Positions 1-33,653 of a stretch of 33,653 bases of DNA are shown here, piece after piece. This stretch comes from Flavobacteriaceae bacterium. Its GTDB lineage: Bacteria; Bacteroidota; Bacteroidia; Flavobacteriales; Flavobacteriaceae. Position 1 is the stretch's first letter. Every line of letters begins with the position of its first letter. A program made the position numbers and the translations under genes. The stretch spans positions 1 to 33,653 of the forward strand of contig JAKISU010000015.1 of NCBI GenBank assembly GCA_021648445.1, in the 5' to 3' direction. The notes beneath the pieces were generated by a model, which saw nothing but the letters and a program-made list of their open reading frames with translations, searched no databases and was not told the origin of the DNA.

Positions 1-1
1 A

Positions 2-31
2 CGTATGGGCTTTAAAGCACCAATGAATTAA
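2..31 (+). CDS. Possible C-terminal end of a gene entering from the left
   Basis: In frame 2 the first bases read R-M-G-F-K-A-P-M-N followed by a TAA stop, which looks like an ordinary protein C-terminus. It would converge on the siroheme synthase gene. Nine residues are too few to name a family, and the reading could be chance. Confidence 0.25.
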   Translation, partial: RMGFKAPMN

Positions 32-157
32 AAGGTTTGATTTTTCTATCCCTTTTATTAAAAACAACAAAGGTAAACAACTGTTATATTTGGTAAATAA
101 AAGGTGCATCGAACATTGATTAACTTACATCGAACTCATGTTAATTATATGCTTTAT

Positions 158-730
158 CTATTTTATTAACTCTTTCGTGAGGTTGTTCAATGTTTTAACT
201 TTTGAAGAGAAATCATCTTTTAATTTTTTTCTATAACTATTCAAATTCTCTACTAACTCATTGATGTCTTCCGGGAGAACTTCTTCAAAAAACTGACGTA
301 ACCTCTTAGCCATTGTTGGAGATTTACCATTGGTAGAAATGGCAATCTTTACATTACCTTTAGTTACAATTCCACCTAAGTAAAAATCACAATATTCAGG
401 GTTATCAGCTACATTAACTAATAAATTTCTCTTTTTACAATCATTATAAATCTTGACATTTGTCTCTTTTGAATTTGTAGCGACAATAACAATATGTTTA
501 TCATCTAAATAGTCTAAATGATATCTATCGCCGGTTAGTTCAACTTTATACTTTTTGATTAGAGTTTTAATAGCTTTTGTAAATTTTAACGCCACAAGCT
601 CTACATTCGCGTCAGGACTCGACTTCAGTAAAAATCTTAGTTTTTCTTCAGCAATATTCCCTCCTCCAACAATAAGTATATTGAGGTTTTTAGCTTTTAA
701 AAAAATTGGATATAAATTATTTCTTTCCAT
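158..730 (-). CDS. Siroheme synthase, precorrin-2 dehydrogenase domain (CysG N-terminal / Met8p type)
   Basis: This is a 190-residue protein of the CysG N-terminal family. The family oxidises precorrin-2 to sirohydrochlorin with NAD and may also insert iron, giving siroheme for the sulfite reductase encoded upstream. Visible evidence is an N-terminal Rossmann motif (NILIVGGGNIAEEKL) and the family segment STNGKSPTMAKRLR, which matches the region around the regulatory serine of CysG. The methyltransferase half is absent here and is supplied by the separate cobA gene just upstream. I chose the ATG at 730 because MERNNLYPIFLKAKNL is the normal flavobacterial N-terminus and it follows the cobA stop by 8 bp. 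An ATG at 775 would add 15 residues overlapping cobA. It is the last gene of the sulfate operon. Confidence 0.9.
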   Translation of the reverse strand: MERNNLYPIFLKAKNLNILIVGGGNIAEEKLRFLLKSSPDANVELVALKFTKAIKTLIKKYKVELTGDRYHLDYLDDKHIVIVATNSKETNVKIYNDCKKRNLLVNVADNPEYCDFYLGGIVTKGNVKIAISTNGKSPTMAKRLRQFFEEVLPEDINELVENLNSYRKKLKDDFSSKVKTLNNLTKELIK

Positions 731-738
731 TTTTAATC

Positions 739-1608
739 CTAAACACTTACCGTTTTGTGAATAATTGCCTCGCAAACTGAATCTAATCTTACTCGTTCTT
801 TTACAACTTCTCCAATCACAATAATTGCAGGAGATGACAATTGTTTTTCCGCTACCATTTGACTAATTGTTTCTATAGTACCTATTCCAAATTTTTCATT
901 TTCTGTAGTTCCGCTTTGGATGATTGCAACAGGGGTATCTTGTTTATTTTCTCTTAAAAAAACATTCACTATCTCATCTAACTTCCCCATTCCCATTAAA
1001 ATAACAACAGTTGCTGTAGATTTTGCTGCCAATACCACATCTTGTGATAATTTATGTGATTTTGTTGTACCTGTTATGACCCAAAAACTTTCAGAAACTC
1101 CTCGTTTTGTTAAAGGAATGCCTTGATATGCCGGGACAGCTAAAGCAGAAGATATACCAGGAACCATTTGTGTTTTTATACCAAACTGTTGAACATAATC
1201 TATTTCTTCCGAACCACAACCAAAAACAAATGGATCTCCCCCTTTCAATCGGACAACATGTCCATTACTTTTTGCTCTACTAACAATGAGTTCGTTAATT
1301 TGTTCTTGTTGATATAAATAACAGCCTTTACGTTTACCTACAAAAATAATTTCTGCCTCAGATGAAGCATATTTAAGTAAATCAATATTTATCAGCGCAT
1401 CATATAGAATAACATTAGCAGACTTAATTGCTTTGATCGCTTTTAGTGTTATTAGATCCGGATCGCCTGGTCCTGCACCAACGACTGTTAGTTGCCCCCT
1501 AACCCCCGAAGGGGGAATATCATTCACTTTATCTCTAACAACAGTAGATAAGTATTCGTAATCTATGTTTCCTCCTTTTTTCATCATCATTATTTCCTTA
1601 TTCACCAT
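739..1608 (-). CDS. cobA: Uroporphyrinogen-III C-methyltransferase (SUMT)
   Basis: SUMT uses two SAM molecules to methylate uroporphyrinogen III to precorrin-2, the first committed step to siroheme. Tetrapyrrole methylase motifs are clear: the N-terminal VGAGPGDPDLITLKA loop, GGDPFVFGCGSEE, and VPGISSALAVPAYQGIPLTKRG. At 289 residues it is about 30-40 longer than a minimal SUMT. The excess is N-terminal and includes the segment IPPSGVRG, which is encoded by a GC-rich palindromic repeat (1494-1515). No ATG or GTG lies between that repeat and the VGAGPGDP motif, so the repeat must be translated. Any of four Met codons near 1584-1608 could be the real start. It lies 18 bp after the sulfite reductase gene and 8 bp before the CysG-N gene. 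Confidence 0.93.
   Translation of the reverse strand: MVNKEIMMMKKGGNIDYEYLSTVVRDKVNDIPPSGVRGQLTVVGAGPGDPDLITLKAIKAIKSANVILYDALINIDLLKYASSEAEIIFVGKRKGCYLYQQEQINELIVSRAKSNGHVVRLKGGDPFVFGCGSEEIDYVQQFGIKTQMVPGISSALAVPAYQGIPLTKRGVSESFWVITGTTKSHKLSQDVVLAAKSTATVVILMGMGKLDEIVNVFLRENKQDTPVAIIQSGTTENEKFGIGTIETISQMVAEKQLSSPAIIVIGEVVKERVRLDSVCEAIIHKTVSV
1494..1515 (-). repeat. GC-rich palindromic repeat inside the cobA coding region
   Basis: On the coding strand it reads CCCCC-TTC-GGGGG-TTA-GGGGGC, an inverted repeat followed by a third G-run. The same layout occurs before the sulfite reductase gene (3736-3767) and, degenerate, in cysN (5102-5142). It is in frame and translates as part of IPPSGVRG. Its G+C content is far above its surroundings. 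Confidence 0.7.
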
Positions 1609-1626
1609 ACGTTTTATTCTGCTTTA

Positions 1627-3735
1627 CTAAAATATTCCTTTAGTAGGAATTAATAGTAAATCATTTTTTCTATACACCTTTACTTTATCCAAAAAACGTG
1701 TTGCACTTGTAATATAATTTACAGCAAACTCTCTTGTTGGAGTATGTACTTTAATCTGATATATCAATTCTGAAAAAGGAGTTCCTAAAACTATTTTCTT
1801 ACTAGAAACAAATACTTCATCAAATTGTTTGATAATTCCGGCCTGTGTATTTGTTTGTTTATTTTCCGATAATAACATAGCCTTAGCTGAATTAACCAAA
1901 GAACTATAGGCATGATAAATAGAATCTGAATACACTTCATTATCAAAAGATACTTTGGCATTTTCAATTTTCTCTTCACTTTCTAAAAACAATGTTGCAA
2001 TTAAATCAATCACAACACCCGCACATTCACCAATACCAATTTCTTTTTTATATTTTTCTGCTTCTCCCCAATCAATAAAATCATTTTGACTAAGACTAGT
2101 TATATCTGAAAGATCAGTTAACAACTTATAAAAATACATTTTGCCTTGAGCGAGATAATAATTTAAAAACGTTTTACCTTCCGCATTAGCTTCATAATCA
2201 TTTAAAATACGACGTAAGGCTTCCGGCCCTTTTTTACTTGGTACTTTAACAACTTTATCTGCAAAATGACCCTTGCCATTTCCTAAATTACCTCCACCTA
2301 ACAATACTTGTACTGCAGGAACTACAAAGTTCTCCGGTGTACGAATAGACATTCCTTGAAATCCAATATTTGCCATGTTATGTTGACCACAAGCATTCAT
2401 ACAGCCACTAATCTTTATAACCAAATCTTTATTCTCTAAATATTGAGGATACTCGGTTTTAATAACACGTTCTAGTTCTTTAGCGATGCCTGTACTACTT
2501 GCAATTCCTAAATTACAAGTATCAGTTCCAGGGCAGGCTGTTATGTCAACCGTCTTATTATATCCTGCTTCAACAAAATCTAATTTCTCAAGTTCTGTAT
2601 AAAAAAACTTTAATAGCTTCTCTTTTACAAAAGGTATCAAAATATTTTGTCGCAAGGATAACCGGATTTCCCCTGCCGCATATTTTTCAACTAAATTTGC
2701 TAATAATCTTGCTTTATCTGTATAAAAATCTCCTAACAACACCTTAATACCAATGGCAACATACCCTTTTTGTTTTTGGGGAATCACGTTGGTAGACCTC
2801 CATATATCAAAGGCTTTTTTGTCTTTAATAATAACTCTGGGAACTTTGACTGTTACCGGTATTGAAGCTTGATATTTATCTACTAAAATTGGTACTGATT
2901 TAAACTCTATGGCATCCTGTTCTGCTTCAACTAACTCTTTAAAAGCTGCTACACCAATATCTTTAACTAGGAATTTCATTCGTGCTTTTGCTCTACTTTT
3001 ACGTTCTCCGTAGCGATCAAAAACTCTTAAAACACCTTCCATCAATGGAATAATTTTATCGGAAGGTAAAAAACTATATAACTCTTCTGCATGTATTGGA
3101 CGAGAACCTAATCCTCCTGCCAACATCACTTTAAATCCTCTTACCTCATTTTCAATTTTAGCTATAAACCCCAAATCATGTATGTATGATAAGCCTGTAT
3201 CTTCATCTGATGCTGAAAATGATACTTTAAATTTTCTTCCCATTTCTTGACAAATTGGGTTTCGCAAAAAGAAACGAAATACAGCATCCGCATAAGGAGA
3301 TACATCAAAAGATTCATTGACATCGATTCCTGCAGTTTCTGAAGCAGTTACATTTCGAACCACATTACCGCAAGCTTCTCTTAAAGTAACATCGTCCTTT
3401 TCTAACTCTGCCCAGAGTTCTGGTGTTCTATCTAAGCTTACATGATGTATTTGGATATCTTGCCGTGTTGTAATGTGTAACCGTCCTCTTGAATATTCAT
3501 CTGAAACATCAGCTATACGTCGTAATTGCTTACTCAACACTTTTCCGTAAGGTAATTTAATACGAATCATCTGTACTCCTTCTTGACGTTGACCATAAAC
3601 ACCTCTTGCTAAACGTAGGCTACGAAACTTCTCTTCATCAATTTTCTCTTTATGAAAAAGCTCAATTTTATTTGCCAATTCTATAATGTCATTTTCGACA
3701 ACCGGATTCTCAATTTCTGTTCTAAAACTTTGCAT
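1627..3735 (-). CDS. Siroheme/[4Fe-4S] sulfite reductase with C-terminal HEPN-like domain
   Basis: Residues 1 to about 530 form a complete sulfite/nitrite reductase with two ferredoxin-like half-domains. The siroheme motif RLHITTRQDIQIHHV lies near residues 85-99. The four cluster cysteines are C401 and C407 (ACPGTDTCNLG) and C445 and C449 (SGCMNACGQHN). The surrounding cysH-D-N and siroheme genes make sulfite to sulfide the likely reaction; nitrite is the alternative. A flavoprotein CysJ is not in the window, so the electron donor is unknown, perhaps ferredoxin. Residues about 565-690 are an added alpha-helical domain resembling HEPN (SIYHAYSSLVNSAKAMLL). I see no Rx4-6H nuclease motif in it, so it is probably not an RNase. 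The start at 3735 follows a G-rich Shine-Dalgarno-like stretch that is part of a palindromic repeat. Confidence 0.88.
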   Translation of the reverse strand: MQSFRTEIENPVVENDIIELANKIELFHKEKIDEEKFRSLRLARGVYGQRQEGVQMIRIKLPYGKVLSKQLRRIADVSDEYSRGRLHITTRQDIQIHHVSLDRTPELWAELEKDDVTLREACGNVVRNVTASETAGIDVNESFDVSPYADAVFRFFLRNPICQEMGRKFKVSFSASDEDTGLSYIHDLGFIAKIENEVRGFKVMLAGGLGSRPIHAEELYSFLPSDKIIPLMEGVLRVFDRYGERKSRAKARMKFLVKDIGVAAFKELVEAEQDAIEFKSVPILVDKYQASIPVTVKVPRVIIKDKKAFDIWRSTNVIPQKQKGYVAIGIKVLLGDFYTDKARLLANLVEKYAAGEIRLSLRQNILIPFVKEKLLKFFYTELEKLDFVEAGYNKTVDITACPGTDTCNLGIASSTGIAKELERVIKTEYPQYLENKDLVIKISGCMNACGQHNMANIGFQGMSIRTPENFVVPAVQVLLGGGNLGNGKGHFADKVVKVPSKKGPEALRRILNDYEANAEGKTFLNYYLAQGKMYFYKLLTDLSDITSLSQNDFIDWGEAEKYKKEIGIGECAGVVIDLIATLFLESEEKIENAKVSFDNEVYSDSIYHAYSSLVNSAKAMLLSENKQTNTQAGIIKQFDEVFVSSKKIVLGTPFSELIYQIKVHTPTREFAVNYITSATRFLDKVKVYRKNDLLLIPTKGIF

Positions 3736-3767
3736 AAGCCCCTCCCGACCTCCCCAAAGGGGAGGAG
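3736..3767 (-). repeat. Palindromic GC-rich repeat directly before the sulfite reductase start codon
   Basis: CCTCCCC-AAA-GGGGAGG is a perfect 7-3-7 inverted repeat (3749-3765). On the coding strand it is followed by TCGGGAGGGGCTT and then the ATG. The distal G-run therefore sits where a ribosome binding site would be. It belongs to the same family as 1494-1515 and 5102-5142. Confidence 0.75.
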
Positions 3768-3864
3768 TACTTTACAGGATATTTTTAGGTTAAACTTCTA
3801 TTTTTAATTCTCTAAAATTTATTTTTACATAAAAGCGAGATACTTCTCACTTTGTGATTAGGGT

Positions 3865-5202
3865 TTATTGGATAAATCCTACACCTACAGTATTGTTTGA
3901 TTGCATATCAATTAAAATAAAAGAACCATTTGTTCTATGATTTTTAAAAACGTCATAGAAAATAGGTTTGTTTAACTTAAAAGTAACGGAAGCAATATCA
4001 TTGATTCCTAAACCGTTTACATCAGGATTAATACCTGAGTAATCAGGGTTTATTACATGATGAATCGTATCTACTTTTGCTAATACTTTATTGACACCAT
4101 GTTGTAATACATATTTTTCTCCTATGAATAATTTTTTAGAATCCATCCATGATACTGTAGCAGTAAACTGTTTGTTAATTGTTGGCAAATCATTGACCTT
4201 AACAATCATATCACCTCTACTTATATTAATATTATCTTCCAGCGTAATTGTTACCGATGACCTTCTTGAAGCAGTTTGATATTTTTTATCATAAAAATAA
4301 ATTTCTTTAATTTTTGATTTTGTTTGAGATGGTAATACTACAATTTCATCCCCAACATTTAATTCTCCTCCATATACTTTACCTGCATAGCCTCTATAAT
4401 CATGAAATTCATTTGTTTTAGGCCGAATTATATATTGTATAGGGAATCTTGGCGTACCTCTATTATAAATATCCTGATTGTCTATAATTTCTAGATGCTC
4501 TAATAATGTCTGACCTTGATACCAAGGTGTATGATTAGACTTATTTACAACGTTATCGCCTTTTAATGCACTAACAGGAATAAATGTAATTTTTTGATCT
4601 TGATAATCTCTTTTAGACATTAATTCCTGAAAATCAGCTTTTATAGCATTATATTTTTCTTCAGAAAAATCAACTAAATCCATTTTATTAATAGCCACAA
4701 TTACTTCCTTTATTCTCAATAAATTATTGATGAAAAAATGACGATTTGTTTGTTCAATTACCCCTTTTCTGGCATCAATTAATATAATTGCTGCTTGTGA
4801 AGTTGATGCTCCTGTAACCATGTTTCGTGTGTATTCAATATGACCCGGAGTATCTGCTATGATATAACTCTTTGTTTTGGTTGAGAAATAAATATGTGCA
4901 ACGTCTATAGTAATACCCTGTTCTCTTTCTGCTACCAAACCATCTGTTGCTAACGAAAAATCTAAATAATCATAGCCTTTTTGTTTGCTGGTTTTTTCTA
5001 TTGCTTCTAACTTATCTGTAGTTAATGATTTGGTATCATATAAAATTCTACCTATTAAGGTGCTTTTACCATCATCTACACTTCCTGCGGTTGCAATTTT
5101 TAGAAGCCCCATCTCAACCTTATCCTTTGAGGTAGGGAGGTTAATATAATGCCCTTTTTTAGTACTTTTTTTTATTTTAATACTTTCTTTTAAATCATTC
5201 AT
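3865..5202 (-). CDS. cysN: Sulfate adenylyltransferase subunit 1 (GTPase)
   Basis: CysN is the GTPase subunit of ATP sulfurylase; GTP hydrolysis drives formation of APS from ATP and sulfate by CysD. GTPase motifs are AGSVDDGKST (P-loop, residues 39-48), DTPGH (G3) and NKMD (G4), followed by the EF-Tu-like beta-barrel domains. The length is 445 residues and it ends after the third domain, so no APS kinase (CysC) domain is fused. I chose ATG 5202, 46 bp after the cysD stop; an upstream start at 5319 would overlap cysD by more than 70 bp. The P-loop begins about 30 residues later than usual. The extra N-terminus includes NLPTSKDKVEMG, encoded by a degenerate copy of the operon's palindromic repeat. 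An ATG inside that repeat, giving MGLLKIATAGS, is an alternative start resembling shorter homologues. Confidence 0.93.
   Translation of the reverse strand: MNDLKESIKIKKSTKKGHYINLPTSKDKVEMGLLKIATAGSVDDGKSTLIGRILYDTKSLTTDKLEAIEKTSKQKGYDYLDFSLATDGLVAEREQGITIDVAHIYFSTKTKSYIIADTPGHIEYTRNMVTGASTSQAAIILIDARKGVIEQTNRHFFINNLLRIKEVIVAINKMDLVDFSEEKYNAIKADFQELMSKRDYQDQKITFIPVSALKGDNVVNKSNHTPWYQGQTLLEHLEIIDNQDIYNRGTPRFPIQYIIRPKTNEFHDYRGYAGKVYGGELNVGDEIVVLPSQTKSKIKEIYFYDKKYQTASRRSSVTITLEDNINISRGDMIVKVNDLPTINKQFTATVSWMDSKKLFIGEKYVLQHGVNKVLAKVDTIHHVINPDYSGINPDVNGLGINDIASVTFKLNKPIFYDVFKNHRTNGSFILIDMQSNNTVGVGFIQ
5102..5142 (-). repeat. Degenerate palindromic repeat inside the 5' end of cysN
   Basis: The coding strand carries CCTCAAAGGATAAGGT followed by TGAGATGGGGCTT. 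It aligns without large gaps to the repeat before the sulfite reductase gene (CCTC...AGGT.G.GA.GGGGCTT). It is translated as part of NLPTSKDKVEMG, between the chosen start and the P-loop. Confidence 0.5.
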
Positions 5203-5248
5203 AATTATTATTTTAAGTAGAGTATTCCCTTTTGGGAGAAGAAGCTTT

Positions 5249-6154
5249 TTAAAAGTATCCTTGTTGTTTACGCTTTTCCATAGCTGCTTCTGAGCGTTTA
5301 TCATCGATACGTGCACCACGTTCTGAAATTGTTGAAACTCTTATTTCTTTAACAACCGTTGCGACATCAGACGCTTCAGAAAATACAGCTGCTGTACAAC
5401 TCATATCTCCAACAGTTCTAAACCGAACTACTTTTTCTAAGATCTCTTCACTTTCGTCTCTATATACAATGCCATCCTTTACAGACCAAATTAACCCATC
5501 TCTTAAAAATATTTGTCTTTTGTGCGCAAAGTAGATGGATGGAATTTCAATATCTTCTTTTTCTATATACGACCAAACATCTAACTCAGTCCAGTTTGAA
5601 ATAGGAAATACTCGAACGTTTTGCCCTAATTCTATCTGACCATTCAACATGTCAAACAATTCAGGACGTTGATTTTTTTCATCCCATTGTCCAAAATCAT
5701 CACGAACAGAAAAAATACGTTCTTTTGCTCTTGCTTTCTCTTCATCACGTCTGGCGCCACCAATACAAGCATCAAATTTAAATTCTGCTATTGCATCTAA
5801 TAAAGTAGTAGTTTGCAAGGCATTTCTACTTGCATATTTACCAGATTCTTCCTTTACTTTACCTTCATCAATCGAATCTTGAACATTTCTTACAATTAAT
5901 TCTAAATCTAATTCTTTTACTAATCGATCTCTAAATTCAATAGTTTCAGGAAAGTTATGCCCCGTATCTATATGCATTAAAGGAAACGGAATCTTTGCCG
6001 GATAAAACGCTTTTTGAGCTAATCTTACTAGTGTAATTGAATCTTTTCCTCCAGAAAATAATAATACAGGTTTTTCAAACTGTGCTGCTACTTCTCTAAT
6101 AATGTAAATAGCTTCATTTTCTAATGGATTTATATGTGACGTATTTTTTTCCAT
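5249..6154 (-). CDS. cysD: Sulfate adenylyltransferase subunit 2
   Basis: CysD is the catalytic subunit of ATP sulfurylase and a PP-loop ATP pyrophosphatase-type enzyme. The PP-loop SGGKDS is at residues 34-39. Family segments follow: HIDTGHNFPE, GGARRDEEKARAKERIFS, FPISNWTELDVW and FRTVGDMSCTAAV. The C-terminus ERGARIDDKRSEAAMEKRKQQGYF is canonical. I chose ATG 6154 (301 residues, the usual length), 10 bp after the cysH stop and behind a purine-rich AGAAAATAGAG. An in-frame ATG at 6181 would overlap cysH. It sits between cysH and cysN in one transcription unit. Confidence 0.95.
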   Translation of the reverse strand: MEKNTSHINPLENEAIYIIREVAAQFEKPVLLFSGGKDSITLVRLAQKAFYPAKIPFPLMHIDTGHNFPETIEFRDRLVKELDLELIVRNVQDSIDEGKVKEESGKYASRNALQTTTLLDAIAEFKFDACIGGARRDEEKARAKERIFSVRDDFGQWDEKNQRPELFDMLNGQIELGQNVRVFPISNWTELDVWSYIEKEDIEIPSIYFAHKRQIFLRDGLIWSVKDGIVYRDESEEILEKVVRFRTVGDMSCTAAVFSEASDVATVVKEIRVSTISERGARIDDKRSEAAMEKRKQQGYF

Positions 6155-6164
6155 CTCTATTTTC

Positions 6165-6794
6165 TTATATATGTAATCCACATTCTCTATTTTCTAGTAC
6201 TTTGGTTGGATCAAAATACTTGAGTTCATTTGGTAAATTATTATCTTCTAAATACTTATCTAAATCAGTATCAGAATAATAATAAAACGGACTCACCTTT
6301 AAAATTCCATCAGCACTTTTAGATACTATATCTATACTATCTCTAAAGGCAGTTTGCCCTTTGCGCAGATTTGTAAACCAAACACCTGGTTTGTGTACTG
6401 CCATTGCACGTTTAAAGGGTTCTAGCTTTACTTGTTTAGTAAAAGTTTTATGTTTAGGATCATCTACATGAGGTAATCCCAACATTACATCTCTATATGC
6501 TGTAGTTTGTTTTGGCACATAAATATCAATATTCAGTTGCAAAGATTCAATCATGCTATTTGCAAACTTATAAGTGTCAGGTGTATTATAACCTGTATCG
6601 CACCAAACGACATTAATGTCCTCTCTAGCCGTTGTAACCGCATGAATTATCGCAGCAGAATATGGACCAAAGTTGGTTGTAAGAATTGGTTTTTTTGCCA
6701 TTATAAGCGCCCATTTTACAATATCTATTGGAGATTTATCTCTTAAGTCTTCATTTACTTTATCAATTTCTATTTTCTCTGTTATTAAATTCAT
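6165..6794 (-). CDS. cysH: Phosphoadenylyl-sulfate (PAPS) reductase family protein
   Basis: CysH reduces PAPS or APS to sulfite using thioredoxin or glutaredoxin. The 209-residue protein shows the PP-loop-like fold (TTNFGPYSAAIIHAVT), WCDTGYNTPDTYKFA, FTNLRKGQTAFR and the C-terminal catalytic motif ENRECGLHI with the active cysteine at 205. The paired cysteines that bind [4Fe-4S] in APS reductases are absent, so it looks like the PAPS type. No APS kinase is encoded in this window. I chose ATG 6794, which overlaps the DUF2061 stop codon as TAATG and follows AUGGGGA-like purines. This start implies translational coupling. Confidence 0.92.
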   Translation of the reverse strand: MNLITEKIEIDKVNEDLRDKSPIDIVKWALIMAKKPILTTNFGPYSAAIIHAVTTAREDINVVWCDTGYNTPDTYKFANSMIESLQLNIDIYVPKQTTAYRDVMLGLPHVDDPKHKTFTKQVKLEPFKRAMAVHKPGVWFTNLRKGQTAFRDSIDIVSKSADGILKVSPFYYYSDTDLDKYLEDNNLPNELKYFDPTKVLENRECGLHI

Positions 6795-7048
6795 TATTTT
6801 CCCCATTTTATAGTATTCCATATTCTTTCATGAAAAAAGTACAATACCATTTTTGTTACTAATTCTATTGCTCCTATTGTAAAAGCAATCGTTAAAGCAC
6901 CTGTAATCAACCATGATATTAAAACAGTGTCAAGTGTTCCTATAATTCTCCAACTTATAGTTTTAACAAGACTACGCTTGACTTTCTCTTCTGCCTTAGT
7001 TTTTGTTTTATGTCTAAATTTAGAATTTAGTACGGTGTCGATTATCAT
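6794..7048 (-). CDS. DUF2061 small membrane protein
   Basis: This is an 84-residue protein with two predicted membrane segments (about 35-55 and 55-75). It carries the DUF2061 signature: KTISWRIIGTLDTVLISWLITG near the N-terminus and KMVLYFFHERIWNTIKWG at the end. The biochemical function is unknown. It is the first gene after the promoter at 7096-7126 and overlaps cysH by one base (TAATG). It therefore belongs to the sulfate operon, and a role in sulfate or sulfite handling at the membrane is possible but only inferred from position. Confidence 0.85.
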   Translation of the reverse strand: MIIDTVLNSKFRHKTKTKAEEKVKRSLVKTISWRIIGTLDTVLISWLITGALTIAFTIGAIELVTKMVLYFFHERIWNTIKWGK

Positions 7049-7079
7049 AACAATACATTATCCTTATTGTCCTATCGGA

Positions 7080-7094
7080 ATACTAGATTAGTAT
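7080..7094. promoter_or_regulatory. Candidate Rrf2 operator at the cys promoter
   Basis: ATACTA-GAT-TAGTAT is a perfect 6-3-6 inverted repeat covering the predicted transcription start of the cys operon. Its core TACTA-N3-TAGTA recurs only once more that I can find, immediately before the Rrf2 gene (7558-7576). Its placement fits a repressor site. Confidence 0.6.
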
Positions 7095-7095
7095 A

Positions 7096-7126
7096 CAAAT
7101 GTATGTTATTTATTTACATGACCAAA
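7096..7126 (-). promoter_or_regulatory. Bacteroidetes promoter of the cys operon
   Basis: On the minus strand, TTTG (7126-7123) is followed by exactly 19 bases and then TACATTTG (7103-7096). This matches the Bacteroidetes TTTG-N19-TAnnTTTG consensus with no mismatch. The start site should lie near 7090, about 40 bases before the DUF2061 ATG. Confidence 0.75.
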
Positions 7127-7147
7127 CAGAAAAATCAAAAAAATATG

Positions 7148-7555
7148 TTAAATTAAATCTGCCAACGATTTATTATTAAAAATATGTAGTGAACTATCTC
7201 TAACTTCTATCATCAAATTGTGGACTGCACAAGCTTTTTCATCAGGGCAATCATCACATTTTTCATAAAAATTTAAACTCACACAAGGTACCATCGCAAT
7301 TGGGCCTTCCAATATTCTCATTACGGAAGACATCTTTACATCCTTAGAATCTTTTAAAAGATAGTAACCTCCTCCTTTGCCCTTTTTTGATCCTAAAAAT
7401 CCATTTTTACGAAGTGTTAATAATATACTTTCTAAAAACTTTTGCGAAATGTTCTCACTTTTAGCAATAGTTGCAATTTGAACTGGCGTATTATTTTCTT
7501 GTCTTGCTAGATAAGTCAATGCCTTAATTCCGTATTTTGTTTTCTTAGAGATCAT
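7148..7555 (-). CDS. Rrf2-family transcriptional regulator
   Basis: This 135-residue protein has a winged helix-turn-helix at residues 1-65 (TKYGIKALTYLA, ISQKFLESILLTLRKNGFLGSKKGKGGGY), typical of the Rrf2/IscR/CymR family. Family members sense Fe-S status, redox state or cysteine metabolism. Four cysteines (C91, C100, C103, C109 in PCVSLNFYEKCDDCPDEKAC) lie where IscR holds its cluster ligands, with different spacing. A cofactor or redox sensing is therefore plausible. It lies between metZ and the cys operon on the same strand. A perfect palindrome abuts its start codon and a related one lies at the cys promoter, suggesting autoregulation and control of sulfate assimilation. Confidence 0.9.
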   Translation of the reverse strand: MISKKTKYGIKALTYLARQENNTPVQIATIAKSENISQKFLESILLTLRKNGFLGSKKGKGGGYYLLKDSKDVKMSSVMRILEGPIAMVPCVSLNFYEKCDDCPDEKACAVHNLMIEVRDSSLHIFNNKSLADLI

Positions 7556-7557
7556 AA

Positions 7558-7576
7558 TTTTACTAAAATAGTAAAA
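7558..7576. promoter_or_regulatory. Candidate Rrf2 operator before the regulator gene
   Basis: TTTTACTAAAATAGTAAAA is a perfect 8-3-8 inverted repeat ending 2 bases from the regulator's ATG. It shares the core TACTA-N3-TAGTA with the palindrome at the cys promoter. On the minus strand it contains TATTTTAG, a one-mismatch -7 element, so a bound protein could block transcription directly. Confidence 0.55.
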
Positions 7577-7578
7577 TA

Positions 7579-8757
7579 TTATCTACTTTCTAACGCTTGT
7601 TTTAAATCCTTTAAAATATCATTGCTATTTTCTAATCCTACCGAAACCCTTACCAATCCGTTAGTAATACTCACTTCCAAACGGTCAGTTTCTGTTAATT
7701 TACTATGTGTTGTTGATGCAGGATGCGTAACAATCGTCCGCGTATCACCTAAATTAGCTGACAAAGAACACATTTTTATAGCATTTAAAAAATTTATACC
7801 TGCTTCAACACCTCCTTTTATCTCAAAAGCGACAACGTTTCCGCCTAACTTCATTTGCTTTTTTGCTACTTCATATTGAGGATGGTTTTTCAAAAAAGGA
7901 TATTTTACCCAATTCACATTGTCATGTTTCTCTAGAAACTCAGCAACTTTTAATGCGTTTTCACAATGTTTTTCAACTCTTATAACTAATGTTTCTAAGC
8001 TTTTAGACAATACCCATGCGTTAAATGGTGACATTGCAGGTCCGGTATTTCTTGAAAATAAATAGATCTCTCTAATTAAATCAGCATTACCAACGGCAAC
8101 TCCTCCTAGCACTCTTCCTTGTCCGTCTATTAATTTTGTAGCGGAATGTATAACAACATCAGCTCCATATTTAATTGGATTTTGCAAATAAGGTGTCGCA
8201 AAACAATTATCTATCACCAATAACAAATTATGTTTTTTAGCGATTGCACCTAGCAATTCTAAATCTAGAATATCTACTGCCGGATTTGTTGGACTTTCTG
8301 CATATAAAATTTTTGTATTGGGTTGTATTAAATTTTCTATTTGATCTACTTCATCTACCTTAAAATAACTTGTTTCAATATTCCATTTGGGTAAATATTT
8401 GGTAAATAATGTATGTGTTGAACCGAACACAGACCGGCAGGAAACAATATGATCTCCGGCATTTAATAAAGTGCCAAAAGTAGAAAACACAGCTGCCATC
8501 CCTGTTGCAAATGCATAACCTGCTTCTGCACCTTCCATTGCCACAATTTTATTGACAAACTCAGTTGTATTCGGGTTTGAAAACCGACTATATAAGTTTT
8601 TCTCTTTTTCTTCGGCAAAAGATGCACGCATATCTTCAGCATCATCAAACACAAAACTTGATGTTAAATATAATGGTGTAGAATGTTCTGAAAACTGTGA
8701 ACGTTCTGTTTGACCTCTAATAGCCTGTGTTTCAAAAGATGGTTTCTTTGTTTCCAT
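7579..8757 (-). CDS. metZ: O-acylhomoserine sulfhydrylase, MetZ type
   Basis: This PLP enzyme of the Cys/Met metabolism family makes homocysteine from an acylated homoserine and sulfide. The PLP lysine is K208 in SATKLIDGQGRVLGG, and the DGQGR.LGG form is characteristic of the MetZ subgroup. Other family motifs are YSRFSNPNT, ATGMAAVFS, ESPTNP, DNCFATPYLQ and LGDTRTIVTHPASTTH. It is 392 residues long with a conserved N-terminus. It follows metX by 4 bp, so its substrate is probably O-acetylhomoserine despite the usual O-succinyl label of the subgroup. It is downstream of the SAM-I riboswitch and supplies a direct outlet for sulfide from the sulfite reductase. Confidence 0.93.
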   Translation of the reverse strand: METKKPSFETQAIRGQTERSQFSEHSTPLYLTSSFVFDDAEDMRASFAEEKEKNLYSRFSNPNTTEFVNKIVAMEGAEAGYAFATGMAAVFSTFGTLLNAGDHIVSCRSVFGSTHTLFTKYLPKWNIETSYFKVDEVDQIENLIQPNTKILYAESPTNPAVDILDLELLGAIAKKHNLLLVIDNCFATPYLQNPIKYGADVVIHSATKLIDGQGRVLGGVAVGNADLIREIYLFSRNTGPAMSPFNAWVLSKSLETLVIRVEKHCENALKVAEFLEKHDNVNWVKYPFLKNHPQYEVAKKQMKLGGNVVAFEIKGGVEAGINFLNAIKMCSLSANLGDTRTIVTHPASTTHSKLTETDRLEVSITNGLVRVSVGLENSNDILKDLKQALESR

Positions 8758-8761
8758 AATA

Positions 8762-9757
8762 TTATGCTACTTTTTTATTTTTTTTCTTAAATATCGGATT
8801 CAAAAACGCTTCTAATTGTTCATATTCTATCAAAAAGGCGTCATGCCCATGAATGGAATTGATTTCATAATAGGTAGTCTTGATGTTTAATTCTTTTAGT
8901 TTGAGATAGGTTTCTTTATTCTCATCTACTGTAAAAAAAAGATCTGAATTGACACCTACAACATGTATATGTGATTGTATGGTTGATACTGCCTCTTCAA
9001 AATTTTCTTTTCCTCTAGAAATATCAATGGTTTTTAAGAGTTGATTCATCAATTTATAAGTTGACAAATGAAATCGTTCTTTCAGTTTTCTACCATGATG
9101 GTTTAACCAACTTTCTATATTAAATACACCTAAAGATTCATTTGTAGTTCTATCAAACTTTGTTTTAAATGATATTGGTGTTCTGTAACACAACATGGCA
9201 TGAATGCGAGCATCTGCTATAGGGCTTGATGAATTGTTTAATATCAAATCTTGCAAATAGCAATTGGCAATTAACCAATCAGTAGACTTCCAGTCTGAAG
9301 CAATCGGAATTACATGTTCAATAAGATTTGGGTGTAAGGTTGCTAATTCCCAAGCAATTCCACCACCAACTGAACCTCCAATAACAGCAAAAAGAGATTG
9401 TATTTTAAGCTTTTGTAACCCTAAAGCCAAAATTTTAGCAATATCTCTGGCAGTAAAATCTTTATAATTATTTATTAGATTTCTTTTATCATTATCAAAA
9501 CCGTTTCCCGGAATATTAAATGCTAAGACAGTATATTCATTTGTATCAATACATTTATCTTTACCTACTAAGCTTTTCCACCACCCATCAACACCACAAA
9601 CATTAGAATTTCCTGTCAAAGCGTGATTTACTAATACAACCGGGGCTTCGTTTAATGGTTTTCCGAAAACTTGGTATGACAATAACAATAATGGAAGCTT
9701 TGCTTCTTGTTCTGTTGTAAAGTCTAAAATTTTTATATGTTGTAAATCACTTTTCAC
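8762..9757 (-). CDS. metX: Homoserine O-acetyltransferase
   Basis: MetX is an alpha/beta-hydrolase-fold enzyme that acetylates homoserine with acetyl-CoA, committing it to methionine. Motifs are VNHALTGNSNV (oxyanion region), the nucleophile elbow GGSVGGG (Ser129 from the chosen start; GGSMGG in most relatives), the Asp in GVNSDLFF and the His in IHGHDAFL. The start is uncertain. No ATG lies in the N-terminal region, so I chose the GTG at 9757, which gives VKSDLQHIKILDF like shorter homologues. GTG 9769 and TTG 9793 are alternatives. The gene is preceded by a SAM-I riboswitch and followed by metZ. Confidence 0.9.
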   Translation of the reverse strand: MKSDLQHIKILDFTTEQEAKLPLLLLSYQVFGKPLNEAPVVLVNHALTGNSNVCGVDGWWKSLVGKDKCIDTNEYTVLAFNIPGNGFDNDKRNLINNYKDFTARDIAKILALGLQKLKIQSLFAVIGGSVGGGIAWELATLHPNLIEHVIPIASDWKSTDWLIANCYLQDLILNNSSSPIADARIHAMLCYRTPISFKTKFDRTTNESLGVFNIESWLNHHGRKLKERFHLSTYKLMNQLLKTIDISRGKENFEEAVSTIQSHIHVVGVNSDLFFTVDENKETYLKLKELNIKTTYYEINSIHGHDAFLIEYEQLEAFLNPIFKKKNKKVA

Positions 9758-9811
9758 TATTATTAACACTTTATTTTTATCAGTTAAAATCAAAATGTTA
9801 TAAGAAAAGTT

Positions 9812-9831
9812 AATTACTTGATGAAGTAATT
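9812..9831 (-). promoter_or_regulatory. Hairpin between the SAM-I aptamer and metX
   Basis: AATTACTT-GATG-AAGTAATT forms a perfect 8-bp stem with a 4-base loop, starting 7 bases after the aptamer's P1 3' strand. It is a candidate part of the expression platform. The sequence after it (AACTTTTCTT on the transcript) is only a weak U-tract, so translational or Rho-dependent control remains possible. Confidence 0.4.
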
Positions 9832-9891
9832 TTGTTTGGTTATCTATCCTTTTTAACTTTTTAGATTGAATCTAAAAGGTACTGAAATGAT

Positions 9892-9907
9892 CCCGATAGC
9901 TATCGGG
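9892..9907. repeat. 16-bp palindrome in the P4 arm of the SAM-I riboswitch
   Basis: CCCGATAGCTATCGGG is a perfect 16-bp palindrome, identical to the copy at 9941-9956. It stands out by G+C content and folds as its own hairpin. Confidence 0.85.
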
Positions 9908-9940
9908 ACAGAATAAAGGTAGAATGTAGCACCTTCTTGT

Positions 9941-9956
9941 CCCGATAGCTATCGGG
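9941..9956. repeat. 16-bp palindrome in the P3 arm of the SAM-I riboswitch
   Basis: Second identical copy of CCCGATAGCTATCGGG. It caps P3 between CCTTTT and ACAAGAAGG on the transcript, so the helix is lengthened without disturbing the conserved core. Confidence 0.85.
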
Positions 9957-10089
9957 AAAAGGGTTGCTAAGGCTTCAACGGGTCTAATCCCTCTGCCTTT
10001 CTTGATAACATTTCAATAAATCATTGAACTTTGTAAATGAACTCATCCTGACTTTTTCTATTTCCTAAACAATCAAGATAAGTTCAATG

Positions 10090-10122
10090 CAAATATTGTA
10101 AAACTAAAAGCAAACTACCAAA
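10090..10122 (-). promoter_or_regulatory. Candidate promoter for the metX riboswitch transcript
   Basis: On the minus strand TTTG (10122-10119) is followed by 21 bases and AATATTTG (10097-10090), one mismatch from TAnnTTTG. It would start transcription about 70-75 bases before the aptamer. Confidence 0.45.
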
Positions 10123-10223
10123 CTTTTTAGAATTTATTTTTTAATTATTGAGCATCCTGCAATTATCAGTCTGTTTAATTTCATTATTCTTAATTTATAT
10201 CTGTGAAATAAAAAAATTAAGAC

Positions 10224-10254
10224 TTTATAATAGAATATATGATGATTATTTTTC
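10224..10254 (+). promoter_or_regulatory. Weak candidate promoter for metK
   Basis: TTTA (10224-10227), 19 bases, then TATTTTTC (10247-10254); each element has one mismatch to the Bacteroidetes consensus. A start near 10261 would place the whole SAM-II fold in the leader. Evidence is positional and modest. Confidence 0.3.
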
Positions 10255-10273
10255 TAACTTTACCCATTATTTT

Positions 10274-10345
10274 TGAGGAAAAATTTGAACTGATTGCAAC
10301 CTCTTGTGCTGAACTCGTTTCAGTATAAAAATGCTAAAGCAGTAA
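10274..10345 (+). ncRNA. SAM-II-type riboswitch upstream of metK
   Basis: P1 is GAGG (10275-10278) paired with CCTC (10300-10303). The loop between them, AAAATTTGAACTGATTGCAA, matches the SAM-II loop pattern AUUU..AAC..(A)UUGCAA. Downstream AAAAATGCTAAAGCAGT carries the conserved GCUAAA. A pseudoknot is visible: loop ACTG (10289-10292) pairs with CAGT (10340-10343), and loop GCA can pair with UGC before UAAA. An extra small hairpin, CTGAA-CTCGT-TTCAG (10309-10323), is inserted between P1 and the 3' strand. The 3' end is about 57 bases before the metK ATG, farther than in SAM-II examples that mask the Shine-Dalgarno directly. Confidence 0.75.
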
Positions 10346-10401
10346 AATACTACTTTAGATACATTGCAGTCTGATTTTTATTTAAAATACATTTAGTAAC
10401 T

Positions 10402-11658
10402 ATGGCATATTTATTTACTTCAGAAAGTGTTTCTGAAGGGCATCCGGATAAAGTAGCAGATCAAATTAGTGATGCTTTATTAGACAATTTTTTAGCGTTT
10501 GATCCTGAATCAAAAGTAGCTTGTGAAACAATGGTTACTACCGGACAAGTAATACTAGCCGGTGAGGTAAAAAGTAAAACATATTTAGACGTTCAAGAAA
10601 TAGCGCGAAAAGTAGTTAATGATATTGGTTATACCAAGGGCGAATACCAATTTTCTGGTAATTCTTGTGGTGTTATTTCTTTAATTCATGAACAATCTCA
10701 AGATATTAATCAAGGTGTAGATAGAGCAACTAAAGAAGAACAAGGTGCCGGCGATCAAGGAATGATGTTTGGTTATGCTACCAATGAAACTGAAAATTTT
10801 ATGCCTTTGACATTAGACATTTCTCATAGAATTCTTCAAGTATTAGCTGAATTACGTAGAGAAAACGACGAGATAAAGTATTTACGTCCTGACGCAAAAA
10901 GTCAGGTAACCATTGAATATAATGATGATAATGTACCTCAACGTATTGATGCTATTGTAGTATCTACTCAGCATGATGATTTTGACACAGACGATGACAG
11001 AATGCTTGCTCAAATTAAAAATGATATTCTTTCTATTCTAATGCCAAGAGTAAAGGCACAATTACCAGATAATATTCAAGCCCTATTTAATGATGATATT
11101 GAATACCATATCAATCCTACAGGAAAGTTTGTGATTGGTGGACCTCATGGTGATACCGGTTTAACAGGAAGAAAAATAATAGTTGATACCTATGGTGGTA
11201 AAGGCGCTCATGGTGGTGGTGCTTTTTCAGGTAAAGACCCTAGTAAAGTTGATAGAAGTGCTGCTTATGCTTCACGTCATATTGCTAAAAATTTAGTGGC
11301 TTCCGGTGTAGCCGATGAAATATTGGTACAAGTAAGTTATGCTATTGGTGTTGTGGAGCCTACTTCTATTTTTGTGGACACCTATGGAACAAGCAAAATT
11401 GATTTAACTGATGGTGAAATAGCAGAAAAAGTCGCTAAAATTTTTGACATGCGCCCTGCGGCTATTGAAGAACGTTTAAAACTTCGTAACCCTATTTATT
11501 TAGAAACTGCTGCTTATGGTCATATGGGAAAAGAGCCAAAGATCATTACAAAAATATTTGAAAGCCCTTATTCCGGTACTGTTATAAAAGAAGTAGAATT
11601 GTTTACTTGGGAAAAACTGGATTATGTAGATAAGATTAAAGACGCTTTTCTAATTTAG
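10402..11658 (+). CDS. metK: S-adenosylmethionine synthetase
   Basis: MetK makes SAM from methionine and ATP in the cytoplasm. The 418-residue protein is full length. It has the N-terminal [18 protein letters not shown] motif, the signature [12 protein letters not shown] (residues 115-126), [22 protein letters not shown], and the glycine-rich [19 protein letters not shown] loop. The ATG at 10402 gives the canonical N-terminus [13 protein letters not shown]. It is divergent from metX. Both genes have SAM-sensing leaders, so SAM is probably limited by feedback at both methionine entry and SAM formation. Confidence 0.98.
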
Positions 11659-11688
11659 ATTTTTGTTTTCGATTATATATAATTAAAG

Positions 11689-12291
11689 CTAGCTTTCTAA
11701 TTCTTTCAATATATCTTCTGCAGAATTTGTGATGCTTTTATAACATTTATAACCCCATCTGGAAAAGAAAAAGAGGAAGATAAATAATACTGGCAAAAAG
11801 AACCAAAGCTTAGCACTATGTTCCATAGTAAAAAAATCTTTATTGTCTACTATTTTTGAAGTAACCGGCATAATAACCAGTACTAAAACAAAACTTAGAT
11901 AAATTCCTAATCGTTGCGTAAAAAGTAATTCCTTCTTAGCTCTGGCAAAGCCAACGAGAGTCTCTTTATAATTATTTGTAGCAATATTAAGGCGTTTTAT
12001 TCTACTAATTGACCGCAATACCAGCACTGGCAATAGTAATAGAAAAATTATTGTAATAATTCCAAAGGTCAACAAATACCAAGTATCCAGTTTTCCTAGA
12101 TTGACGATTAAGAATATTGCAGCGGTAAAACATATCACAGCACCTATGCTTTCATATATTAAAATCTTATTGAATTTATTTGTATATCGTTCTTGTGTCA
12201 TATCTATGATTAATTTATCTGTTAAACTTTTTTGTTTTTCTACTTCTTTAGACATTTCACTCCAAAGAGTTTTCATTTCTTCTAGTTGCAT
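11689..12291 (-). CDS. Membrane protein paired with an ECF sigma factor
   Basis: This 200-residue protein has a soluble N-terminus of about 40 residues (LEEMKTLWSEMSKEVEKQ), then two hydrophobic segments (about 46-62 and 70-95), a basic middle part and two further segments (about 127-145 and 160-176). I do not recognise a named domain. It begins 7 bp after the sigma factor stop, so the two are co-transcribed. That position is typical of anti-sigma factors or other sigma regulators, but no zinc-binding anti-sigma motif is visible. A regulatory role is inference only. Confidence 0.75.
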   Translation of the reverse strand: MQLEEMKTLWSEMSKEVEKQKSLTDKLIIDMTQERYTNKFNKILIYESIGAVICFTAAIFLIVNLGKLDTWYLLTFGIITIIFLLLLPVLVLRSISRIKRLNIATNNYKETLVGFARAKKELLFTQRLGIYLSFVLVLVIMPVTSKIVDNKDFFTMEHSAKLWFFLPVLFIFLFFFSRWGYKCYKSITNSAEDILKELES

Positions 12292-12298
12292 GACTTAA

Positions 12299-12784
12299 TT
12301 ATTTTTTAATTTGATTTTTTAATTTTTGTTTAATCCTAGCTAAACGTGTACCTACATTGGTATTGGTAAATCCTGTTATCGTTGCTATTTCGTCATAACT
12401 TTTCCCTTCCAGAAAAAGAAGAATGAGACCTTTCTCTATCACATTGAGTTCTTTTATATATGCATATAAAATATTCATTCGCTCTTCTAAGACCAAATCT
12501 TGTTCATCAACCTTATTGAGCAGTTCAAAATCTATAGATACTTGCTTGCCTTTCCTTTTCTGTTTGTTTAAATATGTAATCGATGTATTTAATGCAATTC
12601 GATATATCCAAGTACTAATCTTGGCCTCTCCTTTAAAGCTATCAAAAGATTTCCACAGCTGATATACAATCTCTTGATAGAGGTCTTTTTGATCTTCTAT
12701 ATCTTTAGCGTAAACCTTAGATATCTTGTAAATAATCCCCTCATTTTCCTTAACAATTTGGATGAATTCTTTTTTTCTATGCAT
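12299..12784 (-). CDS. ECF-type RNA polymerase sigma factor (sigma-70 family)
   Basis: The 161-residue protein carries sigma region 2 (KDIEDQKDLYQEIVYQLWKS, STWIYRIALNTSITYLNKQ; residues about 20-85). Region 4 is a helix-turn-helix (EGKSYDEIATITGFTNTNVGTRLARIKQKLKNQI; residues about 125-160). Regions 1 and 3 are absent, as expected for an extracytoplasmic-function factor. The regulon is unknown. The downstream membrane protein is the likely partner. I saw no convincing consensus promoter in the AT-rich 178 bp upstream. Confidence 0.93.
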   Translation of the reverse strand: MHRKKEFIQIVKENEGIIYKISKVYAKDIEDQKDLYQEIVYQLWKSFDSFKGEAKISTWIYRIALNTSITYLNKQKRKGKQVSIDFELLNKVDEQDLVLEERMNILYAYIKELNVIEKGLILLFLEGKSYDEIATITGFTNTNVGTRLARIKQKLKNQIKK

Positions 12785-12962
12785 TTAAAAAATCAATTAC
12801 ACCTTATTAGTGTCTGAAGAATACAAAAAATCACAAAAAATATGCTTTTTTTTTATATAAATTAGTTTAGGTAAGTAGATAAGGCTTTTTCAACTACTAA
12901 CTGAAGATTTATAGTTTGGGTACTAATTATTTTTGTAAAACAAAAAAATGGTCTAACCTATT

Positions 12963-13535
12963 TTATTCCACTTCAATATTGTACTTTTCTAATAATCCTG
13001 TAATTCCGGATATTGAAAATTTAGCTTTTTGTATTCTATTGAGTTCAGGATCTATTGAAAAGTTGTAGGATGTTTTAAAGTCAGTTTTTTCTAAGTCTGT
13101 ATTTTCAAATACAGCTCTACTTAGGTTGCAATTTTCAAAACTAGCATCTGATAGATCAGCTTCTATGAAATCTACTTCTTGAAGACTGCAATCTTTAAAT
13201 TTTATGGCTTTTAATTTTAGTTTATAAAAAGAGGCTAAATTTAAATGGCAGTCTTCAAAATTGGCATCAAAGCCAAAGTCATTACAATTATTAAAATTAA
13301 CACCTAATAGTTTACAAGTTTTAAAATAGACATCATTGAATGCTACTCCATTCATTTTTGCCATGCTTAAATTACAAGTATCAAATTCGCATTCTATAAA
13401 AGTAATAGCCGACAGGTCCGAATCAGCAAAATTGCAATTGATAAAAGTACAGGTATCGTATTCACCCTTATCTAAGGGTTTTACTGAATAGTCAACGTCT
13501 TTAAAAACGATATCTTGAGTAAAGAGTTTGTTCAT
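12963..13535 (-). CDS. Pentapeptide repeat protein, Qnr-like
   Basis: This 190-residue protein consists almost wholly of A(D/N)LXX-type pentapeptide repeats (CTFINCNFADSDLSAITFIE, FENCNLSRAVFENTDLEKTDF), which fold as a right-handed quadrilateral beta-helix. The repeats are interrupted once near the middle, and the C-terminus (SIDPELNRIQKAKFSISGI, then a short helix) resembles the capping helix of Qnr proteins. Qnr and MfpA proteins mimic DNA and protect gyrase from quinolones. Whether this protein does so is inference. The ATG at 13535 is preferred to an in-frame TTG at 13553. Confidence 0.85.
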   Translation of the reverse strand: MNKLFTQDIVFKDVDYSVKPLDKGEYDTCTFINCNFADSDLSAITFIECEFDTCNLSMAKMNGVAFNDVYFKTCKLLGVNFNNCNDFGFDANFEDCHLNLASFYKLKLKAIKFKDCSLQEVDFIEADLSDASFENCNLSRAVFENTDLEKTDFKTSYNFSIDPELNRIQKAKFSISGITGLLEKYNIEVE

Positions 13536-13558
13536 TTTCGTCTTATTTGTCAACCAGT

Positions 13559-13591
13559 AACCCTTCCAGGATTTAAAACCCTGGAAGGGTT
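13559..13591. repeat. Perfect 12-bp inverted repeat between two minus-strand genes
   Basis: AACCCTTCCAGG and CCTGGAAGGGTT flank a 9-base loop. The repeat lies just after the stop of the PD40 gene and 23 bp before the pentapeptide gene. There is no T-run after it, so it looks more like a flavobacterial intergenic palindrome than a classical intrinsic terminator, though it may still affect read-through. Confidence 0.7.
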
Positions 13592-13595
13592 CAAT

Positions 13596-14723
13596 TTAAT
13601 CTTGCCATTCAGCAATAAACAAATTGGTATCATGTCCTCCACCATTATTTCTATTAGATGAGAAAATCAATTTTTTACCATCGTTTGAAAATACAGGAAA
13701 TGCATCAAATGTTTCTCCATGGGTAACACGCTCTAGGTTTTTTCCATCAATATCAATTAAATATAAGTTAAACGGAAACCCTCTTTCTGCTTCAAAGTTA
13801 GAAGAGAATAAGATTTTCTTGCCTGAAGGATGAAAAAACGGACTCCAATTCGCATTACCAAGATGTGTTAGTTGGCGCAAATCACTTCCATCTGCATTAC
13901 AAATGTATAATTCCATTTCTGTAGGTTGCACTAAGCCTTCGGCTAGTAAATCTTTATATTCTTTTATTTCTTTTTCCGTTTTTGGTCTTGAAGAACGGAA
14001 AATTATTTTTGTTCCGTCAGGGGAAAAGAAAGCGCCTCCATCATATCCTAATTCAAACGTAATTTGTTTTACATCACTTCCGTCAATGTTCATTGTGTAT
14101 AACTCTAAATCGCCACTTCTTGTAGAAGTAAATACTATTTTATCACCTTTAGGAGAAACTGTTGGCTCAGCATCATAGCCTTTTTCGTTCGTGAGTTGTT
14201 TTACAATATTCCCTTTTAGATCGGCTACAAAAATGTCATAGGTATCATAAATAGGCCAAATATATTTACCTTCTTTACGCAATGGTGTTTCAGGACATTC
14301 GTCAGCTCCTAAATGTGTGGATGCATATATGATATGTTTATTATCCGGTAAAAAATAAGCACATGTAGTTCGTCCTTTTCCTGTGCTTATCATTGGTGGC
14401 GCAATACTATCAAAAGTTTCATCTGCATTCATTAAAAACATCTGATCACAAGAGACATTCCATTTTTTATTGTTTGACTGAAACACTAATTGTTTATCAT
14501 CAAAACTCCAATAAGCTTCAGCATTATCGCCTCTAAAAGTCACTTGACGTAACGATTTAAAATACTTTTCTTCAGGAAATATCAACGAATCATTTGTGCT
14601 CTCAATAGCTTTATTTTCAGTTTTAACAATAGGCACCTCTGCTTTTGTCAATTTTGTGGCTTGTTGTGTTTTGCAAGACATCAAAATTAGTGTAAGTATT
14701 ACTATATGAATATATCTCATCAT
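13596..14723 (-). CDS. TolB-like PD40 beta-propeller lipoprotein
   Basis: The 375-residue protein begins with a lipoprotein signal (hydrophobic IHIVILTLILMSC with a lipobox cysteine), so it is probably anchored in the outer membrane or periplasm. At least five WD40-like PD40 repeats follow, each with a core like YDAEPTVSPKGDKIVFTSTRSGDLELYTMNIDG, as in the C-terminal propeller of TolB. No enzymatic domain is seen; binding of a protein or peptide is likely. It is divergent from an M28 peptidase gene across 33 bp, which suggests related roles. A second ATG at 14720 is an equally possible start. Confidence 0.85.
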   Translation of the reverse strand: MMRYIHIVILTLILMSCKTQQATKLTKAEVPIVKTENKAIESTNDSLIFPEEKYFKSLRQVTFRGDNAEAYWSFDDKQLVFQSNNKKWNVSCDQMFLMNADETFDSIAPPMISTGKGRTTCAYFLPDNKHIIYASTHLGADECPETPLRKEGKYIWPIYDTYDIFVADLKGNIVKQLTNEKGYDAEPTVSPKGDKIVFTSTRSGDLELYTMNIDGSDVKQITFELGYDGGAFFSPDGTKIIFRSSRPKTEKEIKEYKDLLAEGLVQPTEMELYICNADGSDLRQLTHLGNANWSPFFHPSGKKILFSSNFEAERGFPFNLYLIDIDGKNLERVTHGETFDAFPVFSNDGKKLIFSSNRNNGGGHDTNLFIAEWQD

Positions 14724-14730
14724 TTATTAG

Positions 14731-14748
14731 TATTTTTGCTCAAAAATA
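14731..14748. promoter_or_regulatory. Face-to-face -7 elements in an 8-2-8 palindrome
   Basis: TATTTTTG-CT-CAAAAATA is a perfect inverted repeat. Each arm is an exact TAnnTTTG -7 element, one for each divergent gene, giving leaders of roughly 10 bases on both sides. No clear TTTG -33 element was found at the right distance on either strand. Confidence 0.5.
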
Positions 14749-14756
14749 ATACTATT

Positions 14757-15986
14757 ATGATAAATCGAATATTAATTCTTACTTTTTTTAGCTTCCTTTT
14801 TAGTTTTGAAAGTATAGCTCAAACTACAACTCAAATCCAAACTGATGTCGCTTTTCTTGCTGATGATAAATTAGAAGGCAGATCTACCGGAACTAAAGGC
14901 GAAAAAGCCGCTGCTGCTTATATTGCAAAACGTTTTAAAGAAATTGGCTTAGAACCAAAAGGTACTAATGAATATTTTCAAGATTTCACCTTTAAACCTA
15001 AAACACATCCTCATGCAAAAGTTGATTATACAGATTCTATTAGTGAAAATGTAATTACCGGAAGAAATGTATTGGGTTTTATCAATAACAATGCTACTAA
15101 TACTATTATTATTGGAGCTCATTTTGACCACTTAGGTTATGGTGATAATGGCTCACTTTATAGAGGAAAAGAAAAACTGATACATAATGGTGCAGACGAT
15201 AATGCCAGCGGTGTTGCTGTACTCTTAAATTTGGCAGAGAAATTAAAGAATACCAATAAAGGTAATAACTATTTAGTAATGGCTTTTTCAGGTGAAGAAA
15301 TGGGCTTATTGGGTTCTAATTACTTTGTAAAGCATCCAACAATTAGTTTAGATTCTGCAAATTACATGTTGAATATGGATATGGTAGGGCGTTTAAAAAA
15401 GGATAGTGCTTTAGCAGTTTATGGTGTAGGCACATCGCCATATTTTAAACAGGTCGTTGAAGCTTATAATAACAAATTCAAATTAATTAAAAAAGAATCT
15501 GGGGTTGGACCATCTGATCATACTTCGTTTTATTTAAATGATATCCCTGTATTGCATTTCTTTACAGGTCAACATGAAGATTATCATAGACCGGGTGATG
15601 ATTCTGATAAATTGAATTATGCCGGAATGGAAACCATTTCAACTTATATTTTTAATATCATTACTGACCTTGATGATAATGGTAAAATGCCATTTCGGAA
15701 AACAAAAAATGAAAGCGATAATACACCTCGTTTTAAAATAACATTAGGCGTTGTACCTGATTATATGTATGATGGTAAAGGAATGCGTATTGATGGTGTT
15801 ACCGAAGGAAAACCGGCTCAAAAAGCAGGCATACAAAAAGGAGATGTAGTCATTCAATTAGGAGAACACGAAATAAAAGATATGATGAGCTATATGAAAG
15901 CCTTATCTAAATTTGAAAAAGGAATAACAACTAAGGCAAAAATAGTTAGAAATAAAGAAACGATTGAGGTAGAGGTGACGTTTTAA
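14757..15986 (+). CDS. M28-family zinc peptidase with C-terminal PDZ domain
   Basis: This is a secreted aminopeptidase-like protein of 409 residues. A signal peptide (ILILTFFSFLFSFESIAQ) is followed by a peptidase M28 domain. Its di-zinc ligands are visible: His122 in GAHFDHLGYG, Asp147 in GADDNASG, Glu180/181 in FSGEEMGLLG, Asp208 in NMDMVG, and a late His in SDHTSFY. The last 85 residues form a PDZ domain (GKPAQKAGIQKGDVVIQLGE). The ATG at 14757 puts the signal peptide at the N-terminus; an upstream ATG at 14706 would run into the divergent gene. It probably trims peptides in the periplasm or outside the cell. Confidence 0.92.
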   Translation: MINRILILTFFSFLFSFESIAQTTTQIQTDVAFLADDKLEGRSTGTKGEKAAAAYIAKRFKEIGLEPKGTNEYFQDFTFKPKTHPHAKVDYTDSISENVITGRNVLGFINNNATNTIIIGAHFDHLGYGDNGSLYRGKEKLIHNGADDNASGVAVLLNLAEKLKNTNKGNNYLVMAFSGEEMGLLGSNYFVKHPTISLDSANYMLNMDMVGRLKKDSALAVYGVGTSPYFKQVVEAYNNKFKLIKKESGVGPSDHTSFYLNDIPVLHFFTGQHEDYHRPGDDSDKLNYAGMETISTYIFNIITDLDDNGKMPFRKTKNESDNTPRFKITLGVVPDYMYDGKGMRIDGVTEGKPAQKAGIQKGDVVIQLGEHEIKDMMSYMKALSKFEKGITTKAKIVRNKETIEVEVTF

Positions 15987-16028
15987 TAATTATAAAAGAG
16001 ATCACATTGAAATAAAAAGTTATAGGTT

Positions 16029-16060
16029 TCGCCCTTCGACCCCACTCGGGATGACAGCTC
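16029..16060. repeat. GC-rich repeat-like segment before dusB
   Basis: CGCCCTTCGACCCCACTCGG followed by GATGACAG is much richer in G+C than its surroundings. It resembles the CCCTTCGACTCCGCTCAGGG-type repeats common between flavobacterial genes. CCC and GGG can form a short stem. The assignment rests on recall, not on a second copy in this window. Confidence 0.45.
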
Positions 16061-16090
16061 AACCTGACAAAAGAACAATATTTTAACTTT

Positions 16091-17083
16091 TTGATAAAAA
16101 TAGGCAACATAGAATTACCTGATTTCCCATTGCTATTAGCACCAATGGAAGATGTGAGCGACCCACCTTTCAGAGCTTTGTGTAAAGAACAGGGTGCAGA
16201 TGTTGTCTATACTGAATTTATTTCTAGCGAAGGCTTGATTCGTGATGCTGCAAAAAGTACTATGAAATTGGATATTTACGAAAAAGAACGTCCGGTTGGT
16301 ATTCAAATTTTCGGAGCAAATTTAGAATCTATGTTACGCTCGGTTGAGATTGTAGAAAAATCGAATCCTGATATTATTGATATTAATTTTGGTTGCCCGG
16401 TAAAAAAAGTAGTTTCTAAAGGTGCCGGTGCCGGAATTTTAAAAAATATCCCTTTAATGGTTTCTTTAACGGAAGCTATGGTAAAACACACCAATTTACC
16501 TATCACCATTAAAACCCGATTAGGGTGGGATGCTGATTCCATACAAATAGTTGAAGTAGCTGAGCGGTTACAAGATGTGGGTTGTAAAGCAATATCTATA
16601 CATGGTAGGACACGAGTACAAATGTATAAAGGTAATGCTGATTGGACTCCAATTGCTGAAGTAAAAAATAATCAACGGATGCATATTCCTGTATTTGGAA
16701 ATGGCGATATTTCATCTCCTGAAAAGGCATTAGAAATGAGAGATAAATATGGTCTTGACGGTGCTATGATCGGTAGAGCTACCATTGGAAATCCTTGGTT
16801 CTTTAAACAAGTAAAACACTATTTCAACACAGGAACTCATCTTGCACCACCAACTATGGCAGAACGTGTTGAAGCTGCACGCAGACATTTACAAATGGCA
16901 ATAGACTGGAAAGGAGAACGTTTAGGTATTGTTGAAACCAGACGACATTATACCAACTATTTTAAAGGAATTCCGCATTTTAAAGAAACCCGAATGAAAA
17001 TGGTTACAACCGATGATGCCGAAGATGTTTTTGCTGTTTTTGATGATGTGCTAGAAAAATTTGCTGACCATCAATTTGTTTAA
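16091..17083 (+). CDS. dusB: tRNA-dihydrouridine synthase, DusB type
   Basis: This is a flavin enzyme that reduces uridines in tRNA. The TIM-barrel domain begins at the N-terminus (LLLAPMEDVSDPPFRAL). The catalytic cysteine is C102 in INFGCPVKKVVSKGAG. FMN-contact motifs are TIKTRLGWD, SIHGRTRVQMYKG and PVFGNGDISSPEKA, and GAMIGRATIGNPWFF follows. The C-terminal helical domain is complete. The start is a TTG: IKIGNIELPDFP is the conserved N-terminus, and the next in-frame ATG (Met19) would remove the first beta strand. It is closely followed by a lipoprotein gene 2 bp downstream. Confidence 0.95.
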   Translation: MIKIGNIELPDFPLLLAPMEDVSDPPFRALCKEQGADVVYTEFISSEGLIRDAAKSTMKLDIYEKERPVGIQIFGANLESMLRSVEIVEKSNPDIIDINFGCPVKKVVSKGAGAGILKNIPLMVSLTEAMVKHTNLPITIKTRLGWDADSIQIVEVAERLQDVGCKAISIHGRTRVQMYKGNADWTPIAEVKNNQRMHIPVFGNGDISSPEKALEMRDKYGLDGAMIGRATIGNPWFFKQVKHYFNTGTHLAPPTMAERVEAARRHLQMAIDWKGERLGIVETRRHYTNYFKGIPHFKETRMKMVTTDDAEDVFAVFDDVLEKFADHQFV

Positions 17084-17085
17084 AA

Positions 17086-17937
17086 ATGTTAGTGAAAAGG
17101 TTTTACCCATTCATTTTATTACTTTTTTTAAGTAGCTGTTCAAACTATGGTCAGTTAAAAGTGATTGTTGATTTGCCTCATTTTCTTAAGGAAGTTTCCG
17201 GGATACAAACCGTCAAAAATTCTGATTTGATTTGGATGTTAAACGATGGCGGTAATTCTAATAAAATTTATGGACTTTCCGATAAAGGAAAGTTAAAAAA
17301 AGAATTGGTTATTAATGCTAAAAATCATGATTGGGAAGATTTAACTACTGACGATAAAGGCAATCTCTATATTGGTAATTTTGGCAATAATCATAATGTC
17401 AGGAAAAATTTAGCAATCCTCAAAATAAATCACAAAGACTTATTAAATGAAAAAAATGTAGACATTGAACGTATTCAGTTTTATTACCCAAGCCAGCATA
17501 AATTTCCTCCAAAAAAGAAACACTTGTATTTTGATACTGAAGCATTTTTCTTTTATAATGACAGTATTTACCTTTTTACTAGAAGTCGCGTAAAAGACGA
17601 TTACGGAAAAACTTCTTTATATAAAATTCCTGCTATAACTGGTAATCATACTGCTCAATTCATATCAGAATTTACTTTTTGTAATGAATTAAAATGTTCA
17701 ATAACCTCAGCTGCTATTAGTTTTGATAAGAAAAAAGTTATTCTTTTAAGTCATGACACTGTAATCCTTTTTACAGATTTTAAAAATGACAATTTCTTTA
17801 GTGGAAAAGTAACTCTACTCCCACTTAACCATAAATCTCAAAAGGAAGGTGTTTGTTTTAAAAATAATAATACACTTTATATAACAGACGAATATTCACA
17901 TGGCACAGGTGGAAATTTATATGAATTTGGTTTTTAG
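17086..17937 (+). CDS. Lipoprotein of unknown function, possibly a beta-propeller
   Basis: The 283-residue protein has a lipoprotein signal (FILLLFLSSCS, lipobox cysteine near residue 18). The rest is beta-rich with repeated phrases such as LIWMLNDGGNSNKIYGLSDKG, NHDWEDLTTDDKGNLYIGNF and EGVCFKNNNTLYITDE, which look like propeller blades. I cannot assign it to a named family. It starts 2 bp after dusB and is probably co-transcribed. Location is likely the outer membrane or periplasm. Confidence 0.8.
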   Translation: MLVKRFYPFILLLFLSSCSNYGQLKVIVDLPHFLKEVSGIQTVKNSDLIWMLNDGGNSNKIYGLSDKGKLKKELVINAKNHDWEDLTTDDKGNLYIGNFGNNHNVRKNLAILKINHKDLLNEKNVDIERIQFYYPSQHKFPPKKKHLYFDTEAFFFYNDSIYLFTRSRVKDDYGKTSLYKIPAITGNHTAQFISEFTFCNELKCSITSAAISFDKKKVILLSHDTVILFTDFKNDNFFSGKVTLLPLNHKSQKEGVCFKNNNTLYITDEYSHGTGGNLYEFGF

Positions 17938-17961
17938 ACTTCAAATTATTAGTAATGATAA

Positions 17962-18042
17962 GACTTGTATGTGTTATACCAATTTAACCATAAAACAAGT
18001 CATATAAATTATTTATGACAAACTTTATAATTAAATTGGTAT
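17962..18042. repeat. Nested inverted repeats between convergent genes (MITE-like)
   Basis: ATACCAATTTAA (17976-17987) and TTAAATTGGTAT (18031-18042) are perfect 12-base inverted arms. GACTTGT (17962) pairs with ACAAGTC (17995-18001), and GTCATA (17999) pairs with TATGAC (18014-18019). The arms cross one another, so alternative folds are possible. The segment may act as a bidirectional terminator or be a small mobile-element remnant. Confidence 0.5.
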
Positions 18043-18050
18043 TAATTCTA

Positions 18051-21000
18051 TTAAAACCCAACTCCTAAGGCAAAAGCAAAACGCAAACCGTCATCAGAAT
18101 TAAATAATGAAAGGTTTCCTGTCATTAAATCAGCTGCATTGATGAAAATCCCGCCACCTACTGAGGTATTCCAAGTATCTGAATTAAAATCAGTATCTAA
18201 AACCAAATTATCATCAACCCAAACCCGACCATAATCAAAACCGCCATAAATTCCAATTTGTATTGGTAATATACCCGTTTTTCGTTTTCTAAAATTAAAA
18301 CGTATATCTGTATTTTGATAAAAAGACTCTTTGCCTGTAAAACGCTGATTTCTATAACCTCGTAAACCATCATGAGCACCAATAGAAGCTGCCTGATAAA
18401 ACTCAAAATCATCACCTAAATTGATATGCGCTTTTAATTTTGTGGCTAACACTAACCTACCGTTAGGTACTAATTTGTAATTAAAACCCAATTCAGGAAT
18501 GATATACGCAAAACCTTTATCAGTTTCATCTGCATTTATCTTATAACCTACTTGTAGTGAAGTCATCATCCCTAAGGTTGGAAAAGCTTTGTTATCAAGG
18601 TTCTCAAAATGGTATTTTGTGTCTATTCCAAAAAAGTTTTGACTTATTTCTTCAGTAGTATTTAAAAAATCATTGATAAACCTTCCTTCGGTCTCTTCTA
18701 CTTCAACAGATTCATAAGAAATTGCTGTTTTTAAGCTTGCTCCTGTTGACCCTCTCCAAATTAAAGAAGGTGCAATTTTTATAGTTCTTAACTTTACACG
18801 ATTGAAATCAAGGTCTAAATCATCATCAAAATTTGGAGTACTATTACCAAACCCAAAGAAATTTATAGCATAATTAGAGCTGGTTAAATCTGCATCTAAT
18901 CCTAAATTTAGATTACCAACTGCATTTGCCCATTCGCCTGTATAACCAAATTCAAAACCATTTGTAGCAAAATAATAATTTGCTACAACACTATGTTGAG
19001 ATGTAAACGGATTTCGATTAAATCCATAAGAAGTATAAATATTAGAAATTCCTATTTTGAATCCATCATCAGGATTTGAACCAATACTCGGTATTAATTG
19101 ATTTGTGCTATTTTTAAGTTTTGTGTAATCATATACATTTGTTTCATAATTATCAGTTAGGTTTTTACTTCCTTTGTCAGTAGAAAAGTTATTTTTTTTA
19201 GACTTATAATCATACATTTTAACTTTTTGCCCCTTTTCAATAGTGTATGTATCATTATTTTGTCCGCCAATAATTCTAATTTTAATCAATCTGTCTCCTT
19301 CCCCATATACTTTAAATACATCTTCATCATCTAAGCCATAGATCCAAATTTCTTTAGTTTCATTTCTATTGTATGTTTTTTGATGAAAAACAGTACCTTT
19401 TTCACCTTTTTGAATGCGATACCCAGTCACTTTTGTTAACCCATTCGGCATCCGTTCTATATCAAACCAATCGTCTTTGTCAGTACCTCTAATTACACCA
19501 AAGTTGTTGATCACATAGTAATAGTCATTTGCTATTTTTGGAAGGTTTTGAATTCTAGCCAATAATATTCTTTTTATTTCAGTGATAGTTTCATCTTGTA
19601 CTTCTTTTGGGAATGATTCAAATGCCTTATCAATAATATCTATTGTCAGGTTCTTTTGAATAAACGCAGCTTGTTTTTTCCATTGTTCCTTATCCGTCTT
19701 ATTGAGCAAGATCATATCTAATGAATAAGGACTGGAATTAAATCCTTTTACATTTCTAATAGCATCCATAAAGCCTTCCATTAATTTTAATGAAGGAATT
19801 GCTCTAGTTGCAAAATTCATCAAAGTACCATCTCCCATAATAGAAAAAGCCTGATCTCTATCTCTTGGAATGGGTTTATATACAACTTTCTTATCCTCTT
19901 TAAACTCAGCCCATCTCCATTGATCTACATGCCTGTCCCAATCGCCAATCACCATATCAAACAATCTAGCTCTAAGATACATTGTATCATCAACTACATA
20001 TTTTTCATCCTTTCGTAGTTTCTTTAATAGTTCATCTGTACTTTCAATTTTATTTGCGTAGCCAAAACTTTTGAGGTTTCCATGACCATCAGAAACATGT
20101 TCTTCGATCATATATAGTTCATCTCCAAACTCTCCATTAAAGCCTTCTAAAGCGGTTTGTTTTGGAACATAATATAATACCGGATTAGGATGATAGAGAT
20201 TTACTGCATCAGAAAGTGCACCTATAGTAAATGGTGCATAGGGATGAGAACCTGTATAAAAATCTTGCAATATTTTTTCAGTAAATGTATCATCAAACTG
20301 ACCTCCAATATATTGATCTTTAAAAGCCATTGCCTGTAGATATATAGTGGCACTTTTTCGCAAAGCACGCATTACATAAGCTTTTCCTTCTTTATTTACC
20401 AAACGAAGTGATTTAGATTGGTTTCCCCCGCCTTTTCTCAGCGGTTTTAATCCGCCAAACAAGGTATCTAAATCAACTGTAGGTGCTGACACTTTTGTTC
20501 CATAATATTTTCGATAGCGTTCACCCCAGAATTTGGTAAATGCCTTGCTTTTTGTCACTTCTTTTTGGCTATAAATAGATGCCTTTACTGAAGTAGGAAA
20601 ATCATTGTTAAATTTAGAAATTTTAGCTGCTCTATCTGAAGACAACACTGATGTTTGATAAATAATTGCCTTTGTTTTTGCTGAATAAAAACGTACCATA
20701 GAAGATCCGTCTTTAAACACGTCTAATCTTGCAAAACCTGCGTCACTGGAAGAAAATTCACCATCAACATTTCTGGTTGCAGTATTTTTTGACCCTGAAC
20801 CACTTATAACTTGTGGTAAATTATCTTTCACCAAATATTGTAAGCTATGTTCATGCCCTGAAACAAAAATTACTTTATCATTTTCTTGCGCCAAGGTAAC
20901 AACACGTTTTTTAAAAGTATTGTATTTTTGATTTTGTAGATCTGCCGGAGAAACTCCACTTGTTTTCCTCAATACATTTTTTAAAGTTCCTAAAACCGGC

Positions 21001-21734
21001 AATGGTTTCATGTGCGAACCAAAAGAATATTGCCCACCATGAGGTCCATTTGTAAACATAGGATGATGCATTGCAATCAAGGTAGTTTTACCTCTTGCTT
21101 TTTTGATTAGCCCTTTGAGTTCTTCAAAGAATTTTGCTTTGGTTCTTATTTCACAATCATCATTAATGGTTGGGTGCTTATCCCAATTGGTCAAATACCA
21201 TTCACTATCAATAACAATAAGTTCAATAGCATCACTAATATGAACCTTTTCTATCGGGCAACCATTTTCCGGTAAAAAAGTGTTTTTACCTAAGATGTCT
21301 TCTATATATTTTTCTTGACGCTTTAATCCTTTTAAGCCATTCGCATACCAATCATGATTACCCGGAATAAAAATAGTATTGCCTTTAAAATCTTTGACTG
21401 CATTGGTTTGCATATTTAACTGGTGTTCGGCAAACGCTCTGTTCTCATGTCCTTTTTTTGGTAATCCTTTTGGATAAATATTGTCTCCTAAAAAAATAGC
21501 TGTACTATTTTCTGAAGCTTTTGAAAGTTCTTGTTTAAAATATTGTAATGCAACAGAAGAAGTTCCCAATTCAGAATTGCCTGCATCACCGATTAAATAA
21601 AATGAATGTGCAATTTCTTTAGTTGGAAATTGCGTGTTGATGTTAGCATTATTAATTTGAGTATTATAAGTAGCACAAGCATTTAATAAGAAAATAAAAA
21701 GAATACCTAAAATAAGTGTATAATAATTCCTCAT
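18051..21734 (-). CDS. Metallophosphoesterase / kinase-like / Omp85-barrel fusion lipoprotein
   Basis: This is a 1227-residue envelope protein. A lipoprotein signal ends at Cys20 (LLNAC). Residues about 42-345 are a calcineurin-like metallophosphoesterase with every motif: GDAGN (D50), GDNIYP (D84), GNHDW (126-129), MHHPMF and GHEH (293-296). Residues about 420-740 hold a signature of CotH/FAM20/HipA-like kinases: a candidate lysine strand KAYVMRALRK (451-460), IGDWDRHVDQW with D600, and PIPRDRDQAF with D625/D627. A linker with one GGQNNDTY repeat follows. Residues about 870-1227 form an Omp85/BamA-like barrel with the LRGY motif at 1124-1127 and a terminal phenylalanine. The phosphoesterase and barrel are clear; the kinase-like part is inference from motifs. 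It is the last gene of the GAF/HD-PycTM operon, 16 bp after its neighbour. Confidence 0.85.
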   Translation of the reverse strand: MRNYYTLILGILFIFLLNACATYNTQINNANINTQFPTKEIAHSFYLIGDAGNSELGTSSVALQYFKQELSKASENSTAIFLGDNIYPKGLPKKGHENRAFAEHQLNMQTNAVKDFKGNTIFIPGNHDWYANGLKGLKRQEKYIEDILGKNTFLPENGCPIEKVHISDAIELIVIDSEWYLTNWDKHPTINDDCEIRTKAKFFEELKGLIKKARGKTTLIAMHHPMFTNGPHGGQYSFGSHMKPLPVLGTLKNVLRKTSGVSPADLQNQKYNTFKKRVVTLAQENDKVIFVSGHEHSLQYLVKDNLPQVISGSGSKNTATRNVDGEFSSSDAGFARLDVFKDGSSMVRFYSAKTKAIIYQTSVLSSDRAAKISKFNNDFPTSVKASIYSQKEVTKSKAFTKFWGERYRKYYGTKVSAPTVDLDTLFGGLKPLRKGGGNQSKSLRLVNKEGKAYVMRALRKSATIYLQAMAFKDQYIGGQFDDTFTEKILQDFYTGSHPYAPFTIGALSDAVNLYHPNPVLYYVPKQTALEGFNGEFGDELYMIEEHVSDGHGNLKSFGYANKIESTDELLKKLRKDEKYVVDDTMYLRARLFDMVIGDWDRHVDQWRWAEFKEDKKVVYKPIPRDRDQAFSIMGDGTLMNFATRAIPSLKLMEGFMDAIRNVKGFNSSPYSLDMILLNKTDKEQWKKQAAFIQKNLTIDIIDKAFESFPKEVQDETITEIKRILLARIQNLPKIANDYYYVINNFGVIRGTDKDDWFDIERMPNGLTKVTGYRIQKGEKGTVFHQKTYNRNETKEIWIYGLDDEDVFKVYGEGDRLIKIRIIGGQNNDTYTIEKGQKVKMYDYKSKKNNFSTDKGSKNLTDNYETNVYDYTKLKNSTNQLIPSIGSNPDDGFKIGISNIYTSYGFNRNPFTSQHSVVANYYFATNGFEFGYTGEWANAVGNLNLGLDADLTSSNYAINFFGFGNSTPNFDDDLDLDFNRVKLRTIKIAPSLIWRGSTGASLKTAISYESVEVEETEGRFINDFLNTTEEISQNFFGIDTKYHFENLDNKAFPTLGMMTSLQVGYKINADETDKGFAYIIPELGFNYKLVPNGRLVLATKLKAHINLGDDFEFYQAASIGAHDGLRGYRNQRFTGKESFYQNTDIRFNFRKRKTGILPIQIGIYGGFDYGRVWVDDNLVLDTDFNSDTWNTSVGGGIFINAADLMTGNLSLFNSDDGLRFAFALGVGF

Positions 21735-21750
21735 AGAGCGTTAATTAAGA

Positions 21751-22944
21751 TTAAACTCCTTGTGATTTAAATGCTATTGCAAAAGCAATGACAGAAACAA
21801 TGATGCCTATTAAAAAAATAGTATAAGTAATTCTTAAAATCTTATATTTTTTATGCAATACCAATCCTAAAAAATAGAGATCTTTTTTCATTGATGAATA
21901 AAGGTAATCTCTGTCTTGCATCATTTCGCCCATTGCCCATTCAAACTCATCTAATTTCATTTTATGAAAATTGCCAAAAAACAAAAGGTTTACTTTTTTC
22001 TGTTTAACATCTTCTTTAGTGAACTCACCACTAGTGACATTTGGTCTTGTTGCCAATACCGAAAGTGCCATTGACACCAAACTGAATACCACAAAAATTA
22101 TAGTTGGAATAATTAAATAATGATTTGAAGGATTGTCTAATTTTGGAATTAAATTTGACAATGCCATTGATATAATAATGGCATTTACTGAAAGTAAAAT
22201 ATTTGCTTTTGTATCTGCAATATTACTCAAAGTAATATGGTTCTTCAATGTAACCCTAAACATAGTTTCTATACCGCGTTCGGGTAAGGTAGCCTTTTGT
22301 TTTTTCAACTTAAATTCTTCGGCTTTGAACTTCTCTTTTTTAGCTTCTTTTTTTGATTTCTTTAAACTTTTATAAAGTTGGGCTAAATTTTTATCTTTTA
22401 CCGGCTGCCAATTGGTCAATGCATGATCTGTGTAAAATTGATGTTTTTTCGTTAAAAAATCAATATTTTCTTGAATCCATTCAATATCAGTAAATGTTTT
22501 TAAATTTTGTTGCCCCCACTCTTCACGTAATAATTCACTAACTTCTAGAAACCCTTTATTACCTATATGGGCATAATCAGCATCCACCAAAATTTTCTCT
22601 AGCTTATTAGTAGGTTCAATTGTTTTTGTTGTAGCCAGAATACATTTCTCTATCTTATCTATAGTAGTCTCCGCAATTTTTTCAGCTTCAAGAAAAGCTC
22701 TTGCCATTTTTGCTCCATGTTGTTCATGATCTTCATTGTTCTTCACATAACCTACATCATGCAACCAAGCTGCTATTTCTAAAATTTGTGCATCTTTAGC
22801 ACTTATTTTTTCACCTTCAATTAATTCTTTCACTCGTTTTACTACTCTACGGGTATGATTTAAATTATGGTAAATAAAGGTATTTGGTAAATTTTTGGTT
22901 AGCTGAGATACTGCATAGTCCTCAGCTTTCTGTTCTATGCTCAT
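21751..22944 (-). CDS. HD-domain phosphohydrolase fused to a PycTM (Pycsar effector) membrane domain
   Basis: Residues 1 to about 180 are an HD hydrolase domain with metal ligands H30, H62-D63 (WLHDVGY) and D121 (VDADYAH). A lysine-rich coiled linker (about 183-220) leads to the PycTM module of about 170 residues. That module has the diagnostic SNIADTKANILLSVNAIIISM, two further membrane segments (276-297 and 371-392), and an amphipathic part between. In Pycsar defence, PycTM proteins bind cCMP or cUMP and disrupt the membrane. The HD domain may degrade such nucleotides or another phosphoester. No pyrimidine cyclase is in the window, so activation by another signal is possible. It lies 6 bp after the GAF gene. 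Confidence 0.88.
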   Translation of the reverse strand: MSIEQKAEDYAVSQLTKNLPNTFIYHNLNHTRRVVKRVKELIEGEKISAKDAQILEIAAWLHDVGYVKNNEDHEQHGAKMARAFLEAEKIAETTIDKIEKCILATTKTIEPTNKLEKILVDADYAHIGNKGFLEVSELLREEWGQQNLKTFTDIEWIQENIDFLTKKHQFYTDHALTNWQPVKDKNLAQLYKSLKKSKKEAKKEKFKAEEFKLKKQKATLPERGIETMFRVTLKNHITLSNIADTKANILLSVNAIIISMALSNLIPKLDNPSNHYLIIPTIIFVVFSLVSMALSVLATRPNVTSGEFTKEDVKQKKVNLLFFGNFHKMKLDEFEWAMGEMMQDRDYLYSSMKKDLYFLGLVLHKKYKILRITYTIFLIGIIVSVIAFAIAFKSQGV

Positions 22945-22950
22945 AAATAA

Positions 22951-25335
22951 TTATGCTTTTATATCTTCAATTAATTGGTCAATGGTCATGGTAGTTTTTT
23001 CGTTAAAATCAGTTTTATAAATTACTTCAACACGTAAGGCTTTTAAACCTAGAACACCTTGTAGGTCTTCTAATTCTAACTTTTCTACTTTTCCTAATAA
23101 TTTTTTCGCCTGTAAATATTTTATATACTTTCTATACTCTTTTGCATCTTTATCTTGTGAATATACAATTGCTATTTTACCCGGTACAGTTAAGCGTTCG
23201 TTTGTTCCTTTTATATGCGCTTTATCAATCCTCTTTTTTATAATTTCATAACGAATATTATAGGCTCCGTCAACATCAAATTTCTTTTCATCCATCCTGA
23301 ATTTAATAGACAATGGATTGCTATGTACTAAAATTAAAGATGCTATTTCTAATTTATGGTCTAGATCATCTTTCAATTTATGTGCAACATTCTCCATCTC
23401 ACACATCATTTGTAACTGCCACAAACGAAGATTATATAAATACAGAGGATCATATTTTTTATTATGTACCAATGATTGACCTATATACATATTGAACTCT
23501 ACGCCATCCGTTTTATAACGTTCAAAATAATGAGGAAACATCGCTTGTGCTTCTTCTTGTTTTTTATCGAGGTAATTTGCTAGATTTTCATTTAATATGG
23601 TAACACTTTCTTCATAGGCTTTACGTTGTTCATACACTACATGAAGGTTTTTATCTAACCTATCCATATACATTTCAACCACTTTTTCAAGTTCAATATC
23701 CATTCTTTTTGCATGATTAAAAACAGGATATATTTCACGTTTTAAAAAGTCAATAATTCCAATTTCATCACCTGCTTTTAATCCTTTTTTTACCCTAAGT
23801 AAATATTCTTCAACTCGAAACATTAATTCCTCATAAATAGGTAAGTTCTCCTTTTCACAAGCCTTTTCCAGCACCTCAACTGCCAAACTTAACTGAACAA
23901 CTAAATCATTTTTTATAGCAGTATTACGAGCTAATGATGATCCTTTAATATCTGATTGTCCGAAAAGCGGACATACATTTTCAAAAACAATATCATCTAA
24001 TTTCGGATTTTCGTCACTTTGAAATTTATCTTTATGATATTTTTCAGCTGCTTCATAAAAACGCCACTTAACAGTTGGATGAATGGTTGTATAATGTTCC
24101 TGAATGGTCGCCTCTAAAATATTCTGCCTTTCTTCAGAAGAACGTTTGACCGCCGCTTCAAAAACCGGTATAATATCTTTTAATTTATCCTGCGTTACAG
24201 AATTTAATTCATAAGCCCTGGGAGAAGCAATTTCTAATAAGGCCAAATCATTATTTTCAGTAGCTTTTATTGGTATCAAAATTATGCTCTGTATACCTTT
24301 AGATTTCAAGTTTTTATAGAATGGGTTTCTATCAGTCGATTCGCCATATTTCTCAACATCAGAGATTGTTATTAGTTCATGATTATGAAAAACTTTATTT
24401 ACAATTCCTTGACAGAAATAATCATTATTACACGAAATTTCAGCTTCATTACTTAAAATAAGACTATCAGAATTCTTAACACTTGTTTTGCACAACTTCG
24501 TATTTATAGCATCAAATATTGAAAACCCTAGTTTTAAATCTTTAATATTATAAAATTCACGCAAATTCTGTTGCATATCAACCAATAAATTTTCATCTTG
24601 TCGTAATAAATTATCTCGTAAAGATGATAAGGTTTCATCAGCTGTTACATCAAAAAGATTCATAATACCAAATCCTTTAAAGATATAACTGTTAGGAGGG
24701 AATTTTTCTTTCCAAACCTCAATATCATCAAAATTATCGAGTAGTAATTTATAATCTTCTTCTGTTATTTTAGGTGCATTCTTTGTTGGGATAATTTCTG
24801 AAAAATCGCCATTAAAAGCTACTCTATAATGTTTTGTTGTTCCTGATATTTTATCCGGGATATCAAAAAAGAAGGGTCTTTTTAAGTCAATATGATATCC
24901 GTAACAATATCCGAGAATCATTACACAGGCATGCAAATACATTTCGTTCTCCTCTAGGTTTCTGATCTTAAAACCATAATCATCACCGGCATTATTTAAA
25001 ATATTTTCAAAACGAGTCGAAAACTTAAAAGAAGTAAATACAAATGGCACACTTGCCGCCTTAATTTCATTTAAAAGTAAAGGTTCAGGAAACAATGGTT
25101 CAAGTAAGAAATCAATCTGTTTCTGATACTTTTCAAATAAAGAAAAATCATTAAATCCCTCTATTAACTCTGGATGATTCTTAAATTCTTTTACCATCAA
25201 TTTAGCAGACTCATAATAAGGATGATCTTTTTGTAAAGCATATTTTTCAAAATAAGAAAATACTTTATCAAAACTAACATAGATTTGTAATGGAAGTTCT
25301 AAGTTTTCTAAACTATCTGGCTCTTGCATAAACAT
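22951..25335 (-). CDS. GAF-domain protein, putative sensor
   Basis: This 794-residue soluble protein shows no signal peptide or membrane segment. Residues about 235-400 form a GAF domain (DMQQNLREFYNIKDLKLGFSIFD, YKNLKSKGIQSIILIPIKATE), a small-molecule binding module. The N-terminal 230 residues and the long helical C-terminal 390 residues match nothing I can name. There is no histidine kinase, GGDEF or cyclase motif. It is the first gene of a tight operon with the HD-PycTM protein and the phosphoesterase fusion, so it may sense the ligand that governs them. ATG 25335 follows GCGGGTAAGTT; ATG 25329 is an alternative. Confidence 0.82.
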   Translation of the reverse strand: MFMQEPDSLENLELPLQIYVSFDKVFSYFEKYALQKDHPYYESAKLMVKEFKNHPELIEGFNDFSLFEKYQKQIDFLLEPLFPEPLLLNEIKAASVPFVFTSFKFSTRFENILNNAGDDYGFKIRNLEENEMYLHACVMILGYCYGYHIDLKRPFFFDIPDKISGTTKHYRVAFNGDFSEIIPTKNAPKITEEDYKLLLDNFDDIEVWKEKFPPNSYIFKGFGIMNLFDVTADETLSSLRDNLLRQDENLLVDMQQNLREFYNIKDLKLGFSIFDAINTKLCKTSVKNSDSLILSNEAEISCNNDYFCQGIVNKVFHNHELITISDVEKYGESTDRNPFYKNLKSKGIQSIILIPIKATENNDLALLEIASPRAYELNSVTQDKLKDIIPVFEAAVKRSSEERQNILEATIQEHYTTIHPTVKWRFYEAAEKYHKDKFQSDENPKLDDIVFENVCPLFGQSDIKGSSLARNTAIKNDLVVQLSLAVEVLEKACEKENLPIYEELMFRVEEYLLRVKKGLKAGDEIGIIDFLKREIYPVFNHAKRMDIELEKVVEMYMDRLDKNLHVVYEQRKAYEESVTILNENLANYLDKKQEEAQAMFPHYFERYKTDGVEFNMYIGQSLVHNKKYDPLYLYNLRLWQLQMMCEMENVAHKLKDDLDHKLEIASLILVHSNPLSIKFRMDEKKFDVDGAYNIRYEIIKKRIDKAHIKGTNERLTVPGKIAIVYSQDKDAKEYRKYIKYLQAKKLLGKVEKLELEDLQGVLGLKALRVEVIYKTDFNEKTTMTIDQLIEDIKA

Positions 25336-25417
25336 AACTTACCCGCTTTAATCTTATAAAATTAATCAAATTTTCATATAAGTCGTAAAACCAAACCAGA
25401 AATAACACATTTTAATG

Positions 25418-25490
25418 CTTAAGGGTCTCGGAACAGGCCCAGAGAAGTAAATCGGAAACCCTAAGGCAGTCCCAACTCCGGAGGGGGTTT
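25418..25490. other. GC-rich structured intergenic element upstream of the GAF gene
   Basis: A block of about 70 bases is far richer in G+C than its neighbours. CTTAAGGGT (25418-25426) pairs with ACCCTAAG (25458-25465) with one bulged base. CTCCGGAG (25476-25483) is a perfect palindrome next to a G-run. On the minus strand AACCCCCTCCGGAGTTGGGA resembles the cys operon repeat family. It could be a repeat or a leader RNA. No known riboswitch matches by eye. Confidence 0.5.
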
Positions 25491-25495
25491 ATAGG

Positions 25496-26692
25496 TTAAA
25501 TAATTTTTTTAGAAATTCTCGAAGCAGCAATTTTAGCAGCTAAAAATCCCAACGTAATAATTGTAAAAAATACAATGATAACATTAGCCATTTCAAATTT
25601 AACAGGATAAGCTAAGGAAGAAGTTATCATTATTAATTCGAATTTTTTTTGCAAAAGCACAAAAATAATAGCAATTGACAAGCCAATTATAAGTCCGAAA
25701 AAAGTTAACAGGAAGCCTTGAAGCATAAATATTTTTTTAATTTCCTTGATTGTAGTTCCAAGACTAAATAATGTTTTCAGATTCTCTTTTTTGTCTAAGA
25801 TCATCATAATAATAGCACCAACAACATTAAATAAGGCAATGATTAAAATCAACGTAAAAATTAAATAGAATATTAAATTTTCAGAATTCAACATCTTATG
25901 AAAAGAGGCATTGAGCTGTTCTCTGGTTTGTATTTTAAAATCATCACCTAATTTGGCTTGTAACTCTTTTTTTACTTTATTTTTATCTGCGTTTATAGCT
26001 AATTTTAACTCAATTGCAGAAATCTGATTCAGTTTATAACCTAATAAACTTTGCGCTATTGACAAATGAGAAAACACATATTTATTATGTAATTCTTCAG
26101 TCAAGCTAAATATACCTATTGGTTGTAAATTTAATTGATTGAATGCTGTTTTAGGATTATTAATATATCCTTTTCCGGGCTTTGGAACCGACACTTTTAA
26201 TGATTCAATAAAATCATAGGTACCTAAAGATAAAGCCGATGAAATACCTCTACCAACAACTACAGTATTTATAGCTTCTTTATCTAACCACTCACCTACA
26301 TATATGGCAGTGTCAATATTATTAACCAACAAATAATTGGTGTCAACACCCTTTATGCTTGCAATATGTGACTTATCTTTATATTCAAAAAAAGCTCTTT
26401 CTTCAACAACTTTACTATAACTAACAATTTTTTTATCCTGTAATATTGTAGTCATTGAATCGGTGAAGAAAAATGATTTTCCTTTTTCAGCACTTATCTT
26501 GAGGTCAGGATCAGAAATTTTGATAAAATCTAAGCTAAACTCCTTTAAACCTGAAAAAACAGAGAGTACAATAAACAAGGCAATGGCTCCAACTATAACA
26601 CCTAAAGCAGCTATTAAGGTGATAATATTAATCGCATTATTACTACTCTTGGTAAATAAATATCGTTTTGCTATATATAACGGAAAGTTCAA
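25496..26692 (-). CDS. FtsX-like ABC permease, LolC/LolE type
   Basis: The 398-residue inner-membrane protein has the LolC/E layout: one N-terminal membrane helix (IITLIAALGVIVGAIALFIVL), a periplasmic domain of about 220 residues, then three helices in the FtsX-type permease domain (about 270-390) with the segment MILDKKENLKTLFSLGTTIKEI. In proteobacteria such proteins extract lipoproteins with the LolD ATPase. No ATPase is encoded nearby. It begins 1 bp after the rbfA stop and is probably co-transcribed with it. Confidence 0.9.
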   Translation of the reverse strand: MNFPLYIAKRYLFTKSSNNAINIITLIAALGVIVGAIALFIVLSVFSGLKEFSLDFIKISDPDLKISAEKGKSFFFTDSMTTILQDKKIVSYSKVVEERAFFEYKDKSHIASIKGVDTNYLLVNNIDTAIYVGEWLDKEAINTVVVGRGISSALSLGTYDFIESLKVSVPKPGKGYINNPKTAFNQLNLQPIGIFSLTEELHNKYVFSHLSIAQSLLGYKLNQISAIELKLAINADKNKVKKELQAKLGDDFKIQTREQLNASFHKMLNSENLIFYLIFTLILIIALFNVVGAIIMMILDKKENLKTLFSLGTTIKEIKKIFMLQGFLLTFFGLIIGLSIAIIFVLLQKKFELIMITSSLAYPVKFEMANVIIVFFTIITLGFLAAKIAASRISKKII

Positions 26693-26693
26693 C

Positions 26694-27086
26694 TTATTTT
26701 TTTCTCTTTCTTGAGATTATTTCAGGGTTTTTAATAGGATTTTCTACATCACCGCGCAAAGAAGCATCAATATCTTCAATATAATCTAAAGAATCATCCA
26801 AATAAAAAGTGAGTTCCGGCATACGACGTAACTGATTTCTTGTACGCTGTGCCAGTTCATGTCTGATCAATGCTGTATTTGATTGTATTCCTTCAATTAA
26901 TTTATCTTTCTTATCTGTCGGAAAAATGCTTAAAAATACTTTTGCAACAGATAAGTCTGAAGTAACTCTAACTTTTGTAACCGATATAATTACACCTTTC
27001 ATTCCTTCTTGCGCGGCATGTTGCAATACATCTACCAAATCTTTTTGTAAAACTCCGGCTATCTTTTTCTGTCTATTAGTTTCCAT
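26694..27086 (-). CDS. rbfA: Ribosome-binding factor A
   Basis: RbfA is a small KH-fold protein that helps mature the 30S subunit and 16S rRNA 5' end. The 130 residues include RQKKIAGVLQKDLVDVLQ at the start, VTKVRVTSDLSVAKVFLSIFP in the centre and RHELAQRTRNQLRRMPELTFYLDDSLDY at the end, all characteristic. A perfect TATTTTTG element lies only 5 bases upstream of the ATG (27098-27091), so the transcript could have almost no leader. Confidence 0.95.
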   Translation of the reverse strand: METNRQKKIAGVLQKDLVDVLQHAAQEGMKGVIISVTKVRVTSDLSVAKVFLSIFPTDKKDKLIEGIQSNTALIRHELAQRTRNQLRRMPELTFYLDDSLDYIEDIDASLRGDVENPIKNPEIISRKRKK

Positions 27087-27112
27087 TTTGCAAAAATAAG
27101 GTTTTTCAAGTT

Positions 27113-27165
27113 AAAGATAAAAGATCGCTTTGCTAAAAGACTGAAGATAAAGACTCGTTTTATCT
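27113..27165. repeat. Dispersed repeat, copy 1
   Basis: AAAGATAAAAGATCGCTTTG, then a tail ending AAGATAAAGACTCG, resembles the block at 32711-32760 (AAAGATAAAAGACCGCTTCG, tail AAGCAAGACTTG). The two copies share the first 12 bases exactly and keep the CGCTT centre. It lies between rbfA and the epimerase gene. Confidence 0.55.
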
Positions 27166-27211
27166 CAAGTTCATCAATAAATTACTATTTTGCAATATAG
27201 AATAATTCAGA

Positions 27212-27640
27212 ATGAAAAAAATTGAACATATTGGTATTGCCGTTAAAGATCTAGAAAAATCAAACCTTCTTTTTAAGCAGCTTTTTGGCAGTCCACATTA
27301 TAAAATTGAAGAAGTAGTTTCTGAAGGTGTTAAAACATCATTTTTCAAATCGGGTCCCAACAAGATTGAATTGTTAGAAGCTACAAATTCTGAAAGTCCT
27401 ATTGCTAAATTTATCGAAAAAAAGGGAGAAGGTATACATCATATAGCCTTCGCTGTTGATGATATTAAGGCCGAAATAAAACGCCTTAAAAAAGAAGGTT
27501 TTACCATTATAAATACTACACCAAAAAAGGGCGCTGATAATAAATTAGTCGCGTTTTTGCATCCAAAATCTACGAATGGTGTTTTGATAGAATTGTGTCA
27601 GGAAATAGATTTTAAAGAGAGCAAAATGTTAAATTTGTAG
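27212..27640 (+). CDS. mce: Methylmalonyl-CoA epimerase
   Basis: This 142-residue protein has the vicinal oxygen chelate fold and interconverts (R)- and (S)-methylmalonyl-CoA in propionate and branched-chain degradation. It has two beta-alpha-beta-beta-beta modules with metal ligands in IEHIGIAV (His6), GIHHIAFAVDD and LIELCQ. Length and the HPKSTNGVLIEL ending match the family. The mutase is not in the window. It reads toward ftsX 83 bp away. Confidence 0.93.
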   Translation: MKKIEHIGIAVKDLEKSNLLFKQLFGSPHYKIEEVVSEGVKTSFFKSGPNKIELLEATNSESPIAKFIEKKGEGIHHIAFAVDDIKAEIKRLKKEGFTIINTTPKKGADNKLVAFLHPKSTNGVLIELCQEIDFKESKMLNL

Positions 27641-27723
27641 ATAGAAGAAAAAGGCAAGATGAGTTCAATATGAAGTTTGTATATTGCAACATTCTTTTGA
27701 TCAATCATAAATCGTAAATCTTA

Positions 27724-28602
27724 ATGAGTACTTCTTTTGAAAAATATCAAAAAAGACGTTTACAATCTTCATATATATCTGTAATACTCAGCATAGCCTT
27801 TGTGCTTTTTTTACTTGGATTATTTGGGTTATTAGTATTAAACACAAAAAAAGTTTCCGACTATTTCAAAGAACAAGCATCAATAACTATCTTTTTAAAA
27901 GATGATGTTGACAAACAAACTGTAAAGAATTTACAGACTGTTTTAAAAAGTGAAGATTATACCAAATCAATAACATACGTATCGAAAGAGGAAGCTGCCG
28001 AGCTTGCTAAAAAAGATAACGGTGAAGATTTTATGGATTTTTTAGGTTATAACCCCCTTAAGAACTCCATTGATCTATACCTAAAAGCAGATTTTGTTTC
28101 ACCGGAAAAAATGAGTGAAATAGAATCACAATTGATAAAAAAAGAAGCTGTTTTTGAAATATCTTACGATAAATCATTAATTGCAATATTAACTAAAAAT
28201 GTAAAACGAATTAGCCTTTGGGTATTGATCTTTAGTAGTATTTTTACTTTAATAGCAATGATATTGATCAATAATTCTATCCGGTTATCAGTATATTCTA
28301 AACGTTTTACGATAAAAACTATGCAAATGGTTGGTGCAACCAAACGTTTTATTAGAAGACCATTTGTGCTCAATAGTATTAAACTGGGTGCTATCGGATC
28401 ATTATTAGCAGTAGCAGCATTAGCTGTAGCAATATATTATATGAATGACAATTTTCCTGAGTTTGGTTTTTTAGAAAATACAACACTCTTAGCAATTCTT
28501 TTTGGAGGGGTTTTTTTATTGGGAATCATTATTACCTGGTTAAGCGCCTTTTTCGCAACCCAGCGTTTTTTAAATTTACGAACAGATCAATTGTATTACT
28601 AA
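27724..28602 (+). CDS. ftsX: Cell division protein FtsX
   Basis: This inner-membrane protein pairs with the FtsE ATPase to activate septal cell wall hydrolases. The 292 residues show one N-terminal helix (YISVILSIAFVLFLLGLFGLL), the extracellular domain (about 45-155, ITIFLKDDVDKQTVKNLQ), and three C-terminal helices with MQMVGATKRFIRRPF between them. ftsE is not in the window. The next gene starts 1 bp after its stop. Confidence 0.95.
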   Translation: MSTSFEKYQKRRLQSSYISVILSIAFVLFLLGLFGLLVLNTKKVSDYFKEQASITIFLKDDVDKQTVKNLQTVLKSEDYTKSITYVSKEEAAELAKKDNGEDFMDFLGYNPLKNSIDLYLKADFVSPEKMSEIESQLIKKEAVFEISYDKSLIAILTKNVKRISLWVLIFSSIFTLIAMILINNSIRLSVYSKRFTIKTMQMVGATKRFIRRPFVLNSIKLGAIGSLLAVAALAVAIYYMNDNFPEFGFLENTTLLAILFGGVFLLGIIITWLSAFFATQRFLNLRTDQLYY

Positions 28603-28603
28603 T

Positions 28604-28876
28604 ATGTCTAAAAAGAAAAAATCAGACTTGTCTAACAGCAAGACAACAAAACATAAAGGTGAATTTTTATTTGGTAAGCGGAATTATATGATTATGCTTA
28701 TAGGCTTACTTGTTATCGCATTAGGTTTTATATTAATGGCAGGCGGTGGTAGCGATGACCCAGCTGTTTTTAATGAAGAAATCTATAATTTTAGAAGAAT
28801 TCGTCTTGCCCCTACATTAGTTCTTATAGGTTTCGCCATAGAGATCTATGCTATTTTAGCCAATCCTAAAAAATAA
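28604..28876 (+). CDS. DUF3098 membrane protein
   Basis: This is a 90-residue protein with a basic N-terminus and two membrane helices (about 29-46 and 68-84), including GKRNYMIMLIGLLVIALGFILMAGG. It is the Bacteroidetes family DUF3098, usually found between ftsX and uppP as here. The function is unknown; the context suggests the cell envelope or division. Confidence 0.88.
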   Translation: MSKKKKSDLSNSKTTKHKGEFLFGKRNYMIMLIGLLVIALGFILMAGGGSDDPAVFNEEIYNFRRIRLAPTLVLIGFAIEIYAILANPKK

Positions 28877-28878
28877 GA

Positions 28879-29676
28879 ATGAGCTATTTAGAAGCTATTA
28901 TTTTAGGGTTAATTCAAGGGTTAACTGAATTTTTACCTGTATCATCAAGTGGCCATTTAGAGCTAGCCAAAGCTATTTTCGGGGACAATTCTTTACCTGA
29001 AGAAAGTTTAACTTTTACTGTAATCTTACATTTTGCCACAGCCTTGAGTACGCTTGTTGTTTTTAGAAAAGAAGTGCTTGAAATTATAAAAGGAATTTTT
29101 CAATTTAAATGGAATGATGAGATGATATTTTCACTGAAAATTATTATTTCTATGATTCCTGCTGTAATTATAGGTCTGCTTTTTGAAAAACAGTTAGAAG
29201 CTTTTTTTGGAGGCAGAATTTTACTGGTAGGTTGTATGTTATTAATTACGGCAGTCCTGTTATTGTTAGCCGATAGAGCTAAAAACACCACTAAAAATGT
29301 TTCTTATACAAATGCTTTAATTATTGGTGTTTCGCAAGCTATTGCTATGCTTCCCGGAATTTCTCGTTCAGGAGCTACTATTTCTACTTCTGTTTTATTA
29401 GGAGTTGACCGTACAAAAGCTGCACGTTTTTCTTTTTTAATGGTAGTGCCATTAATTTTAGGAAAAGTGGCTAAAGATATACTTGGCGGAGATATTAATT
29501 TTGAAAGTTCTCAAATAGGAATAATGAGTGCAGGGTTTGTGGCTGCATTTATTTCAGGATTATTTGCCTGTAATTGGATGATAACCTTGATCAAAAAAAG
29601 CAAGTTATCATATTTTGCCATCTATTGTACTGTTATTGGGTTGATAGCTATTAGTTATGCTTTATTAAATAATTAG
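28879..29676 (+). CDS. uppP: Undecaprenyl-diphosphatase
   Basis: UppP dephosphorylates undecaprenyl diphosphate, recycling the lipid carrier for peptidoglycan. It is a 265-residue polytopic membrane protein with both catalytic motifs: GLTEFLPVSSSGHLELAK near residue 15-32 and LPGISRSGATISTSVLLGV near 158-176. The start at 28879 gives MSYLEAIILGLIQG, the normal N-terminus, 2 bp after DUF3098. Confidence 0.96.
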   Translation: MSYLEAIILGLIQGLTEFLPVSSSGHLELAKAIFGDNSLPEESLTFTVILHFATALSTLVVFRKEVLEIIKGIFQFKWNDEMIFSLKIIISMIPAVIIGLLFEKQLEAFFGGRILLVGCMLLITAVLLLLADRAKNTTKNVSYTNALIIGVSQAIAMLPGISRSGATISTSVLLGVDRTKAARFSFLMVVPLILGKVAKDILGGDINFESSQIGIMSAGFVAAFISGLFACNWMITLIKKSKLSYFAIYCTVIGLIAISYALLNN

Positions 29677-29699
29677 ATACTGAAATAAATTCAGCACAA

Positions 29700-30395
29700 G
29701 TGACTGTCGAAGATTTTAAAAACGGACAAGTATTATTGATTGATAAACCCTTAGGGTGGACTTCTTTTCAAGTTGTAAATAAATTACGTTGGCATATTAG
29801 AAAAACATTTGATATCAAAAAAATAAAAGTGGGACATGCCGGTACTTTAGATCCTTTAGCAACAGGTTTACTTATTATTTGTACAGGTAAATTCACCAAA
29901 AAAATTGAAAGTTTTCAAGCCCAAGTAAAAGAATATACCGGTACGTTTACTCTTGGTGCTACAACACCTTCTTATGATCTGGAAACTGAAATTGACAACA
30001 CATATCCTATAGAGCATCTAACAGAACAATTGATAAAAGAAACTACGCTACAATTTATTGGAGAGATTGAACAAAAACCTCCTATTTTTTCAGCTATTAA
30101 AAAAGATGGTAAACGACTATATGAACTTGCCAGAGCTGGAAAAACTACAGAGATAAAATCAAGAAAAGTTATAATTGATACATTTGAAATTACTAAAATA
30201 AACCTCCCAAAAATTGAATTCAGGGTAGTTTGTAGTAAAGGCACCTATATCCGTTCATTAGCTTATGATTTTGGAAAAGCCTTAAATTCCGGAGCGCATT
30301 TATCTAATTTAAGACGTACTAAAATTGGAGATTTTTCTGTAGATAATGCTTCTACAATTGAAGATTTTTTAGACACAATCAACAGTAACACATAA
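29700..30395 (+). CDS. truB: tRNA pseudouridine-55 synthase
   Basis: TruB converts U55 of tRNA T-loops to pseudouridine. The catalytic Asp51 is in VGHAGTLDPLATGLL. Further motifs are VLLIDKPLGWTSFQVVNKLR, KPPIFSAIKKDGKRLYELAR and VVCSKGTYIRSLAYDFG. The start is GTG at 29700, which gives the conserved TVEDFKNGQ beginning. The final 27 bases overlap the convergent thioredoxin-like gene. Confidence 0.95.
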   Translation: MTVEDFKNGQVLLIDKPLGWTSFQVVNKLRWHIRKTFDIKKIKVGHAGTLDPLATGLLIICTGKFTKKIESFQAQVKEYTGTFTLGATTPSYDLETEIDNTYPIEHLTEQLIKETTLQFIGEIEQKPPIFSAIKKDGKRLYELARAGKTTEIKSRKVIIDTFEITKINLPKIEFRVVCSKGTYIRSLAYDFGKALNSGAHLSNLRRTKIGDFSVDNASTIEDFLDTINSNT

Positions 30396-30980
30396 AAGTT
30401 TTAATATATCTTCTTCAATATTAATACCCTTATCTGCATTATACCAAACTTGTAACTCTTCTTTAAAATTGTCATCTAGCGTACCATATTTCTCTTTTTG
30501 CTCTTGAACCATTTTAGTAGCTTTTGAAGGTCTCGGTCCCCATGAATTAACTACTTCTTTGGTATTAGTATCAATAGCAATTAACTTCGGAATTGATTTA
30601 TTTCCATTTGTTAAAAACTTATCCATTAATGCTTCATTTTCATCACGAAGTACAATTTTTAGCTCAATATTATCTGAAGCCTCAACTATCTTATTTATAA
30701 CCGGTAATGCATGAGCGGCATCACCACACCAACTTTCGGTCAATACGATCCAGCTATATTTTTTGGTTGAATTCTCTAGAATTTCTTTTGAATTTTCAGA
30801 TAAGTTAAACGTTTTATCTAAACGTTTCATTCTGCTATTATTCAATTTACTGTAGTTTAGTAAATCATCTGTTTGATTTTCTCCTGTAGACTTTCCTTCA
30901 GTTAATAAATCAGCCACCACCTTTCTATATTCTTTATAAGATACTGATTTTTTTAGACTATTTTCAATTGTGTTTTTCAT
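30369..30980 (-). CDS. Thioredoxin-family protein with WCGDA motif
   Basis: The 203-residue cytoplasmic protein has a helical N-terminus and a thioredoxin-like fold from about residue 60. In place of WCGPC it has ESWCGDAAHALPV, so only one active-site cysteine is kept, as in the thioredoxin_9 group. The conserved proline is in KSIPKLIAID. A dithiol reductase activity is unlikely; a monothiol or binding role is possible. The end of the gene (LLCVTVDCV) is encoded on the strand opposite the last codons of truB. Confidence 0.87.
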   Translation of the reverse strand: MKNTIENSLKKSVSYKEYRKVVADLLTEGKSTGENQTDDLLNYSKLNNSRMKRLDKTFNLSENSKEILENSTKKYSWIVLTESWCGDAAHALPVINKIVEASDNIELKIVLRDENEALMDKFLTNGNKSIPKLIAIDTNTKEVVNSWGPRPSKATKMVQEQKEKYGTLDDNFKEELQVWYNADKGINIEEDILKLLCVTVDCV

Positions 30981-31091
30981 ATACTAAAAATCTATAACCT
31001 GTTTTATGCAATAGAAAATTCAGGTTTAATTACTCGACATTAGACAACATAAAATTCAAAACTTACAAAGCAAAAAAATTAGCTGTATATT

Positions 31092-32039
31092 CTAAGAATT
31101 ATATTTCTCTTTTAGGTTTTCTAGCATTACATCAGTCATTTTTTCGAGATCAAACGAATGTTTCCAATTCCAATCCTCTCTAGCTTTTACATCATTAATA
31201 CTTTGAGGCCAACTATCAGCTATTTCCTGTCTAAAGTCAGGTGAATATTCAATTTTAAAATTAGGTAAGTGTTTTTGTATAGCTATGGTAATTTCTTTAG
31301 GAGTAAAATTGATAGCAGCAATATTATATGAAAAGAAATTATCCGGCAAATCAGTTTGCATAATATCTATGGTTGCTTTTATAGCATCATCCATATACAT
31401 CATTGGCAGTCTGGTATTTTCAGCTAAAAAACAATTGTAAAAATTATCTGTTATTGCTTTATGGTAAATTTCAACAGCATAATCTGTTGTACCTCCGCCT
31501 GGATTCGTTTTCCAACTTATAATACCCGGATAACGTATACTTCTTACATCCACATTGTATTTGTTTTTATAATAAGCACACCAACGTTCACCAGCTAACT
31601 TGCTAATTCCGTAAACAGTTGTTGGTTCCATAATGGTTTCTTGAGGTGTATTATTTTGAGGCGTAGTTGTACCAAAAACAGCAATTGAACTTGGCCAGAA
31701 CACTTTTTTTATCAAACCTTCTTTTGCCAAATCTAATATATGAAGTAAAGAGTTCATATTTAAATCCCATGCTTTTTGAGGATGTTTTTCTGCTGTTACA
31801 GATAACATTGCAGCCATTAAATACACTTCAGTAACATGATATTTTTCAATGACTTCTATTATTTTATCTTTATTAGTAGCATCTAATATTTCAAATGGTC
31901 CACTTTCCATCAATTCAGTATTACCTTCCCTAATATCAGAAGCAATTACAGTTGTGTTCCCAAAAATTCCACGTAATTTTAAAGTAAGCTCAGTGCCTAT
32001 TTGCCCACAAGCTCCAATAATAAGTATGGTATCACTCAT
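31092..32039 (-). CDS. NAD-dependent epimerase-fold protein, probable L-threonine 3-dehydrogenase
   Basis: The 315-residue short-chain dehydrogenase of the extended type has the NAD motif IIGACGQIG (residues 7-15), catalytic Ser117/118 (WPSSIAVFG), and YGISK with Tyr143 and Lys147. The segments GTTTPQNNTPQET, RYPGIISWKTNPGGGTTDYA and LPMMYMDDAI resemble the UDP-galactose-epimerase-like threonine dehydrogenases found in Bacteroidetes. These oxidise threonine to 2-amino-3-oxobutyrate. ATG 32039 places the Rossmann motif at the N-terminus. An upstream start at 32090 adds a hydrophobic stretch that is probably untranslated leader. A TATATTTG element (32072-32065) fits a promoter. Confidence 0.88.
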   Translation of the reverse strand: MSDTILIIGACGQIGTELTLKLRGIFGNTTVIASDIREGNTELMESGPFEILDATNKDKIIEVIEKYHVTEVYLMAAMLSVTAEKHPQKAWDLNMNSLLHILDLAKEGLIKKVFWPSSIAVFGTTTPQNNTPQETIMEPTTVYGISKLAGERWCAYYKNKYNVDVRSIRYPGIISWKTNPGGGTTDYAVEIYHKAITDNFYNCFLAENTRLPMMYMDDAIKATIDIMQTDLPDNFFSYNIAAINFTPKEITIAIQKHLPNFKIEYSPDFRQEIADSWPQSINDVKAREDWNWKHSFDLEKMTDVMLENLKEKYNS

Positions 32040-32112
32040 CAAAAAAAAAATAAAATAAGGTGAGCAAATATAAAGAAATAATAATGTCAAATAGTTACAA
32101 ATCTTTATTTAT

Positions 32113-32120
32113 TACTTTTG
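32113..32120 (+). promoter_or_regulatory. Candidate -7 element for the small lipoprotein gene
   Basis: TACTTTTG matches TAnnTTTG exactly, 26 bases before the chosen ATG. No TTTG was found at the usual upstream distance. Confidence 0.35.
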
Positions 32121-32146
32121 TTAAAACATTCAATTTATACATAAAA

Positions 32147-32680
32147 ATGATAAATAATAAACTACTATACTTTTTCATCTTTATAATTAGTATTATTTCC
32201 TGTAAAAAGGATAAATTTTCTCAGGTTAAAAAGAATAATACTGTAATAGACACAGTTAAAATAGAAGATCAAAAAAACATTAGAAGTATAGGTGAAACTT
32301 TATTGCCTGAATCAAAAAATAAAACTAAAAATTGGGAAGAATATCAACAATTAGATGAATTATTAACCAGATTTTATAGCATTTCTACAAATGAAGCTTT
32401 AAATTTATCCAAAGAACTTTCAACAACTACACAACAATTAAAAGATTCAGTAAAAATTGAAAGGTTTAAACAACCAGATATAAGTATTAGAATTAATGTG
32501 CTTCACAATAATGCTTTGCGGCTAACTGATATGGCTTCAATATCAACTATTAGTACTACCGAGGTTAAAACTGAAATTCAAAATATTTTGGATGCTTTTT
32601 CAGCTTTAAATTCAAAAATCAATAATATTACAAATCAAGAAAAACTAGAAGAAGAGGTAAAAACCATTGAAATAGAATAA
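32147..32680 (+). CDS. Small lipoprotein of unknown function
   Basis: The 177-residue protein has a lipoprotein signal (KLLYFFIFIISIISCKKDK, lipobox cysteine at about residue 19). A charged linker follows, then a helical region (about 60-170) with heptad-like spacing, ending in a glutamate-rich tail. I recognise no family. The ATG at 32147 is chosen because it starts the signal peptide; an in-frame codon at 32060 would add 29 non-secretory residues. It is divergent from the threonine dehydrogenase gene. Confidence 0.75.
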   Translation: MINNKLLYFFIFIISIISCKKDKFSQVKKNNTVIDTVKIEDQKNIRSIGETLLPESKNKTKNWEEYQQLDELLTRFYSISTNEALNLSKELSTTTQQLKDSVKIERFKQPDISIRINVLHNNALRLTDMASISTISTTEVKTEIQNILDAFSALNSKINNITNQEKLEEEVKTIEIE

Positions 32681-32697
32681 TTTAACTAAAAAAATCA

Positions 32698-32902
32698 TTG
32701 TTGTCCGATAAAAGATAAAAGACCGCTTCGCTTTTAGATATAAGAAGCAAGACTTGATTTTAACTATCTGATAATCAGTTTTTAATAAAAACAATCATTT
32801 GCGTAAAAAATAAAAAAAGCAAGGTGTCTCTTCTAAAAAACGTTCAATCCATTATTGTGTATGACTTTTGAGCATTAGCGAAAAATTTTAATCGGACAAC
32901 AA
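32698..32902. mobile_element. 205-bp element with 12-bp terminal inverted repeats (MITE or IS remnant)
   Basis: TTGTTGTCCGAT (32698-32709) and ATCGGACAACAA (32891-32902) are perfect inverted ends. Just inside them lie AAAA and TTTTA. The interior has no convincing ORF. It holds the dispersed repeat at 32711-32760. The right part (for example TTTTGAGCATTAGCGAAAAA) looks like the end of a Bacteroidetes insertion sequence. I saw no target-site duplication. It fills most of the gap between the lipoprotein and the truncated secreted protein. Confidence 0.6.
32711..32760. repeat. Dispersed repeat, copy 2
   Basis: AAAGATAAAAGACCGCTTCG, then CTTTTAGATATAAG and AAGCAAGACTTG; related to the block at 27113-27165. 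It begins immediately inside the left end of the 205-bp element. Confidence 0.55.
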
Positions 32903-32974
32903 TAAAAAAAAATTATACATGAAATTATTTTTTTTCACTAAATTTGTTTCCCTTAATTTTTAAAAAAATTGTTT

Positions 32975-33388
32975 ATGTTTAAAAAATTACTCGTTTTACC
33001 AATACTACTTTTCTCTTTGAGCATATTGTATGCGCAACAATTACCTTTAGATATATCAAATGAGAATACAAAAAACAAGAATCCTAACTTAACTTTTAAG
33101 CAAGTTTCTGAAAATTATGAAGACTATTTTGCAACTAAAGATATTGATAAAAAAGGGAGTGGTTATAAACCTTTTAAAAGATGGGAATACCGCTGGAGTC
33201 AATATTTACAAGAAGATGGAGCTATTGCGCCTGCCGAGCATTTATGGCAAGTCTGGGAACAAAAAAAGAAAATGTCAAAATCTGCTAAAATTGTAAGTAA
33301 CTGGACTGATAATGGGCCTTTTTCTCAATCTAGTAATAGTGGACAAGGTAGAGTCAATACTGTAGGTAAGCCGTCGGGGAATTTATAG
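32975..33388 (+). pseudogene. Truncated secreted protein (N-terminal part of a large propeller/T9SS-type protein)
   Basis: The 137-residue ORF has a signal peptide (KLLVLPILLFSLSILYAQQ) and a region YEDYFATKDIDKKGSGYKPF, KRWEYRWSQYL. It then has SNWTDNGPFSQSSNSGQGRV, which in full-length relatives opens a sortilin-like propeller of many hundred residues. Here the frame ends as NTVGKPSGNL-stop. The last part looks like the VG.PSGGLW motif of such propellers with the intervening sequence missing, so an internal deletion plus early stop is likely. A real short protein is not excluded, since a good terminator follows at 33419. Confidence 0.6.
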
Positions 33389-33418
33389 ATTAAACCAGTA
33401 TTCATAAATAAAACAGAA

Positions 33419-33449
33419 GAGTTGCTAATTAAACTAGCAACTCTTTTTT
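33419..33449 (+). terminator. Intrinsic terminator
   Basis: GAGTTGCTA and TAGCAACTC form a perfect 9-bp stem with a 7-base loop, followed by six T residues. It lies 30 bp after the stop of the truncated secreted protein. Confidence 0.9.
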
Positions 33450-33540
33450 ATATAAAAAATATCAATTCTATTTTTTAATTAGCCATCCCCCGAAAAACAC
33501 ATTCAATAAACTGTTAAGTATTGATTTTATTGATATTTTA

Positions 33541-33623
33541 AGGTGATTTAAAATTGGAAAACTGTTTTAAAAGTTGTATTTTGTTATTGCAAAAAAAGCA
33601 AAATTCACCTAAAAAACAGTTCC
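33541..33623. repeat. Crossing inverted motifs before a possible gene at the right edge
   Basis: AGGTGA (33541) and TCACCT (33605-33610) are inverted, as are GGAAAACTGTTTT (33556-33568) and AAAACAGTTCC (33613-33623, imperfect). The pairs cross rather than nest. TTGC-N7-GCAA lies between them. This could be a regulatory site or the end of a mobile element cut by the window. Confidence 0.35.
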
Positions 33624-33653
33624 ATGAGCAAGATACTAACAAAAAAGATACAA
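33624..33653 (+). CDS. Possible start of a gene running off the right edge
   Basis: An ATG at 33624 opens a frame reading MSKILTKKIQ to the end of the window. It follows about 170 bp of AT-rich DNA after the terminator. Ten residues do not allow identification. Confidence 0.3.
   Translation, partial: MSKILTKKIQ

Follow-up and report, generated by a model that had tools for sequence, protein, structure and literature searches.

What does a bacterial protein do when a kinase-like region sits between a metallophosphoesterase and an outer-membrane barrel? The question is raised by a gene at 18051..21734 (reverse strand, ATG start) of the window, the whole stretch of 33,653 nucleotides from a Flavobacteriaceae bacterium that we analysed. 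The gene encodes 1,227 amino acids laid out as a lipoprotein signal, a metallophosphoesterase, a kinase-like (PKL) domain, a beta region and an Omp85-type barrel; the coordinates of these parts given below are all on the reverse strand. We consider it probable that the protein is a periplasm-facing phosphotransferase/phosphatase pair carried on an outer-membrane barrel and tied to phosphate signalling or polyphosphate, a judgement that covers the reading as a whole, including the envelope location of the two-enzyme fusion.

Domain architecture and membrane side

The full-length AlphaFold2 model (residues 28–1227) had a pLDDT of 80.5 and a pTM of 0.76. A signal sequence at residues 1–20 (21675..21734), recognized by eye, ends in the lipobox LNAC (Cys20), from which the protein would be lipidated after export. 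It is followed, as the initial annotation had proposed, by a metallophosphoesterase domain at residues 46–296 (20847..21599; Pfam Metallophos, E = 4.6e-8). All five motifs of the purple acid phosphatase type of PF00149 (DxG, GDxxY, GNH(D/E), xxxH and GHxH) are present, as D50.G, GD84..Y87, GN126H, H223 and GH294.H296; across 80 aligned homologues, each of their residues is missing from one sequence at most.

The proposed C-terminal Omp85 barrel was also recovered: 16 strands were counted in the full-length model at residues 875–1227 (18054..19112), and Foldseek matched the barrel to those of BamA and TamA. Omp85-family similarity is best at residues 1044–1198 (NCBIfam E = 3.2e-16, with 59.8 bits against the model's cut-off of 200 bits), a span that includes the L6 motif LRGYR (1124–1128), in which R1125 and G1126 are kept in 80/80 aligned homologues. 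Between the PKL domain and the barrel lies a mainly beta-strand region (residues 746–873; 19116..19499), in which DSSP of the full-length model assigned strands and one four-residue helix, with no POTRA-like alpha/beta pattern. The Omp85 superfamily is defined by at least one POTRA domain (PMC11116518). In the same source, the enzyme domain of PlpD is described as remaining periplasmic; because of this precedent and of Omp85 topology, the enzyme domains of the window protein are, by analogy, most likely on the periplasmic side.

Fold and family of the middle domain

The middle domain (residues 391–745; 19500..20564) was delimited from an AlphaFold2 model, fold searches and a CotH profile alignment. 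The model of residues 391–760 (pLDDT 89.0, pTM 0.89) has a predicted two-lobed PKL fold, and all of the best 50 listed matches in a VIA fold search were PKL enzymes, with Z scores of 15.9 for PI4KII, 15.1 for CotH, 13.3 for CtkA, 12.1 for HipA and 11.3 for FAM20. The 50 listed rows from Foldseek were likewise PKL folds, at modest E-values (best 4.9e-5; TM 0.42–0.54 for CtkA and 0.28 for CotH), and a viral fold library returned distant kinase-like matches only. The initial annotation had read a kinase-like domain here, naming CotH, FAM20 and HipA, and had held that a fold unrelated to protein kinases would speak against it; a PKL fold was predicted instead, and all three names are among the VIA matches. 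The predicted structure thus supports membership of the PKL superfamily.

Sequence comparison did not place the domain in a known family. Nothing significant was found for it in Pfam, NCBIfam, PADLOC or PHROGs (the strongest echo being PADLOC PDC-M03A, E = 0.0049, 13.9 bits, over 552–619), nor when the PDB was searched with phmmer and with profiles; there, the best sequence for a diverse profile (A3) was the kinase CtkA (E = 0.045), the alignment running through the DRH loop. Identity with a known family by sequence was therefore rejected, as was a PF00454 lipid kinase, since PF00454 was found in 0 of 99 Bacteroidota genomes searched.

Of the profile comparisons with CotH, FAM20C and HipA that the initial annotation had suggested, the one with CotH gave a possible likeness. 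Profiles were built from usable loci (19/20 for CotH, 18/20 for HipA; profile A2 comprises 80/81 references), and hhalign placed GDWDRH on CotH GNWDNY and IPRDRDQAF on IPYDYDNTLG (P = 4.3e-4, probability 34%), with a score of 36.4, where the highest of 150 column shuffles reached 25.5. The HipA score of 19.9 was reached by 2/100 shuffles and is no better than chance. Single Pfam models gave nothing significant: PF08757 (CotH) had no match in the window protein (E ≤ 10) and none among the families listed for 81 A1 members, with an echo in only 1/16 A3 members (E = 0.037); PF07804 (HipA_C) was not significant (E = 0.086 in 1/16 A3 members); and PF06702 (FAM20C) was absent from the window-protein matches (E ≤ 10) and from the 11 families in A3 (E ≤ 1).

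The open-access part of PMC yielded no description of the window protein, which may still be included among the 72 families of KINtaro Table S1. OMP76 was considered and rejected, being a different protein of 710 amino acids (PMC10281475). A review (PMC10202324) counts a metallophosphoesterase of R. anatipestifer (Niu et al. 2021) among the type IX secretion effectors.

Conservation of the active site

Conservation was assessed in 197 distinct middle domains (197/212 match rows kept, with the window's own added). Spans of <250 query positions, comprising secondary matches and the fragment L161:3-956, were left out, as were rows identical to another. The glycine-rich loop and the strand after it (residues 435–460, GGGNQ...YVMRALRK; 20355..20432) are strongly conserved, with G435 and G436 each kept in 193 domains, G437 in 187 and Q439 in 191. 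The strand KAYVMRALRK (451–460) had been put forward as a candidate lysine strand; K451 is variable (K in 79, R in 77), and the conserved positions are R456 (195 R, 2 K) and K460 (195 K, 2 G), either of which is a candidate for the beta3-lysine equivalent.

The other strings singled out earlier, IGDWDRHVDQW and PIPRDRDQAF, were located at residues 596–606 and 621–630. The first overlaps the putative catalytic loop (597–608, GDWDRHVDQWRW; 19911..19946), which aligns with the CotH and HipA loops and in which D600 is the candidate catalytic base; the second contains the putative metal-binding motif PRDRDQ (623–628; 19851..19868), aligned with CotH PYDYD. D593 and D598 are invariant, and non-conservation of D600 or D627, which would have counted against a kinase-like site, was not seen: the counts are 192/197 for D600, 195/197 for R601, 189/197 for H602, 194/197 for D625, 195/197 for R626 and 194/197 for D627. 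D600 and D627 are 27 positions apart, so that 26 residues lie between them and not the 27 first reported.

The catalytic site is broken in eight of the 197 domains, which look like pseudokinases rather than noise. In six of these eight the domain belongs to a duplicate adjoining an intact copy, and because the losses fall in such duplicates the site appears normally to work; relatives without any phosphatase domain also retain it. Both sites are intact in 152 of 165 full-length proteins; 3 have lost the kinase site alone, none has lost both, and 10 have the phosphatase site alone lost or damaged, a count that includes a truncated reading frame whose 'lost' site is doubtful (L182) and two proteins that keep 5/8 sites (L184 and L123). 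Each of the three kinase-negative copies has a tandem partner of the opposite type (L119, L120 and L121): in three genera, the tandem copies have split the work, one retaining only the phosphatase site and its neighbour only the kinase site. The kinase-negative copies form one clade, which points to one event and not three.

Distribution and gene neighbourhood

The PKL domain occurs in 142 of the 395 Bacteroidota genomes sampled, and the interest of the locus lies in a kinase-like family of this spread that has no significant Pfam or NCBIfam model and appears to bring its own phosphatase to the outer membrane. A plasmid search found the domain in 5 of 72,556 records, all from Bacteroidota. It occurs in four exported-looking architectures (N-termini of those other than the window protein's were judged by eye), two of which, C and D, keep the PKL domain and lack the barrel.

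Neighbours were compared in 80 regions from 69 genomes, a non-random sample in which distant relatives were chosen first from known places. New here is that relatives adjoin the gene for an HD-PycTM membrane protein and that for the polyphosphate kinase PPK1. In the window, the former (21751..22944, reverse strand) encodes an HD domain (Pfam E = 1.9e-9) and a C-terminal PycTM (2TM) domain (E = 1.8e-37), and its counterparts lie beside PKL relatives in 45/80 regions. Both genes occur together in 17 of 61 genomes (20 with PKL, 19 with PycTM; Fisher 3e-10, shared ancestry ignored), and 13 of the 16 located pairs are ≤5 kb apart. For PycTM proteins, named after a phage-defence effector, this tracking of the PKL gene across the 61 sampled genomes offers another reading. 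No nucleotide cyclase, the Pycsar partner, was seen beside the window gene; a class-III cyclase homologue was present in 11/80 regions, 7 of them from one family.

Two further genes are frequent neighbours. One (22951..25335, reverse strand) encodes a 794-amino-acid protein with weak GAF similarity only and no significant Pfam match, and flanks 51/80 close loci and 16/80 distant regions. The other (17086..17937, forward strand) encodes an SdiA-regulated/phytase-like propeller protein (Pfam SdiA-regulated 21.9 bits, cut-off 21) with a lipobox, LSSC, recognized by eye; its relatives, which show phytase-like similarity, flank 65/80 close loci and 35/80 distant regions. None of the tested neighbours was found in four f32 regions or in eight of nine barrel-less (C/D) regions.

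Proposed function and alternatives

From the computed domain composition, predicted fold, site conservation, duplicate split and gene linkage, we infer location, activity, substrate and donor as follows. After export and lipidation, the C-terminus would insert into the outer membrane as an Omp85-type barrel of 16 strands. Two enzymes, a hydrolase of the purple-acid-phosphatase type and a phosphotransferase of the PKL type, would hang from it, most likely facing the periplasm. The active site of the PKL domain looks complete and kinase-type, comprising the glycine-rich loop, the conserved R456/K460, E544, D600 as the base and D625/D627 for metal. Most likely, the PKL domain would modify a substrate in the envelope with a phosphoryl (or nucleotidyl) group and the phosphatase domain would take phosphate off, so that the two work against each other or one after the other. 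The tie to the inner-membrane HD-PycTM protein, joined in many relatives by ties to PPK1 and SixA, makes a phosphate or polyphosphate signalling or storage pathway probable. As ATP is not expected in the periplasm, the phosphate donor is a real problem; if active, the protein would perform reversible phosphorylation in a compartment without an established kinase energy source.

That problem would be solved if the PKL domain used polyphosphate (or another non-ATP donor), the phosphatase were a polyphosphatase and the barrel passed polyphosphate or a phosphorylated product across the outer membrane. PPK1 genes occur in 25/80 regions from 10 families, against about 0.42 expected (a Poisson figure that assumes 1.3 copies per 4.2 Mb and ignores shared ancestry); 38 of 44 non-f32 genomes with at least two PPK1 matches, counted by hand, have the PKL domain; and in one region (L254) the HD-PycTM, PPK1, SdiA-regulated, PKL and 794-amino-acid genes all lie on one strand. 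However, PPK1 was absent from the flanks of 80 close relatives, and no match was found in the window's own genome (85% complete) or in at least six PKL-carrying genomes (G000, G011, G048, G412, G138 and G176). PPK1 is also cytoplasmic as far as known, and we know of no PKL enzyme that uses polyphosphate. We regard this alternative as unlikely. Its fullest form, an outer-membrane phosphotransferase family in Bacteroidota running on polyphosphate and not ATP, in which PPK1 supplies, HD-PycTM links to the inner membrane, PKL adds phosphate to lipids, glycans or proteins of the envelope and the acid phosphatase resets them, is slightly less likely again; if true, it would amount to reversible phosphorylation outside the cytoplasm.

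The PKL domain could instead be active without being a kinase, catalysing AMPylation, glutamylation or a lyase reaction like SelO, SidJ or the dehydratase domain of LanM. Its best Pfam echo, insignificant at E = 0.036, is DUF4135, a family associated with LanM. Non-kinase activities of PKL proteins are stressed in the KINtaro paper (PMC10870513). The fused phosphatase domain nevertheless fits phosphate-ester chemistry and the highest Z scores belong to PI4KII and CotH, making such activities quite improbable. A PKL domain serving as a scaffold or sensor, with only the phosphatase at work, is more doubtful still: pseudokinases are common in the superfamily, the beta3-lysine equivalent is ambiguous and eight domains have broken sites, but D600, D625 and D627 are each kept in at least 192/197 domains, the site persists in relatives without the phosphatase, and losses concentrated in duplicates beside intact copies are expected only if it normally works. 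That the barrel is a secretion device displaying the enzyme domains as a passenger outside, where their substrates would be extracellular (phosphoesters of a host or of algae, for example), is very improbable, for although there are secretion porins among Omp85 relatives and the propeller neighbour is phytase-like in relatives, architectures C and D keep the PKL domain without a barrel and the enzyme domain of PlpD stays periplasmic (PMC11116518).

Comparison with known systems

The favoured reading, a phosphotransferase/phosphatase pair on an outer-membrane barrel, has partial counterparts in several systems. CotH (PF08757; 5jd9) shares the fold over 256 residues at 4.0 Å, and its GxWD catalytic loop and IPxDxD motif line up with the window PKL domain, but CotH proteins here are distinct from the PKL family, occurring in 24/61 Bacteroidota genomes. 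We know of no CotH protein fused to a barrel or a phosphatase. PI4K type II (9hhm, 4wtv and 4yc4) has the top structural Z, over 264–266 residues, while its identity to the window domain is about 12% and it is a eukaryotic lipid kinase. HipA and CtkA share the fold and a DRH-type loop; these enzymes work in the cytoplasm or inside host cells, whereas the window protein is probably in the envelope, and HipA_C and the HipA profile gave no significant match. FAM20 secretory-pathway kinases share the fold and an extracytoplasmic setting, but show no sequence match, and the window protein is bacterial and fused to a phosphatase and a barrel. The neighbouring kinase and pseudokinase copies are, by analogy, reminiscent of FAM20C/FAM20A.

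The Legionella Lani_1194/NoeA family, as described in PMC9758233, is also PKL, is found in Flavobacteriales too and has an Arg where the catalytic Lys would be expected; that description, of a kinase-methyltransferase without a barrel, sets it apart from the window protein. PlpD (patatin-Omp85) likewise places an enzyme domain ahead of an Omp85-type 16-strand barrel, but where PlpD combines a lipase-type domain with one POTRA (PMC11116518), the window protein has no POTRA-like part and carries two phosphate enzymes.

The middle domain is predicted to adopt a kinase-like fold

The initial annotation proposed, from sequence alone, a protein-kinase-like (PKL) domain between a metallophosphoesterase and an Omp85-type barrel; as described, the window holds the 1227-aa reading frame (18051–21734, reverse strand), the motifs that were quoted and the domains on either side of the middle one. 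From an alignment (A1) that drew 81 sequences from named genomes of flavobacteria, AlphaFold2 modeled residues 391–760 with a pLDDT of 89.0 and pTM of 0.89. The top PDB matches from Foldseek were CtkA (E = 4.9e-5), CotH (6.7e-5) and PI4KIIalpha (2.2e-4), although only eight matches fell below 0.001 and TM-scores were modest. VIA, a structural comparison that re-scores Foldseek's own candidates and is thus no independent fold search, listed PKL enzymes in 50/50 rows, with PI4KIIbeta at Z = 15.9 (266 residues, 4.7 Å), CotH at 15.1 (256 residues, 4.0 Å), CtkA at 13.3, HipA at 12.1 and FAM20 at 11.3.

No Pfam or NCBIfam model claims the domain. Profile–profile comparison with 19 Bacteroidota CotH domains placed VDDTMYLRARLFDMVIGDWDRH...IPRDRDQAF in register with the CotH catalytic loop and DxD motif, scoring 36.4 versus a maximum of 25.5 in 150 column-shuffled controls and 15.4 in a reversed control, with HH-suite's own probability only 34%. 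The HipA comparison (19.9) was no better than chance, as 2/100 shuffles reached that score. When a diverse 16-row profile of the domain (A3) was compared with PDB sequences, CtkA was best (E = 0.045), aligned via its NFDRH loop and C-lobe. We call the middle domain a new PKL-superfamily family in a new setting; the portions of the open-access literature covered, with the KINtaro family list (PMC10870513) outside the comparison, yielded no description of the window protein.

Active sites are conserved, and split between duplicates

Across 197 distinct middle domains, the aspartates of the originally quoted motifs rank among the best-conserved positions. D593 and D598 are invariant, D600 of the putative catalytic loop is kept in 192, and D625 and D627 in 194 each. 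The first lysine of the originally proposed strand, K451, is unconserved among homologs; upstream of these motifs lie R456 and K460 (195 each) and a glycine-rich stretch (G435, 193; G436, 193; G437, 187; Q439, 191). A key site is broken in 8/197 domains, five of which have also lost E544 and carry an altered GGG.Q loop, as pseudokinases would. At the loci of three of the eight (L161, L162 and L166), PKL lipoproteins occur in divergent pairs in which serine replaces D600 in one member and the adjoining copy is intact, making these candidate kinase/pseudokinase pairs.

In the N-terminal domain, each of the five motifs of purple acid phosphatases, counting the tyrosine ligand, is present in 79 or all of the 80 homologs. 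In the full-length AlphaFold2 model (residues 28–1227; pLDDT 80.5, pTM 0.76), this domain matches Plasmodium GAP50, and the C terminus forms 16 long strands by our count. Foldseek matched the C-terminal part to BamA and TamA barrels (TamA 4n74, TM 0.77 by target length), and both R and G of the L6 RG(Y/F) motif are present in 80/80 homologs.

Scoring eight sites per domain in 165 full-length proteins, we found both active sites kept in 152, the phosphatase site lost or damaged and the kinase site kept in 10 (one a truncated frame), the reverse in three with a damaged kinase site, and both lost in none. The three kinase-negative copies, from three genera, directly adjoin kinase-positive, phosphatase-negative copies (L119, L120 and L121) and form one clade, and therefore reflect one split, subsequently kept. 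This is the pattern expected if two separable activities were both needed. One of the sampled genomes (G055) has a further full-length copy elsewhere.

Architectures and gene neighborhood

Homologs fall into architectures A (~1230 aa, same layout as the window protein), B (~870-aa PKL–barrel proteins), C (~540-aa PKL lipoproteins) and D (~423 aa, with an N-terminal hydrophobic anchor). By eye, the N termini inspected resemble Sec signals, lipoboxes or anchors, except in one truncated frame (L182); the lipobox pattern occurs in 126/165 A, 7/8 C, 0/16 B and 0/8 D. The PKL domain is present in 142/395 Bacteroidota genomes and the full protein in 56/100 relatives of the window's genome.

Within 6-kb flanks of 80 close loci, an HD-PycTM gene occurs at 62 (phmmer) or 65 (tblastn), an SdiA-regulated gene at 65 and a 794-aa gene at 51 (both phmmer), conservation that vertical inheritance could explain. 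A wider set of 80 regions (69 genomes, 23 families) contained HD/PycTM in 45, SdiA-regulated in 35, PPK1 in 25 (10 families), SixA-type phosphatase and the 794-aa protein in 16 each, class-III cyclase in 11 and PAP2 in 8. Approximately 0.42 PPK1 would be expected in 80 regions, on our assumption of 1.3 randomly placed copies per 4.2 Mb. By architecture, PPK1 was found in 13/41 A, 11/30 B and 1/9 C/D regions; all tested neighbors were absent from 8/9 C/D regions and from 4/4 regions of one genome family (f32). Outside f32, 38/44 genomes with at least two PPK1 matches carry the PKL domain. Against a strict PPK1–PKL link, PPK1 is absent from the flanks of all 80 close relatives and was not found in the window's own genome (85% complete). 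At L254, L255, L257, L258, L277, L298 and others, a PPK1 of ~680 aa adjoins the PKL gene; most of the listed PPK1 matches are longer.

The window's HD-PycTM gene (21751–22944) encodes a domain labeled a Pycsar defense effector by Pfam and PADLOC. Among 61 Bacteroidota genomes, PKL occurs in 20 and PycTM in 19, with PKL in 17 of those 19 (Fisher 3e-10, phylogeny ignored), and the two lie <5 kb apart in 13/16 genomes with both positions known. Because PycTM tracks the PKL gene in this way, a housekeeping or envelope role for HD-PycTM there seems likelier, despite the defense label. The 794-aa protein (22951–25335), a recurrent neighbor, has no significant Pfam or NCBIfam match; other nearby envelope genes encode a LolC/E-like permease (25496–26692) and an undecaprenyl-diphosphatase (BacA/UppP; 28879–29676).

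Proposed mechanism and comparison with known systems

The PKL domain is most likely a working phosphotransferase that faces the periplasm. The fused acid phosphatase would oppose it, lipid and barrel would anchor the two-enzyme protein, and the whole would be coupled to an inner-membrane HD-PycTM partner. The phosphate donor is the weak point of this scheme, for which neighboring genes suggested a bold answer, polyphosphate. PlpD provides a precedent for an enzyme that stays periplasmic although joined to an Omp85 barrel (PMC11116518).

At five loci (L250, L251, L252, L268 and L269), a class-III cyclase-TPR gene adjoins HD and PycTM genes, separate or fused, and the PKL gene, resembling a Pycsar pairing. 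The segment between PKL domain and barrel comprises strands and one 4-residue helix, and so has no POTRA-like pattern; the predicted model thus differs from Omp85 proteins, of which POTRA is the defining feature. By the models tested, the PKL domain falls outside CotH, HipA and FAM20, and it has in common with CotH/FAM20/PI4KII-type kinases a fold, in predicted structure, and a motif, in sequence.
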